Assembly (NCBI GenBank): GCA_009773355.1
Contig: WRPG01000013.1
Span: 1-64,000 of the forward strand
DNA: 64,000 nucleotides
DNA from: Limisphaerales bacterium
GTDB lineage: Bacteria; Verrucomicrobiota; Verrucomicrobiia; Limisphaerales; SXTU01
Direction of reading: 5' to 3'
In this document: in pieces, positions 1 through 64,000 of the stretch
Layout of the letters: the number at the start of each line of letters is the position of its first letter
Position numbering within the stretch: position 1 is the stretch's first letter
The notes under the pieces: generated by a model
The model's input: only the letters and a program-made list of their open reading frames with translations
Told to the model about the DNA's origin: nothing
Database searches by the model: none
Translations under genes and position numbers: made by a program

Positions 1-358
1 CCGCCGTGACGAGGTCGGGAATCCCCGCCGCGCGCGGCAGCACGATGGTCAGCGGTCCCGGCCAGAACGCCCCGGCCAGCCGCTCCGCCGCCGCCGGCCA
101 CTCGCGCACGCAGCGCCGCGCCATGTCCAGCCCGTCCACATGGACGATGATGGGATTGTGTGCGGGCCGGCCCTTCAACTCGTAAATCTTCGCAACCGCC
201 TGCCGGTCCAGCGCGTTGGCGGCCAGCCCATAGACCGTCTCCGTGGGCAGCGCGACCACTTCGCCCGCGCGGAGCAATTCCGCCGCGCGCCCCGCCGCCG
301 CCGCGAACAGCGCGGGCGTGTGCGTGGACAAAACTTCGAGTGAGGCGGAGCCGCTCAT
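1..358 (-). CDS. tsaC: L-threonylcarbamoyladenylate synthase, Sua5/YrdC/TsaC family (3' part outside window)
   Basis: The enzyme makes threonylcarbamoyl-AMP from threonine, bicarbonate and ATP for the t6A modification of ANN-decoding tRNAs. The first ~119 codons are present, read leftward from ATG at 358. Visible family signatures are ALPTETVYGLAANA followed by KIYELKGRPAHNPIIVHV (the KxR and NP nucleotide/threonine-binding motifs) and FWPGPLTIVLPR. The C-terminal part lies beyond the left edge, so whether the protein ends after the YrdC domain or carries a Sua5 domain cannot be told. It is divergent from the toxin-antitoxin pair at 461, with about 100 bp between them. Confidence 0.93.
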   Translation of the reverse strand, partial: MSGSASLEVLSTHTPALFAAAAGRAAELLRAGEVVALPTETVYGLAANALDRQAVAKIYELKGRPAHNPIIVHVDGLDMARRCVREWPAAAERLAGAFWPGPLTIVLPRAAGIPDLVTA

Positions 359-460
359 GCAAAACCGCCGCGAGCTTGCGAACTCGCCGCCCGCGACGCA
401 ACAACTTCGCCGGGACAGCGCGAGCTTGTCTCGCCGCCCGACTGCCACTATTTTCCGACC

Positions 461-649
461 ATGAGCACGTTGCAGGAAATTGAGTCGGCGGTGCCCAAAC
501 TCTCGCCCGGAGAAGTCGCTGAATTGCGCGCCTGGCTGGAGGATTTCTGCGAGGACCAACTCGAACTCACCGAAGCCGTGAAGGCTGACTTGGACGAGGC
601 CCGGCGCGACATTGAGGCTGGCCGCCATCGCATCCGCCAAACCACCTGA
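461..649 (+). CDS. Antitoxin of a RelB-like addiction module
   Basis: A 62-residue acidic protein opening MSTLQEIESAVPKLSPGEVAEL and rich in Glu/Asp and Arg in its helical C-terminal half (DLDEARRDIEAGRHRI). This resembles the small antitoxins that pair with RelE/ParE toxins: an N-terminal dimerisation segment and a C-terminal toxin-wrapping helix. The toxin ORF starts 6 bp after its stop, consistent with a cotranscribed pair. Such antitoxins usually autorepress their own operon; no operator was picked out in the ~100 bp upstream. Assignment rests on size, charge and context rather than on a strong motif. Confidence 0.7.
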   Translation: MSTLQEIESAVPKLSPGEVAELRAWLEDFCEDQLELTEAVKADLDEARRDIEAGRHRIRQTT

Positions 650-655
650 GTCAGC

Positions 656-919
656 ATGGCGTGGGCGCTCCAAATCTGGTCCCCCGTCTTCTGCCGTCAC
701 TTCGACCGACTGCCGCCTGGGATTCAGGCGGACATCACGCACAAGGTGGATGAGTTGGGGAAGCGTCTGAACAACTGGCCGCATGACCGGCTGCAAGGAC
801 GGCCCGAGTTCAAACTACGCGTCGGCGACTATCGAGTCCTCTATGACTTTGACCTCGCGGCGGGGAAACTCTACCTGCTCTACGTTGGCAACCGGCGGGA
901 GATTTACAAACGGACATGA
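656..919 (+). CDS. RelE/ParE-superfamily toxin
   Basis: An 87-residue basic protein. The C-terminal half has the usual RelE/ParE strand pattern: RLQGRPEFKLRVGDYRVLYD then LYLLYVGNRREIYKR. The R-x-G-x-Y-R-V-L-Y motif and terminal H/N-R-x-x-I-Y motif are typical of mRNA interferases of the RelE type, though ParE-type gyrase inhibitors share the fold. It directly follows its likely antitoxin. Its stop overlaps the start of the next gene (ATGA, 916-919), so translation of the secreted PPC-domain protein may be coupled to the toxin; this is odd for an addiction module and may mark a recent insertion upstream of that gene. Confidence 0.85.
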   Translation: MAWALQIWSPVFCRHFDRLPPGIQADITHKVDELGKRLNNWPHDRLQGRPEFKLRVGDYRVLYDFDLAAGKLYLLYVGNRREIYKRT

Positions 920-2541
920 AGCTCGTCGTCGCTGTCATCCTCACGCTCACCACCGCGCTCTTCGCCCAAAGCCCCGGCCTCACGCATACTTCGCCCGGTG
1001 CGCTGCTGCCTGGCAGGACGCAGGCGCTCACCGTTCACGGCGCGAATCTCCTCGGGGCGACGAATCTCTGGACTGGCTTCGGCGCGAAGGCGCTTTCCGC
1101 CGCCGCCACCAACGCCAGCGCGGCGAAGTTTCAAGTCTCCGTGCCCGCCACCGTGCCCGTCGGCATCCACGCCGCCCGCGTCGCTTCGGCGAACGGTGTC
1201 TCCAGCCCGGTGCTGCTGATGGTGGATGATTTGCCCAGCGTGGCGGACGCGGGCACGAACACGCGCGCCACCAGCGCCCAACCGCTTGCGTGGCCCGTGG
1301 CGGTGGACGGCGCGGCGGCGGCGCTTGGCTTCAAATTCTACCGCGTCACCGTGAAGGCGGGCGCGCGCCTCGCCATCGAGGCCGTCGCAAAGCGGCTTGG
1401 CTCGAAGCTCGATCCGGTCCTGCGCCTGCTCGATCTCAAAGGCCGCGAGCTGGCCTTCAGTGACGACGAGTCCGGCCTCGGCGGCGACTGCCGGCTGGCG
1501 CACACGTTCGCGGTGGCGGGCGACTACCTGATCGAGGTGCGCGACATCAATTTCGGCGGCGGCAGCGACTACCGCTTCCGGCTGCGCGTCGGCGATTTCC
1601 CGCTGGTGAGCCTGCCGTTTCCGGCGGCGGTGAAGGCCGGCGCGACCGCCACCTTCGCCTTCGTCGGCCCGCAGGTGGACCAGCTCAAGTCCGTCACCGC
1701 CACGGTTCCGCCCGACGCGGCGCGCCTCGCCCTCTCCGCGAAGTTCCCCGGCGGCAAATCATCCGCGTTCGCCGCCGCGCTTGTGAGCGACACCGCCGAG
1801 TTCGTGGACGCGGAGCCAAACGACAGCGCCGAGACCGCCACGCCGTTCACGCTGCCCGCCGGATTGAACGGGCGCTTCCTCAAGCCCAAGGACCGCGACT
1901 TCTGGAAGTTCGACGCGAAGAAGGGCCAGCGCGTCCTCTTCACCGCGCAGACGCGCAGCCTCGGCTCCGCGAGCGAGGTGATGCTCCAGCTCCGCGACCC
2001 GAAGGGCACCGCCATCGCCAGCTCGTCGCCCAACGACGCAGGCGAAGGCTCCGTGACGAACACGATTCCCGCCGACGGCACTTACTTCCTAGTGGTGGAC
2101 GAGCTCATCCGGCGCGGCGGCCCGCAGCACGCCTACCGCATCGAGGCCGCGCGGCTCACGCCCGGCTTCACCCTCGACACCGAGGTGGACAAGGTCGAGG
2201 CCGCGCCCGGTGGCAGCTTCACCGTGAAGCTCAACGTCGCGCGCCGCGACTTCCCCGGCCCCATCACGCTCGCGGTCTTCGGCCTGGACGGCGTGACGCT
2301 CGCCGATGACGCCATCAAGGAAAAGGCCACGAGCGGCACGCTCAAGGTGACGCTGCCGGAAAGCGCCGTCCCCGGCTCGCTCTCCTGCTTCCGCATCCTC
2401 GGCAAGGCGCAGATTGGCGACGGTGAAGTCCAGTCCATCGCCCGCACGACCTCCGCGTTGAAGAAGCTTTTCCCCGCCATGCCCTTCCCGCCGCGCGAGC
2501 TGGACGGCTCCATCGCACTTGGCGTGAAGGCGAAACCGTAG
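916..2541 (+). CDS. Secreted protein with two pre-peptidase C-terminal (PPC) domains
   Basis: A 541-residue exported protein. Residues 1-17 form a signal peptide (MKLVVAVILTLTTALFAQ). An IPT/TIG-like beta region follows (about 25-110), then a PPC-like jelly-roll around 130-230 and a second around 315-420, each with a D-x-D/D-x-F-W-K-F type strand and a Y-x-x-x-V-x-D ending. A further beta-rich domain fills the C-terminus. No protease or other catalytic domain is visible, so it may be a carbohydrate or surface-binding accessory, as in many planctomycete/verrucomicrobial PPC proteins. It begins inside the toxin stop codon. Substrate unknown. Confidence 0.75.
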   Translation: MKLVVAVILTLTTALFAQSPGLTHTSPGALLPGRTQALTVHGANLLGATNLWTGFGAKALSAAATNASAAKFQVSVPATVPVGIHAARVASANGVSSPVLLMVDDLPSVADAGTNTRATSAQPLAWPVAVDGAAAALGFKFYRVTVKAGARLAIEAVAKRLGSKLDPVLRLLDLKGRELAFSDDESGLGGDCRLAHTFAVAGDYLIEVRDINFGGGSDYRFRLRVGDFPLVSLPFPAAVKAGATATFAFVGPQVDQLKSVTATVPPDAARLALSAKFPGGKSSAFAAALVSDTAEFVDAEPNDSAETATPFTLPAGLNGRFLKPKDRDFWKFDAKKGQRVLFTAQTRSLGSASEVMLQLRDPKGTAIASSSPNDAGEGSVTNTIPADGTYFLVVDELIRRGGPQHAYRIEAARLTPGFTLDTEVDKVEAAPGGSFTVKLNVARRDFPGPITLAVFGLDGVTLADDAIKEKATSGTLKVTLPESAVPGSLSCFRILGKAQIGDGEVQSIARTTSALKKLFPAMPFPPRELDGSIALGVKAKP

Positions 2542-2592
2542 CGCCAGGCCGACGGCCGGCGCAGTGCCAGGACACGGTGGACAGCCCGAAAC

Positions 2593-3747
2593 TTACGGCT
2601 TCCTGCCGAACAGCTCCTCCGCCGTCTTGCGGAAGACGCCCTGGGCCTTGCCGCCCTCGCCGGGGAAACCGGAGTGCTGGACGAGCCAGACGAAGACGAG
2701 GCCGCGCGCGGGGTCAATGCTCATGTTCGTGGCCAGCGCGCCGCCGTGGCCGAAGGTCGGGCCGGTGGCCCAGCCGACGCCGTAGTTTTCCTTCATGCCG
2801 GCAGGGGTTTGGCGGCTGGTCATCTCCTTCACGGCTTTCGCGGAGAGGTAGCGCTTGCCGTTCAACTCGCCGCCGTTGAGCACCATCTGGCAGAACTTCG
2901 CGACATCGCTGGCCGTCGAGAAGAGGCCGCCGCCGGGCATCGGGAAGCGCCTGGTGCGGTCGTCGAGCGGGTAGCGGAGATAGACGATGGCGTTGGTTTC
3001 GAGGCCGGTCTTGGCGGCGTTGGGCTTGTGCGGGGTGGCAAGGCGCTTGAGCTGCTCGGCGGTGGGCCAGAAGGTGGTGTCCTTCATGCCGAGGGGCTTG
3101 AACAGGCGCGCATCCATGAACGCCTCGTAGCTCATGCCGGAGATGACCTCGATGAGCCGGCCGGCGGTGTTGATGCCGCAGTTGGAGTAGAGGTATTTCG
3201 TGCCCGGCTCGGAGCCGAGCGGCGCGGCGGCGTAGCTGCGGACGGCGTCGCGCAGCGGGAGGATGTCGAGCGTGGGTTCCTCGGCCTTGGACTTGAACGG
3301 CAGGCCGCTGGTGTGGTTGAGGATTTCACGGACGGTGACGGGATGCTGCGGCGCTTTCAGCACCACTCCGCCGGCGTCGTTGGTGACTCGCACTTGCTGG
3401 CCCTTGAACTCGGGGAGGAACTTCTCCACGGCGTCGTCGAGCGTCAATTTGCCCTCGTCCACGAGCAGCATCAGCGCGGTGCCGGTGATGGGCTTGGTCT
3501 GCGAGGCGATCCAGAAGAGCGCGTCGGTCTTCATCGGCTGCTTCGTCGCGCGGTTGGCGAAGCCGACGGCCTCCACGGCGAGCACCTTGTCTTTGTTCGC
3601 GACGAGCGCTACGGCCCCGGCGAGTTCCTCCTTCTCGACGAAGGGTTTCAGCGTGTCAGCGATGGGTGATGCGGCGCTGGCAGGCCGCAGCGCGGCGAGC
3701 AGCAAAGTGAGAGTTAGGGCGGTGTGGAGCGAGGGAATGAAGTTCAT
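2593..3747 (-). CDS. Serine hydrolase of the beta-lactamase/D-Ala-D-Ala carboxypeptidase (class C-like, EstB) family
   Basis: A 384-residue exported enzyme with a signal peptide (1-26, cleavage near ASAAS). The active-site signatures are present in order: S-Q-T-K (S82 nucleophile, K85), Y-S-N (Y187-N189) and H-G-G (from H334), the last replacing the KTG box as is common in family VIII esterases and penicillin-binding-protein-like hydrolases. Length suits the family. The likely role is hydrolysis of an ester or peptide in the periplasm; the natural substrate cannot be read from sequence, and antibiotic resistance should not be assumed. It lies downstream of pelF in the same orientation but is separated by a palindromic repeat. 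Confidence 0.88.
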   Translation of the reverse strand: MNFIPSLHTALTLTLLLAALRPASAASPIADTLKPFVEKEELAGAVALVANKDKVLAVEAVGFANRATKQPMKTDALFWIASQTKPITGTALMLLVDEGKLTLDDAVEKFLPEFKGQQVRVTNDAGGVVLKAPQHPVTVREILNHTSGLPFKSKAEEPTLDILPLRDAVRSYAAAPLGSEPGTKYLYSNCGINTAGRLIEVISGMSYEAFMDARLFKPLGMKDTTFWPTAEQLKRLATPHKPNAAKTGLETNAIVYLRYPLDDRTRRFPMPGGGLFSTASDVAKFCQMVLNGGELNGKRYLSAKAVKEMTSRQTPAGMKENYGVGWATGPTFGHGGALATNMSIDPARGLVFVWLVQHSGFPGEGGKAQGVFRKTAEELFGRKP

Positions 3748-3810
3748 GTGGAAGGAATCGTGGGTCGGACGGTGGTGGTTTGCGACGGTATTCAGATGGC
3801 GGGCAACTCG

Positions 3811-3918
3811 GTTCGGAGTCCCGCCTTCAGGCGGCGGGGCGCCCGACTGTCTGTGACGCTGCGCGCGAAGCGTCTGGAGTGAAGTGGCATTCTGCCGGCT
3901 GAAGCCGGGACTCCGAAC
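3811..3918. repeat. Composite palindromic repeat between pelF and the serine hydrolase
   Basis: Outer arms GTTCGGAGTCCCG (3811-3823) and its exact complement (3906-3918) enclose two smaller hairpins, one around CGCCTTCAGGCG (3822-3833) and one CCGGCTGAAGCCGG (3895-3908). The hairpin at each end and perfect 13-bp outer arms suggest a repeat element rather than a simple terminator, since no T-tract follows on either strand. Confidence 0.8.
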
Positions 3919-3924
3919 AAAGGC

Positions 3925-5571
3925 TCACGGCAGGCCCTTGGGGCGGCGGGTGGCGGGCGCGGGTGCGGGGGTTGCGGCGGAGGCCGCAGCCGGTGCGGGG
4001 CGAGGAGCTGCCGTGCTGGCAGGCGATGCCCTTTTCCCCGCGAGCTGGTCATACAGGCTGCGGTAGTCCGTGAGCATCGTGGTCATGCTGTAGAACTGCT
4101 CGGCGCGCTTGCGGCCGGCCACGCCCATCTTCATGCAGGTTTCCGGGTTCGAGAGGATGGCGATGAGCGCGTGCGCGGTCTCGGCGGGGGACATGATCTT
4201 CGTGAGGCGGCCGGCGCGGCCCAGCGCGCGGTCCGGCGGCGTGCGGCCGAACATCAGTTCGCGGCACGCGCCCACGTCGCTGCACACGTTCGGTTTGCCA
4301 GAGGCCATGCCTTCCAGGACGACGAGTGGCAGTCCCTCGCTGATGCTCGTGAGCACCAGCACGTCCATGCGCGGGAGCACGTCCATGATCTTGCTCATGC
4401 CGAGGAAGTGAACTTTGTCCTCGATGTGCAGGAGCTTCACGATCTTCGAGCACTCGTCGAAGTAGGTCGGGTCCTCCGCGTAAGGCCCGGCGATGAGGAA
4501 CTCCACCTCGGGCATCCGCTCGCACACGATGCGCGCGGCGCGGAGCAGGGTCTTCACGTCCTTGATGGGCACCACGCGCCCGATGAAGCCGACGTATTTC
4601 TTCTCCGGGCTGGCCTGCCAGCGCGTCATGTGCTGCTGGTAAATCCCGTCGAAGCGCGTCGGCTCGATGCCGTTGGGGATGATGGAAATCTTCCGTTCAT
4701 CCGCGCCGAACTCGATCTCGGTCGCGGCGTTGCCGGAGTAGAGGGTGATGATGTTCGCGGCCTGGTCGTAGGCGACCTTGCCGAGGAACATGAACAGGTT
4801 GATCCACATCTGCTTCAGCTTGCCGAGGCCCTCGCTGAAGTTGATCTGGAAGCGGTCCGGCTCGTAAATCCAGTCGGCCTGGCTGATCTCCGCGATGCGC
4901 TCCTTCGTGTAGATGCCGTGCTCGGTCAGCAGGAACGGCGCGCGCCGCCGCCGAGCCGTGACCGCGCCGATGAAGCCCGCGTAGCCCGCCGAGACGCTGT
5001 GATACACGCGCGCGGGCGGCACGAGATCGCGGGCCTTCCAGAGGTTCCACAGCGGCAGGTGCAGGAAGCGCGCGGTCCAGAAGAAGTCAATGAACGACTC
5101 GTCCGGGCAGAACTCCTCGTAGCCCTCGACGAGAATCTCCCACGCCTCGCGGTCGCGCAGCAGGTTGCCGAAGCGAAAGCGCTTCTCGACCTCCTGCAAC
5201 CCATCCAGCGCCGCCCAGAAGCACGCCAGGCGCTCGGCGTCGGTGCGGGCGAGGTAGAACTTCGCCAGCAGGTCGTAGAGGGCGATGCGCAGTTCGGCGG
5301 GGATGCGGCGGCGGCGCTGCTCGCGCTTGGACAGCTCGGTGTGGAGATAAACCTCCTTCAGCGAGACGACGTTCTCCGGCAGCTTGTAGTGCTGCTTTGC
5401 CTTTGGATCCTGCTTCGCGCCGATGTAGAGGAGAGAAAACTTCAGCTCCGGCAGCCCGGTGATGATTTGATGCACCCACGCCGACACGCCGCCCAGCACG
5501 TAGGGATACGTGCCTTCAAGAAAGAGCGTCACGTCGGCGACAGGCTCGGGTTTGGGGGCGGGAGGTTTCAT
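3925..5571 (-). CDS. pelF: Pel polysaccharide glycosyltransferase PelF (GT4)
   Basis: A 548-residue cytoplasmic glycosyltransferase of the GT4 family, which polymerises the Pel exopolysaccharide from a UDP-sugar. The PelF-type N-terminus is clear (DVTLFLEGTYPYVLGGVSAW), as is the C-terminal GT-B signature with the E-x7-E motif in SEGLPLVVLEGMASGKP and the preceding HFLGMSKIMDVLPRMDVLVL. ATG at 5571 is chosen because the upstream in-frame extension is only translated repeat sequence. The last ~30 residues are Ala/Pro rich. It follows pelC-pelD-pelE in order; pelG, pelA and pelB are not in the window. Confidence 0.9.
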   Translation of the reverse strand: MKPPAPKPEPVADVTLFLEGTYPYVLGGVSAWVHQIITGLPELKFSLLYIGAKQDPKAKQHYKLPENVVSLKEVYLHTELSKREQRRRRIPAELRIALYDLLAKFYLARTDAERLACFWAALDGLQEVEKRFRFGNLLRDREAWEILVEGYEEFCPDESFIDFFWTARFLHLPLWNLWKARDLVPPARVYHSVSAGYAGFIGAVTARRRRAPFLLTEHGIYTKERIAEISQADWIYEPDRFQINFSEGLGKLKQMWINLFMFLGKVAYDQAANIITLYSGNAATEIEFGADERKISIIPNGIEPTRFDGIYQQHMTRWQASPEKKYVGFIGRVVPIKDVKTLLRAARIVCERMPEVEFLIAGPYAEDPTYFDECSKIVKLLHIEDKVHFLGMSKIMDVLPRMDVLVLTSISEGLPLVVLEGMASGKPNVCSDVGACRELMFGRTPPDRALGRAGRLTKIMSPAETAHALIAILSNPETCMKMGVAGRKRAEQFYSMTTMLTDYRSLYDQLAGKRASPASTAAPRPAPAAASAATPAPAPATRRPKGLP

Positions 5572-5582
5572 GGAAGGCGAAA

Positions 5583-5635
5583 TCCCAAATCCCAAGCTCC
5601 AAGCTCCAAAGAAGCTCCAAATCCCAAGCTCCAAA
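5583..5635. repeat. Heptamer-repeat array, left arm (pelE-pelF gap)
   Basis: Reads as 7-bp words TCCCAAA, TCCCAAG, CTCCAAG, CTCCAAA, then GAAG, then CTCCAAA, TCCCAAG, CTCCAAA. It begins 12 bp upstream of the pelF start codon. The complementary array at 5811-5863 makes the two an inverted pair around another inverted repeat. Confidence 0.9.
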
Positions 5636-5682
5636 CTGCGGTTAGCCGCCATCCGGGAGCCACAGGCTGAGGCATGTCTCGC

Positions 5683-5774
5683 TCCAACGCAGAGACGCGG
5701 AGGACGCAGAGCGGTGCGGAGAGACAACTACCTTCCTCTGCGAATCTCTGCGTCCTCCGCGCCTCCGCGTTGAA
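5683..5774. repeat. Long inverted repeat without a gene inside (AACGCAGAGACGCGG type)
   Basis: Arms 5683-5711 and 5746-5774 are complementary at about 26 of 29 positions; the core is CGCGGAGGACGCAGAG. The 34-bp loop has no gene. In architecture it resembles the inverted repeats flanking the GxxExxY gene at 39333, but the sequence family is different. It sits between the two heptamer arrays at 5583 and 5811. Confidence 0.85.
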
Positions 5775-5810
5775 ATCAGCCTGTCCCCAATCACGACGGC
5801 CCCCGGCTTG

Positions 5811-5863
5811 GAGCTTGGAGCTTGGGATTTCTTTGGAACTTGGAACTTGGGATTTGGAGCTTC
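5811..5863. repeat. Heptamer-repeat array, right arm (pelE-pelF gap)
   Basis: Words GAGCTTG, GAGCTTG, GGATTTC, then TTTG, then GAACTTG, GAACTTG, GGATTTG, GAGCTTC. It is the inverted counterpart of 5583-5635 and abuts the pelE stop codon exactly (stop at 5864-5866). Confidence 0.9.
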
Positions 5864-6934
5864 TCATGCCTTCGCCGGTTGCAGCCAGAACTCCGCCGGG
5901 CCGCGCAGCGCGCCGGGCGTTGCGCCCTCGGCTTCGAGCTTGCGCAAGGTCGTCGCCAGCAGTTCCCAGTCGCGTTCGAGGAACGCGATCTCCGCCTCCC
6001 ACGGGCCGAGCACCTCGGGCTGCCAGCCCTTCTTGCGCAGGAACTGGATGCCCGCACGCGCCTGGTCGAGCCGGCCGGACTTCAGCGCGCACTTCACCAG
6101 CAGGAAGCGGACGGCGGTGCTGTCGGGCGCCTGCTGGCCCGCCTCCTCCAGCAGCTCAATCGCGCGCCCGAGGTAAATCGTCTGCGTCTCGTCCGTCGCG
6201 AGGCCGAGATAGACCAGCTCGTGATACTGCTCGGCGAGCAGGAGCAGCTTGTTCAAGTGGCGCGGCGGCGTGGCGAGGTCGGCCTCCAGCGTCTTCACGC
6301 GCCCTTCGAGGCCGGCGATGATTTGGTTGAACTGCGTCTGCGCGAGCAGCCGCACCTGCTCGTCACTGTCCTGAATCGCCTTTTGCAGCAGCGGCAGCGC
6401 CTTTTTCGGCTCGACCACGCGCAGCGCGAGGATGGCGGCGCGGCGGGCCACGTCGTCCTTGCCGTTGAGAATCTCCGCGACCGAGCGCGGCTCCTCGTGC
6501 TCCGCCGGCTCATGGCGCGGCAGCGTGAGATACTGCGTGGTGCCGAGAACGTATTTGCTCTCGACGTTGCGCGCCGGCTCCATCGTGAGCAGCAGCCGGT
6601 AGCCGAGCAGGAACAGTGGTCCGACGACCGGCAGCGGCAGCGCGAAGCCCACGACCAGCGCGGCGAAGGTCCACTTCAACCGCCGGTATTCCTCGGGGAA
6701 AATCAGACGCAGCACCGGCACGGCAAGGAGTAGGGCGATGAAGTGAAGACTCAGCACGGTGAAGGCGGATGCCTCGCCGGACAGCAGCGCCTTGGCGGAA
6801 AGGAATTCCAAGACAACAGCGACAATCGCGCCGGGCACGGCGGCGAGGTTCAACGCACCGCCGGCAGCGGAATCCTCCGGCTCCACTGCGGGGGCGGCGG
6901 GCGGCGGGACGGTTCTTTTGCGCTTAAAGGCCAC
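5864..6934 (-). CDS. pelE: PelE-like membrane protein with HEAT/TPR-type helical repeats
   Basis: A 356-residue inner-membrane protein. After a basic N-terminus (VAFKRKRTVPPP) there are hydrophobic segments around residues 30-60, 65-85 and 95-120. A helical-repeat cytoplasmic part follows, including VRFLLVKCALKSGRLDQARAG, which is TPR-like. In the Pel system PelE works with PelD and PelF at the inner membrane. Position between pelD and pelF and the two-part architecture support the name more than motif identity does. A GTG start at 6934 is preferred; the in-frame ATG at 6976 lies in repeat sequence. Confidence 0.72.
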   Translation of the reverse strand: MAFKRKRTVPPPAAPAVEPEDSAAGGALNLAAVPGAIVAVVLEFLSAKALLSGEASAFTVLSLHFIALLLAVPVLRLIFPEEYRRLKWTFAALVVGFALPLPVVGPLFLLGYRLLLTMEPARNVESKYVLGTTQYLTLPRHEPAEHEEPRSVAEILNGKDDVARRAAILALRVVEPKKALPLLQKAIQDSDEQVRLLAQTQFNQIIAGLEGRVKTLEADLATPPRHLNKLLLLAEQYHELVYLGLATDETQTIYLGRAIELLEEAGQQAPDSTAVRFLLVKCALKSGRLDQARAGIQFLRKKGWQPEVLGPWEAEIAFLERDWELLATTLRKLEAEGATPGALRGPAEFWLQPAKA

Positions 6935-6943
6935 GGCAGGTGC

Positions 6944-7011
6944 TGCGTGTTGCGTGTTGCGTGTTCCGAGCGGCATCCGAACGCGTCACGCAGCACGCAA
7001 CACGCAACACG
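6944..7011. repeat. Heptamer inverted repeat (pelD-pelE gap)
   Basis: Left arm is TGCGTGT repeated three times (6944-6964); right arm 6987-7011 is built from ACGCAGC, ACGCAAC, ACGCAAC and is its complement. The 22-bp centre is unrelated. It fills most of the gap between pelD and pelE. Confidence 0.88.
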
Positions 7012-7074
7012 TCTTCCCCCGTCAGATGCAGCGTCCCGTCGCCGGAAGTTGTCGGAGCGGAAATCATTTCCTCC

Positions 7075-8544
7075 TCACGCCACATGACGCGTCAGGTCGG
7101 CCCAGAGCTGGTCCAGGCTCGTCACGGTGTCGAGGTTGACGACGTGCGCCTGAAGGTGCGCGCCGAGTTCGGGATCCTTGCGGCAGGCGGCCAGGATGCG
7201 GTCGGCGAAGATGCCGACGCCACGCTCGCCACACAACGGCAGCAGCACGGCGAGATGCGGGATGGGCAGGCCGATGGCCGCCGGAAAGTCTCCGCCCCGG
7301 ATGTTCGCCATGATGAGCGCCTCGACCTGCGCCTGCTTCGCCTTGGGTTGGCGTGCGGCGGCGAAGAGCACGACCGCCGACGGCAGGCTGTGCTTCTGCC
7401 ACGAGTCGAAGGCGAGCTGGACGTTCGTCCGGAAGAACTGCTCGGTGAAAATGCGTTGCCCCTCCACGCCCTCGACGACCCGGCTAGTCGTGTCCGCCTG
7501 CGCCCCGACCTCCGCCACGCGCGAGGCCCAGCGGCAGATGAGCGCGACGAGATAGACCGACTTCTTCGTGAGCGAGATGAACGGCATCCCGGTCACGACG
7601 AGCAGCGCCAGCGGTTGGTCGCGCGAGTCGAGCAGTGGCACGACCATGAGGTAGTCGCGCTGCTCGGCCACCGCGCGCTGCCAGAACTCCGGGATGGTCA
7701 CGGCGGACTTGCTCTTGAGCGCGAGGCCGGCCATCTCGATGTCCTTGAGGGCGAGCCGCGCGCCGAGCGACCGCGCGCTGCCGAGCAGGCCCTTGCGCAC
7801 GAGCGTCTGGCCGTTGTCGGCGAGCGTGTAAATGGCGGCGTCGCTCACGCGGGCCTGGCGGTTGAGCAGCAGGAGAATGTCCTGCCACAGCTCGTCGCCC
7901 TCGCTGTCGAAGAGCCGGCGGATTTCCGCGTCGAGCGTGGACAGCTCGGCGTCGCGCGTGGCGAGCAGGCGCTCCAGCTCGGACTTGGCCTCGCGCAGGA
8001 GAAAGAGGTCCGTGTCGAGCTTCTTGAGCCGCTCCGCCGCGCGGTCGGCCTGCGCGTTGACGAGGATTTCGCGCGACTTGAAGCCGCGCTGGATTTGCCC
8101 GCAGATACCGCCCGCCGCAAACATCGCCGCGAAGAGGTAGCCGTGATGCCGCAGGAGCACGCTCAGAAGCACGTCGAGCTGCCGCGTCTGCACGTCGGGG
8201 CGGCCCTGGGCCGGGCGGCCGTCGAGCGCGACGATGGCAACCTGGTTCATGCGCTTCTCCAGCACGGCCTTCGCCTGCTCCGGGGTCTTGATGGAGTAAA
8301 CCTCCGCCTGCTGGAAGAAGCCGAAGGTGACGACGAGAATCGCCACGCCCGCGCCCGCCATGCCGGAGGCGAAGCCGTAGCGGCAGCCCATGAGCATCGG
8401 CAGCAGCAGCCACGGCGTGGGTTGCAGGTGCGTCCAGCCGATGTCGTGCGACGCGAAGAACCCGTTGATGACCAGCAGCAGGCCGGTGAGGACCGCGAGG
8501 TCCAGCCAGCCGTGCTTGGGCGCGAGTTTGTTCAGGAAGTCCAT
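7075..8544 (-). CDS. pelD: PelD-like membrane c-di-GMP receptor (GAF plus degenerate GGDEF)
   Basis: A 489-residue protein with about four N-terminal membrane segments (residues ~15-140), a coiled-coil linker rich in Leu/Glu/Arg (~160-215), a GAF domain (~220-370) and a GGDEF-like C-terminal domain. The GGDEF active site is absent, but a possible inhibitory-site motif R-G-G-D lies at residues 416-419, just before IGLPIPHLAVLLPL, where the domain's strand would be. In PelD of Pseudomonas an RxxD at this place binds c-di-GMP and switches on Pel polymer synthesis. This suggests post-translational c-di-GMP control here as well. Neighbours pelC, pelE and pelF support the call. Confidence 0.87.
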   Translation of the reverse strand: MDFLNKLAPKHGWLDLAVLTGLLLVINGFFASHDIGWTHLQPTPWLLLPMLMGCRYGFASGMAGAGVAILVVTFGFFQQAEVYSIKTPEQAKAVLEKRMNQVAIVALDGRPAQGRPDVQTRQLDVLLSVLLRHHGYLFAAMFAAGGICGQIQRGFKSREILVNAQADRAAERLKKLDTDLFLLREAKSELERLLATRDAELSTLDAEIRRLFDSEGDELWQDILLLLNRQARVSDAAIYTLADNGQTLVRKGLLGSARSLGARLALKDIEMAGLALKSKSAVTIPEFWQRAVAEQRDYLMVVPLLDSRDQPLALLVVTGMPFISLTKKSVYLVALICRWASRVAEVGAQADTTSRVVEGVEGQRIFTEQFFRTNVQLAFDSWQKHSLPSAVVLFAAARQPKAKQAQVEALIMANIRGGDFPAAIGLPIPHLAVLLPLCGERGVGIFADRILAACRKDPELGAHLQAHVVNLDTVTSLDQLWADLTRHVA

Positions 8545-8554
8545 TGGCTGGAAA

Positions 8555-8690
8555 TCTCAAGCTCCAAGCTCCAAGCTCCAAAAAAGCTCCAAACCCCAAA
8601 CTCCAATTGCCTCGTGCTCGGGGAAGCGAGCGTTGGAACTTGGAACTTGGGATTTCTTTGGAACTTGGAGCTTGGGGTTTGGAGCTTGAA
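8555..8690. repeat. Heptamer inverted repeat (pelC-pelD gap)
   Basis: Left arm from 8555: TCTCAAG, CTCCAAG, CTCCAAG, CTCCAAA, spacer, CTCCAAA, CCCCAAA, CTCCAAT. Right arm (about 8632-8690) is the complementary set of GGAACTTG/GGAGCTTG words. Same word family as 5583-5863. It occupies nearly the whole intergenic space. Confidence 0.9.
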
Positions 8691-8695
8691 CAAAG

Positions 8696-9388
8696 TCATT
8701 GGTCGCCGCGCCGGCGGATTTGCTCCACGTCCGGCTCGTATTTGCCGCGCCCGAAGCGGGACGACGGGCGCGGGGCAGCGTAACCCGCACCGGTCTCGCC
8801 GCCAGGTTCAGCATAACGGAGATTGCCGGTGTAGCCGCGCGTGCGACCCGTGCGCTTGCCCGTGCCGGACATTTGTTGAACCAGGTTTTCCACCGCGTCC
8901 TGCGCCGTGCGGCTGAGGCTGCCGAAGTATTGCGTCATCTTCGTGCTCGTGCCCTGCCAGACGGTCGAGCCGTCCGCCGCGTCCACGAGGCGCATGGTGA
9001 CACTCACGATGGGCGAGCCGTCGAGGTCGCTCTTGTAGCGATACTCGGTGACGGTGCCGAGCAGGACGTGGGTGCATTGGAGCGAGCGGGCCAGCTCGAC
9101 GATTTGCGCGGCCTTGCCCTCCTCGGCGAGCGCGCGGCTGCGATTGAGCGCGTCCTCGGTCTGCGCGAGCGGGACGCCGTAGGAAAGGAGCGTGGTCGCC
9201 GCCAGCTCCGTGACCGCGCGGCCCGCCGTCTCGTCCGGCGTGGCGTTATAGACCGGAGCGAGGAAAACCCGCCCGACCCCGCCCAGCGCCATGCGCCCGC
9301 CACCCTGCCGGACCTCGGAGGAAGCGCAGCCCGCGAGCGCAACGGCGAGGAGCGGAGCAAAGAGGAGAACGGCCCAGTTTCGGCGCAT
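8696..9388 (-). CDS. pelC: PelC-like outer-membrane lipoprotein
   Basis: A 230-residue lipoprotein: signal peptide and lipobox AVALAGC near residue 20. The mature part resembles the CsgG/LpoB-like fold (residues ~35-190) with VGRVFLAPVYNATPDETAG, CTHVLLGTVTEYRYKSD and VTMRLVDAADGSTVWQG. PelC forms a periplasmic ring that guides Pel polymer to the outer-membrane channel; here the name rests on fold type and on being first in the row of pel genes. ATG at 9388 starts right before the signal peptide. The C-terminal ~40 residues are Gly/Arg/Tyr rich and low complexity. A general LpoB/CsgG-like lipoprotein is the alternative. Confidence 0.62.
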   Translation of the reverse strand: MRRNWAVLLFAPLLAVALAGCASSEVRQGGGRMALGGVGRVFLAPVYNATPDETAGRAVTELAATTLLSYGVPLAQTEDALNRSRALAEEGKAAQIVELARSLQCTHVLLGTVTEYRYKSDLDGSPIVSVTMRLVDAADGSTVWQGTSTKMTQYFGSLSRTAQDAVENLVQQMSGTGKRTGRTRGYTGNLRYAEPGGETGAGYAAPRPSSRFGRGKYEPDVEQIRRRGDQ

Positions 9389-9487
9389 AGAAATCGCGGC
9401 GAGCTTTTCGGAGCGCAGTTCAAATTGCAAGCGCACGCTTGGCGGGAGTTGCCCTTCGCCGCACCGTCTCGCTACGCTCTCCGCACG

Positions 9488-10615
9488 ATGGCTCACGAAT
9501 CCGCCACCACACCTGCTTCACTCGGCTGGCACATGCCTGCCGAATGGGCACCGCACGTCTCCACCTGGCTCACTTGGCCTCGCCCCGAGGGCATCAGCTT
9601 CCCGGACAAATACGATACCGTGCCGGGTGTCTATGCCGAGTTCATCCGCCACCTCGTCGCTGTCGAGGACGTGAACATCAACGTCTGGAACGCCGAGAAG
9701 GAGGCGTGGGTGCGTGGCCTGCTGACCGAGCGCAAGGTTCCGCTCGACCGCGTGCGTTTCCACCACTTCCCCGCCTACGAGCCTTGGTGCCGCGACCACG
9801 GGCCGATTTTCCTCGTCCGCCCCGGTAGCAGCCGAGGTGACGAGGCTCCATTCTCTCCTCAGACCCCAAACAGTCAGAGCCTCGTTACCTCGGCTGCTAC
9901 CGACGGCCAGCGCGCCATCGTGGATTGGGGCTACAACGCGTGGGGCAACAAATACCCGCCGTTCGACCTCGACGATGCCATCCCGCAGCACGTCGCGAAA
10001 CTGCGCGGCCTCCCGCTCTTCTCGCCGGGCATCGTGATGGAAGGCGGCTCCATCGAAGTCAACGGCTGCGGCACGCTGCTCACCACCGAGGCCTGCTTGC
10101 TCAACCCGAACCGCAACCCGCACCTGACCAAGGCGCAGATCGAACAGCACCTGAAGGACTTCCTCGGCGTCACACACATCCTCTGGCTCGGCGACGGCAT
10201 CGTGGGCGACGACACCGACGGGCACATTGACGACCTCACGCGCTTCGTCAGCCCGACGACCGTCGTGACCGTGGTCGAGGAAGACTCGGCGGACGAGAAC
10301 TTCAAGCTGCTCCAGGAGAACCTTCATCGCCTCCGCACGATGAAGGACCAGGACGGCCAGCCGTTGCGCGTGGTGGAGCTGCCCATGCCCGGCCTCGTGG
10401 AATACGACGGCCAGCGCCTGCCCGCCAGCTACGCGAACTTCTACATCGCCAATGGCCTCGTCTGCGTGCCCACCTACCGCCACGCCAACGACCATCGCGC
10501 GCTGGAGATTCTGCAGCACGAGTTTCCCCGGCACCGCGTCGTGGGCATTGACTCAACGGAACTCATCTGGGGCCTCGGCAGCTTCCACTGCATCAGCCAG
10601 CAGGAGCCTGCATGA
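9488..10615 (+). CDS. aguA: Agmatine deiminase (peptidyl-arginine deiminase superfamily)
   Basis: A 375-residue enzyme converting agmatine to N-carbamoylputrescine and ammonia. Family landmarks: WPRPEG near the N-terminus, EPWCRDHGPIFLV, VDWGYNAWGNKYPP, MEGGSIEVNG, GDDTDGHIDDLTRFV and the C-terminal nucleophile in SFHCISQQ (C368). ATG 9488 is chosen because upstream sequence in frame has no homology. Residues ~113-138 are an in-frame palindromic repeat (9824-9901) inserted between the substrate-site strand and VDWGYN. The next gene overlaps by ATGA. Function in polyamine synthesis or agmatine catabolism is likely; no partner hydrolase lies nearby. Confidence 0.93.
   Translation: MAHESATTPASLGWHMPAEWAPHVSTWLTWPRPEGISFPDKYDTVPGVYAEFIRHLVAVEDVNINVWNAEKEAWVRGLLTERKVPLDRVRFHHFPAYEPWCRDHGPIFLVRPGSSRGDEAPFSPQTPNSQSLVTSAATDGQRAIVDWGYNAWGNKYPPFDLDDAIPQHVAKLRGLPLFSPGIVMEGGSIEVNGCGTLLTTEACLLNPNRNPHLTKAQIEQHLKDFLGVTHILWLGDGIVGDDTDGHIDDLTRFVSPTTVVTVVEEDSADENFKLLQENLHRLRTMKDQDGQPLRVVELPMPGLVEYDGQRLPASYANFYIANGLVCVPTYRHANDHRALEILQHEFPRHRVVGIDSTELIWGLGSFHCISQQEPA
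9824..9901. repeat. In-frame palindromic element inside agmatine deiminase
   Basis: Arms 9824-9848 and 9877-9901 are complementary at 24 of 25 positions; the core is GGTAGCAGCCGAGGT. The element is 78 bp, exactly 26 codons, and is read through without a stop, adding a Ser/Ala-rich loop. Confidence 0.92.
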
Positions 10616-11187
10616 AGCCGGAGCGCTGGCGTCTCTTCGTCGCCGCCCCGGTCGTGGACGAGGTGAAGGCCGCCATCGCGCAACTGCTGGAGCGGACGGA
10701 CATCACGCGCGAGTTCAAGTGTTCCCGCCTGGAGAAAATCCACCTCACCATCCGCTTCTTCGGCAATGTCTCGGCTGGCCAGGTGCCCGAGTTGCAGGCG
10801 CGGTTGGCCGAGGTTTGCCGGCGGGCTGCTCCATTCAGCCTGCGGGCGGAGGGCTTGGGTCAGTTCGGACAACGAGTTCTTTGGGTTGATCTGCAAGGCG
10901 ACTTGGCCCCGCTCCGCCAGCTTGTCGCGGAAACCGCCGCCCAGACCGCCGGTTTCGGCGAACACCGGGACGAGCGCGACTTCACGCCGCACATCACCAT
11001 CGGGCGGCGGGTTCACCAGCGGAGCAGAACTGAACCGGTGCCCGCCTTTCTTCAAGCGCATCGCTCCACCGCCTTCGGCGAATGGCGCGTGGACCACCTT
11101 GAGCTCATCCGCAGCGCCCTCGGCTCAGGCGCGGCCCAATACGCCACGCTCGCCCGCCTGCCGCTCGGCGCGCCAGTGCCCCGTTGA
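10612..11187 (+). CDS. thpR: RNA 2',3'-cyclic phosphodiesterase (ThpR/LigT)
   Basis: A 191-residue member of the 2H phosphoesterase superfamily. Both catalytic H-x-T-x motifs are present: HLTI at residues 44-47 and HITI at 127-130. Members hydrolyse 2',3'-cyclic phosphate ends and can ligate tRNA halves in vitro. The N-terminal RLFVAAPV strand and RVLWVDLQGD are typical. The start overlaps the agmatine deiminase stop (ATGA), suggesting coupled translation, though the two functions are not obviously related. Confidence 0.92.
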   Translation: MKPERWRLFVAAPVVDEVKAAIAQLLERTDITREFKCSRLEKIHLTIRFFGNVSAGQVPELQARLAEVCRRAAPFSLRAEGLGQFGQRVLWVDLQGDLAPLRQLVAETAAQTAGFGEHRDERDFTPHITIGRRVHQRSRTEPVPAFLQAHRSTAFGEWRVDHLELIRSALGSGAAQYATLARLPLGAPVPR

Positions 11188-11197
11188 AATGCGAACA

Positions 11198-11225
11198 GCT
11201 CCGCCGGACTTGCGCCCGGCGGAGC
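11198..11225. terminator. Strong hairpin between convergent thpR and the micro-ORF
   Basis: A perfect 10-bp stem GCTCCGCCGG / CCGGCGGAGC with an 8-nt loop, 10 bp after the thpR stop and 23 bp beyond the stop of the minus-strand micro-ORF. No clear T-run follows on either strand, so it may be a bidirectional terminator of a GC-rich type; this function is inferred. Confidence 0.5.
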
Positions 11226-11239
11226 CGTTCAGGGTTGAT

Positions 11240-11302
11240 GGTGAGTGACTACTTCTTTTTTTTCTTCGCGGCCTTTTTCTTTGCTGCCATGGGTCACTCA
11301 CC
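11240..11302 (-). promoter_or_regulatory. Inverted repeat enclosing the micro-ORF and its ribosome binding site
   Basis: GGTGAGTGAC (11240-11249) is complementary to GTCACTCACC (11293-11302). In the minus-strand transcript the ten-base stem pairs the 3' part of the Shine-Dalgarno with bases just after the stop codon, so it could hide the ribosome binding site. The pairing is certain from sequence; a regulatory role is inference. Confidence 0.5.
11249..11290 (-). CDS. Thirteen-residue Lys/Ala micro-ORF with a near-perfect Shine-Dalgarno
   Basis: ATG at 11290 reads MAAKKKAAKKKKK then TAG. Just upstream on the minus strand lies AAGGAGGTGA, ending about 7 nt before the start, a stronger ribosome binding site than seen at most genes here. 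The codons are AAG/AAA and GCx. The peptide would be strongly cationic, like a histone-tail or nucleic-acid-binding peptide; no family is recognised. It is independent of thpR and mutS (opposite strand). It could instead be a small RNA that merely contains this ORF. Existence of translation is inferred from the ribosome binding site. Confidence 0.5.
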   Translation of the reverse strand: MAAKKKAAKKKKK

Positions 11303-11362
11303 TCCTTTCAACGCGCGCGAGCGCGGCTGGAATAAGTTCCGAAAAGCTCTTTTCACGCGATG

Positions 11363-11390
11363 CGTATATTGGCTGATGCGATTGAAGTAA
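11363..11390 (-). promoter_or_regulatory. Candidate sigma70-type promoter for the micro-ORF
   Basis: On the minus strand TTACTT (-35, 11390-11385) and TATACG (-10, 11368-11363) are 16 bp apart, about 70-75 bp upstream of the micro-ORF start. The match is modest and the call is tentative. Confidence 0.3.
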
Positions 11391-11466
11391 CGGATTCGCC
11401 CCCGTCACGTCACGACAAAGTTTCACTTCGCGCGATTTTTTTTTTGCCGGTATCGTCGCGCCCGCG

Positions 11467-14151
11467 ATGTCCACCGCCGCTCCTGAACCGCCGCTCACGC
11501 CCATGATGGCGCAGTATCGCCGCGTCAAAAGCGAGCTGCCCAAGGACGCGCTGCTGCTCTTCCGCCTCGGCGATTTCTACGAGATGTTCTTCGAGGACGC
11601 CGTCGAGGGCGCGCGGCTCCTCAACGTCGCGCTCACCAAACGCGGCGTCGTCCCGATGTGCGGCATCCCGCACCACGCGTTCAACAGTTACGTCGCGCGC
11701 ATCCTCCGCGCCGGGCGCAAGGTCGCCGTGTGTGACCAGGTCGAGGAAGCCCGGCCCGGCCAGCTTGTCAAACGCGAGGTCACGCAAATCCTCTCGCCCG
11801 GCACGCACTTCGATGAGCGCCTCCTCGCGGCGGAACGGAACAACTTCCTTGCCGCCGTGTATCCCGCCGGGAAAGTCACGGGCATCGCCGTCGTGGACCT
11901 GACCACCGGCGACTTCCGCACCACGGAGACCGAGAGCGATGCCGAACTGCTCACCGAACTGGAACGCCTGCGCCCGGCGGAAACGATTTACCCCGGCGAA
12001 GCGTCGTCGCTTCGCACACTGCTCGCAGGCGCACCGGGAATTCTCATCGGCCACGACGACTGGGTCTTCGCGCCGGAGACAGCGGTCTTCACCGTGCGCG
12101 AGCACTTCAAGGTCGCGGCGCTCGACGGCTTCGGCTTGAAGGGCCGCACCGCCGCCACCGGCGCGGCGGGTGCGGCGCTGCACTACCTCGCCCAGCACCT
12201 GCGCCGCGACGTGAAACACCTCACGCGCATCACGTTCTACCAGTGCCGCGACTACCTCGTGCTCGACAGCACCACGCTGCGGAACCTGGAAATCCTTGAG
12301 CCGCTCCACCGCGACGCGCCGAAGAACACGTCGCTCTACGGCGCGCTGAACCGCACCGTCACACCGATGGGCGCGCGCCTGCTGCGCAACTGGCTGACGC
12401 AACCGCTTTCCGCCGTCGAGCCAATCCGCCGCCGGCAGGACGCCGTTCAGTCGTGGCTGGAAAACGGCGCGGCGCTCGAAGCCTTTCGTGTGAAGCTCGC
12501 CGAAGTCCGCGACCTTGAGCGCACCGTCAGCCGCCTCTCCGTCGGCACCGGCAACGGCCGCGACCTCCACGCGCTGCGAATGGCGGTTGAACAAGTTCCA
12601 GCGCTGAAACAAGTCCTCGCCGACGTGGTAGGGACGCGCTGCCGCGCGTCCACTGCGTCACCGAGCCTGCTCAACGAAACGGAATCCGAAGACACGCAGC
12701 AGCGCGTCCCTACCTTGCTCACCGACCTCACCGCCCAACTCACCGAACTCCCCGCGCTCGTCGAGCTGATTGCTCGCGCCATCGTGGACGAACCGCCGCT
12801 CGCGTTGAAAGAGGGTGGACTCATCCGCGACGGCTTCGATCCAAACCTCGACGAACTGCGCGCCGCGTCGCGCGGCGGCAAGGACTGGATCGCGCAGCTC
12901 AAGCAGAAGGAAGTCGAGCGCACCGGCATTGCGTCGCTGAAAGTCGGGTTCACCTCCGTCTTCGGCTACTTCATCGAAATCACCAAGGCCAACCTCGCCA
13001 AAGTCCCCGCCGACTACATCCGCAAGCAAACCATCGCCAACGGCGAGCGCTTCATCACGCCCGAGCTCAAGGTGATGGAAGGCAAAATCCTCGGCGCGGA
13101 AGAGCGCGCGATGAAGCTGGAATACGAGCTCTTCCTCCGCGTGCGCGAGGAGGTCATCGGCAACCTTGCTGCCATCCAGCAAACCGCCGCTGCCCTCGCA
13201 CAGCTCGACGTGCTCGCGTGCTTCGCCGAGACCGCGCGCCACTTCAACTACACCCGCCCCGAAGTCTGCGATGCCGGGCAACTGCTGCTTCGCGAAGCCC
13301 GCCACCCCGTCCTCGACCAAGCCCTGACCGAAGAGCGCTTCGTCCCAAACGACACCGAGCTCGCCTCGATTGGTAGGGCCGACCTGCCGGTCGGCCAAGG
13401 CGCGGACGCGCAGCAGCGCGTCCCTACCGAGAGCAATTCCCCATCTCCCATCTCCCATCTCCCATCTCCTCAGATCGGGTTAATCACCGGCCCGAACATG
13501 GCCGGCAAATCCACCTACATCCGCCAAGTCGCGCTGCTCACGCTGCTGGCGCACACCGGCAGCTTCCTGCCCGCCGCGTCCGCGCGCGTGGATCTCGTGG
13601 ACCGCATCTTCACCCGCATCGGCGCGAGCGACGACCTCGCACGCGGCCAGAGCACCTTCATGGTGGAGATGAGCGAGACCGCGAACATCCTCAACAACGC
13701 CACCGCCCGCAGCCTCGTCATCCTCGACGAGATCGGGCGCGGCACGAGCACCTTCGACGGCCTCTCGCTGGCGTGGAGCATCGTCGAGCACCTGCACAAC
13801 CAGGTCGGCGCGAAAACCCTCTTTGCCACGCACTACCACGAGTTGACCGAACTCGCCGCCCGGATGCCGCGCCTGCGCAACTACAACGTCGCCGTCCGCG
13901 AGTGGCACGACCAGATCATCTTCCTCCGCAAAATCGTCGAAGGCGGCACCGACAAGAGCTACGGCATCCAAGTCGCGCGTTTGGCCGGCGTGCCGAAGGA
14001 AGTTTTGGAACGCGCAAAAGTCATCCTTCGCAACCTCGAAGACAGCGAACTCACCCCCGAAGGCACCGTCCGCCAAACCTCCCGCCGTCAGCAGGACCGC
14101 GAGAAACTCAAGCAGGTCGAGGCGAACCCGCAGATGGATTTGTTCCGATGA
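11467..14151 (+). CDS. mutS: DNA mismatch repair protein MutS
   Basis: An 894-residue MutS that binds mismatches and drives repair through its ATPase. Domain I shows the mismatch-binding F-Y-E motif in GDFYEMFFEDA (residues ~36-46). The connector, lever and clamp follow. The C-terminal ATPase has Walker A GPNMAGKST (~residue 675), then DDLARGQSTFMVEM, Walker B LVILDEIGRGTSTFDG and FATHYHELTE. Two in-frame repeat insertions are visible: residues ~387-416 in the lever region and ~636-667 just before the P-loop strand. They explain its length above the usual ~855. Whether activity survives is unknown, but all catalytic motifs are intact. Confidence 0.97.
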   Translation: MSTAAPEPPLTPMMAQYRRVKSELPKDALLLFRLGDFYEMFFEDAVEGARLLNVALTKRGVVPMCGIPHHAFNSYVARILRAGRKVAVCDQVEEARPGQLVKREVTQILSPGTHFDERLLAAERNNFLAAVYPAGKVTGIAVVDLTTGDFRTTETESDAELLTELERLRPAETIYPGEASSLRTLLAGAPGILIGHDDWVFAPETAVFTVREHFKVAALDGFGLKGRTAATGAAGAALHYLAQHLRRDVKHLTRITFYQCRDYLVLDSTTLRNLEILEPLHRDAPKNTSLYGALNRTVTPMGARLLRNWLTQPLSAVEPIRRRQDAVQSWLENGAALEAFRVKLAEVRDLERTVSRLSVGTGNGRDLHALRMAVEQVPALKQVLADVVGTRCRASTASPSLLNETESEDTQQRVPTLLTDLTAQLTELPALVELIARAIVDEPPLALKEGGLIRDGFDPNLDELRAASRGGKDWIAQLKQKEVERTGIASLKVGFTSVFGYFIEITKANLAKVPADYIRKQTIANGERFITPELKVMEGKILGAEERAMKLEYELFLRVREEVIGNLAAIQQTAAALAQLDVLACFAETARHFNYTRPEVCDAGQLLLREARHPVLDQALTEERFVPNDTELASIGRADLPVGQGADAQQRVPTESNSPSPISHLPSPQIGLITGPNMAGKSTYIRQVALLTLLAHTGSFLPAASARVDLVDRIFTRIGASDDLARGQSTFMVEMSETANILNNATARSLVILDEIGRGTSTFDGLSLAWSIVEHLHNQVGAKTLFATHYHELTELAARMPRLRNYNVAVREWHDQIIFLRKIVEGGTDKSYGIQVARLAGVPKEVLERAKVILRNLEDSELTPEGTVRQTSRRQQDREKLKQVEANPQMDLFR
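12627..12714. repeat. In-frame palindromic element in mutS lever region
   Basis: GGTAGGGACGCGCTGC (12627-12642) is exactly complementary to 12699-12714. The 88-bp element is read through in frame. Part of its right arm (CAGCAGCGCGTCCCTACC) recurs at 13411-13428 in the same gene. Confidence 0.92.
13372..13468. repeat. Second palindromic element plus 4 x 7 bp array in mutS
   Basis: GGTAGGG (13372) pairs with CCCTACC (13428), with an inner hairpin GCCGACCTGCCGGTCGGC. After 12 bp come four exact copies of CCATCTC (13441-13468). The product region sits immediately before the ATPase strand leading to the P-loop. Confidence 0.9.
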
Positions 14152-14235
14152 ACAGCCGAGAAACCGAACAGAATTTGACATGCTACTTACGGTCCCCAAC
14201 TATCGTGGCACCACGATTCAAGATGCTTAAATGCC

Positions 14236-15138
14236 ATGCGCGCACAGGAAATACTTGAGAAACTGAACTCAGGAGGAGCAAGCAAGCCTTTCGATCAGCA
14301 TTTTCCTGCCCAATGCTCGGTGCGAGGAATCGGTGAGCTCCGTGATCGCCTCGAGAGGTTGCAGGGAGTCCCGGGGTTTTCAAACTTTGAAACTCAACTC
14401 AGCGAGTCGATTATTTTCAAGACAGCATCGACCTCGATCGACATTCCTCCTACCGAGTGGCATGAGCTCACTCAAACGATTTCAATATACGCGCAGAGGC
14501 TGCGTGGTCTGCACGCTTACATCACAGAGCAAGTTTTGACTCAACAGGACACGGACGCAATCTCGGTAAAACTCCCAAGCAGCTCAGACTTGCGGTCTGT
14601 CATAAGGGCGCAGGAGCGTTTGGCAACCGCACTTGAGCAAGTTTTACTGGTTAAGGAAGTGGGGGGAGAAGTGAAGCTCAAGTCGTGGGAACCAGGATCG
14701 CTTTGGCTCCAAATCGCAGTTGGAGGTTCCGCAGTCGTTTCGCTGGTAGGAGCACTCGCTTGGGCAAGTGCTGTTATCTACAAGAAGATTCAAGAAGGCA
14801 GACTACATTCCCAATATGTAAAGTCCCTAGAATTAAGAAATGACTTCCTGGAATCACTAGTTGAAGCGGAGCGACGAATGCTCGCCCTGCTTGTCGAAGG
14901 GGAGGCAAAGAACATCGCAGCAGAGCACCTCAAAGGTGAGGTCAGTCCCGAAACATTGGAGCGGGTCAAGTTTTCACTCAGGGAGTTCTCAGCGATGATT
15001 GAAGAGGGGGCTGAAATTCATCCAGCACTACAAGCCCCCGAGAGCGTGAAAAACCTCTTCCCGAACTTCAAAGACCTCATGGGAATTGAGTCCCGAACCA
15101 AACTTATCGAGGACGAGAAGAAGGATACGTCCAATTGA
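14236..15138 (+). CDS. Orphan protein with one membrane segment, AT-richer than neighbours
   Basis: A 300-residue protein I do not recognise. Residues ~155-178 form one hydrophobic segment (LQIAVGGSAVVSLVGALAWA). The N-terminal ~150 residues are mixed alpha/beta with many Thr/Ser; after the membrane segment comes a long helical, probably coiled-coil stretch (YVKSLELRNDFLESLVEAERR) and a charged tail ending DEKKDTSN. No signal peptide is seen. Codon use and base composition are clearly less GC-rich than mutS before and the epimerase after, which suggests acquisition. Its stop overlaps the likely TTG start of the epimerase gene. A role in membrane-linked signalling or defence is only a guess. 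Confidence 0.75.
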   Translation: MRAQEILEKLNSGGASKPFDQHFPAQCSVRGIGELRDRLERLQGVPGFSNFETQLSESIIFKTASTSIDIPPTEWHELTQTISIYAQRLRGLHAYITEQVLTQQDTDAISVKLPSSSDLRSVIRAQERLATALEQVLLVKEVGGEVKLKSWEPGSLWLQIAVGGSAVVSLVGALAWASAVIYKKIQEGRLHSQYVKSLELRNDFLESLVEAERRMLALLVEGEAKNIAAEHLKGEVSPETLERVKFSLREFSAMIEEGAEIHPALQAPESVKNLFPNFKDLMGIESRTKLIEDEKKDTSN

Positions 15139-16049
15139 CTGGGGAATACTTACTGGAGCTTAAAGACTCCACCGGCGCACTCGCCGTCATCGCGCCGGAA
15201 CTCGGTGGCTGGCTGCTGCGTTACGCGCGGCCCACGGCGAAGCACGGGCTGGTGGACGCGCTGCATTTCAGTCAGGCGATCGTGGACCGCTACCCGAAGG
15301 AGATGTGGGCGGGGAATCCGCTGCTGTTCCCGATGGTCAGCTTCAACCATCTGCCGGGCCGCGAACATCACTACGCGTGGGGTGGGCGCGAGTTTGCGCT
15401 GGGGCAGCACGGCTTCGCGCGGCGGTCGGCGTGGCGCGTGGTGGCGCGCGGCGAGTCGGCGCTGACGATGGAGCTGACGGACAGCGAGGCGACGCGGGCG
15501 GTGTATCCGTTCGCGTTCGCGCATCGCGTGACCTACCGGCTGGACGGCGGGCGGCTGCACTTCGAGCAGACGGTGGAGAACCGCGGCGCAGAGCCGATGC
15601 CGTTCAGCACGGGGATTCATCCCTACTTCCAAGTGCCGCTCACGCCGCGCGGCGAGCGGGGAAAGTGCTTCGTGAAAATCCCCGCGTGCCAGCACATCGC
15701 GGCGGACGCGCGTTACGAGTGCTTCACACCGACGGCGAAGCCGGCGACCGAACTCAGCGTTGCCGAGGACGTGGCGCACACGCTGTTCTTCGGCGAGTTC
15801 TCACGACGCGAACTCACCCTCGTGGACCCGGCAAGCGAACTCGAAATCGTTCTCAACTGGGAAGGCGCGCCGCCGCATCGCTACTGCGCCATCTGGTCGC
15901 GCACGACGGACGCGCCGTTCTACTGCCTCGAACCGTGGACGGCGCTGCCGAACTCCTTCACGCGTGCCCAGCCCGGCGAGGTCATCGTGCTCGCACCGGG
16001 GGAAACCTTCCGCGCCGCTATGTGGATGGAGCTGCGCGCGGCGAGCTGA
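15135..16049 (+). CDS. Aldose 1-epimerase family protein
   Basis: A 304-residue GalM-superfamily protein that would interconvert anomers of a hexose or hexose phosphate. Landmarks: GWLLRYARP, GNPLLFPMVSF, GQHGFARRSAW with the first conserved His/Arg, FSTGIHPYFQVPL with the catalytic-type His, and YCLEPWTALPNSF near the end with the catalytic Glu. The substrate-specific loop pattern resembles the D-hexose-6-phosphate mutarotase-like branch. Translation appears to begin at a TTG (15135) overlapping the previous stop, with AAGAAGG about 10 nt upstream; no in-frame ATG precedes the conserved core. Confidence in family is high, in substrate low. Confidence 0.86.
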   Translation: MTGEYLLELKDSTGALAVIAPELGGWLLRYARPTAKHGLVDALHFSQAIVDRYPKEMWAGNPLLFPMVSFNHLPGREHHYAWGGREFALGQHGFARRSAWRVVARGESALTMELTDSEATRAVYPFAFAHRVTYRLDGGRLHFEQTVENRGAEPMPFSTGIHPYFQVPLTPRGERGKCFVKIPACQHIAADARYECFTPTAKPATELSVAEDVAHTLFFGEFSRRELTLVDPASELEIVLNWEGAPPHRYCAIWSRTTDAPFYCLEPWTALPNSFTRAQPGEVIVLAPGETFRAAMWMELRAAS

Positions 16050-16066
16050 AGACGCCCGCGAACGAT

Positions 16067-16125
16067 TGGAGCGCGGACGCCCACGTCCGCAGCGGCGGGT
16101 TCCGGACGTGGGCGTCCGGGCTCCA
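16067..16125. repeat. Palindromic repeat between epimerase and acyl-CoA ligase genes
   Basis: Arms 16067-16090 and 16102-16125 are complementary at 22 of 24 positions (core GGACGCCCACGTCCG), with an 11-bp loop. No T-tract follows. Confidence 0.9.
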
Positions 16126-16181
16126 CGGCCGCAGCTCACTTCGGAGTTGGAGCCGGCGGCGATTTCCTTACCCTCCCTCCC

Positions 16182-17663
16182 ATGAACCTCTTTGCCGCCT
16201 TCGCCGAGACCGTCGCGCGCCGCCGTTATCACCCGGCCATCTTCTGGGGCGAGGCGCAACTGGCCTACGACTGGATTGCGCAGCGGACGGCGTGGCTGTC
16301 GCGGGCGTTGACGAGGGATTTCGGCGTCGCGCGCGGCGACCGCGTGGCGGTCTGGCTGAAGAACTGCCCGGAGTTTCCCGCCGCGCTCTTCGGCGTCTGG
16401 CGCGCGGGCGGCGTGGTCACGGTCATCAACAACTTCCTCAAGCCGGAGGAGGTCGCCTTCATCCTCGGCGACTCCGGCGCACGCGTCGTCATCACGGACC
16501 ACAGCCTCGCGGAGAACCAGGCCAGGCTCGCCGCGCTCCGACCGGAGCTGAAGTTTCTGCGCATCGAAGACTTCGGCGCGCTGGCCGAGGCGGACGCGCC
16601 GGCCCCCGCCGACTTGAACGAGTCTGATCTCGCCGCTTTGCTCTACACGTCGGGCACCACGGGCCATCCCAAGGGCGCGATGCTCACGCACGGGAACTTC
16701 CTCTCGAATGTCCGCAGTTGTTTCGTCTGCCTCGATTTTCACGACGAGGACCGCCTGCTCGTGCTCCTGCCGCAGTTCCACAGCTTCATGTTCACCGTCG
16801 GCACGCTCTGCCCGCTGCTTCAGGGCGCGAGTGTTGTGCTGGTGAAGTCCGTCAGCCCGTTCAAGCATGTGCTCGACGACATCGTCCACCGGCGCGCAAC
16901 GATGCTGCCCGCCGTGCCGCCAATCCACCGCGCGCTCGCGGGCCTGCCGGCGGGAATGGAGCTGCCATCCCTGCGACTGTGCATCAGCGGCGGCGCGCCG
17001 CTGCCGCTGGAGGTGTTGAAGCAGTTCCACGCGCGCTTCCCGAAGCTGCCGCTCATCGAAGGCTACGGCCCGACGGAGAGCAGCCCGGTGGCGACGGTGA
17101 ATCCCATTCACGGCACGCCCAAAGCCGGCAGCGTGGGCCTGCCGATTCCAGGCGTGGAGTTGAGCATTCGCGACGATGACGGCCAGGAACTCCCCGTCGG
17201 CACGACCGGCGAGCTGTGCATCCGCGGCCCAAACGTGATGCGCGGCTACTGGAACCAGCCGGAGGAAACGGCGAAGACGATTCGCGACGCGTGGCTTTAC
17301 ACCGGCGACATCGGCCATCGCGACGCCGACGGCTTCTACTACATCACCGACCGTAAGAAGGACATGCTGCTGGTCAACGGCATCAACGTCTATCCGCGCG
17401 AGGTCGAGGAGGTCATCCACCGCTTCCCCGGCGTGAAGGACGCTGCCGTCATCGGCGTGCCGGACGCGCGGCGCGGCGAGCAGCCGTTGGCCTTCGTGGT
17501 GCTGGCCGAGGGCGTGGCGCTCGACGAGAAGGCGCTGCACGACTTCGTGCGCGAGAAGCTGGCGGACTACAAGGTGCCGCGCCACTTCCGCGTCCTGCCC
17601 GCGCTCCCGCGCAACGCCACCGGCAAGGTGCTCAAGACCGCGCTGCGGGAGCTGGCGAAGTAG
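16182..17663 (+). CDS. Long-chain acyl-CoA synthetase/AMP-dependent ligase
   Basis: A 493-residue adenylate-forming enzyme that activates a carboxylic acid with ATP and loads it on CoA. The P-loop-like A3 motif LLYTSGTTGHPKGAMLTH spans residues ~153-170. YGPTESSPVA (A5), TGDIGHRDADGFYYITDRKKDM (A7/A8) and the A10 Lys in NATGKVLKT near the C-terminus are all present, so it should be active. Size and motifs favour FadD-like ligases; the chain length of the substrate cannot be read. It stands alone, 132 bp after the epimerase gene with a palindrome in between. Confidence 0.92.
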   Translation: MNLFAAFAETVARRRYHPAIFWGEAQLAYDWIAQRTAWLSRALTRDFGVARGDRVAVWLKNCPEFPAALFGVWRAGGVVTVINNFLKPEEVAFILGDSGARVVITDHSLAENQARLAALRPELKFLRIEDFGALAEADAPAPADLNESDLAALLYTSGTTGHPKGAMLTHGNFLSNVRSCFVCLDFHDEDRLLVLLPQFHSFMFTVGTLCPLLQGASVVLVKSVSPFKHVLDDIVHRRATMLPAVPPIHRALAGLPAGMELPSLRLCISGGAPLPLEVLKQFHARFPKLPLIEGYGPTESSPVATVNPIHGTPKAGSVGLPIPGVELSIRDDDGQELPVGTTGELCIRGPNVMRGYWNQPEETAKTIRDAWLYTGDIGHRDADGFYYITDRKKDMLLVNGINVYPREVEEVIHRFPGVKDAAVIGVPDARRGEQPLAFVVLAEGVALDEKALHDFVREKLADYKVPRHFRVLPALPRNATGKVLKTALRELAK

Positions 17664-17712
17664 CGTTCGGGTCCACGCTGAAGCCGCCTCTGGCTGGGCG
17701 CCGGGCTGGCTT

Positions 17713-18183
17713 TCATTCCAACTCCGTGAGCCGCGTCCGCTTTCGGTCGCGGCAGGCCTCGATGTGCTTGCGCAGTTCCTCCCGCACCTCCTTCGCGCCC
17801 GTGATTCCTTCGAGCACGAGCGTCGGGGTCGTCGTGTCGCTCGTGGTCAGCACGATGTTGCCCGCGCCCGCGAGGCGCAACAGCACCGGCTCTTCCAGCA
17901 CGGTGTCCTTCACGCGGTAGAGCTCCAGGTCGTCCGTGTGCTTGTTCAGCAGGCCGGTCGTGACCTTGATGCGTTCCGTAGTGATCTCATACACGCGGCT
18001 CGCGATCAGCCACCCGCGCCAGCCGGCATACGCCAGCGGCAACACCACCAAGGCAGCGAGCCAGCCACCGAACTGGGTGCTGGCAAAAAGCGTCACCCCG
18101 CCCAGCACGATCGCCCCGGCGAAGTGGGCAAGGTTGAGCACCTGCGACGAACTCCCGCGAAAGACCGGCTTTTCTTCGCTCAT
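17713..18183 (-). CDS. Membrane PH-domain protein (bacterial PH, YdbT-like)
   Basis: A 156-residue protein. Two hydrophobic segments (residues ~17-35 and ~40-57) precede a bacterial pleckstrin-homology domain with the typical strand run RVYEITTERIKVTTGLLNK, DLELYRVKDTVLEEPVLLRL and GNIVLTTSD. Such proteins are inner-membrane, function mostly unknown. It is transcribed away from the HpnI-like gene with 148 bp between the starts, a likely divergent promoter region. Confidence 0.85.
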   Translation of the reverse strand: MSEEKPVFRGSSSQVLNLAHFAGAIVLGGVTLFASTQFGGWLAALVVLPLAYAGWRGWLIASRVYEITTERIKVTTGLLNKHTDDLELYRVKDTVLEEPVLLRLAGAGNIVLTTSDTTTPTLVLEGITGAKEVREELRKHIEACRDRKRTRLTELE

Positions 18184-18331
18184 GGCAATGTGGGTGGCGT
18201 TTGAGTGGTGTGCGCGAAATCATCCGGCGGCGGCAAAACCGTGTCAAGCGAACCGCCACCTGTCTTGCCCGCGCGTCACACGTCTGGCTCAAGGATTGTT
18301 CCGCCGCGCCAGCCCGTGCTAAGAACCGCGC

Positions 18332-19636
18332 GTGCTCCTGCACCTCATCCTCGCCGCGCTCGCGCTCCTGAGCCTCGCCATCACGCTCTGGCAATGGCTC
18401 GCCGCACGCCGTTTCCCGCTGCACCAGCGCGCGACGGACACCTCGTTCGCCCCCGGCGTCACGCTGCTCAAGCCGCTCAAGGGCCTCGACCCCGAGACGC
18501 GCGGCTGCCTCGAAAGCTGGTTCAAGCAGGACTATCGCGGCCCGGTGCAACTTCTCTTCGGCGTCGCGGACGAGAAGGACCCCGCCTGCGAACTCGTCCG
18601 CAAGTTGATTGCCGAGCACCCGCAGGCGAGCGCCCAGCTCGTCCTCTGCCCCGAGCAGCTCGGCCCCAACGCCAAGGTCTCCACGCTCGTCCACCTCGAA
18701 CGCCTCGCGCAGCACGACCACCTCATCGTCAGCGACGCCGACACGCGCGTGCCACCGGACTTCCTCGCGCAGGTCGTCCAGCCGTTGCGCGACCCGCAGG
18801 CCGGCCTCGTGAACTGCTTCTACGCGCTCACGAACCCGACCACGCTCGCGATGCAATGGGAGGCCGTGGCCGTGAACGCGGACTTCTGGAGCCAGGTGCT
18901 CCAGTCCCGCACGCTCAAGCCGCTGGACTTCGCCCTCGGCGCGGTGATGGCGACGCGCCGGCAGCAGCTCAATGAAGTCGGTGGCTTCCGCGCGCTGGTG
19001 GACTACCTCGCGGACGACTACCAACTCGGCAATCAAATCGCCAAGCGCGGCTACCGCATCGAGCTGTGCCCCGTGGTCGTCGAGTGCCGCGAGCGGGAGC
19101 AAGGCTGGCGCGAAGTCTGGGCGCATCAACTCCGCTGGGCGCGCACCATCCGCGTCTGCCAGCCCGTGCCGTATTTCTTCAGCATCCTGAGCAATGCCAC
19201 ATGGTGGCCGACGCTGGCGACAATAGCAGCGTTTGTCCATGTCAGCTCGCGTTCAGACAAGGGACTTCTCGGAGGAGATTTTACTCCAATCGAGCTGCTC
19301 CTCTTTGGACACAACTGTTTTCTATTCATGCTCGGATGGGTGATTCGTCTCTCCTCAGCCTTTGAGTGCGATGGACGGCTACTAATCCGGCGACTCGAAG
19401 CAACCTCAATCTTATTGGAAAATGCCTTCAGGATACGGAGTAGTTCCGAAATGAACAGGAACCATGCGATTTCTGGATTAGAGGGCGCGCGTGTCTTTTT
19501 ACCGCTGCTCAAAGACCTCCTCCAAGTCCCCATCTGGGCGCTGGCCTTCCTCGGCAACACCGTGGTCTGGCGCGGCCAGCGGCTCCGCGTCCTCCCCGGC
19601 GGCAAGTTAGTCCCCGTCGCGCCCAAGCAACCTTGA
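18332..19636 (+). CDS. HpnI/ceramide glucosyltransferase-like GT2/GT21 glycosyltransferase
   Basis: A 434-residue membrane glycosyltransferase. Residues 1-24 form an N-terminal anchor; the catalytic region has LLKPLKGLD, the D-x-D site VSDADTRV (D135/D137), FALGAVMATRR, the acid-base motif DDYQLG and HQLRWARTIRV (Q-x-x-R-W). The C-terminus carries further membrane segments. Closest families are the hopanoid enzyme HpnI, which adds N-acetylglucosamine to bacteriohopanetetrol, and ceramide glucosyltransferases. No other hopanoid gene is in the window, so the acceptor is uncertain. A GTG start (18332) is used. Bases ~19195-19500 are distinctly AT-richer than the rest, as if replaced by recombination. 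Confidence 0.82.
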   Translation: MLLHLILAALALLSLAITLWQWLAARRFPLHQRATDTSFAPGVTLLKPLKGLDPETRGCLESWFKQDYRGPVQLLFGVADEKDPACELVRKLIAEHPQASAQLVLCPEQLGPNAKVSTLVHLERLAQHDHLIVSDADTRVPPDFLAQVVQPLRDPQAGLVNCFYALTNPTTLAMQWEAVAVNADFWSQVLQSRTLKPLDFALGAVMATRRQQLNEVGGFRALVDYLADDYQLGNQIAKRGYRIELCPVVVECREREQGWREVWAHQLRWARTIRVCQPVPYFFSILSNATWWPTLATIAAFVHVSSRSDKGLLGGDFTPIELLLFGHNCFLFMLGWVIRLSSAFECDGRLLIRRLEATSILLENAFRIRSSSEMNRNHAISGLEGARVFLPLLKDLLQVPIWALAFLGNTVVWRGQRLRVLPGGKLVPVAPKQP

Positions 19637-19788
19637 GCGTCTTGGACTGCGGCGGCAGAGCGCAGCGGCGACAACGCGTTTCCTTCGCGGTCCGCTCATG
19701 ACTGCGAGCCTCTCCACCCAGAACGCATTTGGCAGTGCACACCGATTTGCAGTTCCCCCTGTTTTGAGTGGGATGGAAGCAGAGGTTG

Positions 19789-20033
19789 GCGCGCCTCCCG
19801 GCCCCGGCGGGGCCATTGAAGGTAGCCGGTGGGAAGGCTCAACCGATGGGAGAGCCGCACCCACCGGTCAGCCAGCCGAACGTGACCGCGCCCCGGCGGG
19901 GGCGCATGAACGCGGCGTTGGAAGGACGATGATTCATGCGCCCCGCCGGGGCACCGGGCATTTGAAACCAGCACCGGTGGGCGCGCTCCGATTCGGAGCT
20001 TCCCACCGGCTACCTTCAGGCGCGCCTCCAGCG
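19789..20033. repeat. Large nested palindrome in the 500-bp gap before the DUF1549 gene
   Basis: The gap 19637-20136 holds no convincing gene. It contains outer GGCGCGCCTC-like ends, then arms 19816-19840 and 19996-20018 (core GAAGGTAGCCGGTGGGAAG), then an inner pair 19888-19910/19933-19955 (GCGCCCC GGCGGGG against GCCCCGGCGGGGCGC). Each half also contains GC-rich self-complementary pieces. The nesting suggests a repeat element or insertion of one repeat in another. Confidence 0.85.
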
Positions 20034-20136
20034 CGAGTTCCCCGCGCGGTCAATTCCACTCAAACCAGCGGAGAACCAGATTTGCGTGTAGCCAGCCAAC
20101 GCCAATTGCCGTCCAATCGCCTGACGTTTCACCGGC

Positions 20137-23058
<2,922 letters not shown>

Positions 23059-23061
23059 GCC

Positions 23062-24516
<1,455 letters not shown>

Positions 24517-24570
24517 CTCGTCGCGCGAACAGCATTGAGCCTGCGGCGGGGGCTGGTAGTTTCCGCGCGC

Positions 24571-25596
24571 ATGAGTTTTCTCCGAAGCCTGGCCGCGCGC
24601 ATGTTGGCGCTCTGGTTTGCGCTTGCCCCCGCGTGGTTGCGCGCAGCGCTCCCGGCCGGGGTGAACCAAGGCCCGGCGCTCGGCTGGACGAATGCTCTGT
24701 CGCTCCGTGATGACCACGGAAAGGTGATGGCCGTCGTGGTGCCCAACATCGGCGGGCGCGTGGTGCAATACAGCCGCGGCGGCGTGAACGCGCTGCTGGA
24801 GAATCCCGACAGCAATGGCAGGACGCTCGCGCAATTCCCCGGCGGCTTCTGGGTGGGCGGCTACCAATGCGACTTCGGCCCCGGCCTGCTTGGCAGGCCG
24901 GAGCGGCAGGCGGTGTGGCTCGGACCGCACGCCTCCGTCGCGCCCCGCGACCAGACGGTCGAGACGGCCAGCCCGCTGGACGTCGTGACCGGCCTGCGGC
25001 TGCTCAAGAGCTTCACGCTCGATCCGGACACCGGCGCGCTCGGCGTGATGCAGCGCATGGTGAACGCCTCGCCCAACCCGACGCGCCACAATCTCCACGA
25101 CCGCACGCTTTGCCCGGCGGGCGGCTTCGTCTTGCTCCGCCTGCCGAAGCAGAGCCGCCACCGCGCGGGCTGGGCGGTGCTGCGTCCGACGGAGACGGGT
25201 TCCGCCTTCGACGGCGAGCAGCCCGCGTCGCCCAACGTCGCGGTCTTCGGCGATTTGCTCGTGGCGCAGGCGGCGGGCGCGCCGGGCAAGCTCGGCTCGG
25301 ACACGGACGGCGGCTGGGTGGCCTACGTGCGCGGGCGGCTGCTGTTCGTGAAGCATTTTCAAACCTGGCGCGGGGCGTTGTATGCGGGCGCGGGGCACAC
25401 GGTGGAGTTTTCGTGGAGCGACCAGATGGCCGCGCTGGAGGTGTTCAGCCCGCTGACGGCGCTGCAACCGGGGCAGGCGTTCGACTTCCCCGAGCTGTGG
25501 CAGCTCATCGAGTTGAAGTCACCCGTGACTAGCTTTGACGACGCGCGCGCGGCGGCGAAGAAGATCCCGCCATCGCCCTTCGCACCGAAGAAGTGA
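24571..25596 (+). CDS. Exported aldose-epimerase-like (DUF4380-like) protein
   Basis: A 341-residue protein starting at ATG 24571, with an export signal (FLRSLAARMLALWFALAP...LRAAL). The remainder is beta-rich with galactose-mutarotase-superfamily features: VVVPNIGGRVVQYS, FPGGFWVGGYQCDFGPG, HNLHDRTLCPAGGFV and VEFSWSDQMAALEVFSP. These suggest a carbohydrate-binding or epimerase-like role outside the cytoplasm. It follows the DUF1549-DUF1501 pair by 54 bp and may be part of that unit. Exact activity unknown; the catalytic His pair of true GalM is not obvious. Confidence 0.72.
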   Translation: MSFLRSLAARMLALWFALAPAWLRAALPAGVNQGPALGWTNALSLRDDHGKVMAVVVPNIGGRVVQYSRGGVNALLENPDSNGRTLAQFPGGFWVGGYQCDFGPGLLGRPERQAVWLGPHASVAPRDQTVETASPLDVVTGLRLLKSFTLDPDTGALGVMQRMVNASPNPTRHNLHDRTLCPAGGFVLLRLPKQSRHRAGWAVLRPTETGSAFDGEQPASPNVAVFGDLLVAQAAGAPGKLGSDTDGGWVAYVRGRLLFVKHFQTWRGALYAGAGHTVEFSWSDQMAALEVFSPLTALQPGQAFDFPELWQLIELKSPVTSFDDARAAAKKIPPSPFAPKK

Positions 25597-25605
25597 ACGG
25601 GCCAC

Positions 25606-26463
25606 TCAGACCGCCCAGTTCAGTCCCAGGCTGGCCGCGTTGGGGGCCGGGCGGCGCGCGCGGTAGTAGGCGGTGCGCTCCAGGTGGACGACCTCGTAGG
25701 ACTCCTCGATGTGCAGCGTGGATTCCGCCGCGCCGAGGAGCAGGCAGCCGTCGGGCCGCAGGTGGCGGTGGATTTTCTGGAGGATGTTCCGCTTGGTCTC
25801 GACGTTGAAGTAGATGAGCACGTTGCGCAGGAGCACGAGGTCCAGCTCCGGCATGTTCGGCCACGGGCCGACGAGGTTCATCGGACGGAAGGCGACCATG
25901 CGGCGGACTTCCTCGCGCACGCGCAGTCCTTCGCCGTCCTGATGAAAGTAGCGCTGCCGGAAGACCGGCGGCAGGCCGCGGCCAATCTCGGTCGGGTTGA
26001 AGCGGCCTTCGCGCGCGCGGCCCAGCGCGGCCTCGGAGAGGTCGGTGGCGATGAAGGAGAGGTTCCAGCCGAGCAGTTGCGGGAAGCTGTCGCGCAGCAG
26101 CATCGCCAGGCTGTATGGCTCCTGCCCGGTGGACGCGGCGGCGCACCAGATGTTGAGCGAGCGCGAGGTGGCGCGGCGCGCCAGCAGTTCGGGGAGAATC
26201 ACGTCGCGCAGGGCGTTGAACGGATGCTCGTCGCGGAAGAAGGAGGTCTCGTTCGTCGTAAGCGCCTCGATGGCCTGCCAGTGCGCGCGGCCCGGCGCGT
26301 TCTGCCGCAAACTCTGGAGCAGCGCGCTCACGGAGGCGAAGCCCGTGTCGCGCGCGACCGGCGCGAGCCGCGCCTCGACGAGGTATTCCTTGCCCGCCTC
26401 CAGCACGATGCCCGCGTGCTTCTCCAGCAGGCTCGCGAAGTATTGGAACTCGTCGGGGGCCAT
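25606..26463 (-). CDS. cheR: Chemotaxis protein methyltransferase CheR
   Basis: A 285-residue S-adenosylmethionine-dependent methyltransferase that methylates glutamates on chemoreceptors. The N-terminal helical CheR_N domain covers residues ~5-60; the catalytic domain shows TNETSFFRD, LNIWCAAASTGQEPYSLAM (SAM-binding), FIATDLSEAALGRAREG and DLVLLRNVLIYFN. It is the last gene of the minus-strand cheA-cheW-mcp-cheB-cheR cluster, 5 bp after cheB. No TPR extension is present. Confidence 0.95.
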   Translation of the reverse strand: MAPDEFQYFASLLEKHAGIVLEAGKEYLVEARLAPVARDTGFASVSALLQSLRQNAPGRAHWQAIEALTTNETSFFRDEHPFNALRDVILPELLARRATSRSLNIWCAAASTGQEPYSLAMLLRDSFPQLLGWNLSFIATDLSEAALGRAREGRFNPTEIGRGLPPVFRQRYFHQDGEGLRVREEVRRMVAFRPMNLVGPWPNMPELDLVLLRNVLIYFNVETKRNILQKIHRHLRPDGCLLLGAAESTLHIEESYEVVHLERTAYYRARRPAPNAASLGLNWAV

Positions 26464-26468
26464 GCAGG

Positions 26469-27572
26469 TCAGAAATTGAGCCTGGGCCGCGTCACGCGGA
26501 CAATTTCCGCCGGGATTTCGTTCAGCGGCAGGACGGCATCCGCCAGCCCGGCCTTGGCCACCGCGCCGGGCATGCCCCAGACCACGCTGGTCGCCTCGTC
26601 CTGCGCGACGATGTTGCCCCCGCGTGCGCGGATGGCCTGGCAGCCCTTCAAGCCGTCGCAGCCCATGCCGGTGAGCACCACGCCCAGCAGCCCGCCGCCA
26701 TAGACCTGGGCCGCGCTGCGGAAGAGCACGTCCGCCGCCGGGCGGCAGGAGTTTTCCGGTGCCTCGTCGGTGATGCGCAGGCGCGTGACCCCTTCGCCAT
26801 GCACAACCTCCATGTGCCGGCCACCGGGCGCGAGATAAGCGCGGCCCGGCTCGACGAGATCACCGTCCTGCGCCTCCTGCACGTCCATCACGCCCACGCT
26901 GGTGAGCCGCTGCGCGAGCAGCGTCGTGAACGTGGCCGGCATGTGCTGCACGATGAGCAGCGGCACGGTGAGCGGCTCGGCCCACGCGCTGAAGAGCTGC
27001 ACCAGCGCCATCGGGCCACCGGTGGACACGCCAATGCACACAGCCTCAATCGTCCCACGCCGGATGCGGCCCGGCCGCGCGAGCACGACCTCGGCGGGCG
27101 TGGGCGCGTGGTGGTGGCTGGCGGCCTCCTGCTGCGCGAGCACCTGCTCGCCGAACAGCTTGATCTTGGGGATCAACTCCGTCTCCAGACAACGGAACGC
27201 GTCGCCGAGATTCGCGAGGTCCGTGGGCTTGCCCACGTAATCGCTCGCCCCGGCGGTGAGCGCGAGGATGGTGGCCTGCGCGCCGCGCTGCGTGAGCGAG
27301 CTGAACATGATGACCGGCAGGCGCGGGTGGGTCTTGCGCAGCTCGCGCAACGCGGCCAGCCCGTCCAGCTCCGGCATCTCGATGTCCAGCGTCACCACGT
27401 CCGGCCGCAGGAGCGACAAGGCCTCCAGCCCGGCGCGCCCGTTGTTGGCAGTGCCGGCGATCTCGATGCGCGGATCCTTCGCCAGCGTGGTGGTGATGGC
27501 GCGACGCATCACCGCCGAGTCATCCACGACCAGCACGCGAATCTTGCGCGGAGGGGCGGCGGGGGCGTTCAT
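26469..27572 (-). CDS. cheB: Chemotaxis response regulator/protein-glutamate methylesterase CheB
   Basis: A 367-residue protein with an N-terminal receiver (phospho-acceptor D63 in LDIEMPELDG, K-P at ~115 in VGKPTD) and a C-terminal methylesterase. The catalytic triad is visible: S183 in GVSTGGP, H210 in LIVQHMP and the Asp in LTGMGCDGLKG. It demethylates and deamidates chemoreceptors when phosphorylated by CheA. A His/Ala linker (SHHHAPTP) joins the domains. ATG 27572 is chosen over the TTG one codon upstream. Confidence 0.96.
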   Translation of the reverse strand: MNAPAAPPRKIRVLVVDDSAVMRRAITTTLAKDPRIEIAGTANNGRAGLEALSLLRPDVVTLDIEMPELDGLAALRELRKTHPRLPVIMFSSLTQRGAQATILALTAGASDYVGKPTDLANLGDAFRCLETELIPKIKLFGEQVLAQQEAASHHHAPTPAEVVLARPGRIRRGTIEAVCIGVSTGGPMALVQLFSAWAEPLTVPLLIVQHMPATFTTLLAQRLTSVGVMDVQEAQDGDLVEPGRAYLAPGGRHMEVVHGEGVTRLRITDEAPENSCRPAADVLFRSAAQVYGGGLLGVVLTGMGCDGLKGCQAIRARGGNIVAQDEATSVVWGMPGAVAKAGLADAVLPLNEIPAEIVRVTRPRLNF

Positions 27573-27625
27573 CAATGTGAAGGGCGGTCCTTGTCGTCTT
27601 CAGCGCGCGAGGCGGGCATCGCGGT

Positions 27626-29716
27626 TCAACTGCGCGTGCTGGCGGTCCGGCTGGCGGACTCCCGCGCGCTGCCATTGCCGGGAGCCGGCGCGTTCGCCTT
27701 GTTGCCCGGCGCTTCGAGTTTGAACAAGTCCACCACGCGGCGCAGGTCGCTGGCCAGGCGGGCCAGCTCGGCGGCGGCGGCGGCGGTCTGCGTCGCGCCG
27801 GCGGTCGTGCCCTTCGCGGCGTCGGCCACGCTGGTGATGTTGCGGGCAATCTCTGAGCTGGCGCGCGCGGCCTGGTGCGTGTTGTTGGAAATCTCGTTCG
27901 TCGTCGCGGCCTGCTCCTCGACCGCGCCGGCGATGACGGTCTGGATGTCGTTGATCTCCTTGATGATGGTGGAAATCTCGCGGATGGCCAGCATCGCGCC
28001 CTGCGCGTCCGTCTGGATGTTGCCGATCTTGTGGGTGATCTCGTCCGTGGCCTTCGCGGTCTGGCGGGCGAGTTCCTTCACCTCGTTGGCGACGACGGCA
28101 AAGCCCTTGCCCAGCTCGCCCGCGCGCGCGGCCTCGATGGTGGCGTTGAGCGCGAGGAGGTTCGTCTGGTCGGCGATGCTGGAGATGACTTTCAGGACGT
28201 TGCCAATCTCCGTGCTGCTTGCGCCGAGCTTGGTCATGGTCGCGTTCGTGCGGTCGGCCACGCCGACGGCCTGCGTGGCGACGCGCGAGGCCTGGCTGGC
28301 GTTGCGCGCGATCTCGCTGATGCTCGCGCTCATCTCCTCGGACGCGGTGGCGACGGTCTGGATGTTCTTGCTGACCTGCGTGGCGGCATCGGCGACGACG
28401 CGGCCCTGCGCGGCGGTCTCCTCGGAGTTTGCGCTGACCTCGCCGCTGACGGCGCTCAACTCGTGCGACGAACTGGCGACGGACTGCGCGTTGTCGCCGA
28501 TGGACTGGATGCTGGCGCGGAGCTGCTCGACCATTGTGTTGAAGGCACGACAAATTCGGCCAATTTCATCGCGCGCATCCGACTCCATCCGCGCCGTGAG
28601 GTCGCGGTTGGAGACGGCCTCGACCAGCCGCACTGCGTCGGCCAGCGGGTGGGTGATGCTGCGGGTGACGAGCCAGACCAGCCAGACGGCCAAGGCCAGC
28701 ACGGCGAACACGGAAATCATCTGCGCGTTCCTGACCCGTGCCCAGTGGGCGATGCGGATCTTCAGCAGCGCGTCCAGTTCACCGGCAGCGGCCTTCCACA
28801 GCATGAAGCTCGCACCGCGCGCGTGCTCGCCGGCCACGAGGAACACCTCGCGCTCTGGCAGTTCGCCGGCACCGGTCATCTTCCGCACCAGCGCGAGGAA
28901 TGCGGCGTTGGCGGCGACATAATCCTTCAACGGGCCTTCAAGCTGCGGGCGCAAGGTCGGGCTGCGGCCGTAAAAGTTCGGATCTTCGTTGAACGCGGTC
29001 TGGATGCCCGCCTTCACCCGATCCAGGTCCGACTCCTGCAACAGCGCGGCAAAGACCTCGAACTGAATCCATTCGGCGGGGGTGATTGACTTGCGTTTCA
29101 GGATGGGGATCGCCGCCGCCATCACGTCGGCCAGCCGCTGCTGCGTCTGCGGCAGCGCGAGCAGCGTGACATCCATGAGGTAGTAGCTGTCGAGGTCGGG
29201 GTCGAGAATCAGGAAGGAGTTGTCGCCTGAATGGGTAATCATGGTGCGCAAGTCCGCCACGAGGCTGGCGTGGAGCTTGGCGGAGTCGGCGGCGGTCCGG
29301 TTTTTCATGTCCTGCCACTTGCGCTTGACCGTTCCGGGGCGGGCGGACTCGCGCTGCCGCTTGCTCAGGCCCTCGGCCGTGAACTCCAGCTTCACGCCGT
29401 GCTTCGCCTCCACCGCCTCCAAGGCATCGAACGCCCGGTCAATCCGCTGCTCCAACGGCGGCATTTGGCTTTCCAGCGCGGCCTCGCCGGCGGCGAGGCG
29501 CTGGACCAGCAGTTGGTGCTTCCCGACGCTGTCGAGCAACTCCTCGAGGGGGCGCTGAAATTCATCGCCCGCCAGTTCCTTCTCCGCGAACTCGATGCGG
29601 CTCTCGTTGATGTTGTCGGTCATGAAATAAAGCATGACCCCCATCGGCAGCACGAAGAGCGCGGCCATGAGAAAGAGTTTGCCCGGGATGCGAAGACGGT
29701 TGAGCAGATATTTCAT
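27626..29716 (-). CDS. Methyl-accepting chemotaxis protein
   Basis: A 696-residue receptor. A first membrane helix (residues ~13-31) is followed by a ~310-residue periplasmic sensor region that is mostly helical, then a second membrane helix ([18 protein letters not shown]), a HAMP domain and the signalling hairpin with [16 protein letters not shown] at its tip. Methylation helices flank the tip. The protein ends with a conserved-free Ala/Pro tail lacking the CheR-docking NWETF pentapeptide. The ligand is unknown. The start overlaps the cheW stop (ATGA), so it is likely cotranslated with the array proteins that it binds. Confidence 0.95.
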
Positions 29717-30183
29717 ACGGCGGGAGTGGCAAGGGCGGAGCGGCGGGGAGCAACGGTGAGGCCGGCGATGACTTTGGCGGGGTCGAGCAAGAGCAGCAGC
29801 CGGCCCGGCAGTTTGTGGACGCCGCGCACCAGCTCGCGCGCGACGCCGCGCAACGTGTCCGGCACCGGCTCGTAGGTCGAATCATCCAGCTCGATGACCT
29901 CGCCGACCTGGTCCACGAGCAGGCTCACCAGCACGTCCTCGCGGCGGAGCACGACGTTCATCGGCTGCTGGCCCTCGGGACGCGGGCGCAGCTCCAGGCG
30001 TCGCCTCATGTCCACGGCGGTCACGACCTGCCCGCGCAAGTTCATCAGGCCCGCGATGGTCGGCGGCGCGAGCGGCACGGGCGTCAGCTCGTGAAAGCGC
30101 GTCAGCTCCATTACCTCCGTGGCCGGCATCCCGAAGAGCTGGCCGTCCACGAGGAAGGTGATGCAGTTGTTAGGCGCGGGCAC
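29713..30183 (-). CDS. cheW: Chemotaxis adaptor CheW
   Basis: A 156-residue CheW linking receptor and CheA. Typical strands are present: [57 protein letters not shown] and [17 protein letters not shown] start at 30183 fits the conserved N-terminus. It lies between cheA and mcp on the same strand. Confidence 0.94.
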
Positions 30184-30192
30184 GGGGGGAAA

Positions 30193-30309
30193 GTGATTAG
30201 TGATTAGTGATTAGAGAAGCGTGGGCGGCGTTCCTATTGGGCGGAGCGCCGGTGTCCAACCGGCACATCACGACCCGGCATGAACGCGCAGGTTGGACAC
30301 CTGCGCTCC
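30193..30309. repeat. Heptamer run plus palindrome in the cheA-cheW gap
   Basis: Three GTGATTA words (30193-30213), then a palindrome with arms 30243-30264 and 30288-30309 (20 of 22 complementary; core CGCCGGTGTCCAACCGGC). The same palindrome family appears inside cusA at 41200-41270. Confidence 0.9.
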
Positions 30310-30341
30310 ACTGACCGCTGATGGTTGAACGCTGTTTCACT

Positions 30342-33119
30342 TCAATTTTTGATGGGCGTGATGGGCATGAGCTTCGGGGTGTCCTCGGGGCGCGCGGCCT
30401 TGAGGATGGCGGGCACATCCAGCACGCCGGTAATCTGGTTGTTCACCACGGCGGAACCGAGCAAGCCACGCTGGCGCGTTACGTCCGCCACGCGCAGCGG
30501 CGCGGTGACGATGTCCCGAATCTGGCCGACCACGAAGCCGACCGGCTGCTGCTTCGCGTGATGCACCACCACGTCGAGCGTGTCGGCGGAATCCACCGTT
30601 GCCGGACAGCCCTCGACAAAGTCCGCCACGCGCACCAGCGGCATGACGCCGCCGTCGTATTGCACCACCTCGCGCCCACCGCTGCGCTCGATGCTCGTGC
30701 GCGGGAACTTCTCCAGCCGCGTGACGAGGTCGAGCGGGATGGCCATGTGTTCCGCGCCGCCCATGTGGAAGAGCAGGAGCGACTTCTCGTCCGGGTGCGC
30801 CACGCGGAGCGCGGGCGCGTCCTCGACCGGCGGACGCTCGCGCAGCTTCGTCGCCACGCCGGACATTTCCGCCAGCCCGGCCACGTCCAGAATCAACGCC
30901 ACGCTGCCGTCGCCGAGAATGGTCGCGCCCGCGAACGCAGGGATGCCCTTGAGCAGCGCGCCGACGGGCTTCACGACGATTTCCTCCGTGTCATGCACCT
31001 CGTCCACGACGAGGCCGAAGCGGTGGCTCTCCGACTGCAACACCACGATGGTCACGGGTTCCGCTGGTGCCGGCGACTCGCAGTCGCCGACTTTGGCTTC
31101 CGTTGCGTCGTGGGGCGGCGACTGCAAGTCGCCGGCACGGTCGAGTTGCAACTCGCGCTTGAGGAACACCAGCGGCAGCAGCTTGCCACGCAGCCGGCAG
31201 ACCGGCGCGCCGTAAACATCCTCGATGCTCGATCCGTCCTGCGCCGGGTCGAGCCGCACGAGTTCGAGCAGGCTCGTCTGCGCGATGGCAAACCGCCCGC
31301 CCGCGCAGCCGACGAAGAGCGCGGGCACGATGGCGAGCGTGAGCGGAATCTTCAGCCGCAGCGTGGTGCCCTGCCCGGCCACGGTGCTCAACTCAATCGA
31401 GCCGCCGCTGTTCTCGATGTTCGTCTTGACCACGTCCATCCCAACGCCGCGCCCGGAGACACTGGTGGTTGTCTCCGCCGTGCTGAAGCCGGGAAGGAAA
31501 ATCAGGTCGGTCGCCTGCCGGTCGGTGAGCCGCGCGGCCTGCTCGGACTTGAGGAAGCCTTTTTCCACCGCCTTCTGCCGCACGCGCGCGAGGTTGATGC
31601 CTGCGCCGTCGTCGGAGATTTCAATCACCACCAGCCCGCTCTCGTGATACGCGCGCAGCAGCAGGCGGCCCGCCGCCGGTTTGCCCGCAGCCACACGCGT
31701 GTCCGGCGGCTCGATGCCGTGGTCCACGCAGTTGCGCACCATGTGCGTGAGCGGGTCCTTGATGGCGTCGAGCAGCGTGCGGTCCAGCTCCGTCTCGGTG
31801 CCCTCCATGACGAGGTTGACCTGCTTGCCACACTGCGCCGAGAGGTCGCGCACGAGGCGGGGGAATTTGCTCCAGACGTGGTTGATGGGCTGCATCCGCG
31901 TCTTCATCACACGCTCCTGCAGCTCCGTGGTGATGCCGTCGAGCCGCTGCGTCGCGGAGGTGAAGGCAGCGTCCGCGTGGTTCACTGCGAAAGGCAGCAG
32001 GCGGTTGCGCGCCAGCACCAGCTCGCCGACGAGGTTCATCAGCTTGTCGAGCAGGCCCACGTCCACGCGCACGGTGGAGTCGGCGGCGGAAGGTGCGGCG
32101 GGTGCGGCACCTGCGCTCTTTTCCCCCTCGCCCCCGCCGGGTGAGAGGGCCGGGGAGAGGGGGCTGGCCGGGGCGGAAACCGGCGCGACCCTCTTCTCCG
32201 CCGCCGGAGCCGCGACGGCCTTGCCCTCCGCCAGTTGCTTCAGTATCTCAATGGGCGCGGAAAAATCCTTCCCGCTTTCCTGCCCGGTTTGCTCGATGTG
32301 CTTCAGCGACTCGCGGACGCCGTCCACCGTGCCAAGCAGGGTGGCGGTCATGGCCTCGTTGAGCAGCAGCTCGCCGCTCCGTAGCTTGCCGAGCAGCGAC
32401 TCCGCCGCGTGCGCGACCTTTTCCAGCCGCCAGAAGCCGAAGAAGCCGCTGCTGCCCTTGAGCGTGTGCAGCGTGCGGAAGACGTTCGAGAGCAGCGCGC
32501 GGTCGTGGGGCGCCTGCTCCAGCGCGACGAACGCACGGTCCAGCGCGTCGAGGTTCTCATGTGACTCCGCGAGGAAGTCGCGCAGAAAACTGTCAATGTT
32601 CGCGCTGGCCGGAGCCGGGGTGGTGGCGCGGGCGGGCGGCGCGGGCGGCGTCGGAGCGGCAGCGCGAGGAGCAGCAGGCACTGGCGGCGCGGACGCTGGT
32701 GCTGGCGCACCACGTCTGGCGACGGACGCCACCTTGCCCTCGCCCAGCGCGTGCAACACGGCGATGAGTTCCGCGTCGTCGCCGCCGGGTTCGGCCTTGG
32801 TGTCTTCGACGCCGCGCACGATTTCGCGCAGCCGGTCCAGCGCGGCCAGCAGCGTCGTGACCATGTCGGCATTGAGCGTGAGCCTGCCGTCGCGGATTTT
32901 GCCGAGGAGGGACTCGCCGGCGTGCGCGACTTTCTCCAGCCGCTTGAAGGCGAAGAAGCCGCTGCTGCCCTTGATGGTGTGAAGCGCGCGGAAGACGTTG
33001 CCGATGATTTTCTGATCGCCGGGGGACTGCTCGAGCCGCACGAGGTCTTGGTCCAGCCGGTCAAGGTTTTCCCCCGCCTCCACCAGGAAGTCCTTCAGGA
33101 TTTCTTCCATCTGTTCCAT
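30342..33119 (-). CDS. cheA: Chemotaxis histidine kinase CheA with two Hpt and two CheW-like domains
   Basis: A 925-residue kinase. Two Hpt domains are present with phosphorylatable His in NVFRALHTIKGSSGFF (H47) and NVFRTLHTLKGSSGFF (H218); the near-identity of these two suggests duplication. A Pro/Ala linker, dimerisation domain and HATPase follow (N box around HMVRNCVDHGIE, then DDGAGIN, GRGVGMD, GQGTTLRLKIPLTLAI). Two CheW-like domains end the protein (~635-780 and ~790-910). Two in-frame repeats interrupt it: residues ~319-333 and ~661-684, the latter within the first CheW-like domain. No cheY is nearby; the response regulator may be elsewhere or CheB only. Confidence 0.95.
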   Translation of the reverse strand: MEQMEEILKDFLVEAGENLDRLDQDLVRLEQSPGDQKIIGNVFRALHTIKGSSGFFAFKRLEKVAHAGESLLGKIRDGRLTLNADMVTTLLAALDRLREIVRGVEDTKAEPGGDDAELIAVLHALGEGKVASVARRGAPAPASAPPVPAAPRAAAPTPPAPPARATTPAPASANIDSFLRDFLAESHENLDALDRAFVALEQAPHDRALLSNVFRTLHTLKGSSGFFGFWRLEKVAHAAESLLGKLRSGELLLNEAMTATLLGTVDGVRESLKHIEQTGQESGKDFSAPIEILKQLAEGKAVAAPAAEKRVAPVSAPASPLSPALSPGGGEGEKSAGAAPAAPSAADSTVRVDVGLLDKLMNLVGELVLARNRLLPFAVNHADAAFTSATQRLDGITTELQERVMKTRMQPINHVWSKFPRLVRDLSAQCGKQVNLVMEGTETELDRTLLDAIKDPLTHMVRNCVDHGIEPPDTRVAAGKPAAGRLLLRAYHESGLVVIEISDDGAGINLARVRQKAVEKGFLKSEQAARLTDRQATDLIFLPGFSTAETTTSVSGRGVGMDVVKTNIENSGGSIELSTVAGQGTTLRLKIPLTLAIVPALFVGCAGGRFAIAQTSLLELVRLDPAQDGSSIEDVYGAPVCRLRGKLLPLVFLKRELQLDRAGDLQSPPHDATEAKVGDCESPAPAEPVTIVVLQSESHRFGLVVDEVHDTEEIVVKPVGALLKGIPAFAGATILGDGSVALILDVAGLAEMSGVATKLRERPPVEDAPALRVAHPDEKSLLLFHMGGAEHMAIPLDLVTRLEKFPRTSIERSGGREVVQYDGGVMPLVRVADFVEGCPATVDSADTLDVVVHHAKQQPVGFVVGQIRDIVTAPLRVADVTRQRGLLGSAVVNNQITGVLDVPAILKAARPEDTPKLMPITPIKN
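31068..31137. repeat. In-frame palindromic element inside cheA
   Basis: Arms 31068-31088 and 31117-31137 are complementary at 20 of 21 positions (core CCGGCGACT.GCAGTCGCC). It is read in frame within the first C-terminal CheW-like domain. Confidence 0.92.
32121..32163. repeat. In-frame GC-rich imperfect palindrome in the cheA linker
   Basis: CCCCCTCGCCCCC faces GGGGAGAGGGGG with an inner GGGTGAGAGGGCC; similar to the intergenic CCCTCTCCCCTT palindrome at 50966-50996. It adds a Pro/Ser/Gly stretch between Hpt2 and the dimerisation domain. Confidence 0.65.
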
Positions 33120-33405
33120 GGCTCAACGGGGTTGAAAATTGCCGGAGCCATGCAACCACCCTGTTCCGCCTGCGGCTAGAAAAAACTCGCGCCAAATCCA
33201 CCTGATTTCAAAAGGGAACTTGCTTATGCGATGACGCGGCAAAGCTAGTGATAGAGCGTTTGCCGCTGATGCGTCAGTCTGAGCAAGACTCTACGCACAG
33301 CATGGACGGACTGTGGCGCGTCTGGTAATTCATCCGCTGCTGGTGTGCGAGTGTGAATACTATGCGTCTCTTTGCGTTTTTTTTTGGCTGAAACGCCTCC
33401 GTTGA
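33120..33405. other. Divergent intergenic region between cheA and mnmG
   Basis: 286 bp, clearly AT-richer than the genes on each side. It must hold the promoters of both the chemotaxis cluster and mnmG. A run of nine T (around 33378) lies shortly before mnmG. No repeat or small gene was recognised. Confidence 0.5.
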
Positions 33406-35436
33406 ATGGCCTTCGTTTATCCCAAGCAATACGACGTGATCGTAGTCGGGGCCGGGCACGCCGGCGTGGAGGCCGCGCTCGCGGCGTCGCGCATGGGCGC
33501 GCAGACGTTGCTGCTCACCATCAATCTCGACACCATCGGCCAGATGTCCTGCAACCCCGCCATCGGTGGCCTGGCTAAGGGACACTTGGCGCGGGAGATT
33601 GACGCGCTGGGCGGAGAGATGGGCCGCGCGACGGACATGACCGGCCTTCAATTCCGAATGCTCAACGCTTCGAAGGGAGCGAGCGTCCGCGCACCCCGAG
33701 CGCAGTGCGACAAGAAGTCTTACCAGTTCAGGTTCAAGTGGTTGTGCGAGCGGCAGGCCAATCTTGATTGCAAGCAAGGCCAGACGGTCAAGCTGCTTCA
33801 CCGAGACGGCGAAGTAACGGGCGTAGAAACCACTCTCGAAGTGCAATACATTGGGCTCACGGTAGTTATAACAACAGGGACGTTCCTGCGCGGCCTGATG
33901 CACGTCGGAGCAAACCAGCAGTCAGGCGGACGCGCCGGTGAAGCAGCCGCAATGGGTTTGTCTGCATCGTTACAGGAGATCGGAATTGAGCTGGGGAGGC
34001 TCAAAACAGGCACTCCGCCGCGTTTGGTGAGGGATTCGATTGACTTCACGAAACTGGAAATCCAGCCCGGAGATGAGCCGGTGCCGTGGTTCACTTATTG
34101 GAAGGAGGAACTGTGGGCGGAAGGATTGTTCCATGTGGAACAAAGAGGAATTGCGAATCGCAAATCGCAAATCGCGAATCCGACTGACGGAGACACCAGC
34201 ACGATTCGACATTCGGAATTCGACATTCGACATTACCCGCCGGATTCCATCCTCGCCCAAGCCGGCGGCCAACTCCCCTGCCATATTACTTGGACGACGC
34301 CGCGCACCGCCGAGATTATCCGGGCCAATATCCACAAGTCGCCCATGTATAGCGGCGTGATCGAGGGCGTCGGGCCGCGGTATTGCCCGAGCATCGAGGA
34401 CAAGATCGTGAAGTTCCCGGAGAAGGAGCGGCAGCAGATCTTCCTGGAGCCGGAAGGCATCGCGACGGATGAGATCTACGTGAACGGCTTCTCGACCTGC
34501 CTGCCGTTCGAGGTGCAATACGAGATGGTGCGCAGCATCATCGGTTGCGAGCGCGCGGAAATCATGCGGCCGGCCTACGCTGTGGAGTATGATTTCGCGT
34601 TCCCCACACAGTTGCACCCGAGCTTGGAGACGAAGGTCTGCCGTAATCTGTTCCTTGCCGGGCAGATCAACGGGACTTCCGGCTACGAGGAGGCGGGGGC
34701 GCAGGGCTTGATGGCGGGCATCAATGCCGTCCGCCGGGTGCAGGGGCGTGAGCCGGTGGTCTTGCGCCGCGACCAGGCGTATATCGGGGTGCTGATTGAC
34801 GATCTCGTGACCAAGGGCACGGTGGAGCCGTATCGGATGTTCACGAGCCGGGCGGAGTATCGCCTGCTGCTGCGTCAGGACAACGCGGACCTGCGGCTGT
34901 CGGAGATCGGCCGGGACGTGGGCCTGCTGCCGGAGCGGTTGTGGCGGAAGGTCGCCGCCAAGCGGGACGCCATCGCGGCCGAGTTGGACCGGCTGGCGAA
35001 GACGCATGTGGGGTCGGATTCGCTGGCGCGCATTCTCCGACGGCCAGAGGTGGGCTATGAGGATTTGCAGCACCGGAATGAGGCGCTTCCGGCAGAGGTC
35101 ATTGAGCAGGTGGAGATTGCGCTGAAGTTCGATGGCTACATCCAGCGCCAGGAGGCCGAGGTGGAGCGCTTCCGCACGATGGAGGACAAGCGCATCCCAG
35201 ACTGGCTGGACTATGCTTCGCTCCGCAACCTCCGTCCCGAGGCACGCCAGAAGCTCGGAAAGATCCGCCCCGCCACGCTCGGCCAGGCCAGTCGCATCTC
35301 CGGGGTCAGCCCCGCCGACGTGAGCGTGGTGATGATTGCCATGAAGCGAGGGCCGGTCGAGGAGCCGGTCGCGTGTGGTGCCGCCGAGCATCAGGACAGT
35401 GTGCCCGGTCACGCGGGTTGCTGCGGGGATTTGTAG
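33406..35436 (+). CDS. mnmG: tRNA uridine-5-carboxymethylaminomethyl modification enzyme MnmG (GidA)
   Basis: A 676-residue FAD enzyme that, with MnmE, modifies the wobble uridine of certain tRNAs. FAD site VVGAGHAGVEAA (residues ~13-24), family signatures SCNPAIGGLAKGHL, the GRLKTGTPPR block, NGTSGYEEAGAQGLMAGINA and TSRAEYRLLLRQDNAD are intact. Residues ~242-277 are an in-frame insertion containing a parS-like palindrome and two heptamer arrays. The C-terminus has ~25 extra residues after the usual SGVSPADVSVVMIAMK end, and the stop codon lies on the edge of an inverted repeat. About 33690-34080 is AT-richer than the rest. No rsmG or parAB follows. Confidence 0.96.
   Translation: MAFVYPKQYDVIVVGAGHAGVEAALAASRMGAQTLLLTINLDTIGQMSCNPAIGGLAKGHLAREIDALGGEMGRATDMTGLQFRMLNASKGASVRAPRAQCDKKSYQFRFKWLCERQANLDCKQGQTVKLLHRDGEVTGVETTLEVQYIGLTVVITTGTFLRGLMHVGANQQSGGRAGEAAAMGLSASLQEIGIELGRLKTGTPPRLVRDSIDFTKLEIQPGDEPVPWFTYWKEELWAEGLFHVEQRGIANRKSQIANPTDGDTSTIRHSEFDIRHYPPDSILAQAGGQLPCHITWTTPRTAEIIRANIHKSPMYSGVIEGVGPRYCPSIEDKIVKFPEKERQQIFLEPEGIATDEIYVNGFSTCLPFEVQYEMVRSIIGCERAEIMRPAYAVEYDFAFPTQLHPSLETKVCRNLFLAGQINGTSGYEEAGAQGLMAGINAVRRVQGREPVVLRRDQAYIGVLIDDLVTKGTVEPYRMFTSRAEYRLLLRQDNADLRLSEIGRDVGLLPERLWRKVAAKRDAIAAELDRLAKTHVGSDSLARILRRPEVGYEDLQHRNEALPAEVIEQVEIALKFDGYIQRQEAEVERFRTMEDKRIPDWLDYASLRNLRPEARQKLGKIRPATLGQASRISGVSPADVSVVMIAMKRGPVEEPVACGAAEHQDSVPGHAGCCGDL
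34127..34142. promoter_or_regulatory. parS-like palindrome inside mnmG
   Basis: TGTTCCATGTGGAACA matches the widespread ParB-binding consensus TGTTYCACGTGRAACA at 15 of 16 positions. parS sites normally cluster near the origin and may lie in coding sequence. ParB itself is not encoded here, so binding is inferred. Confidence 0.5.
34153..34180. repeat. 4 x 7 bp array in mnmG (copy 1)
   Basis: Words GCGAATC, GCAAATC, GCAAATC, GCGAATC; read in frame as part of the insertion. Confidence 0.93.
34204..34231. repeat. 4 x 7 bp array in mnmG (copy 2)
   Basis: Words ATTCGAC, ATTCGGA, ATTCGAC, ATTCGAC, only 23 bp after the first array but with a different word. Confidence 0.93.
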
Positions 35437-35538
35437 CCACAAAGAGGCACAAGAAGGCACAAAGAGAGAAGCGACCAGAGGCGGGCGGCTGTTCCACATG
35501 GAACTTTATCTTTGAGCCTTTTTGTGCCTCTTTGTGGC
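35436..35538. repeat. Gene-less copy of the inverted repeat that flanks the GxxExxY cassette
   Basis: Arms 35436-35466 and 35509-35538 are complementary (core GCCACAAAGAGGCACAA). The same core forms the ends of the GxxExxY element at 39292-39804. The 42-bp centre holds a parS-like palindrome (35490-35505) but no gene. The left arm overlaps the mnmG stop codon. Confidence 0.9.
35490..35505. promoter_or_regulatory. Second parS-like palindrome downstream of mnmG
   Basis: TGTTCCACATGGAACT: 14 of 16 matches to the parS consensus and 15 of 16 to the reverse complement of the site at 34127. Confidence 0.4.
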
Positions 35539-35591
35539 AATTCTTGAACTTCCCTTTGACTCAGGCGTTAAAGGCATTACACTGCTCGCGC

Positions 35592-35927
35592 GTGAAGGCC
35601 TTCGTGACCATCCTGTTCAGCCTCGCACTGGTGCTATCGCACCTGCCGGCCTCCGCATCTCCCGTCAAGCAGCTCTGTCAGAGCGCAGTCGCCTGCGGGT
35701 GTGGTGACTCGGCCTGCTGCATGAAGTCGGCTGACTCCGCCCCCGCACCAGTCGCCCCTGCCCCGACGCCGGACAACTCCCGCACGCAACTGCTCGCCGC
35801 CTTCCAAGCCGTCACCCACTTCGTCCTCGCCCAACCTGAAGTCTCCGCACCGGCCGCTTTTCTCCCCGCTCCTCCCGCCTCCGCTGCCGTTCCGCTCTAC
35901 GTGCGGAACTGCAGCTACCTCATCTGA
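35592..35927 (+). CDS. Small exported Cys-rich protein at the head of the efflux operon
   Basis: A 111-residue protein from a GTG start (35592). Residues 1-22 form a signal peptide (VKAFVTILFSLALVLSHLPASAS). The mature N-terminus holds five Cys in CQSAVACGCGDSACCM, a possible metal-binding cluster. A Pro/Ala-rich stretch and a C-terminal PLYVRNCSYLI follow. I do not recognise a family. Its place 88 bp before the TolC-like gene of a heavy-metal RND system suggests a periplasmic metal sensor or chaperone; this is inferred from context. Confidence 0.65.
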   Translation: MKAFVTILFSLALVLSHLPASASPVKQLCQSAVACGCGDSACCMKSADSAPAPVAPAPTPDNSRTQLLAAFQAVTHFVLAQPEVSAPAAFLPAPPASAAVPLYVRNCSYLI

Positions 35928-36014
35928 TTCACGACGCCCAGTCGTAGTGTGTCCACGCATCGAGTCGAGGCGTGGGTGTGTCCCCTGTCTGGCTTGGTCC
36001 GATGACGTGTCGTT

Positions 36015-37376
36015 ATGAATCGTTTCAGTTACATCATTTTGGCAATCAATTACTTGTGTGTATTTAATCTGCGGCTGGAAGCGGCCTCGGTGCCGGTTGG
36101 AACGAATGCCATTTCCGTGTCGCCCTCGGTGCTAGCCGCGCTGTTCGACGAGGCGCGCACCAACAACTCGGGCCTGCGGGCGGCGGAAGCCCGTGTGAAC
36201 GCCAGCCGGCTCGGGGTGGAGACTGTGCGGAACTGGGAGGAGCCACGCTTCACCTTGGGCGGAGTCCTGTCCGGCCCGCGCCGGGGCCGCATCGAGGAGG
36301 ATGGCGACCTCGTTTACGGCGTGGACCAACGGCTTCCGCTGTGGAACCGCCCCCGCCTCAGCCGCGACATCCTGGTGGCCGAGACGCAGACGCAGGCGAC
36401 GGAAGCGGCCTTCCGCGAGGCGCAGCTTCGCCGGGACTTGACCAAGGCCTTGCTCCGCATCGCACTCGTCCACCGGACGACGAGCTTCCTCACCAACGAC
36501 CTCGCCTGGCTCGACACGGTCATCGCGGTCGGCGAAGAGAAGTTCCGTGCCGGGACCGGCTCACACACGGACCTGCTGCAAATGCAAAACGAGAAGAGCA
36601 AGCGCACGGACGCCCTGCGCACCGAGCAAAACCGCCTGCGCACCGAGCACGCGGCCTTGAACCGCATGCTCGGCCGCGAACTGCATGCGCCCTGGCCGGC
36701 GGTCGAGTTGCCGCGCCTTGCGCCGCCGGTTGCCTACACGGCCGCGCTCGCCGCCTACGCCGCGACCAACGAACCGCGTCTCAAGGTGCTCCGCCAGGAA
36801 AAGGCGCAGGCCGAGGCCGTCGCGCGGCTCACCCAGACGATGCGCCGGCCGGACGTGAGCTTCGGCATTCAGGGGCGTCAATACACCGGCGACGCCGGCT
36901 TCCGCGAAGGGACATTCCTCGTGAGCCTGAATCTCCCGTGGTTGAACGCCCCGAAGTATCGCGCCGACCTCCGCCGTGACGAGGCAAAGGTCCGCATGGT
37001 CGAGGCCGAGATGACGGACTACGAACTCAGCGTGCGCGAGGAAATCCTGCGGCTCACGTTCGCCACCGACGCGGCGCATCGCGAGGCCGTGCTCTATCGC
37101 GACGAAATCCAGCAGCGCGCGCAGCAGGCGGTCGCATCGTTCCTCATCATGTGGGAGGCCAATCGCGGCTTGCTACGGGAAATCCTCGACGCGAGGCGCT
37201 CTCTCCTCGACGCCCAGCTCATGCAGGACCGCGCCATCGTCGAGCAGCACCAGAGTTTCGCGGAGCTGGCCGCGCTCTGTGACCTGCCGGACTACTTCCA
37301 GCTCGGGCGGCTCCTCGTCCAACTCGCGAGCCAGCCTCCGCACCTGCACAACGCTCCGGCCGCCCCGCCTAAATAG
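36015..37376 (+). CDS. TolC-family outer-membrane channel (CusC-like)
   Basis: A 453-residue exported protein of the outer-membrane efflux family. The signal peptide ends near residue 24. Two repeats of long amphipathic helices match the TolC barrel-tunnel plan: LRAAEARVNASRLGVETV, then AHREAVLYRDEIQQRAQQAV in the second. It would form the outer-membrane exit duct for the RND pump encoded by the next genes. No lipobox Cys is present, unlike E. coli CusC. It precedes the adaptor gene by 39 bp. Confidence 0.85.
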   Translation: MNRFSYIILAINYLCVFNLRLEAASVPVGTNAISVSPSVLAALFDEARTNNSGLRAAEARVNASRLGVETVRNWEEPRFTLGGVLSGPRRGRIEEDGDLVYGVDQRLPLWNRPRLSRDILVAETQTQATEAAFREAQLRRDLTKALLRIALVHRTTSFLTNDLAWLDTVIAVGEEKFRAGTGSHTDLLQMQNEKSKRTDALRTEQNRLRTEHAALNRMLGRELHAPWPAVELPRLAPPVAYTAALAAYAATNEPRLKVLRQEKAQAEAVARLTQTMRRPDVSFGIQGRQYTGDAGFREGTFLVSLNLPWLNAPKYRADLRRDEAKVRMVEAEMTDYELSVREEILRLTFATDAAHREAVLYRDEIQQRAQQAVASFLIMWEANRGLLREILDARRSLLDAQLMQDRAIVEQHQSFAELAALCDLPDYFQLGRLLVQLASQPPHLHNAPAAPPK

Positions 37377-37415
37377 AACGCACACGTATTATCCACTCCT
37401 AAACCAATTCCCGGC

Positions 37416-38960
37416 ATGAACGCCAAGCTTCCCCTCGCCATCCTCGCCACCGCCGCGCTCGCGGGCACGGGCGGCTGGTTCGCCGCGAACCATTTCCGCG
37501 GCGCGCACAACCATTCCGCAGCGGCAAAGACTGAATCCGCCGAGCGCAAGGTGCTTTACTACCAAAGCGCGATGCACCCGTGGGTGAAGTCCGACAAGCC
37601 CGGCAAGTGCACCGTGTGCGGCATGGACCTGGTGCCGGTCTATGAAGGGCAGAAGGGCTACGAGCTGGCCGCTGGCACGGTGAGCCTCGGCACGAACGCC
37701 ATCCAGGCCGTGCATGTGCAGACCGTCGCGGCGCGCAAGCTCCCGCTCACGCGCACGTTGCGGGTGGCCGGGACGATTGACGACAACGACGCGAAGCATC
37801 GCCGCCTCGTGGCCTACGTGGAGGGCCGAATCGAGAAGCTGAACGTGAACTATGTCGGCGCGGAGGTGAAGGAAGGCGAGCCGCTCGCGACCTTCTACAG
37901 CCCGATGCTCCTGAACGCCGAACGCGAATACACACTGCTCTTCCGCCAGAGCCAGGCCGCACACACCTACGCGCTCACCGCCGAGCACAAGCGCCTGCTC
38001 GCCGCCGCCGAGCAACGCCTCACGCGCTACGGCCTCGCGCCCGCGCAGATTGCGAAGCTGCCCTTCAAATCGGAGACGAATCATCTCAGTGAAATTCTCT
38101 CGCCTGTGAGCGGGACCGTGGTGACGCGCGAGATTTACGAAGGCCAGTTCGTGAAGGAAGGCGACAAGCTCTTCGAGCTGGCAGATTTCTTCACCATGTG
38201 GTTCCAGTTCGACCTCTACGAACGCGACTTCGCGTGGGTGCGCGTCGGGCAGCAGGTGGAAATCACCGTGCCGAGCGTGCCGGGCAAGAAGTTCACTGCC
38301 GCCATCACGTTCATTGACCCGAACCTCAACGACATGACGCGCAGCGCGCGCGTGCGCGTCGAGCTGCAGAACCCGCTCATCACCGTGCAGGGCAAGGCCC
38401 GCCGCGAGCTGCTGCACAGGACTTACGCCGAGGCCGTCGTGAAGCTCGACACGCCGGAAGTCCTCACACTGCCGCGTTCCGCCATCCTGCACACCGGTGA
38501 CCGCACGGTGGTGTATGTGGACAAAGGCGGCGGCGCATACGAGCAGCGCCGCGTGAAGCTCGGCCGCGCGGGCGACGAGCACTGGGAAATCCTCGAGGGC
38601 GTGAAGGAGGGCGAGCGCATCGTGACCACGGGCAATCTGCTCATAGACGGCCAGGCGCAGCTCAACTCGCAGGCGGGTGAGTCCAGCCCAGCGCCAGCCG
38701 TTACAGTCGCCACACCCAAAGCACCTGAGCCGCTGCCGCCCGGCGTGAAGCCCTATCCGCTCGACGTGTGCCTCGTCACCGGTTTGAAGCTCGGCTCGAT
38801 GGGCGAGCCGCCAGTGCTGATTTACCAAGGCCAGCAGTTCAAGTTCTGCTGCGGTGCCTGCCCGCCGAAGTTCAACGAAGACCCGGCGAAATACCTTCAG
38901 AAACTTTCGGCGCTCATGACGAGCGCCGCTCCGCAAACCCAAAACACACAGAAACAATGA
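37416..38960 (+). CDS. cusB: RND efflux periplasmic adaptor (CusB-like) with two extra metal-binding modules
   Basis: A 514-residue adaptor. After an N-terminal membrane/signal segment comes a heavy-metal-binding domain with MHPWV and CTVCGMDLVP (residues ~48-78). The lipoyl, hairpin and barrel domains of a membrane fusion protein follow (LRVAGTIDDNDAKHRRLVAYVEG, SPVSGTVVTREIYEGQFVKEGDKLF). The C-terminus has a further Cys-rich module (PYPLDVCLVTGLKLGSMG ... FCCGACPPKF) that closely resembles the lipoprotein encoded next. This architecture suggests delivery of Cu(I)/Ag(I) to the CusA pump. Overlaps the next gene by ATGA. Confidence 0.9.
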   Translation: MNAKLPLAILATAALAGTGGWFAANHFRGAHNHSAAAKTESAERKVLYYQSAMHPWVKSDKPGKCTVCGMDLVPVYEGQKGYELAAGTVSLGTNAIQAVHVQTVAARKLPLTRTLRVAGTIDDNDAKHRRLVAYVEGRIEKLNVNYVGAEVKEGEPLATFYSPMLLNAEREYTLLFRQSQAAHTYALTAEHKRLLAAAEQRLTRYGLAPAQIAKLPFKSETNHLSEILSPVSGTVVTREIYEGQFVKEGDKLFELADFFTMWFQFDLYERDFAWVRVGQQVEITVPSVPGKKFTAAITFIDPNLNDMTRSARVRVELQNPLITVQGKARRELLHRTYAEAVVKLDTPEVLTLPRSAILHTGDRTVVYVDKGGGAYEQRRVKLGRAGDEHWEILEGVKEGERIVTTGNLLIDGQAQLNSQAGESSPAPAVTVATPKAPEPLPPGVKPYPLDVCLVTGLKLGSMGEPPVLIYQGQQFKFCCGACPPKFNEDPAKYLQKLSALMTSAAPQTQNTQKQ

Positions 38961-39277
38961 AAGTCACATCCGCCATCCTAGTCACCATGTTCGCCGCCGC
39001 CATCCTCATTGGCTGCGACAAGAAAGAGCCGGCTGCGCCCGCACCGAAGGACGCGCCCAAGACAGAAGCGCCGAAGGCCGGTGCCGATGCCAAAACCGCC
39101 GCGAAGCCTTATCCGCTCGACGTGTGTGTCGTCTCCGGCGAGAAGCTCGGCTCGATGGGCAAGCCGTTTGTGTTCGTTCACCAAGGCCAGGAAATCAAAC
39201 TCTGCTGCTCCGGCTGCGAGGACGACTTCAAGAAGGAGCCGGCCAAGTTCCTCGCCAAGCTCGCGCCGAAAAAGTGA
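38957..39277 (+). CDS. Small lipoprotein with the Cys-rich metal-binding module
   Basis: A 106-residue lipoprotein (lipobox AILIGC, C20), followed by a Lys/Ala/Pro linker and a ~50-residue module PYPLDVCVVSGEKLGSMG ... LCCSGCEDDFKKEP. The module is paralogous to the C-terminus of the adaptor just upstream, which points to duplication by fission or fusion. It resembles YHS-like metal-binding domains. A periplasmic metal chaperone for the efflux pump is likely; the metal cannot be told from sequence. Confidence 0.85.
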   Translation: MKVTSAILVTMFAAAILIGCDKKEPAAPAPKDAPKTEAPKAGADAKTAAKPYPLDVCVVSGEKLGSMGKPFVFVHQGQEIKLCCSGCEDDFKKEPAKFLAKLAPKK

Positions 39278-39291
39278 GCCAGTAGGATTTA

Positions 39292-39804
39292 GCCACAAAG
39301 AGGCACAAGAGGCGCAAAAAAGGAAAACTGCCATGAGCACGCCAACCAAAGATCCCGTCTTTCAGCTCTGCGATGCCGTGCGGGAGACTAGCTTCGCGCT
39401 ACACAAGTATCTTCGCCACGGCCATGTGGAGAAGGTGTATCAAAACGGCCTGCTCCATCGCCTCCGCAAACAGGGCCTCATCGCCGAAGCCGAAGTGCCG
39501 CTCCAAGTCCGCGACGAAGACGGCACGGTGCTCGGCGATTTCTTTGCCGACCTGTTGGTGCAGAAGGAGTTGCTCGTCGAGCTGAAGGCGGTGAAGCAAC
39601 TCACGGACGAGCACATCGCCCAAGTCCTCGGCTATATGCGCGCCTCCGGCATTGAGCACGCGCTGCTCATAAACTTCGGCGGCGCGCGGCTCGAAATCCG
39701 CAAGTTTGTCCTCAACGACGCCTTCCGCGCCGAAACGACGGCTGCCCCAAAGGCCAAGTCCTTCTTGTCTCTCCTTTTTGCGCCTCTTTGCGCCTCTTTG
39801 TGGC
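39292..39804. mobile_element. GxxExxY cassette bounded by inverted repeats
   Basis: Left end 39292-39324 and right end 39772-39804 are complementary (core GCCACAAAGAGGC.CAA, then AGGCGCAAAAA) with small indels. They enclose one gene and separate the small lipoprotein gene from cusA, so the element splits an otherwise compact efflux operon. The right end also encodes the C-terminal residues of the GxxExxY protein. Mobility is inferred from the ends and from the gene-less relatives at 35436 and, in another sequence family, 5683. Confidence 0.7.
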
Positions 39805-39809
39805 AATGA
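39333..39809 (+). CDS. GxxExxY protein (PD-(D/E)XK nuclease-like)
   Basis: A 158-residue protein of the GxxExxY family, named for a motif seen here in modified form as RHGHVEKVYQNGL (H-x-x-E-x-x-Y). The nuclease-like core follows: a strand with GDFFADLLV and then LLVELKAVKQL, matching D...E-x-K of PD-(D/E)XK enzymes, and QVLGYMRASG. The family is widespread in Verrucomicrobia, Planctomycetes and Bacteroidetes with unproven function. The last ~20 residues (FLSLLFAPLCASLWQ) derive from the flanking inverted repeat rather than from the conserved domain. Activity on DNA is inferred from fold only. Confidence 0.9.
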   Translation: MSTPTKDPVFQLCDAVRETSFALHKYLRHGHVEKVYQNGLLHRLRKQGLIAEAEVPLQVRDEDGTVLGDFFADLLVQKELLVELKAVKQLTDEHIAQVLGYMRASGIEHALLINFGGARLEIRKFVLNDAFRAETTAAPKAKSFLSLLFAPLCASLWQ

Positions 39810-39828
39810 GTCTTCTCCTTCGCGGCCC

Positions 39829-42800
39829 ATGATTAACCGCCTCATCGAATGGTCCCTGCGGAACCGCTTCCTCGTGGTGTGCGGCGTGTTCTTCCTCATC
39901 GCGTTCGGCACGCGCGCGCTGTTCCGCACGCCGGTGGACGCCATCCCGGACCTGTCAGAAAACCAGGTCATCGTGTTCGCGGATTGGGCCGGGCGCTCGC
40001 CGCAGGAGGTCGAGGACCAGGTCACGTATCCGCTCTCCGTCGGGCTGCAAGGGCTGGCGGGCGTGAAGACCGTGCGCGCGAACTCGATGTTTGGCTTCAC
40101 GCTGCTGACCATCATTTTCGAGGAACGCGTGGACAACTACTTCGCCCGCACGCGCGTGCTGGAGCGGCTGAACCTCCTCGCAGCGCAGCTCCCCGCCGGC
40201 GTCGTCCCCCAGCTCGGCCCGGACGCCACGGGCCTTGGCTGGGTCTATCAGTATTACCTCCACGTTGACCCCGCGCACGCGCACAACTCCAAACCCGAAA
40301 CTCCAAACTCGAAACCTCAGAGCGGCTCCTACGACCTCGGCCAGCTCCGCGCCCTCCAGGACTGGTTCATCCGCTATCAGCTCAACGCCGTGCAGGGCGT
40401 CGCGGAAGTCGCGAGCATCGGCGGCTTCGTGCGGCAGTATCAAATCGAGGTCAGCTCGCTCAAAATGCGCGCGCGCAAGGTCACGCTGAAGGACGTGATG
40501 GATGCCGTCGGCGCGAGCAACCTCAACGTGGGCGGCAAGGTCATCGAGGAAAACGGTATGGAATTCGTCGTGCGCGGGCTGGGCCTCGTGCAGTCGCTAG
40601 CGGACTTGGAGAACATCGTGCTGATGGAGCGCGCCGGTATTCCGGTTTACCTCAAGGACGTGGCCACCGTGCAAATCGGCGGCGACTTCCGGCGCGGCAC
40701 GCTGGACGTGGACGGCCGCGAAGTGGTTGGCGGCATCGTCGTGATGCGCAACGGCGAGAACGCGCTCGCGACCATCAACCGCGTGAAGGAAAAAATCCGC
40801 GCCATCCAGCCGAGCCTCCCGCCCGGCGTCACCATCAAGTCCTTCTACGACCGCGCGGAACTCATTGAGCGCACCATTGACACGCTCAAGCACGCGCTCG
40901 CCGAGGAAATCCTCCTCGTCACGCTCGCGCACATCATCTTCCTCTGGCACTTCCGCAGCATCCTCATCGTCACTGTGCCGTTGCCGCTTTCGATTCTCGT
41001 GTCGTTCATCCTGATGGAGAAGTTCGGCATCAGCTCGAACATCATGTCGCTCTCCGGCATCGCCATCGCCATCGGCGTGCTCGTGGACGCCGGCATCGTG
41101 ATGACGGAGAACGTGATTCGACACTGTGAGCGTGCGGAGGAGGAGAAGGGGAAGAAAGTAATTAGTGGGGGAGTAATTAGTAATCAGCCTTCAGGCGGAG
41201 GAGCGCCGGTCTCTGACCCGGCGTTAAGCGCGGCCGCACAACCCAATGCCGGGTCGGAGACCGGTGCTCCGAACTCAGCGGCGGCTTCAACGCCACCCAC
41301 GGCCCCACTAATTACTAATCACTCTTCCTCCCGCCTCACCGCCGAGGAAACCTGGCAAGTCGTCCTCACCTCCGCCCAACAAGTCGGCCGGCCCATCTTC
41401 TTCGCGATGGTCATCATCATTCTCGCGTTCCTGCCGGTGTTCGCGCTGTCGGGGCAGGAGGGCAAGCTGTTCCACCCGCTCGCGTTCACGAAGACCTTCG
41501 CGATGATTGGCTCCACCATTCTCGCGGTGACCATCGTGCCCGCACTGTGCTCGTTCCTCGTGCGCGGGCCGTTCCACTCCGAGGACCGCAACTGGGTGAT
41601 GCGCGTGCTGCTGGCGATTTACGACCCGCTGCTGGACCTCGCGCTGCGCTGGCGCAAGACCGTGATGGCGGGCGCGGCGGTGTTGCTGGCGTTCGCACTG
41701 GCCATTGCGTTTGGCTTGCCCAAGCCGGTGATGCTGTGGCTCGCGAAGACCACGACCGGACAAACCGTTGAAACGGTTCGTCCTCCGGCGGCGGCTGCCG
41801 ACACCCGACTGAAGTCGGGTGCTACTGAGAGTTCAGCTCACGCCAGCCACGGTGCAGCCGCGCCGGCTTCACTGAACACTGACCCACTGAATACTGAACA
41901 CTCCGCCCGCCTCCTCACCGACTTCGCCGCGCGCCACCCGCGCTTCACCAAACTCTTCACCGGTTTCGGCAAGGACTTCATGCCCACGCTCAACGAAGGC
42001 TCGCTCCTCTTCATGCCCGTGCTGCTGCCGAGCACGTCGCTCACCGAGGTGAAACGCGTCATGTCGTGGCAGGACCGCGTCATCCGCAGCCTGCCGGAGG
42101 TCGAGAGCGTCGGCGGCAAGCTGGGCCGCTCCGAGACCGCCACCGACCCCGCGCCCGTCGAGATGATTGAGACCACCATCATGCTCAAGCCGGAGTGGCT
42201 GCCCACGAACCGCACTTATCTCGGCTTCATCAAAATCCCCACCGTCTATCGCAACCCTGCGTGGCGGCCCAACTCCACGAAGGAAACGCTCATCGCCGAA
42301 CTCACCGAGAAACTCGCGAACGTCCCCGGCTACGTGCCCGGTTTTTTGCAACCCATCGAGAACCGCATCCTCATGCTCTCCACCGGCATCCGCGCGCAGC
42401 TCGGCGTGAAGATTCTCGGCGGGTCGCTCGATGACTTGCAGCGGAAGGCCTTTGAAGTCGAGCGCGTCGTGCGTGAAGTGCCAGGCGCGGTGGGCGTCGC
42501 GCCCAGCCGCGTGCAGGGCAAGCCGTATCTCGAAGTCGAAGTCAACCGCGTGGCGATGGCGCGCTTCGGCCTGCGCGCGCAGGACGTGCTCGACGCCGTC
42601 GAGACCGGCCTTGGCGGCAAGGTGATTTCCACCACGTATCAAGCCGCCGAGCGCATGGACCCGCGCGAGCGCACCGGCATCCAAGTGCGTTTGCAACGCG
42701 AGGAACGCGACGACCTCGAACGCCTCGGTGACGTGCTCGTCGCCACGCCCAGCGGCAAGCACATCCCGCTCGGCCAGCTCGCGACCATTCGCCGCGCGAC

Positions 42801-43530
42801 TGGTCCGAGCGAGATTGCGAGCGAGAACGGCCGCCTCCGTGTCTTCGTGCAGGCGAATGTTTCGGATCGCGACCTCACCGGCTTTGTCGAGGACGTGAAG
42901 CGTCGGGTGGAGAAGGAAATTGCCCCCACGTTGCCGCCCGGCATGACCATCGAATACAGCGGCGAATACGAGAACCTCGTGCGCGCGCAGCAGACGCTCT
43001 TTTACATCTTCCCGGCGACGCTGCTCATCATCTTCCTGCTGCTCTACATGGTCTATCACTCGGCGAAGGAGGCGGCGCACGTCATCCTCGCCGTGCCCTT
43101 CGCGTTGACGGGCGGCGTCTTCCTGCAATACCTGCTGGGCTATAACTTCAGCGTCAGCGTGTGGGTGGGCTACATCGCGCTCTTCGGCACGGCCATCCAG
43201 ACAGGTGTGGTGATGGTCGTTTACTTGGAGGAGATGGTGGCGAAGAAACAAGCCGCGTGCGCCGCCGCCGGCCAGCCCTTCACGCGCGACGACCTCGTGC
43301 AAGCCATCAAGGACGGCGCGCGCCTGCGCCTGCGCCCGAAGGTGATGACCGTCGCCACCATCGTGGCCAGCCTGCTGCCCATCATGTGGAGCCACCGCCC
43401 CGGCAGCGAAGTGATGCAACCACTCGCGACCCCCGTCATCGGCGGCATGGTCAGCAGCCTCCTGCACATCCTCGTGGTCACGCCGGTGATCTTCGCCATC
43501 CTGCGGGAGAGGGAGTTGAAGACGAAGTAA
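39829..43530 (+). CDS. cusA: Heavy-metal efflux RND transporter CusA/CzcA family
   Basis: A 1233-residue inner-membrane pump driven by protons. HME-RND landmarks: NRFLVVCGVFFLIAFGTRAL (TM1), DLSENQVIVFADWAGRSP, GLQGLAGVKTVRANSMFGF, the TM4 motif GIAIAIGVLVDAGIVMTENV and the C-terminal half with LPPGMTIEYSGEYENLVRAQ. It is ~190 residues longer than CusA of E. coli. Much of the excess lies in repeat-derived insertions: residues ~153-162, ~441-500 (in the TM4-TM5 cytosolic region) and ~645-690. With the adaptor and TolC-like protein it would form a tripartite Cu/Ag or Zn/Co/Cd efflux system. The final ~32 codons are duplicated at 44190. Confidence 0.95.
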   Translation: MINRLIEWSLRNRFLVVCGVFFLIAFGTRALFRTPVDAIPDLSENQVIVFADWAGRSPQEVEDQVTYPLSVGLQGLAGVKTVRANSMFGFTLLTIIFEERVDNYFARTRVLERLNLLAAQLPAGVVPQLGPDATGLGWVYQYYLHVDPAHAHNSKPETPNSKPQSGSYDLGQLRALQDWFIRYQLNAVQGVAEVASIGGFVRQYQIEVSSLKMRARKVTLKDVMDAVGASNLNVGGKVIEENGMEFVVRGLGLVQSLADLENIVLMERAGIPVYLKDVATVQIGGDFRRGTLDVDGREVVGGIVVMRNGENALATINRVKEKIRAIQPSLPPGVTIKSFYDRAELIERTIDTLKHALAEEILLVTLAHIIFLWHFRSILIVTVPLPLSILVSFILMEKFGISSNIMSLSGIAIAIGVLVDAGIVMTENVIRHCERAEEEKGKKVISGGVISNQPSGGGAPVSDPALSAAAQPNAGSETGAPNSAAASTPPTAPLITNHSSSRLTAEETWQVVLTSAQQVGRPIFFAMVIIILAFLPVFALSGQEGKLFHPLAFTKTFAMIGSTILAVTIVPALCSFLVRGPFHSEDRNWVMRVLLAIYDPLLDLALRWRKTVMAGAAVLLAFALAIAFGLPKPVMLWLAKTTTGQTVETVRPPAAAADTRLKSGATESSAHASHGAAAPASLNTDPLNTEHSARLLTDFAARHPRFTKLFTGFGKDFMPTLNEGSLLFMPVLLPSTSLTEVKRVMSWQDRVIRSLPEVESVGGKLGRSETATDPAPVEMIETTIMLKPEWLPTNRTYLGFIKIPTVYRNPAWRPNSTKETLIAELTEKLANVPGYVPGFLQPIENRILMLSTGIRAQLGVKILGGSLDDLQRKAFEVERVVREVPGAVGVAPSRVQGKPYLEVEVNRVAMARFGLRAQDVLDAVETGLGGKVISTTYQAAERMDPRERTGIQVRLQREERDDLERLGDVLVATPSGKHIPLGQLATIRRATGPSEIASENGRLRVFVQANVSDRDLTGFVEDVKRRVEKEIAPTLPPGMTIEYSGEYENLVRAQQTLFYIFPATLLIIFLLLYMVYHSAKEAAHVILAVPFALTGGVFLQYLLGYNFSVSVWVGYIALFGTAIQTGVVMVVYLEEMVAKKQAACAAAGQPFTRDDLVQAIKDGARLRLRPKVMTVATIVASLLPIMWSHRPGSEVMQPLATPVIGGMVSSLLHILVVTPVIFAILRERELKTK
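40287..40314. repeat. 4 x 7 bp array in cusA
   Basis: Words CTCCAAA, CCCGAAA, CTCCAAA, CTCGAAA, in frame within a periplasmic loop of the first half. Confidence 0.93.
41158..41321. repeat. Nested repeat insertion in cusA: heptamer arms around a palindrome
   Basis: Outer arms are GTAATTA/GTAATCA words (41158-41186) and their complement CTAATTA, CTAATCA (41308-41321). Inside is a palindrome with arms 41200-41222 and 41248-41270 (core CGGTCTC.GACCCGGC), of the same family as 30243-30309. The whole ~165 bp is read in frame. Confidence 0.92.
41763..41899. repeat. Third repeat cluster in cusA
   Basis: Contains AACCGTTGAAACGGTT (41763-41778), ACCCGACTGAAGTCGGGT (41803-41820) and a heptamer run ACTGAAC, ACTGACCC, ACTGAAT, ACTGAAC (41871-41899), all in frame between two conserved parts of the transporter. 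Confidence 0.88.
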
Positions 43531-43533
43531 CTG

Positions 43534-43944
43534 CTACGGAGTGAAGAACCGATTGAAGCCCTTCGCGCGCAAACCGGCCTTCAACTCCTCGTCCTCCGTC
43601 CACAACTGGCCGTCGAGATGCAGCGTCAGCGCGACAAACGCGGTGTCCTTCTCGTCCACGTCCCGGCACAACTGGTGGGCTTCCATCCAGGTTCCCAGCG
43701 GGATGTTCGACTCGTTGATGAATTCGATGCGGGCCACGAGCACTTGCAGGGCTTCAAGTAGTTCCTCCTCGGTCAAGCGCGAGGCGTGGAGGAGTCGTTC
43801 CTTGTGCTTGAAAAGCTCGACGAACAGGAAGCGCGGGCTGTGGAGCCGCAGCCGGGACGTGGGATCCATCTGGTTCCGCAGCTCACCGCCGCCGGAGGCG
43901 AGTGCCCGGAATGCCAAGTTGGTGTCCACCACCACCGGCTTCAC
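43534..43944 (-). CDS. PIN-domain toxin (VapC-like)
   Basis: A 136-residue PIN-domain protein, read from a GTG (43944) that overlaps the antitoxin stop. Acidic active-site residues are visible: VVVDTNLAFRAL (first Asp), FLFVELFKHK (Glu), DVDEKDTAFVALTL (Asp) and QLWTEDEEL (last acidic). PIN toxins are Mg-dependent RNases that cleave tRNA or rRNA. It ends 4 bp from the cusA stop on the opposite strand. The pair with the upstream small ORF and its position between two copies of the cusA 3' end suggest insertion as a module. Confidence 0.85.
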   Translation of the reverse strand: MKPVVVDTNLAFRALASGGGELRNQMDPTSRLRLHSPRFLFVELFKHKERLLHASRLTEEELLEALQVLVARIEFINESNIPLGTWMEAHQLCRDVDEKDTAFVALTLHLDGQLWTEDEELKAGLRAKGFNRFFTP

Positions 43945-44159
43945 GAGCCGGGCGGGATGAAGCGATCCCGGTTCGCCGCCCACCAACCGGTCTTGGATTC
44001 CTCCGCCATCCGGTCAGCCTCTGTCACGGTGAGCTGGCTCCTGCGGGCGATGGCTTCCAGCCGCAACCAGTCGAGCATGGCGTTCAGGCGGTCCATCGGC
44101 ACCTCGTCATGGGGGAAGGTGACGTGCGTTGTCCCATTGGCACTCTCGACCGTAATCAT
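43941..44159 (-). CDS. Putative antitoxin for the PIN toxin
   Basis: A 72-residue protein starting at ATG 44159 with [20 protein letters not shown], then [20 protein letters not shown] and a C-terminal [19 protein letters not shown]. The size, the 4-bp GTGA overlap with the toxin start and the order antitoxin-toxin fit a VapB-type role. The N-terminal DNA-binding fold is not clear, so the antitoxin family is left open. Confidence 0.72.
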
Positions 44160-44189
44160 GGCCGGAAAGTAGGCGTCTGTGTCGCAAGC

Positions 44190-44294
44190 GTCAACGGCGG
44201 CATGGTGAGCAGCCTCCTGCACATCCTCGTGGTCACGCCGGTCAGCTTCGCGATGCTGCGGGAGCGGGAGTTGAAGACACCAGTGGCGAATTAG
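44190..44294 (+). pseudogene. Duplicated cusA 3' end beyond the toxin-antitoxin pair
   Basis: This 105-bp stretch repeats the last ~32 codons of cusA (43435-43530) with about seven differences in 84 comparable bases, and ends in its own stop (TAG, 44292-44294). In the cusA frame it reads [20 protein letters not shown] and a tail with [10 protein letters not shown]. It has no start and is not a gene by itself. It may be the original cusA end, displaced by the insertion, or the end of a deleted second cusA. Confidence 0.85.
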
Positions 44295-44356
44295 TTTGTT
44301 TCCCAGCCCGACCGCTTATGGCAGCTTGCCCGCGAGCAGCCAACAGCCACTTCACT

Positions 44357-45097
44357 ATGCAGCATGACTCTACCCCGCGCCGCCGGCACGGGTTCACCCT
44401 GATCGAACTGCTCGTCGTCATCGCCATCATCGCGATCCTGGCGGGGATGCTCTTGCCGGCGTTGTCCAAGGCGAAGGCCAAGGCGCACGGCATCAAGTGT
44501 GTGAACAGCACGAAGCAAATTCTGCTGGGCGCGAAAATCTATGCGGGTGACAACGGCGACCGGCTGCCGCCCAGTCACACGCCGGGGACGACGGGCTTGA
44601 GCTGGGCAGACGTCATGCTGACCTACGTCGGGTCGAACACGAACGTGTTCGTCTGCCCCAGCGCGCCCAACCGCGGCACGGAGCGCCTGTGGTCGAACGC
44701 CAAGGTGAAGAATCACTACATGGCGAACATTGACCTCGGTGCGCGGCAGCTTGGCTTTGGCGACACCGGCGTGGCGAAGCCCGCCTCGACGGTCTATCTC
44801 TGCGATGGCGGCACGCTGGCGGTGGACTCGCCCAACGGCAACGTGGCGGTGACGCCGACTTCCATCTACAAGCCGGGTTGCTGGATTCTGATCCGGCCCG
44901 CCGGCAGCGAGGCGTTCGGAACCTTGCAGGCCACGACGACGACCTCACCGAACTCACCCGACTGGGGCGGCCCGCATCTGCGCCACGCCAAGCGCAGCAA
45001 CGTGGGCTTCGTGGACGGCCATGTGGAGACGATGGAATCCGCGAAGTGGTATTACTCGAACACGCCCTGGACCGACCCGGCCATCGGCGGCCAGTGA
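44357..45097 (+). CDS. Type IV pilin-like protein with H-X9-DG C-terminus
   Basis: A 246-residue protein starting at ATG 44357. The N-terminus is a class III prepilin signal: RRRHG then [20 protein letters not shown], cleaved by prepilin peptidase and N-methylated at Phe. The C-terminal motif [12 protein letters not shown] fits the H-X9-DG domain (DUF1559-like) that is hugely expanded in Verrucomicrobia and Planctomycetes. The role is in pseudopilus-like or extracellular structures, otherwise unknown. Confidence 0.92.
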
Positions 45098-45136
45098 GCG
45101 GCGTTTGCCGGCTGGTCGCGGCCCGCCCGCCCGCTG

Positions 45137-45964
45137 CTACTGCTTCAGCGCCTTGTTCAGGTTGTCGAGCTGGGTCTGGGCCTTGTCGCGGAGGGTCTGC
45201 GAATCGGCGTTCTTGACGGCCTGCTCCAGCAGTTTCTTCGCCTCCGGGTAGTCCTTCAACACCCCGTCCTCGGTGATGTAGCGGATCGCGAGATCGAAGG
45301 CCGCCTGGGCATCGCCACCCTCCGCGCGCTTGGTCTGCGACTCGATGACCTTGCGCGTCGTTTCCTCGGCGGACTGGGACGGTTTGGGCGCAGGCGTGGA
45401 GGCGAGCTTGCCGGTGGAAGCCTTGGTGGTTCGCGGCCCGCCATTGGTGCCAGCGCGGCTGCCACCGGCGCCGGCACCGGTGCCGGCGCTCATGCTGGCG
45501 GATGTGCCCTGCTTCGCGGCTTGGGCGCGGGCGCGGGCGGCCAGCTCGGGGCTGATCGCGTTTTTTCCATCAATGCCGGTGAGCGAATAGAAGTAGTTCA
45601 GATCGTCGTCGCTCCTCCACGCCTTGTCCGGGCCGGCGGAGAGGACGCTGAAACCGTTCTTGGCCGCGTCCACGCTGAGGCGATACTCGGTGCCCCACGG
45701 GTCCTTGGATTTGTCGCGCGTTTCCTTGCCGTCTTTTTGGCGCAGGTTTTCCTTGAGCCAGCCGCCGAAGTTTTCGATCGGCAAATCCCGCTCATCCACG
45801 AAGTCCCGCGCCAGCGCCTCGGCGATGCCCTGCATCTCGACGCCGGAGGTGGCGGCGACCTGCACCTTGCCGATGACGCCCAGGCTCTTCTTGAGCGCGT
45901 CACTGTTCATGGTCACGACGCCGGCGGCGGCGGCGAGCGGCAGGATTTTCAGGAGCACGCTCAC
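45137..45964 (-). CDS. GspG-like C-terminal domain protein with a Sel1/TPR-like tail
   Basis: A 275-residue protein from a GTG start overlapping the upstream stop (GTGA). Residues ~80-115 carry the pseudopilin-like segment DPWGTEYRLSV and FSVLSAGPDKAWRSDDDL, as in GspG major pseudopilins, but the prepilin N-terminal signal is missing; instead there is only a short hydrophobic start. A Gly/Ala/Thr linker follows, then a helical repeat region (AAFDLAIRYITEDGVLKDYPEAKKLLEQAV). It likely works with the membrane cNMP protein encoded just upstream. Function unknown. Confidence 0.75.
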   Translation of the reverse strand: MSVLLKILPLAAAAGVVTMNSDALKKSLGVIGKVQVAATSGVEMQGIAEALARDFVDERDLPIENFGGWLKENLRQKDGKETRDKSKDPWGTEYRLSVDAAKNGFSVLSAGPDKAWRSDDDLNYFYSLTGIDGKNAISPELAARARAQAAKQGTSASMSAGTGAGAGGSRAGTNGGPRTTKASTGKLASTPAPKPSQSAEETTRKVIESQTKRAEGGDAQAAFDLAIRYITEDGVLKDYPEAKKLLEQAVKNADSQTLRDKAQTQLDNLNKALKQ

Positions 45965-47901
45965 TTCGCGGCCCCCTTCTTCTTGAGCGCGACGACGCGC
46001 TTGTCCGAGGTGCGCTCAATGGCCAGGCCGGTGAGGAAATCGCGGCTGATGAGCTGGAGGAAGCTGTCCTTGTCGAGCTTGAGGCACCGGCTGTTGCGCA
46101 GCGCGGCCACGTTGGCGGAGGCGGCGGTGCCCTGCAGCAGGCTGATCTCGCCGCAGAAGTCGCCGGGGCCGAGCGTGGCGACCTGCGCGCCGGCCTTGCG
46201 CACGCCGAACTCGCCCTCATAGACGATGTAGAAGAACTCGTTGTGCCGGCCCTCGCTGAGAACCTCCACGCCGGCGGTGCAGTCCTGGAAGGCAAACTGC
46301 CCCGCGACCTTCATCAACGCGTGTGGCGGCCAGTCCGCGAAGATGGAGTTGCGTCGCAGGAACGCGCAGACCTGCACGACCTCCTGGATTTTCTTCGCGC
46401 CGAGCGTCGAGAGCAGCAGCCGGTCGAAGTCCGCCCGCTTGAGCGCGAACAGCTCCGTTTCCTCCAGCGCCACGACCGAGCTGGTGCGGGGCACCTGTTG
46501 CAGCAGGGCGATCTCGCCGAAGACCTCGCCGCGCCCGAGCTGCGCCACGGGGCGGAGCGCGCCGGCCTCGTCCTCCTTCTGCACCTCCACGCGGCCGTTG
46601 TGGAGGACGAACATGAGGTCGCCCTTGTCGCGCTCGCGGATGATGACCGCGCCGCGCTTCACGGTGAAGAACTCCATCGCGTCGGCCACCGAGCGGGTTT
46701 CCGTTTCGGACAATTGTGAAAACAGCAGCGTGCCGGAGAGGAACTTCACCGTCTCGTCCGGGCCGGGACGCTGCACGCCATCGAAGCTTTTTTGCAGCCT
46801 CGCCTCGGCGGACGAGAGCTGCGGCGCCAGCAGGCGATGGCAGGTCTTGCCTACGAGCCACAGGCCATAAACCAGCGGGGCCACGACGACGAGCGCGAGC
46901 AGAAAGATGACGGTTTGCGCGCCCGGCTCGAAGAGGACGTTCGTGTTGACGCTCGCCTGCCGCGTCATCAGCTCGGACGCGAAGCGGAACACCGCGCCGA
47001 GCCAGAGCACCGCCCAGGTCGAAAGCCCGATGAAGTAATGCTCCTCCTTGAGCGACTCCTTCCAGCTCAACATGTGCGCCAGGAACTTCTCCCGCAGGAA
47101 CGTGTCCGCGCAGTGCGGCAGCTCGTGCTGCTTGCGGAAGAGCGCGTGCAGCAGCGTGTGCGCCGGCGAGCCGCCGAACGGCGACGCCAGCAGCAGCGCC
47201 GTCACATAGCCCGCCAGGAAGACCGGCGTCGAGTCCAGCGCCCAGCCGACCAGCGCGACGGCGAACGGCGCGGCCAGCATCTGCAACGCGGTCAGCACCT
47301 CCACCTTGCGCCCGCCCATGAGCGCGTCGCGCGTGTCCACGGAGAAGAACGGCAGCACCAGGTCCAGCCGCACCTCGGGCCGATACACCTCGCGGCCCAG
47401 CCCGCTGAGGACCGCGCCCGCGAGCACGTTCGCGAGGCTGAGGCCCAGCGACACGGACAGCAGCGTGAGGAACCAGCCGGCGGGATTGGGAAGCAACGAC
47501 ACCTCGGATACGGTCACAGCGGAGGCACCTGCCCCGATGAGGCATATCGCCAAGGCCAGTGCACCGGTCGGCGTGCAACGGACGTTCCAGCGGCGGCCCT
47601 TCGCTTGAGCGCCGGGCGGCTCCGTGTCGCCTTCGTGGAGGAAGCCCTTGGCCTGCGCCGCCAGCACAAGGTCATAGAAGGCGCGAATCTTGGGATGCCC
47701 TTCCTGGTGCAGCAAGCCTTGCAAGACCTCCTGCACCGTTTGCTCGCCGTCGAACTCCGCCAGGATGGCCTCCTGCTGCGCGGTCAGGGCCAGATACTCG
47801 CCTTGATTGGTCTGCTTGAGCAGCCGCGTGCCGTCGGGCAGCTCCTTCCGCTCCAAGGCCAGCGTGAGCCGGAGCTTCTGGTCGTTGAGTGCGGGCGTCA
47901 T
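45961..47901 (-). CDS. Membrane protein: PqqD-like start, degenerate M50-like core, two cNMP-binding domains
   Basis: A 646-residue protein. Residues ~10-90 look PqqD-like (QGEYLALTAQQEAILAEFDG). Six or so membrane segments (~112-130, 143-168, 205-250, 290-310, 330-355) resemble the M50-type membrane core found with PqqD domains, but where HExxH should be there is NVLAGAVLSG (158-167), followed by the family-like VDTRDALMG (188-196). The metal site is therefore absent. Two cyclic-nucleotide-binding domains end the protein: GRGEVFGEIALLQQVPRTSS (first) and LGPGDFCGEISLLQGTAASA (second). Probably a nucleotide-responsive membrane sensor or transport/secretion component rather than a protease. 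Confidence 0.8.
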   Translation of the reverse strand: MTPALNDQKLRLTLALERKELPDGTRLLKQTNQGEYLALTAQQEAILAEFDGEQTVQEVLQGLLHQEGHPKIRAFYDLVLAAQAKGFLHEGDTEPPGAQAKGRRWNVRCTPTGALALAICLIGAGASAVTVSEVSLLPNPAGWFLTLLSVSLGLSLANVLAGAVLSGLGREVYRPEVRLDLVLPFFSVDTRDALMGGRKVEVLTALQMLAAPFAVALVGWALDSTPVFLAGYVTALLLASPFGGSPAHTLLHALFRKQHELPHCADTFLREKFLAHMLSWKESLKEEHYFIGLSTWAVLWLGAVFRFASELMTRQASVNTNVLFEPGAQTVIFLLALVVVAPLVYGLWLVGKTCHRLLAPQLSSAEARLQKSFDGVQRPGPDETVKFLSGTLLFSQLSETETRSVADAMEFFTVKRGAVIIRERDKGDLMFVLHNGRVEVQKEDEAGALRPVAQLGRGEVFGEIALLQQVPRTSSVVALEETELFALKRADFDRLLLSTLGAKKIQEVVQVCAFLRRNSIFADWPPHALMKVAGQFAFQDCTAGVEVLSEGRHNEFFYIVYEGEFGVRKAGAQVATLGPGDFCGEISLLQGTAASANVAALRNSRCLKLDKDSFLQLISRDFLTGLAIERTSDKRVVALKKKGAAK

Positions 47902-47959
47902 GGTTGGAGGACGCCGGAGTTCGTAGCAAATCCCGCCGGGTCAGGCAAGGCGGAAGCAA

Positions 47960-48027
47960 GTAGCTCGACATTCCAATGTCGAGACCAAGGGTTCGTGAAC
48001 AGACTCGACATTGGAATGTCGAGCCAC
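47960..48027. repeat. Intergenic palindromic repeat (GTAGCTCGACATTCC type)
   Basis: Arms 47960-47983 and 48004-48027 are complementary at 23 of 24 positions, and each arm contains its own hairpin CTCGACATT.CC.AATGTCGAG. The right arm is nearly identical to 22288-22311 in the DUF1549 gene. It fills the gap between dnaN and the cNMP protein gene. Confidence 0.93.
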
Positions 48028-48033
48028 GACGCC

Positions 48034-49143
48034 TCAGCTCATCCGCATCGGCATCAGCACGTAGTGGAACGGTGTGTTGACCTTCACCGAGCCGGGACTC
48101 AGCTCGTCCGAAAGCTCAAGGAAGATCTCGTCCGTCTCCACCACCTTGAGCGGGTCCATGAGGTAGCCGGGGTTGAACGCGATGCTGATGTCCTTGCCCT
48201 TGTAGTTGATCGCAATGGATTCGCGCGCCTCCCCAACGTCCGCCGTGTTCGCGGTGATGGTCAGGTTGTTCTTGGTGAAGGCCAGCTTCACCGAGTTGGA
48301 CTTGTCGTTGGTCATCAGCTCCGCGCGCCGCAGCGCCCCGAGGAACTCCTCGCGCATCAGCGAAATCCGTTCCTTGGCCTCCTTGGGAATGACCTGCTGG
48401 TAGTTCGGGTAGTTGCCCTCGACGAGCTTGGAGATGAGCAGCACCGAGAACGCGGACTCGTCCTTGAGCCGGAAGGAAACCTGGTTGTCGGTGAAGCGGA
48501 TCTCCACGTCCCCCTTGGTCTGGAGCAGCCGGTTCAACTCGTTCACCGCCTTCGTCGGCACGATGATGTCGCCGCTCGCGGTCGAGCCGGCGGGCAAATC
48601 CTCCTCCGTCAGCGCGAGCCGCCGCCCGTCCGTCGCCACCATCACCAGCTTCTCCGGTGTGAACTTCATGAAAACCCCGTTCAGCACGTAGCGCGATTCG
48701 TCCGTCGAGATCGCGATGGCCGTCTTCTTAAGCATGGCCCGCAGCTTGTCCTGCGGCAGCGTCACCGCGCCGGTCTCCTTGAACTTGGGCAGCGGCGGGA
48801 ACTCCTCCGCGCTCAGCCCGTGCATCTTGTAAAACGACGCCCCCGCGCTCAGCTTCGTCACGTTCTTGTCGTCCGTGTCCAGCTCCACCTCGCCCACGGG
48901 CAGTTCGCGCACGATGCTGAAGAACCGCTTCACCGGGATGGTCGTCGCGCCGGGGTCGCTGATCTGCGCCTCCACGCCGCAGGCCACCGTCACGTCGAGG
49001 TCAGTGGCGGTCAGGTAGAGCCGGTTGTCCTCAGCCCGGACATGGACGTTCGAGAGGATGGGCAGCGTCGTGCGGGTGCTGACGACGTTCTGCACGGCCT
49101 GCAGGCCGGCGATGAGCTGGTCCTTCGCGATGTTGAGCTTCAT
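48034..49143 (-). CDS. dnaN: DNA polymerase III sliding clamp subunit beta
   Basis: A 369-residue beta clamp that encircles DNA and tethers the replicative polymerase. Three clamp domains are evident: MKLNIAKDQLIAGLQAVQNVVSTRT, VTLPQDKLRAMLKKTAIAIS and FNPGYLMDPLKVVETDEI, ending PFHYVLMPMRMS as usual. It is not beside dnaA, recF or gyrB in this window; its upstream gap contains a consensus DnaA box, which suggests control by DnaA or a place near an origin. Confidence 0.98.
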   Translation of the reverse strand: MKLNIAKDQLIAGLQAVQNVVSTRTTLPILSNVHVRAEDNRLYLTATDLDVTVACGVEAQISDPGATTIPVKRFFSIVRELPVGEVELDTDDKNVTKLSAGASFYKMHGLSAEEFPPLPKFKETGAVTLPQDKLRAMLKKTAIAISTDESRYVLNGVFMKFTPEKLVMVATDGRRLALTEEDLPAGSTASGDIIVPTKAVNELNRLLQTKGDVEIRFTDNQVSFRLKDESAFSVLLISKLVEGNYPNYQQVIPKEAKERISLMREEFLGALRRAELMTNDKSNSVKLAFTKNNLTITANTADVGEARESIAINYKGKDISIAFNPGYLMDPLKVVETDEIFLELSDELSPGSVKVNTPFHYVLMPMRMS

Positions 49144-49192
49144 GGCTTACTAAAGACTGAGTGATGGAAAAGTCACCCGTAGTATTAAGGGG

Positions 49193-49201
49193 TGTGGATA
49201 A
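49193..49201. promoter_or_regulatory. Consensus DnaA box upstream of dnaN
   Basis: TGTGGATAA is the exact complement of the DnaA-box consensus TTATCCACA, 50 bp upstream of the dnaN start. The rest of 49144-49379 holds two weaker TTGTTCAC copies (49304 and 49324) but no AT-rich unwinding region, and no gene is seen there. Confidence 0.6.
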
Positions 49202-49379
49202 GGAAAACAACCGGGGGTGTCAAGGTAACATCAAGGAGTTGCGTTGCCTTCCGGCTGCCCTACAACCCCTCGCGCTCGCCGGGCAACCTTGGGTAACCCC
49301 GGCTTGTTCACACTGTTGGCGGGTTGTTCACCGCCTGCTGGCCGACAATTGGCAGGGAAACTGGCGGACGTGCGAGGCT

Positions 49380-49472
49380 GTTTAACGACCCAAGCTCAGC
49401 GACCCGGCCCACGAGGGCGTTCGATTGCAACCGCGACGCGATGGCCGGGTTCGCTGCAGCGCATGGTTAGGC
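49380..49472 (-). other. attC: attC recombination site
   Basis: A 93-bp imperfect palindrome on the minus strand from GCCTAAC (RYYYAAC) to GTTAAAC (GTTRRRY). The inner arms GCTGCAGCG / CGCTGAGC and AACCCGGCC / GGCCGGGT pair with single unpaired bases, as in the folded bottom strand recognised by IntI. Confidence 0.8.
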
Positions 49473-49844
49473 CGCACGGTCTCTCTCACTGAAACCTCCA
49501 CTTCAGAGGACTCAACTGCGGGTTCTTACTGTTGAGCGTCGCAAGGTCGGTGGCGATGCGCTGCCTCTCTGTCTCGGAGGCAACGCCAGAAACGGTGACG
49601 TGCGTGACTCCTGAACCTGGCTCGACGCGAACCTGCTGCGATGGAAGTCCCAAGTGACCGGGCAGTGCCTTGCGGTAGGCGTCAGCCTGCTGGATGTCGC
49701 GCGTCTGGATCGCGCCCACGCCTGAACCGATGCCGCGCACTGTGTCTCGGTAGCTCTCGCAGCCAACCAAGACGAAGGATGCGAGAGCGACGGCCAGAAG
49801 TTTTGTTGCGGCGTTCATGTGGTGCGATGCGTAGTGCGGCCTAA
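49386..49844 (-). mobile_element. Single integron-type gene cassette
   Basis: Read on the minus strand, the unit begins with TTAGGC (after a G at 49845) only 26 bp before the start codon. It contains one ORF and ends, 13 bp after the stop, in an attC site (49472-49380) whose GCCTAAC box is the exact complement of the GTTAGGC at the cassette's own start. That correspondence is what cassette circularisation requires. No integrase gene is in the window, so this is a lone (orphan) cassette, possibly inserted at a secondary GTT site. Confidence 0.75.
49486..49818 (-). CDS. Cassette-encoded small lipoprotein (BON-like)
   Basis: A 110-residue lipoprotein: signal and lipobox VLVGC (C20), then a ~70-residue region with VRVEPGSGVTHVTVSGVASE followed by TERQRIATDLATLN. 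This strand-helix pattern resembles a BON domain, which binds membranes or polysaccharide, though the match is weak. It is the single gene of the attC-ended cassette. It has almost no own leader, so expression may depend on an external promoter. Confidence 0.8.
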   Translation of the reverse strand: MNAATKLLAVALASFVLVGCESYRDTVRGIGSGVGAIQTRDIQQADAYRKALPGHLGLPSQQVRVEPGSGVTHVTVSGVASETERQRIATDLATLNSKNPQLSPLKWRFQ

Positions 49845-49845
49845 C

Positions 49846-50134
49846 ATAATGATTGAGCGACTGGATTGTCGTTAATCAGGGTCATCGGCGTGGAGGCTGA
49901 ATTTCTGGCAACGCCTTGTCCAGCAGGTTCCTTCTGCAATTCGCCGGTTCATTATTGAATCGGGGAAAGCAACCGGGACTGCCCCGCCCAAACCGCCAGA
50001 AAGTTCATCCCCAATCCCAGGCTGAAGCTGCGGGAGCAAATGGGTGAGGTCATGTGGTTCAAGCACCTCTCGCATCGCACGGTGGTTGACGAGGACAGCG
50101 CAGAGCGGCTGGCAGCCCGCGCTCCGGGGAGCAG
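49846..50134. other. Non-coding stretch beyond the cassette
   Basis: About 290 bp with no convincing gene. It ends with a segment (around 50085-50140, containing GCGCAGAGCGGCTGGCAGCC) that looks like one arm of another repeat. No attI site or integrase fragment was recognised. Confidence 0.4.
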
Positions 50135-50839
50135 TCAGTCCGCCGCCGGCTCCACCTTGGCGGGGCGCGGGCCGAAGAGGGCGGTGCCGATGCGCACGAG
50201 GGTCGCGCCTTCCTCGACGGCGACCTCGAAGTCCCCGCTCATGCCCATGCTGAGTTGCGGCAGCGGCGCGCCGAGCAGTTGCTCGCACTCCGCCTTCAGC
50301 TCGCGCAGCCGGCGGAAGACGGGGCGCGCCCGCTCGGGCGCGGGCGTGTAGGGCGCGATGGTCATCAGGCCGTGGATTTCCAGGCGCGGGAGCCGGCTCA
50401 ACGCCGGGAAGTCCGCGAGCAGCGCGGCGGGCCGGTAGCCGAACTTGCTGGCCTCGCCGGCGACGTTGACTTCGAGGAGCATGGGCATGGTCTTCGCGGC
50501 CTTCTCGCACTGGCGGTTCAGCTCCTGCGCCAGCGCAAGGCTGTCCACGCTCTGGATCAGCTCGAAGAGCGCCACGGCATCGCGGCATTTGTTGGACTGG
50601 AGGTGGCCGATCATCTGCCAGCGGGCGCGGCCGGGGCAGAGCGGGATTTTCGCCTTCGCCTCCTGCACGCGGTTCTCGCCGAAGCAGGTCAGGCCGGCGT
50701 CCAGCGCGGCGCGGACGGCTTCGGGCGGCTGGTTCTTGCTCACCGCCATGAGCGTGACGGACGCGGGGTCGCGGCCCGCGCGGGCGCAGGCGGCGGCGAT
50801 GCGGTCGCGCAGGGCGGTGAGGTTGGCGGCGATGTCCAC
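50135..50839 (-). CDS. yggS: Pyridoxal-phosphate homeostasis protein (YggS/PLPBP)
   Basis: A 234-residue PLP-binding protein with an alanine-racemase-like barrel. PLP Lys is in LMAVSKNQPPEAV; other markers are FGENRVQEAKAK, WQMIGHLQSNK, MLLEVNVAGEASKFG, GLMTIAPYTP and LSMGMSGDFEVAVEEGATLVRIG. It buffers cellular PLP and affects amino-acid pools. The GTG at 50839 gives the best N-terminus; a TTG five codons earlier is possible. Confidence 0.95.
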   Translation of the reverse strand: MDIAANLTALRDRIAAACARAGRDPASVTLMAVSKNQPPEAVRAALDAGLTCFGENRVQEAKAKIPLCPGRARWQMIGHLQSNKCRDAVALFELIQSVDSLALAQELNRQCEKAAKTMPMLLEVNVAGEASKFGYRPAALLADFPALSRLPRLEIHGLMTIAPYTPAPERARPVFRRLRELKAECEQLLGAPLPQLSMGMSGDFEVAVEEGATLVRIGTALFGPRPAKVEPAAD

Positions 50840-50965
50840 GGGGCAGCGTAGCAATAAAGAGAGCGAGCGAAGCGCGCCAGCTCGTCCGCCGCAGCCTTGG
50901 CGCAGGCGGAAGGCCGGATGAAGGGTCGGCCGCCAGCACCCGCACGGGCTAACCCCTCACCCCGG

Positions 50966-50996
50966 CCCTCTCCCCTTGCTCCGCCAAGGGAGAGGG
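50966..50996. repeat. Intergenic palindrome (CCCTCTCCCCTT type)
   Basis: CCCTCTCCCCTT faces AAGGGAGAGGG over an 8-bp loop, just beyond the end of the DUF1080 gene. Similar in composition to the in-frame repeat in cheA at 32121. Could act as a terminator, but the sequence family suggests a dispersed repeat. Confidence 0.65.
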
Positions 50997-51006
50997 AGGA
51001 GAAAGG

Positions 51007-51738
51007 CTATTTCAGTTCCTTGATGCGGAGGTTCTTGAACTGGACGGTCATCGGCGGGCCGGTGTGGATTTGCAGGGCGAGGATGCCTTCCTTCGCCGCC
51101 TTCGCGCCGCCCTCGTCGGTCACGTCCACGGTCTGCATGCCGTTGATGAAGTGCTGGAGGTGGTTGCCCTTGGCGATGACCACGTAGTCGTTCCAGTCCT
51201 CGTTCTTGATGGTGGCTTGTATGTCTTCGGACTTTCCGGTGGAGCCCGTGATATCCACCTTGGGCTTGCCTGCCACTTCCTTCACCACGGTCTTCTCGCC
51301 GCGCTTGGCGAGGATGCCGCGGCCCTTCTCCTCATAAAGAATGCCGCTGTAGGACTTGCCCGCCTCGAAGTCCGCCTGGTAGCCGCCGACGATGGGACCC
51401 CACTCGCCCTGTGACAGAACCTTGCTGCGATACTGAACGCCGGAGTTCCCGTTGACGATGCGGTAACTGAAGCGCAGCTCAAAATCCTTCAGAGTCAATT
51501 CCTTGTTCACCAAGAAGGTATTGTGAGTGATCGCGCCATACTTGGGGTTCTTCTCGCTGGGTGGGGTGACGCCGGTGATCGCGCCGTCCCTCACGGACCA
51601 GAGCTTGGGGTTGCCCTCCCAGCCGGCGAGGTCCTTGCCGTTGAAGATGGACTTGAAGCCGGCCTCGTCGGCGGCGAGGGCGGGCAGCGAAAGCAACGCG
51701 CTGGTGGCGAGGGTGAGCAGGGCGGAGGGAAGTTTCAT
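51007..51738 (-). CDS. DUF1080 / 3-keto-disaccharide hydrolase-like exported protein
   Basis: A 243-residue exported protein: signal peptide MKLPSALLTLATSALLSLPALAA, then a concanavalin-like beta-sandwich of the DUF1080 family with FKSIFNGKDLAGWEGNPKLW, LKDFELRFSYRIVNGNSGVQYRS, GGYQADFE and GILALQIHTGPPMTVQFKNLRIKEL. Some members hydrolyse 3-keto-glycosides. The signal peptide fixes ATG 51738 as the start. These proteins are very common in Verrucomicrobia and Planctomycetes. Confidence 0.93.
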   Translation of the reverse strand: MKLPSALLTLATSALLSLPALAADEAGFKSIFNGKDLAGWEGNPKLWSVRDGAITGVTPPSEKNPKYGAITHNTFLVNKELTLKDFELRFSYRIVNGNSGVQYRSKVLSQGEWGPIVGGYQADFEAGKSYSGILYEEKGRGILAKRGEKTVVKEVAGKPKVDITGSTGKSEDIQATIKNEDWNDYVVIAKGNHLQHFINGMQTVDVTDEGGAKAAKEGILALQIHTGPPMTVQFKNLRIKELK

Positions 51739-51854
51739 AGTGTTGGCGGGCAGTGAGACATTCTGGTTGCGCGGCGAATTCAGCGGGCAAGCCCGGCGGC
51801 TGTCAACGGCGAACCCGGCAGTGGCTGAAGGAAATCCCGTGCTGGCTGCGGTGC

Positions 51855-53546
51855 TCACATCCGCCCGTGCCGCAGGATGGAGAGCAGGAGCCAGAAGGCC
51901 ATCAGCGCGGCGAGGACGAAACCCGCCAGCCCCACCACCGGCATTTCACCGATCTTCGGCGGCAGGTTCGCCAGCACGATGAGCGACGAGCCGATGATGA
52001 GCGAGGCCAGCACGATGGCGAAGGAGAGGCGGTTGCTCACGCGCTCGGCGGAGCTGACGAGCGGCTCCAGTCCCTCGTGCTGAAAGTGGATGCGCGCCTG
52101 GCCGGACTTCATCTGCGCGGCGATGCGCCGCAGCTCCGCCGGCAGCTCGCGGGCCAGCTCGGTCACTTCCTCGCCGAAGTCGAGCAGGCCGCTCAACACG
52201 CGCTTGGGCTTGAACCGCGCCAGCCGCGCCAGCCGCATGAACGGCTCCGCCTGCTCGACGAAGTTGAGCTGCGGGTCCAGCCGCCGCACCAGCGCCTCGG
52301 TCAGGCTGAGGGCCTTGAGCATGGTGAAGAGGTCCGGCGGCAGCCGCAGCCGGTTGCGCGTGGTGAGCTGGAACAGCTCCGTCACCAGTTTGCCAAACTG
52401 CAATTCGCCCACCGGCCGGTAGCAGTGCTGGTGCATGAACTCGGCGACCTCCGCCTCCAGCCCGCGCTGCGCCGGCTCGTTGTCGGTCTCGGTGAGCTTG
52501 AGCAGCGAATGCGTCACGGCGATTTCGTTCCGCTGCGCGACGCCCCAGACCAGGTCGGCGAACGACTCGCGCGTGCGCTGGTCCACGAAGCCCATCAGCC
52601 CGAAGTCGAGGAAGCAGATGCGGTTGCCCGGCAGGATGTGGATGTTGCCCGGGTGCGGGTCCGCGTGGAAAAAGCCGTGCGTGAAAATCTGCTTCATCAC
52701 CAGGTCCGCGATGCGCCGGGCGATTTCCGCGCGGTCAAGCTGCGCCTCCGCCAGCGCCTCCAGCTTCGAGGCCTTGATGGCGTCCACAAACTCCATGGTC
52801 AGCACGCGCGTGGTGGTCAGGCCGTGATGCACCTGCGGCAGATGGATGGCCGGCTCGCCGGCGAACTGCCACGAGAAGCGTTCGAGGTGCGCCGCCTCGC
52901 GCGTGAAATCCAGCTCCTTCTCCAGATTGCGCGCCAGCTCGTTGACGATGGCCAGGGGCCGGTGCTGCTTCCAGCCATCGAGATGCTCCTCCGCGAACGC
53001 GGCGAGTTGCCGCAGGATGTCGAGGTCCACATCCACAACCTCCTTTACGCCGGGCCGCTGCACCTTCACCACCACCTGCTGGCCGTCGCGCAGCGCCGCG
53101 CGATGCACCTGGGCGATGGACGCGGACCCGAGCGGCTCGGCCTCCAACAAGGTGAAGATCTCGGTGAGCGGCCGCTTAAGTTCCTCCTCCAGCACGAGCC
53201 GGATGTCCGCGAACGGCGCGGGCGCGACCTGGTCCTGCAGCTTCGCCAGTTCGTCCGTGAACTCGTGCGGCAAGGTCTGCGTGCGCGAGGCGGCGAGCTG
53301 GCCCAGCTTGATGAAGGTCGGTCCCAGCTCCTCGCAGGCGAGCCGCAGGCGTTCGGCCTGCGAGCGTTGCTCAATCTCCGCCTGCGCCTCGCGGAAGCGC
53401 CGGAAAATCAGCCGCCGGGCGAGCGGCAGGTGCAGCCGGTGCGCGATGTCCTGATAGCCATACTTGAACAGCACCGCCGCGACGTGCCGCAGCCGCGCCG
53501 CGTGCTGGAGCGTCCGGCCGATCTGTTTGAAGCGTTGGAAGAGCAT
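51855..53546 (-). CDS. ubiB: ABC1/UbiB-family atypical kinase
   Basis: A 563-residue protein-kinase-like membrane protein. The K-x-G-Q loop is LGPTFIKLGQLAASR; the Ala-rich nucleotide loop is LGSASIAQVHRA; VVVKVQRPGV holds the invariant Lys; HADPHPGN and FLDFGLMG are the metal-binding catalytic motifs. Two membrane helices close the protein (FAIVLASLIIGSSLIVLA and VVGLAGFVLAALMAFWLLL). UbiB homologues support quinone synthesis, probably by ATP-driven lipid handling. Start ATG 53546 is followed by the conserved N-terminal helix; focA precedes it closely. Confidence 0.95.
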   Translation of the reverse strand: MLFQRFKQIGRTLQHAARLRHVAAVLFKYGYQDIAHRLHLPLARRLIFRRFREAQAEIEQRSQAERLRLACEELGPTFIKLGQLAASRTQTLPHEFTDELAKLQDQVAPAPFADIRLVLEEELKRPLTEIFTLLEAEPLGSASIAQVHRAALRDGQQVVVKVQRPGVKEVVDVDLDILRQLAAFAEEHLDGWKQHRPLAIVNELARNLEKELDFTREAAHLERFSWQFAGEPAIHLPQVHHGLTTTRVLTMEFVDAIKASKLEALAEAQLDRAEIARRIADLVMKQIFTHGFFHADPHPGNIHILPGNRICFLDFGLMGFVDQRTRESFADLVWGVAQRNEIAVTHSLLKLTETDNEPAQRGLEAEVAEFMHQHCYRPVGELQFGKLVTELFQLTTRNRLRLPPDLFTMLKALSLTEALVRRLDPQLNFVEQAEPFMRLARLARFKPKRVLSGLLDFGEEVTELARELPAELRRIAAQMKSGQARIHFQHEGLEPLVSSAERVSNRLSFAIVLASLIIGSSLIVLANLPPKIGEMPVVGLAGFVLAALMAFWLLLSILRHGRM

Positions 53547-53557
53547 GGCTCGGCCTT

Positions 53558-54409
53558 TCAGGATGGCGGCTTGGACTGAGGCGCTTTCGTGGGCGCTGGC
53601 ATTCCCGGAGCCGGCCGGCGGTAGATGACCCAATAGACCAGTCCGACCAGCACCGCCCCGCCCACGAGATTGCCCAGTGTGACGGGAACCAAGTTGTGCA
53701 GGAAGCCGCCCCAAGTCAACGCGCCGGCTGCCTCGGAGCCGCTCAGGAACAAGCCCAGCGGGATGAAATACATGTTCGCCACGCTGTGCTCGAAGCCGGC
53801 GGCGACGAACGCGGAGATGGGGAAGATGATGGCGAGGATTTTGTCCGTGACCGTGCGCCCCGCCAGCGCGAGCCAGACCGCGAGGCAGACGAGCAGGTTG
53901 CACAGCACGCCCTTGAAGAACGCCTCGGCGAAGGGCAGCGCGCACTTCGCGGTGGCGATGGCGATGGCGGTCCTGCCCAGCGCGCCGCCGTTCATGTTCG
54001 CGTGGCCGGACAGCGAGACCAGCCACGCCAGCCCGGCGGCCCCAATGAAGTTCGCAAGCAGGACGACGAGGAGGTTTTCCAGCAGCTTGGCGGTCGAGAT
54101 GCGGCGCGACACCCACGCCATGACCAGCAGATTGTTGCCCGTGAACAGCTCCGCGCCGGCGATGACCACGAGGATGAGGCCGAGCGAGAAGACCAGCCCG
54201 CCGAGCAGCCGCGTGATGGCGAAGGGCAGCGAGGCGTCACTCGCCACGACCGTGAAGTAGAGCGCGCCCAACCCGATGAAGCCGCCGGCCAGCACGCCCA
54301 GCGCGGTCATGGACAGCAGCGGCAGATTCGCCTTCGTCACGCCGACGTTCTCGACCCGCTCGGCGATTTCCTTGGGCGAGTAGCAGTCGAAGCCGAAGAC
54401 TTCAGGCAT
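53558..54409 (-). CDS. focA: Formate/nitrite transporter FocA/NirC family
   Basis: A 283-residue pentameric channel with six membrane segments. FNT signatures: ELFTGNNLLVMAWVS and GVLCNLLVCLAVWLA, FVAAGFEHSVANMYFIPLG. It lies 3 bp after the formate dehydrogenase gene, so formate is the probable substrate, moving in for oxidation or out after fermentation. Confidence 0.94.
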   Translation of the reverse strand: MPEVFGFDCYSPKEIAERVENVGVTKANLPLLSMTALGVLAGGFIGLGALYFTVVASDASLPFAITRLLGGLVFSLGLILVVIAGAELFTGNNLLVMAWVSRRISTAKLLENLLVVLLANFIGAAGLAWLVSLSGHANMNGGALGRTAIAIATAKCALPFAEAFFKGVLCNLLVCLAVWLALAGRTVTDKILAIIFPISAFVAAGFEHSVANMYFIPLGLFLSGSEAAGALTWGGFLHNLVPVTLGNLVGGAVLVGLVYWVIYRRPAPGMPAPTKAPQSKPPS

Positions 54410-54412
54410 AGG

Positions 54413-57124
54413 TCACGCTTTCTCCAGCCGCACGGCCACGACCTTGTATTCCGGCGTCAACGTGACGCGGTCGCGGCCCGGGCCGGTGACTTGGTTCAGG
54501 AAAGATTCGACGGCATGGAACGTGGCGAACAGCTCGCCCGCCTTCACGCGCGGGTCCACACGGACGGGCATCGTCGCCTCGCCGTGCAGGCTGCGGACAC
54601 GCACGCGGTCGCCATCACGCAGGCCGAGGCGCTCGGCGTCAGCGGGAGCGAGGTCCAGCGTGTCGGTGGCGCGGAGCAGGGCGTTCGGCGTTCGGCGCGT
54701 CATGGTGCCGGCGTTGAACTGGTAGAGCGTGCGCCCCGTGGTGAGCAGGAACGGAAACTCCTCGCACGCCGCTTGCTCGCTGGCCGCGTAATCCACGCGC
54801 TTGAGCGGCGCGCGCGGGCCGTGCGGGAAGCTCTGCGTGTGCAGGATGGCGGTGCCGGGATGATCCTCCGCCGGGCAAGGCCACTGCAACCCGCCGCGCT
54901 CAAGGCGCGCGTAGCTGATGCCCGCGCCCGCCGGCCAGACGCGCCGGACTTCGTTCCAGATTTCCTCGGGTGAGGTGAAGTTGAAACCCGTCTCCGAGTG
55001 CATCGCCTTCGCCACTTCGCAGATGATCTCCCAGTCCGGCTTCGAGTTGCCCAGCGGCTCGAAGGCCTTGCGCACGCGCTGCACGCGGCGCTCGGAGTTC
55101 ATGAACGTGCCGTCCTTCTCGAACGATGAGCACGCGGACAGGAAGACATTGCCGAACTCCCGCGCCAGCTCGTTCATGAACAAGTCTTGCACGATGACGA
55201 GGTCGAGCTTGCCCAGCGCGGCGCGGGTGGCGGTGGAGTTTGGGTTGGTGAGCGCCACGTCGTAGCCGATGGCCCAGAGCGCCTTGAGCTTCCCGGTGCC
55301 GGCGGCGTCCACCATCTCCATCAGGTTCAAACCCTTGGTGTGCGGGAGCGGCACCTGCCAGGCCGTCTCGAAGAGGTCGCGCGCCTGCTCCAGCGCGACG
55401 TAGCCGGTGAGGTTGCCCGGCTCGCAGCCCATGTGCGCGGAGCCTTGCACGTTGTTCTGGCCGCGGAGCGGGTTCACGCCGGAGCCGGGCCGGCCGAAGT
55501 TGCCGGTGAGCAGCGCGAGGTTCACGAGGCACATCACGCCCTCGGTGCCCTGGATGTGTTCGGTCATGCCCAGACCGTGGAAGCACATTGCCGGCTTCGC
55601 AGTCGCGTAGAGGCGCGCGGCCTGGCGAATCAGGTCGGCGGAAACTCCGGTGAGCCGCGCAGCCCGCTCCGGCGTCCATGCGGCGATGAACTCGCGGAAC
55701 GCCGCGAAATCCTCCACGCGGTCGCGCAACGCGTCGGCGTCCACGAGGTTCTCGGTCACGATGACGTGGGCGAGCGCGTTGAGGAGCGGGACGTTGGTGC
55801 CGGGATGGAGCGCGAGGTGAACGTCCGCCAGCCGGGCCAGCTCGGTCGCGCGCGGGTCAATCACGATGAGCTTCGCGCCGCGCAGCACGGCCTGCTTGAT
55901 GCGCGCGCCGACGACGGGGTGGGCTTCCGTCGGGTTGCAGCCGCAGACGAGGAAGGCGCTCGCGCGCTCGATGTCGTCGAAAGAGTTCGTCGCCGCGCCG
56001 GTGCCGAGCGTGGCCTTCATGCCGGCGGCGGTCGGTCCGTGGCAGACGCGCGCGCAGCAGTCCACGTTGTTTGTGCCGAGCACGACGCGGGCGAACTTCT
56101 GCGCGAGGTAGTTTTCCTCGTTGGTCCCGCGCGCGGAGCCGAGCACGCCGATGCTGTTCGGGCCGTCCCAAGCGGCGATGGCCGAGAGGCGGCCCGCGAC
56201 ATAGTTTACGGCCTCGGTCCAAGTCACTTTCTGCCAAACCCCGTTGCGCCGAATCATCGGCTCGGTCACGCGGTCGGCGGCGTGGGTGAAGTCGAAGGCG
56301 TAGCGGCCCTTCACGCAGAGGTGGCCCTTGCTCACCGGCGCGTCGAGGGCGGGCTTCACCTGCACGATGCAGTTGTCGCGCGTGCCCACGAGCATTTCGC
56401 AGCCGATGCCGCAGTAGGGGCAGGTCGTGTGCGTCCACTTCTCCGGCTCGCCGAGGCGGAGGATGGACTGGTCCTCCAGCGCGCCGCTGGGGCAGGTGTC
56501 CACGCACGCGCCGCAGCTCACGCACGGGCTGGCGAGCAGCGACGGCCCGTCCGGCAGAATGCGCGTGTGCGCGCCGCGCCCGTAGGCGTGCCAGACGAAC
56601 TGCCCCTGCACGTCCGCGCAGATGCGCACGCAGCGCAGGCAGTGGACGCACTTGGAAAAGTCGGCGGCGAGATACGGATGCGTCGTGTCGTGGAAGACCT
56701 CGTTGTGTGACGTGGAGGGGACGCAGGCGAACGGATGCTGCGCGTCGGCGGCCAGCTTGTTCCCGTCGGCGCCGGGGTGGACGTGGTATTGGTGGAGCAG
56801 GCGGTGAAATGGCTTCTCCGGCCATTGCCGCACCGCGTCCGCCGGGTAGTCGCGCGCGAGCATCTCCAGCAGCGCCCGCCGCGTGGCCTCCAGCTCCGGG
56901 GTGCGCGTCGTGATGGCCATGCCGTCCGCCGCCGGCGTGCTGCACGCGGGCACCGGATGCTCGCGCCCGCCCTGCTGCACGAGGCACAGGCGGCACACGC
57001 CAGCCGGGTGCAGACGGTCGTCGTGGCAAAGCGTCGGCACCTCGACACCGGCAGCGTGGCACGCCTGAAGCAGCGTGCTGCCGGGCGGCACGGCCACCGG
57101 GATTCCGTTGACGGTGAGGTTCAT
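54413..57124 (-). CDS. fdhA: Formate dehydrogenase, molybdopterin catalytic subunit
   Basis: A 903-residue enzyme oxidising formate to CO2. An N-terminal 2Fe-2S domain (CHAAGVEVPTLCHDDRLHPAGVCRLC) and two ferredoxin-like clusters (CVHCLRCVRICAD and CVSCGACVDTCPSGAL) are followed by the 4Fe-4S site TCPYCGIGCEM of the Mo domain. The Mo-ligand position is Cys, in CARVCHGPTAAG (~residue 360), where E. coli FdhF has selenocysteine, so no Sec readthrough is needed. The molybdopterin-binding C-terminal domain is complete. No separate NAD-binding FdhB or FdhD gene is in the window; electrons may pass to another partner. Confidence 0.95.
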   Translation of the reverse strand: MNLTVNGIPVAVPPGSTLLQACHAAGVEVPTLCHDDRLHPAGVCRLCLVQQGGREHPVPACSTPAADGMAITTRTPELEATRRALLEMLARDYPADAVRQWPEKPFHRLLHQYHVHPGADGNKLAADAQHPFACVPSTSHNEVFHDTTHPYLAADFSKCVHCLRCVRICADVQGQFVWHAYGRGAHTRILPDGPSLLASPCVSCGACVDTCPSGALEDQSILRLGEPEKWTHTTCPYCGIGCEMLVGTRDNCIVQVKPALDAPVSKGHLCVKGRYAFDFTHAADRVTEPMIRRNGVWQKVTWTEAVNYVAGRLSAIAAWDGPNSIGVLGSARGTNEENYLAQKFARVVLGTNNVDCCARVCHGPTAAGMKATLGTGAATNSFDDIERASAFLVCGCNPTEAHPVVGARIKQAVLRGAKLIVIDPRATELARLADVHLALHPGTNVPLLNALAHVIVTENLVDADALRDRVEDFAAFREFIAAWTPERAARLTGVSADLIRQAARLYATAKPAMCFHGLGMTEHIQGTEGVMCLVNLALLTGNFGRPGSGVNPLRGQNNVQGSAHMGCEPGNLTGYVALEQARDLFETAWQVPLPHTKGLNLMEMVDAAGTGKLKALWAIGYDVALTNPNSTATRAALGKLDLVIVQDLFMNELAREFGNVFLSACSSFEKDGTFMNSERRVQRVRKAFEPLGNSKPDWEIICEVAKAMHSETGFNFTSPEEIWNEVRRVWPAGAGISYARLERGGLQWPCPAEDHPGTAILHTQSFPHGPRAPLKRVDYAASEQAACEEFPFLLTTGRTLYQFNAGTMTRRTPNALLRATDTLDLAPADAERLGLRDGDRVRVRSLHGEATMPVRVDPRVKAGELFATFHAVESFLNQVTGPGRDRVTLTPEYKVVAVRLEKA

Positions 57125-57267
57125 GGCGCGGATGGCTGGTGTTCCAGTTCACCGTGAAGCTGCGGTTTGGCCGCCTTGCCGGCTCAACTCCCGTTGCCCA
57201 GCGCTCCACGCAAATTGCCGGGGGAGGAGCAAGCCACGGCCAGCCGTGATGCAACCGCTTCGTGAAG

Positions 57268-57591
57268 TCAGCGTCGGGTGCGCAGTTCGGCGCGGAGCCG
57301 CTCGATTTCATCCATCAGCTCCAAGATGAGCTTGAGGCCGGACTCGTTCACCTCGCAGGTGGAACGCAGATGCTCGATGCGACGGAGCGTGCGCAGGGCC
57401 TCCGCGTCGAACTGGCCGGCATCCGGCTCGTGACCGGCGGCTGGCGAGATGAGGCCCTGCTCCTGATAATGCAGGACCGTTTGCGAAGTGACGCCGGTAA
57501 GGCTGGCAATCACGTCGAGCGTGTAGGTGGCGTCCGTGTCCGGCTCGATGAGCGGCAACCCGGGCAAATCATTCTCCGAAGGCGTGTTCAT
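57268..57591 (-). CDS. cbpM: Chaperone modulator CbpM-like protein
   Basis: A 107-residue MerR-like helix-turn-helix protein (YTLDVIASLTGVTSQTVLHYQ then QGLISPA) with a C-terminal helical region rich in Leu/Glu. Next to a DnaJ-type cbpA, this fits CbpM, which binds the CbpA J-domain and inhibits it. It could also regulate transcription as a MerR-type factor. It follows cbpA with a 12-bp gap. Confidence 0.82.
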   Translation of the reverse strand: MNTPSENDLPGLPLIEPDTDATYTLDVIASLTGVTSQTVLHYQEQGLISPAAGHEPDAGQFDAEALRTLRRIEHLRSTCEVNESGLKLILELMDEIERLRAELRTRR

Positions 57592-57603
57592 GGTCGGCTT
57601 GGG

Positions 57604-58578
57604 TCAGGAGGTTCGCGGATTGAAGGACGACGTTTCGCGCAACTTCTCCCACAGCGCGCGCTCGGCGTCGGTGAGTTTGGCCGGCAGTTGCACGGAGACG
57701 ATGACGTGGAAGTCACCGCGTCCGTCGCCTTTGCCCTTGGGCAGGCCGCGTCCGCGCACGCGCAGTTGCTGGCCGTTGGCCGTGCCGGGCGGGATGCGCA
57801 GCTTGAGCGAGCCGTCGAGCGTGGGCACGGTCACTTCCGCGCCCAGCACCGCTTCCCACGGGGCGACATCCAGCTCATGAAACAGGTCCGCGCCGCGCGC
57901 GTGGAAGTCGGGATGCGCCGCGTGCCGCACGCGGAGGTAAAGGTCGCCCGCCGCCCCGCCGCCGTGGCCCGGCTCGCCCTGGCCCGGCACCCGGATGCGC
58001 AGGCCATCCACCGCGCCGGGCGGAATGCGCACGCGGAAGGAATGCGTCTGCGCCTCGCCGGTCTGCGGGTTCATCGTCTGGAGCGAGATGGGCCGCACGG
58101 TGCCGTGCATGGCCTCCTCCAGCGTGACCAGCACGTCGCCCTCGATGTCGCTGCCGCGCCAGGCGTGCTGGCCCGCCTCCGCGCCGGGATGACCGGCCTC
58201 CGGCGGGAACCCGTAGCGGCTGCCACCGCTGAAGAACTGCTCGAAGAAGTCGCTGAAGCCCGTGCCGCCGAAGTGAAACTCGTGGCCACCGGCCGCGCCT
58301 TCCCCGCCCGCACCCTGCCAGCCGGGCGGTGGCTGCGTCCGGCCCTCGTCCTTCCAGTTCGCGCCGAGCTGGTCGTATTTCCGGCGCTTGACCGGGTCGC
58401 TCAAGACTTCGTTGGCCTCGTTGATGGCCTTGAATTGCTCCTCGGCAGTCTTCTTGTCCTTGGCGACGTCGGGGTGGTATTGGCGGGCCAGCTTGCGGAA
58501 GGCCTTCTTGATGTCCTCGTCGCTCGCGTCACGGGGGACGCCGAGCGTGGCGTAGTAGTCTTTGAATTCAACGGGCAT
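57604..58578 (-). CDS. cbpA: DnaJ-family co-chaperone CbpA
   Basis: A 324-residue J-domain protein without the zinc-finger region: J-domain with H-P-D at residues 35-37 (ARQYHPDVAKD), a Gly/Phe-rich linker (GGTGFSDFFEQFFSGG) and a two-part C-terminal substrate domain (VLVTLEEAMHGTVRPISL; LFHELDVAPWEAVLGAEVTV). It stimulates DnaK. CbpA is typically a stationary-phase and nucleoid protein. It lies 10 bp after the acetyltransferase gene on the same strand. Confidence 0.93.
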   Translation of the reverse strand: MPVEFKDYYATLGVPRDASDEDIKKAFRKLARQYHPDVAKDKKTAEEQFKAINEANEVLSDPVKRRKYDQLGANWKDEGRTQPPPGWQGAGGEGAAGGHEFHFGGTGFSDFFEQFFSGGSRYGFPPEAGHPGAEAGQHAWRGSDIEGDVLVTLEEAMHGTVRPISLQTMNPQTGEAQTHSFRVRIPPGAVDGLRIRVPGQGEPGHGGGAAGDLYLRVRHAAHPDFHARGADLFHELDVAPWEAVLGAEVTVPTLDGSLKLRIPPGTANGQQLRVRGRGLPKGKGDGRGDFHVIVSVQLPAKLTDAERALWEKLRETSSFNPRTS

Positions 58579-58588
58579 GGCTGGTGGT

Positions 58589-61327
58589 TCAGAGCATCAG
58601 CTCCGCATGAAATTCATCCGTGCCCTCGGCGTGCTTGAGCGTGAAGCCGACCTTTCGCGAGACGCGCTGCATACCGAGGTTGTCGCCGAGCATGGTGGCG
58701 GTGATGCGGGCGAGCTGCTCGTCACGCCCCGCCTGCACGAGCAGCGTGAGCAACTGCGTGCCCAGCCCGCTCTTCTGCCAGCGGTCGCTCACGGTCATCG
58801 CGAACTCCGCCTCGTTTAGCTCGTGCTGCCGGCTCAACCGGCCCACGCCGATGATTTCCGGCTCGCCGGTCTCAGGCGTGCGCCGCTCGGCCACGAGCAC
58901 CATCTCGCGGTCGTAGTCCACGAAGCAGATGCGGCTGAGGCGCGCGTGGGCGACGCGCTGGTCGAGCTTAAGCGGCGTGAAGTAGCGCAGATACACGCTG
59001 CGCTCGGAGAGCGTGCCGTGGAACTTCACCAGCAACGGCTCGTCCTCGGGGCGGATGGGCCGGATGGTCACGGTCGTGCCGTCGCGCAGCGTCCACGGCA
59101 TCACGTAGCGCACGGGATACGGCCGGATGGCGAGCCGGGGCAACCGCGCCTCGTCGGTGTCCGGCGCGTGCAGCACCACGCGCGCATCCAGCGCGAGCAC
59201 GCGCTCGGCGGAGACCAGCAGCGGGTTCACGTCAATCTCGGCAATCCACCGCTGCTCCGCGACGAGCTGGCTGAACCGCACGAGCACCGCCTCCAGCGCG
59301 GCGAGGTCCGCCGCCCGCTGGCCGCGCACGCCCTTGAGCGCGGTGAAAACTTTCGTCTGCTCCATCAACCGGCGCGCGAGCGTGGCGTTCAACGGCGGCA
59401 GGCCGAGTGCGCGGTCTTGAAACACCTCCACCAACTGCCCGCCCGCACCGAACAGGATGACCGGGCCAAACTGCGGGTCCACGCTGCTGCCCAGAATCAG
59501 CTCGTGACCGTTGCGCGGAATCATCGGCTGCACCGTCACGCCGAGGAAGTGCTGGCCGCCGGCCTTCCCAGTCACTGACGCGCGGATGCGCTCCCACGCA
59601 CCGCGCACGGCGTCGGCATCGCGGAGGTCGAGCTGCACGCCGCCCACGTCCGTCTTGTGCGTGAGCGTCTCGGAATGAAGTTTTACCGCGACCGGGAAGC
59701 CCAGCGCGGCGGCGTGATGCACGGCTTCGTCCACGCTCGTTGCCACGCGCGTCTCGACGGTCGGGATGCCGTAGGTCGCGAGGAGGCGTTTCGACTCCGC
59801 CTCGGTGAGCAGCGTGCGACCGGCCTGGCGCACGGAGGCAAGCAGTTCCCCGGCGGCGGTGCGGTTGCCAATCGCAACGCTGTCCGCGCGCAGGGACGGC
59901 GTCTCGTAGAGCGCGCGGAGATTGTCGCTGTAGCGCCACATGCGCGCGAAGGCGCGCGCGGCGGTGTCGGGATAATCAAAAGTCGGGATGCCGGCGGCGT
60001 TGAGGGCGGCGACGCCGGGGGCGACTCCGGGGCCGCCCATCCAACTCGCGAGCAGCGGCTTGCCGGGCGGCAGCTTGAGCGTGCTCATCGCCTCCGCCGT
60101 GCCCTTGGCGTCGGTCATCGCCTGCGGCGTGAGGATGACCAGCACGCCGTCGGCCTGCGGCTCGTGCGCGGCCAGTTCGATGGCGCGGGCATAACGCGGC
60201 GCGTCCGCGTCGCCGAGCACGTCAATCGGATTGCCGTGGCTCCAGTGCGGCGGGAGGAAGGCATTGAGTTCGGCGACGGTTGATTCGGACAGCGGCGCAA
60301 TCTGTCCGCCGCCGGAAACAAGCGCGTCCGTGGCCAGCGCGCCGGGACCGCCGGCATTGGTCACGATGGCCAGGCGCGGCCCGCGCGGACGCGGCTGCTT
60401 GGCGATGAGTTCCGCCACGTTGAACAGCTCGCCGATGGTGTTGACCCGCACCACGCCCGCCCGGCGGAACGCGGCGTCGAGCACCGCGTCGCTGCCGGTG
60501 AGCGCGCCGGTGTGCGACGCGGCGGCCCGCGAGGCGGCCTCGGTGCGGCCGACCTTGAGCACGATGACGGGCTTGGTGAGCGCCACCTCGCGCGCGGCAG
60601 AGAGGAAGCTCCGCGCGTCGCCCACCGACTCCATGTAGCAGACGATGCTGCGCGTGCGCGGGTCGTCGCCGAAGTGCGTGATGAGGTCGCCCCAGCCCAC
60701 GTCGAGCATCGAGCCGACGGACACGAACGCGCTGAAGCCGACGCGCTCGCGAAAGCTCCAATCGAGAACCGCCGTGCAAAGCGCGCCGCTCTGACTGAGG
60801 AACGCGACATTGCCCGGCGCGGCCAGGCCGTCGGCGAAGGTCGCGTTCAGCCCGGACTTCGGGACCATGAGGCCGAGACAGTTCGGGCCGAGCAAACGCA
60901 TCTTGCCGCGCCGCGCCTCGGCGAGGCACTGCTGTTCCAGCTCCGCGCCCGCCGGGCCGACCTCGCGGAAGCCGGCGGAGATGATGATGGCCGCCGGCAC
61001 GCCCACCGCCGCGCATTCACGGATGAGGCCGGGCACGGTGGGCGCGGGCGTGACGATGACGGCGAGGTCCACCGGCTCGGGAACGGCAGCGATGTTTGGG
61101 AACGCGACGCGGCCATTGACGGTCGCGTGCTTGGGGTTGATGGGGAAGACGCGGCCGGAGAAGCCTTCGAGATTCTTCCACACCGCGCTGCCCACGCTGC
61201 CGGGCCGCTCGGTGGCACCAATGACCGCGACACTGCGCGGAGCGAAGAGCGCCTCCAGCGGCCGGGGCCGGCCTTCATGCAGGATGTCGTCGGCCAGGCT
61301 GTGGCGGACGGAAGCGGGCGTGGTCAT
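58589..61327 (-). CDS. Pat-like acetyltransferase with acyl-CoA-synthetase (NDP-forming) and GNAT domains
   Basis: A 912-residue protein. The N-terminal CoA-binding domain ([20 protein letters not shown]) is followed by succinyl-CoA-synthetase-like domains ([15 protein letters not shown]) and an ATP-grasp-like domain ([22 protein letters not shown]). The C-terminal GNAT domain ([18 protein letters not shown], then [18 protein letters not shown]) completes the plan of Pat/PatZ protein lysine acetyltransferases, which acetylate acetyl-CoA synthetase and respond to acetyl-CoA. Whether the active-site His of ADP-forming acetyl-CoA synthetase is retained was not settled, so enzymatic synthetase activity is open. 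The start overlaps the ppsA stop (ATGA). Confidence 0.9.
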
Positions 61328-63780
61328 TGTGCAGTGCCGCCGAGTGTCTTCTCCTTTTCCAAAATCGCCAAGGTCGTCTTGAGCACGGTGTCCGGGTTCA
61401 GCGAGATGCTGTGGATGCCCTGCTCGACGAGGAACTGCGCGAATTCGGGGTAGTCGCTCGGGGCCTGGCCGCAGATGCCGATTTTGCGCCCGCGCTTGCG
61501 GCAGACGGCGATGACCTGCGCGATGAGCTTCTTCACCGCAGCGTTCCGCTCGTCGAAGATGGGCGCGACGATTTCGCTGTCGCGGTCCACGCCGAGCGTG
61601 AGCTGCGTGAGGTCGTTCGAGCCGATGCTGAAGCCGTCGAAGATGTCCGCGAACTCGTCAGCGAGGATGACGTTGCTGGGAATCTCGCACATGACATAAA
61701 GCTCCAGGCCGTTCTCGCCGCGCTTCAAGCCGTGCTTCGCCATCTCGGCCTGCACGCGACGGCCTTCCTCGACCGTGCGGCAGAAGGGAATCATCAGCTT
61801 GAGGTTGGTCAGACCCATCTCGTCGCGGACCTTTTTCACGGCCTTGCACTCCAGCGCGAAGCCCGCCTGATAGCGCGGATGGTAGTAACGGCTCGCGCCA
61901 CGGAATCCAATCATCGGGTTCTCCTCAAGCGGCTCGTAGGCGCGACCACCGATTAGGTTCGCATACTCGTTGGTCTTGAAGTCGCTGAGGCGGAGAATCA
62001 CGTCCTTCGGGTAGAAGGCGGCGGCAATCATCGCGACGCCCTGCGCGAGCTTGTCCACGAAGAACTGCGGCTTGTCCACGTAGCCGGCGGTGAGTGCGTC
62101 GAGCTGGGCGCGGGTGGCGGCGTCTTGTTTCTCGTAGTCCAGCAACGCCAGCGGGTGTGCCTTGATATAGGTCGTGATGATGAACTCCTCGCGGGCGAGG
62201 CCGACGCCGTCGTTCGGGATGAACGAGAGTGAGAAGGCTTCCTCGGGGTTGCCCACGTTCATCATCACCTTCGTGCGCGGGTGGCCGAGGCCCTTGAGGC
62301 TGGTGCGCGTCACATCGAACGGCAGCTTGCCGTCATACACAAAGCCCGTGTCGCCCTCGGCGCAGCTCACGGTAACCATCTGACCGTCGGTGAGCAGCTC
62401 GGTGCCGTGCTCGGTGCCGACGATGGCCGGCACGCCCAGCTCGCGGCTCACGATGGCCGCGTGGCAGGTGCGCCCGCCGCGGTTCGTCACGATGGCGGCG
62501 GCCTTCTTCATAATCGGCTCCCAGTCCGGGTCGGTCTTGTCGGTGACGAGGATTTCGCCGTCCTTGAACTGGTTGATGAACTCCGCGCTCTTGATGACGC
62601 GCACGGGGCCGGCGGCGATTTTCTCGCCGACACTGCGGCCGGTGACGAGCACTTTGCCGCGCTGCTTGAGCTTGAACGTCTCGATGATCTCGGCGGCCTT
62701 GCGCGACTGCACGGTCTCGGGCCGCGCCTGCACGATGAACAGCTCGCCGGTGCGGCCGTCCTTGGCCCACTCGATGTCCATCGGCGTGGGCTGGCCGCGC
62801 TTCGCCGAGTAGTGGTCCTCGATGACGCACGCCCAGCGCGCGAGCTGGAGGATTTCGTCGTCAGTGATGGCGAACTTCACGCGGTCGCCGGGCGAGACGG
62901 GGATGTTCTTCACCATGCGTCCGCCGCCGGTGTCATAGACCATCTTGAACTCCTTCGTGCCGGCGATTTTCTGGAGCACGGGGCGGAAGCCGGCCTTGAG
63001 CGTGGGCTTGAAGACGTAGTATTCGTCTGGGTTCACGCTGCCTTGCACGACGTTTTCGCCGAGGCCGTAGGCGGCGTTGATGAGCACGGCGTCGCGGAAA
63101 CCAGTCTCGGTGTCGAGCGTGAACATGACGCCGCTGGCCGCGAGGTCCGCGCGCACCATGCGCTGCACGCCGATGCTGAGGGCAATCTTGAAGTGGTCAA
63201 AGCCCTTGTCCACGCGGTAGCTGATGGCGCGGTCGGTGAAGAGCGAGGCGAAGCACCGGCGGCAGGCGTCCACGAGCGCGAGCCGGCCCTGCACGTTGAG
63301 GTAAGTCTCCTGCTGGCCGGCGAAACTCGCGTCCGGCAAATCCTCCGCCGTTGCACTGCTGCGCACGGCCACGTCAATCGGCTCGGGCGCGTCGCCCTGC
63401 AACTCGGCGTAGGCGGTGAGAATCGCGCCTTCAAGGTCGGGTGGAAGTTCCGCCGCGAGGATGGCGTGCCGCACGCGGTTGCCGCGCAGGCGGAGATTGT
63501 CCATGTCACGCGTGTCGAGGCCGCGCAGGAGGCGGGTGATTTCCGCATCCAGCCCGGCGGAGCGCAGGAAGTGGCGGTAGGCGTCGGACGTGATGGCGAA
63601 ACCGTCGGGCACCTTCACGCCCTTGGGCGCGAGTTCGCGGAACATCTCGCCGAGCGAGGCGTTCTTGCCGCCGACGAGCGGGATGTCGCCGATGCTGAGT
63701 TCGAGGAACCACTTGATGAAGACCGGCGGCGCGGGCGCGGCGGCGCGCGAAACGCGGGCGGCTTTGGCTTTGGCAGGCAT
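61324..63780 (-). CDS. ppsA: Phosphoenolpyruvate synthase
   Basis: An 818-residue enzyme making phosphoenolpyruvate from pyruvate, ATP and water. The N-terminal ATP domain is clear ([35 protein letters not shown]), as is the swivelling-His domain ([18 protein letters not shown], catalytic His ~residue 440). The C-terminal PEP/pyruvate barrel has [19 protein letters not shown] and GICGQAPSD with the catalytic Cys. ATG 63780 gives a short Lys/Ala/Pro-rich extension before the conserved FIKWF. It is coupled to the acetyltransferase gene and follows a universal stress protein gene. Confidence 0.97.
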
Positions 63781-63782
63781 GG

Positions 63783-64000
63783 TCAGTTCTCCTTTCCGGG
63801 TTCGGTGAGCGAGACGAATTCCGGCTCGTGCTCGCGAACCACGAGCACCGGGACGGAGGCGTGCTGCACGACGTGCTGCGCGGTGCTGCCGAGCAGCAGG
63901 TAGCGCAGCCCGGTGTAGCCGTGGGTGGAAGTGACGATGAGGCCGGCGCACACGCGGAGGGCTTCCTTGTTGATTTCCAGAAACGGGTTGCCGGCGAGCA
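63783..64000 (-). CDS. Universal stress protein (5' part outside window)
   Basis: The C-terminal ~71 residues of a UspA-type protein. The nucleotide-binding signature is visible: TSTHGYTGLRYLLLGSTAQH followed by VPVLVVRE (G-x2-G-x9-G-S/T pattern). An acidic tail ends in EPGKEN. It lies 2 bp before ppsA. Association with ppsA, the acetyltransferase and cbpA/cbpM suggests a stress or starvation unit. The N-terminus is outside the window. Confidence 0.92.
   Translation of the reverse strand, partial: LAGNPFLEINKEALRVCAGLIVTSTHGYTGLRYLLLGSTAQHVVQHASVPVLVVREHEPEFVSLTEPGKEN

What the first reader, a model, noticed from the sequence alone, without database searches (positions are those of the whole stretch)
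45137..47901. Pseudo-protease membrane protein with tandem cNMP domains coupled to a GspG-like protein
PqqD-like and M50-like parts suggest descent from a peptide-handling protease, but HExxH is replaced by NVLAG and two cNMP-binding domains were added. The GTGA-coupled partner has a pseudopilin-like segment without a prepilin signal. I know of no described system with this pair.
Basis: partly seen in the sequence, partly recalled or inferred. Interest (0 to 1): 0.7.

Follow-up and report, generated by a model that had tools for sequence, protein, structure and literature searches.

The report
Inactive membrane protease paired with pseudopilin
Two overlapping genes, kept together across a broad group of Verrucomicrobiota, encode a membrane protein that looks like a dead intramembrane protease fitted with a cyclic-nucleotide sensor, and a membrane-anchored relative of secretion-filament subunits that can no longer form a filament; no such pair was found described in the papers searched.

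Summary
A (45961-47901, minus, 646 aa) and B (45137-45964, minus, 275 aa) overlap by GTGA. The pair is conserved. In 21 of 21 related genomes where the contig allows a check, B follows A with a 4-base overlap. It also occurs in other orders and in one other class. On a tree of A, B-carrying A proteins form one fully supported group. A sister group has A without B.

A's N-terminal half matches active PqqD-M50 proteins by profile comparison (P 1e-9; reversed controls 0.02-0.05). The zinc-binding and catalytic positions are lost in all 38 homologues. Of the two cyclic-nucleotide domains, only the first keeps the Glu and Arg of a working site. The second has Glu but never Arg, and is the one never lost.

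B has the GspG head with all Ca-loop aspartates. It lacks the prepilin Gly and Glu5 in all 26 members.

The best reading is an inner-membrane receptor whose pseudo-protease core holds B's helix, as iRhoms hold clients, with control by cyclic nucleotide. The parts and pairing are shown; complex and control are inferred. New variant of a known kind.

The parts
45961..47901 (-). Gene A, 646 aa: PqqD-like N-domain (about 1-90), membrane core (about 106-361), tandem cyclic-nucleotide-binding domains (about 380-500 and 505-640)
   Evidence: ORF, Pfam cNMP x2, profile match to PqqD-M50 proteins, AlphaFold2 model, hydropathy
47632..47901 (-). PqqD-like winged-helix N-domain of A (residues 1-90)
   Evidence: N-domain profile against the N-domain of active PqqD-M50 proteins P 2.6e-6, reversed control 0.1; model has strands 9-39, helices 41-84, strand 88-90
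46819..47586 (-). Pseudo-M50 membrane core of A (residues 106-361), about six helices with a beta-hairpin after the helix that should hold HExxH
47419..47433 (-). Position of the lost HExxH motif (residues 157-161, ANVLA)
   Evidence: hhalign register; no H, E and H at 157, 158, 161 in any of 38 homologues
47113..47127 (-). Chance HExxH string HELPH (residues 259-263), not the M50 site
   Evidence: present in 2 of 38 homologues only
46399..46761 (-). CNB-A (about residues 381-501): canonical phosphate-binding cassette, E463 and R472
45982..46389 (-). CNB-B (about residues 505-640): ribose Glu kept (E585), phosphate Arg replaced (A594)
   Evidence: Glu in 38 of 38 and Arg in 0 of 38 homologues
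45137..45964 (-). Gene B, 275 aa: N-terminal membrane helix, GspG-like head, linker, Sel1-type C-domain
   Evidence: ORF, Pfam, AlphaFold2 model and Foldseek, alignment
45602..45703 (-). GspG-type DPWG and calcium-loop motifs of B (residues 88-121)
   Evidence: D88, W90, G91, G111, P112, D113 and D120 identical in 26 of 26
45140..45370 (-). Sel1-type helical C-domain of B (about residues 199-275)
   Evidence: weak PF08238 match; Sel1 structures among best Foldseek and VIA rows; absent from B outside the order
47921..47948 (-). Likely dedicated promoter (TTGCCT, 16 bases, TACGAA) between dnaN and A
   Evidence: similar hexamers and spacing upstream of A in several genus genomes; by eye, not tested experimentally

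Best explanation
A and B are the two subunits of one inner-membrane complex. A is a pseudo-protease: its core descends from a PqqD-linked M50 (site-2 protease) membrane domain, which holds single transmembrane helices of clients, and has lost zinc and catalysis. B is its permanent client: a GspG-like, calcium-binding head on an N-terminal membrane helix that can neither be processed nor polymerised as a pilin, and that probably faces the periplasm. A cyclic nucleotide bound at CNB-A in the cytoplasm changes the hold on B's helix, and so alters what B's head and, where present, its Sel1 domain bind outside. CNB-B acts as a conserved coupling domain rather than as a second sensor. Shown here: the domains, the loss of active-site residues, the intact CNB-A site and incomplete CNB-B site, B's missing prepilin features, the conserved translational coupling, and cyclases in the genome. 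Inferred: physical complex, topology, ligand, direction of signalling, and the downstream target.
For: B follows A with a 4-base overlap in 21 of 21 testable order-level genomes, in three genomes of family f63 and in G201; it follows at 7 bases in G348 and at 93 bases in G508 of another class. B-carrying A proteins form one group with 100/100 support. No other neighbour is conserved, so the pair is the unit. A's core is collinear with active PqqD-M50 proteins (P 1.1e-9; membrane part alone 2.2e-4; reversed 0.02-0.05) but has no catalytic residue in 38 of 38. CNB-A keeps Glu and Arg in 32 of 38. B lacks the Gly-1/Glu5 motif in 26 of 26, yet its short N-terminal helix with P9 and A12 is conserved while the linker and C-domain vary, as expected if the helix binds a partner. 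The genome has 12 class III cyclase matches. Precedent: iRhoms, inactive rhomboids, are thought to bind clients through transmembrane helices (PMC6451368).
Against: No physical interaction or ligand is shown. The M50 match is by profile only: no Pfam hit, and the structural searches were filled by the cNMP domains, so the core fold was not compared with solved proteases. A works without B in a sister group, so A must have a role that does not need B. In G201, A has lost CNB-A but keeps B, so cyclic-nucleotide control is not universal. The N-terminal helix of B is short and could be a signal peptide in some members.
Confidence: 0.4

Rival explanations
1. The pair is an accessory of a type II secretion or type 4 filament machine: B is a non-assembling pseudopilin that caps, blocks or docks the filament platform, and A sets this by cyclic nucleotide.
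For: B has the GspG head with all calcium-loop residues; the genome holds about a dozen secretion or pilus ATPase matches; pilin subunits without Glu5 can cap filaments (PMC10191384).
Against: No machine gene is conserved beside the pair. B lacks the leader Gly that the literature calls critical for processing (PMC4471445). Such machines are far more widespread than the pair.
Confidence: 0.22
2. A is a peptide-handling protein: the PqqD-like domain binds a leader peptide or protein segment, and the membrane core moves or presents it, as in PqqD-M50-HlyD proteins; B is the cargo or receiver.
For: The N-domain matches the PqqD-like domain of M50 proteins, and those relatives carry HlyD-like export parts.
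Against: No precursor peptide, modifying enzyme or transporter is conserved nearby. A has no HlyD part. Pfam PqqD does not match A.
Confidence: 0.15
3. The cNMP domains are mainly structural or bind something other than cyclic nucleotides, and A is a membrane scaffold that responds to another signal through its membrane core or N-domain.
For: CNB-B, which lacks the phosphate Arg in 38 of 38, is the domain that is never lost, while CNB-A is degenerate or missing in 6 of 38.
Against: In every B-carrying A except that of G201, CNB-A keeps the full cassette, which points to selection on the site.
Confidence: 0.15

Closest known systems
PqqD-M50-HlyD proteins (putative site-2 proteases of peptide export, found here in related genomes, L150-L159)
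   Same: Order of PqqD-like domain and M50 membrane core, collinear in profile alignment
   Different: They have HExxH and NP..DG and a HlyD-like C-terminal half; A has none of these and has two cNMP domains instead
iRhoms and Derlins (rhomboid pseudoproteases)
   Same: Inactive intramembrane protease fold with new regulatory domains, thought to act on membrane clients (PMC6451368)
   Different: A different protease clan, eukaryotic, and with no cNMP domains; client binding by A is inferred only
PKA regulatory subunit and PKG tandem cNMP domains
   Same: Two CNB domains in tandem; best sequence and fold matches
   Different: A is a membrane protein without kinase partner; only CNB-A has the canonical site
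Kinetoplastid PKA-R (nucleoside-binding CNB, PMC10959531)
   Same: Loss of the phosphate Arg with the ribose Glu kept, as in CNB-B
   Different: CNB-B lacks the second Glu (S587 at that place), so the nucleoside signature is not present
GspG/PulG major pseudopilin of type II secretion
   Same: Lollipop fold and calcium-loop residues
   Different: No class III signal peptide, no Glu5; a Sel1 or proline-rich tail is added
TIGR03896, bacteriocin-type transport-associated protein
   Same: Two cNMP domains; weak NCBIfam hit (64 bits, cut-off 161)
   Different: The match covers essentially the cNMP part only and is far below the cut-off; no bacteriocin transport genes conserved near A

Membership tests
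Peptidase M50 (site-2 protease) | HExxH zinc and catalytic motif in a membrane helix | tested here: not met
   Aligned position reads ANVLA; no H/E/H at 157/158/161 in 38 of 38
Peptidase M50 (site-2 protease) | Third zinc ligand, Asp of the N-P-x(4)-D-G motif | tested here: not met
   Aligned position 246 is P in 27, and D in none of 38
Peptidase M50 (site-2 protease) | Homologous membrane core | tested here: met
   hhalign P 1.1e-9 for the N-terminal half, 2.2e-4 for the membrane part alone, reversed 0.02-0.05; no Pfam M50 hit
Peptidase M50 (site-2 protease) | Core fold of solved site-2 proteases | tested here: inconclusive
   The rows shown were filled by cNMP domains
PqqD / RiPP recognition element | Pfam PF05402 match or clear profile relation | tested here: inconclusive
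   No Pfam hit, but N-domain matches the PqqD-like domain of M50 proteins at P 2.6e-6
PqqD / RiPP recognition element | Binding of a precursor peptide | not testable with these tools
   Needs a binding assay
Cyclic-nucleotide-binding domain | Fold and PF00027 match | tested here: met
   Two domains, E 6.3e-39; fold matches Z up to 19.5
Cyclic-nucleotide-binding domain | Ribose Glu and phosphate Arg in CNB-A | tested here: met
   E463 and R472; both kept in 32 of 38
Cyclic-nucleotide-binding domain | Ribose Glu and phosphate Arg in CNB-B | tested here: not met
   Glu in 38 of 38, Arg in 0 of 38
Kinetoplastid-type nucleoside CNB | Glu two residues after the ribose Glu | tested here: not met
   A465 in CNB-A, S587 in CNB-B
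Type IV pilin / pseudopilin | Class III signal peptide (Gly-1, hydrophobic tract, Glu5) | tested here: not met
   Motif absent from the first 45 residues in 26 of 26
Type IV pilin / pseudopilin (GspG) | GspG fold and calcium-loop residues | tested here: met
   GspG structures among the best Foldseek rows, probability up to 1.00 though E 1e-2; D88, D113 and D120 in 26 of 26
Sel1 repeat protein | PF08238 repeats | tested here: inconclusive
   One repeat at 18.9 bits, below the 30.7 cut-off; Sel1 structures match the model's C-domain

The most novel reading that the evidence does not exclude
The first site-2-protease-derived pseudo-protease used as a cyclic-nucleotide receptor: a cytoplasmic second messenger controls a dead intramembrane protease that permanently holds a pseudopilin-derived ectodomain, carrying the signal outward across the inner membrane.
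Probability: 0.25. Interest if true: 0.8.

Novelty: new variant of a known kind. Interest (0 to 1): 0.56.

Why it matters
Inactive rhomboid relatives are well known as regulators of membrane clients; no comparable inactive member of the site-2 protease clan with a second-messenger sensor turned up in the papers searched. If the reading is right, the pair offers a bacterial example of an inactive intramembrane protease turned receptor, a candidate effector for cyclic nucleotides in Verrucomicrobiota (this genome alone has 12 cyclase matches), and a case of a pilin subunit taken out of the filament and kept as a membrane-bound head.

Tried and rejected
Pfam scan of 18 N-terminal halves for PqqD or M50: no hit. 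PDB sequence search with the same region: only chance hits to designed proteins and photosystem subunits. A literal HExxH in A (HELPH, 259-263) was considered as a hidden active site and rejected: 2 of 38 share it. Nucleoside binding by CNB-B of the kinetoplastid kind: rejected for lack of the second Glu. A conserved cyclase neighbour: only one genome has an FHA protein with a sub-threshold cyclase domain beside the pair. The palindrome between dnaN and A as an operator: it is a dispersed repeat with 139 copies in the genome and is absent upstream of A in relatives. Plasmid homologues: none. Papers on the combination: none found.

Full report
What is there. Gene A (45961-47901, minus, ATG, 646 aa) ends in GTGA, whose GTG starts gene B (45137-45964, minus, 275 aa). 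Upstream, on the same strand, is dnaN; downstream a convergent pseudopilin gene. The genome (6.16 Mb, 162 contigs) belongs with Verrucomicrobiota, judging from the record titles of its closest named relatives.

Are the genes real and is the pair conserved? All 11 genomes of the genus have A at 76-100% identity. In the order, 20 of 196 sampled genomes have it, so it is patchy. In the 22 order-level genomes collected, B follows A in every one where the contig reaches far enough (21 of 21), always with a 4-base overlap. Pairwise dN/dS is 0.13-0.29 for A and 0.15-0.42 for B. A profile search of 286 genomes of the class found A in 22, including other orders. B follows A there in family f63 (three genomes, 4-base overlap), in G201 (4-base overlap) and in G348 (7-base gap), and, in another class, in G508 (93-base gap). 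In families f72, f89 and f91, A stands without B; one of these 14 cases (G401) ends too near the contig end to tell. On a maximum-likelihood tree of 38 A proteins the B-carrying group (24 rows, one of them, G119, counted with it although its contig ends before B) and the B-less group (14 rows) are separated by one branch with 100/100 support, so one gain or one loss of B explains the pattern. No other gene is conserved beside the pair across families.

What A is. Pfam sees only two cNMP domains. To test the PqqD-M50 idea I collected proteins of related genomes that have a weak Pfam PqqD match and a long frame. They proved to be PqqD-M50-HlyD proteins with HE[FL][AG]H and NPL..DGYY. The profile of A's first 385 residues matches them collinearly from the N-domain to the DG region, P 1.1e-9, while reversed profiles give 0.02-0.05 and block-shuffled ones 0.07-0.7. 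The N-domain alone gives 2.6e-6 and the membrane part alone 2.2e-4. In this alignment HEFGH falls on A157-N158-V-L-A161 and the DG aspartate on P246. No homologue has His, Glu and His at the first three positions, nor Asp at the fourth. The shared features that remain are the glycine and hairpin after the lost motif and the P-x-F-x-V-D-x-R-D-A stretch. The AlphaFold2 model (mean pLDDT 78, pTM 0.56) has a winged-helix-like N-domain, a long helix at the lost motif followed by a beta-hairpin, and about six membrane helices; residues 255-285 and domain orientation are unreliable. With an even number of membrane helices both ends of A should lie in the cytoplasm (inference).

The two cNMP domains differ. 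CNB-A has the cassette VFGEIALLQQVPRTSSV, with ribose Glu (E463) and phosphate Arg (R472), kept in 32 of 38. CNB-B has FCGEISLLQGTAASANV: Glu in 38 of 38, Arg in none. Kinetoplastid PKA, which binds nucleosides, also lost this Arg but gained a Glu two residues after the ribose Glu (PMC10959531); CNB-B has Ser there. So CNB-A is the likely sensor and CNB-B an unusual, strictly kept domain. In G201 CNB-A is lost while B is kept. The genome has 12 class III cyclase matches, so a ligand is plausible.

What B is. The model (mean pLDDT 82, pTM 0.49) shows a short hydrophobic N-helix, a long second helix, a three-stranded sheet and a helical C-domain. Foldseek's best rows are GspG-type major pseudopilins and Sel1 proteins, with modest E-values. 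The GspG signature DxWG...SAGPDxxWxTxDD is kept: D88, W90, G91, G111, P112, D113 and D120 are identical in 26 of 26. That these correspond to the calcium ligands of PulG is from general knowledge of the family, not tested. The class III signal (Gly-1 and Glu5; PMC4471445, PMC10191384) is absent in 26 of 26. The Sel1-like C-domain occurs only in the order of the window; others end in a short tail without it.

How it may work. The simplest model that uses every conserved part is that A's core, derived from a protease that grips single membrane helices, holds B's N-terminal helix without cutting it, and that cyclic nucleotide at CNB-A changes this hold. The iRhom review states the same idea for inactive rhomboids (PMC6451368). 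Complex formation, ligand and output are inference; I give this 0.4. Rivals are an accessory of type II secretion or pilus machines (0.22), a peptide-handling role (0.15) and a scaffold whose cNMP domains are structural (0.15).

Novelty. Each domain type is known, and no description of the combination was found in the open-access papers searched; subscription papers were not searchable. I therefore call it a new variant of a known kind (an intramembrane pseudo-protease with a regulatory domain).

Noticed in passing
window 47964-48023 and 22242-22307: Paired 20-bp palindromes CTCGACATT(CC/GG)AATGTCGAG about 40 bp apart. The 18-bp core occurs 139 times in the genome, often in such pairs: a dispersed repeat, possibly a transposon-derived or REP-like element.
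   Followed up: partly
window 43534-43986 and 43941-44222, minus: PIN_2-domain protein (E 2e-26) with a small upstream overlapping ORF, a likely toxin-antitoxin pair, sitting directly behind the cusA-like RND gene.
   Followed up: partly
window 44200-44294, plus: A stretch coding [26 protein letters not shown] repeats the 3' end of the RND gene (39706-43530), on the far side of the PIN module, as if that module had arrived with a duplication of the gene end.
   Followed up: no
window 44318-45097, plus: Pseudopilin with a good N-methylation motif and a DUF1559 end, convergent to gene B; it has the prepilin signal that B lacks.
   Followed up: no
L093:10787-11731: In G237 the A-B pair is followed by an FHA protein with a sub-threshold cyclase domain (PF00211 E 0.009), then by a Sel1-repeat gene.
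   Followed up: partly
L044:11667-13730 and the matching place in L047: In family f50 the pair is followed by a membrane protein with an HEYSH motif that looks like an M48 (HtpX-type) protease; recognised by eye only.
   Followed up: no
L150-L160: Several related genomes carry large PqqD-M50-HlyD proteins with intact HExxH, otherwise unstudied here.
   Followed up: partly
L096:7781-9436: The A homologue of G201 has lost CNB-A but keeps CNB-B and the partner B: a natural test of which domain the pairing needs.
   Followed up: partly

Follow-up and report, generated by a model that had tools for sequence, protein, structure and literature searches.

Gene cassettes that carry an attC site and have no integrase gene nearby have been classified by the number of their attC sites, where the default threshold for a CALIN is at least two attC without intI (PMC9024848) and a SALIN is a single attC without an integron integrase (PMC12690207). 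Loss of intI is among the proposed origins of such integrase-less cassettes (PMC8618304), and a functional IntI can mobilise CALINs in trans (PMC12444791). The closest published precedent for the locus described here is the sedentary ilvD integrons of Xanthomonas, in which the intI of an ancestral chromosomal integron was inactivated by deletion or frameshift and the cassettes were kept, in a lineage-specific manner (PMC12444791).

The locus lies in a 64,000-nucleotide stretch of a Limisphaerales bacterium (contig WRPG01000013.1, referred to as the window). Like SALIN and CALIN elements, it has an attC and a cassette with no integrase gene nearby (PMC9024848, PMC12690207), but its single attC comes with three further features that the class definitions omit: an attI, a Pc-like promoter and a 5' stub of intI. 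It is very probably what remains of a chromosomal integron; between dnaN and yggS lie attI, a Pc-like element, a single cassette and the stub of intI. This history would resemble that of the Xanthomonas integrons, from which the genus of the window differs in belonging to the Verrucomicrobiota (Limisphaerales-type order), in having paralogous platforms (at dnaN, parA, recG and on contigs C17 and C50), in carrying about 1–2 cassettes per platform, and in the one intact intI found elsewhere in the window genome.

The gene order is dnaN, attC, cassette, attI, intI stub and yggS, with the following features (positions of the window):

48034–49143, minus strand: dnaN (DNA polymerase III beta clamp), the flank at the array end
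49380–49472, minus strand: attC, 93 bp, from the covariance model (94.8 bits) and a rule-based scan, with R'' at 49466–49472, L'' at about 49451–49460, L' at about 49394–49402 and R' at 49380–49386
49386–49844, minus strand: gene cassette of 459 bp between the G^TT point at attI and the R' box, whose G it includes
49486–49818, minus strand: cassette ORF, predicted lipoprotein of 110 aa (MNAATKLLAVALASFVLVGC), lipobox LVGC
49845–49960, minus strand: attI copy of the same sequence class as the attI on contig C17, by homology to it
49894–49922, minus strand: candidate Pc, with -35 TGGACA (49922–49917), a 17-bp spacer and -10 CAGCCT (49899–49894)
49961–50081, plus strand: intI 5' stub of about 40 codons (...FIPNPRLKLREQMGEVMWFKHLSHRT), by homology to the C17 intI
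50135–50854, minus strand: YggS-type PLP-binding protein (Ala_racemase_N), the flank on the intI side

The cassette and its attC site

The interval 49380–49844, which consists of the cassette and its R' box, is a complete integron cassette ending in an attC. On the minus strand, the R'' box GCCTAAC (49472–49466) and the R' box GTTAAAC (49386–49380) fit the consensus forms RYYYAAC and GTTRRRY. The cassette begins at G^TTAGGC (49845–49839), where GTTAGGC is the exact complement of R'', and a single ORF precedes the attC. Folding paired the inner arms and left two extrahelical bases (plus strand T49450 and C49457). An earlier note, made from the letters alone, had proposed a lone cassette with a full attC on these same grounds (the two boxes, paired inner arms with extrahelical bases, exact complementarity to the cassette start), with a small lipoprotein as cargo, and it was borne out almost to the base. 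R' pairs with R'' at 5/7 positions, which is expected because the R' tail of the last attC of an array is chromosomal.

The covariance check that had been proposed was run with our own model (R1, not that of IntegronFinder), trained on 10 attC sites from other loci with the window site left out. The window attC was matched over its full length with the attC structure present (94.8 bits, E 5.8e-23), and was the top match both in the window and genome-wide. R1 also detected an attC from a Klebsiella plasmid, the aadA2 site of its class 1 integron (E 1.1e-8), and is therefore more than a detector of a genus-specific repeat. Its members are mostly close kin of the window attC, so that kinship, in addition to structure, contributes to the high score. 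Covarying pairs, with compensatory changes between two attC families, were seen in the alignment. The Rfam search of the window returned no match.

That the site is a chance palindrome, or some other repeat resembling an attC, has a negligible probability. The context is GC-rich and the single-strand folding energy, taken alone, is unremarkable (z -1.9), which would suit such a reading. The E-value of the covariance match speaks against it, as does the rule-based scan, which picked out this site alone in the window and gave no hit when the 64 kb were shuffled 10 times; sites 87–94% identical to the window attC also stand in arrays beside intI in sister species.

The cassette encodes a 110-aa protein with a lipoprotein signal, and a function at the envelope is likely. 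Its C-terminal domain is a helix-strand-strand-helix-strand (alpha-beta-beta-alpha-beta) unit, confident in the AlphaFold prediction. Fold matches were weak and included the BON proteins OsmY and BonA (E 0.03–0.05), so a BON-like cargo is only a lead from the predicted model. The protein gave nothing over the cut-off against Pfam and NCBIfam and no relative in viral contigs. Among the 293 genomes of the order a single homologue was found (49% identity), directly after a tRNA gene, and no attC was found around it.

The attI copy, the intI stub and the integron on C17

The genome of the window (G000; 6.16 Mb in 162 contigs, a draft, 95% complete) was searched for intI and further cassettes, as the earlier note had suggested, which found intI on C17 and more attC sites on C17, C50 and C158. 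The one integron integrase over the TIGR02249 cut-off (455 bits) is full length, and residues 57–364 of its 365-aa frame align with the solved IntI4 structure 2a3v (E 1.9e-88). Other TIGR02249 matches in this genome were rejected as intI, being partial matches to more distant recombinases (26–45% identity). The C17 gene belongs to an intact integron with IntI, attI and one cassette (G000:C17:13889-15344, L027), which has in common with the window its attI class (89%), a divergently oriented intI, its attC class and a single cassette. It differs in its full-length IntI, in a flanking transaldolase-type gene and in its sole cassette (about 15011–15339), which has no evident ORF and a 126-bp attC.

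C50 (68298–69139; L029 6299–7140) carries a degenerate attI, one cassette (its ORF codes for about 220 aa) next to an msrP-like gene, a degenerate attC and no intI. A further lone attC lies at G000:C158:28041-28139 (L115; 45.5 bits), with a degenerate R' box.

Window positions 49839–50081 are 89.3% identical to C17 14777–15020, which span its attI and the start of its intI. The recombination point lies between 49845 and 49844, and the last 44 bp of the window attI (its core) are almost identical to the C17 attI. By homology, the attI copy stands between the intI remnant and the first cassette. The stub diverges from the cassette as in normal integrons, and its match to the 365-aa C17 frame goes no further than residue 69. 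Compared with C17 it has lost one base near 49998, which shifts its frame, and its homology ends after ...FKHLSHRT, near 50082. No intI homology was found elsewhere in the window; the rest of the gene is absent and the locus is not a complete integron. Among the genomes searched, the block 49845–50081 was seen only at integron platforms or their remnants.

Lone cassettes are usually explained by off-target insertion, here by a remote IntI placing one cassette in a secondary (attG-like) chromosomal site. The presence of one cassette only, with an intact IntI on another contig, would agree with this. However, the insertion point sits in a full copy of attI that is followed by the 5' stub of intI, neither of which off-target insertion produces, and in a congener (G161) an array occupies the same position. 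Since attI and about 40 intI codons of C17 are matched at 89.3% by the 5' flank, intI was very probably lost in place, and off-target insertion was rejected as highly improbable. The suggestion that the cassette lies far from an integrase holds in part: the intact IntI is elsewhere, on C17, but the cassette is not randomly stranded, as it sits at an attI with an intI stub.

A plausible Pc was seen within the attI copies. Hexamers resembling TGGACA and TAGCCT, 17 bp apart on the array strand, are present in 7/8 copies with little variation in their distance from the recombination point, and are 90.5% identical between copies, versus 44.5% for the spacer. In Vibrio cholerae, transcription from Pc has been mapped to start 65 bp before the attI point (PMC3948777). 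A scan for E. coli-type promoters found nothing. The window has CAGCCT as -10 where most other attI copies read TAGCCT or TAACCT, and this T-to-C change may have weakened or killed its Pc.

The preferred reading, decay of an integron in place, would run as follows. A full integron would formerly have stood between dnaN and yggS, and most of its intI would have been deleted there, as the homology suggests. The array may have shrunk or turned over until a single cassette was left. Placed directly behind attI, this cassette would be transcribed, now or once, from the Pc-like promoter and would give a small envelope lipoprotein. Judged by their sequences, attC and attI appear well enough preserved that the C17 IntI might still act on them in trans, whether by excising the cassette or by inserting others.

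The dnaN locus in congeners and further attI platforms

The window attC lies 237 bp upstream of the dnaN start. In G161, of the same genus, a decayed attC lies 233 bp from the dnaN start, with at least two further cassettes beyond it before the contig ends. No attC was found upstream of dnaN in six other congeners, and the search turned up no strain in which dnaN adjoins an intact intI. The dnaN-adjacent cassettes of G161 and the window encode different proteins, so that position is the only ground for calling the two loci orthologous. It is likely that an integron was already at dnaN in the common ancestor of the two species; two independent arrivals are possible.

Pairing of the G161 dnaN array with the intI of that genome (C262) was unsupported, as this intI adjoins mnmG. 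An intI beside mnmG was observed in G161 and G186 (L118, L104), and no attC or intI was found beside the window mnmG (33406 onward). Upstream of the window dnaN, the block 49155–49270 is conserved in the genus, and in this genome a perfect DnaA-box-like TGTGGATAA lies within it, near 49194.

Further platforms were found by searching the genus with the window attI, and attI sites without intI recur, on C50 of the window genome, beside parA in two species (G145 and G105) and beside recG in G175. At G145:C1 (L211 3962-4606), attI and a single cassette with a strong attC (101 bits) adjoin parA, and no intI was detected in this genome (85% complete). G105:C283 (L212 1350-2559) has attI and two attC sites at the orthologous parA locus; the parA flanks of the two species align at 85–87% and the cassette genes differ. 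G175:C181 has attI and a short intI stub, and at G105:C194 a 43-bp attI core is all that remains. The length of the intI stub varies by locus, being shorter in G175 and nil on C50.

A near-identical pair of intI 5' stubs lies on two contigs of G105, each truncated at roughly the same codon as the window stub. At the contig ends of C146 and C175 (L215 / L216), both stubs are followed by the same 180-bp sequence. The pair would reflect recent duplication or gene conversion among intI copies, to judge from the sequences.

These twin stubs bear on a reading in which the intI 5' stub and attI, perhaps with the cassette, were moved or copied as one piece from an integron of the C17 type, so that no full integron ever stood at dnaN. 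They indicate that such blocks can duplicate with a cut near that of the window, and the 89.3% match of attI and stub to C17 fits as well. This value is, however, close to the 88.5% between the intact copies of C17 and G105, that is, to the divergence between species, so that the window and C17 platforms separated long ago and any copying would be old. The differing stub lengths among loci and the dnaN array of G161, which points to a former platform there, also count against copying, and we consider it improbable.

The intI-less attI sites may also still be live, serving as additional docking and expression sites at which the cell's one IntI acts in trans, with one or two cassettes apiece. 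This would add to decay in place and not replace it. The near-identity of the attI core to that of C17, the Pc-like hexamers retained in most copies, the different cassettes at the orthologous parA platforms of G145 and G105, and the published mobilisation of CALINs in trans (PMC12444791) are all consistent with it. On the other hand, G145 is without a detectable intI (at 85% completeness), parallel loss of intI after cassette turnover fits the same data, and the attI copies on C50 and at G105:C194 are eroding. We therefore hold it to be tentative and rather unlikely, and hold with similar reserve the broader idea of a distributed integron, in which several intI-less platforms with attI and Pc beside housekeeping genes would all exchange cassettes through one IntI. 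A literature search for duplicate or orphan attI returned unrelated matches only.

Classification and significance

The earlier note had labelled the locus a CALIN, which does not fit, as the window has one attC and the threshold is two (PMC9024848). SALIN is the applicable class (PMC12690207), given one attC and no intact integrase at the locus, with a definition that is silent on attI and intI stubs. The view that such cassettes are rarely noted in this phylum was not upheld either. Verrucomicrobiota were already among the listed integron phyla (PMC8618304), and in the order intI over the family cut-off was found in 91/293 genomes and attC of the window class in 183/293. Of the latter, 99 were without intI at E <= 1e-60, a figure that draft assemblies inflate.

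In support of intI loss as an origin of integrase-less cassettes (PMC8618304), the locus at dnaN offers direct sequence evidence, having kept attI together with the 5' end of intI. For an uncultured group of Verrucomicrobiota it also yields an attI class and, with it, a candidate Pc. Counts of attC and intI alone overlook such attI-bearing remnants, and the default CALIN threshold of two would drop single-attC loci of this kind (PMC9024848). The recurring intI-less attI platforms are the part worth following up: integrons might work as distributed systems, provided that these platforms still take up cassettes in trans.
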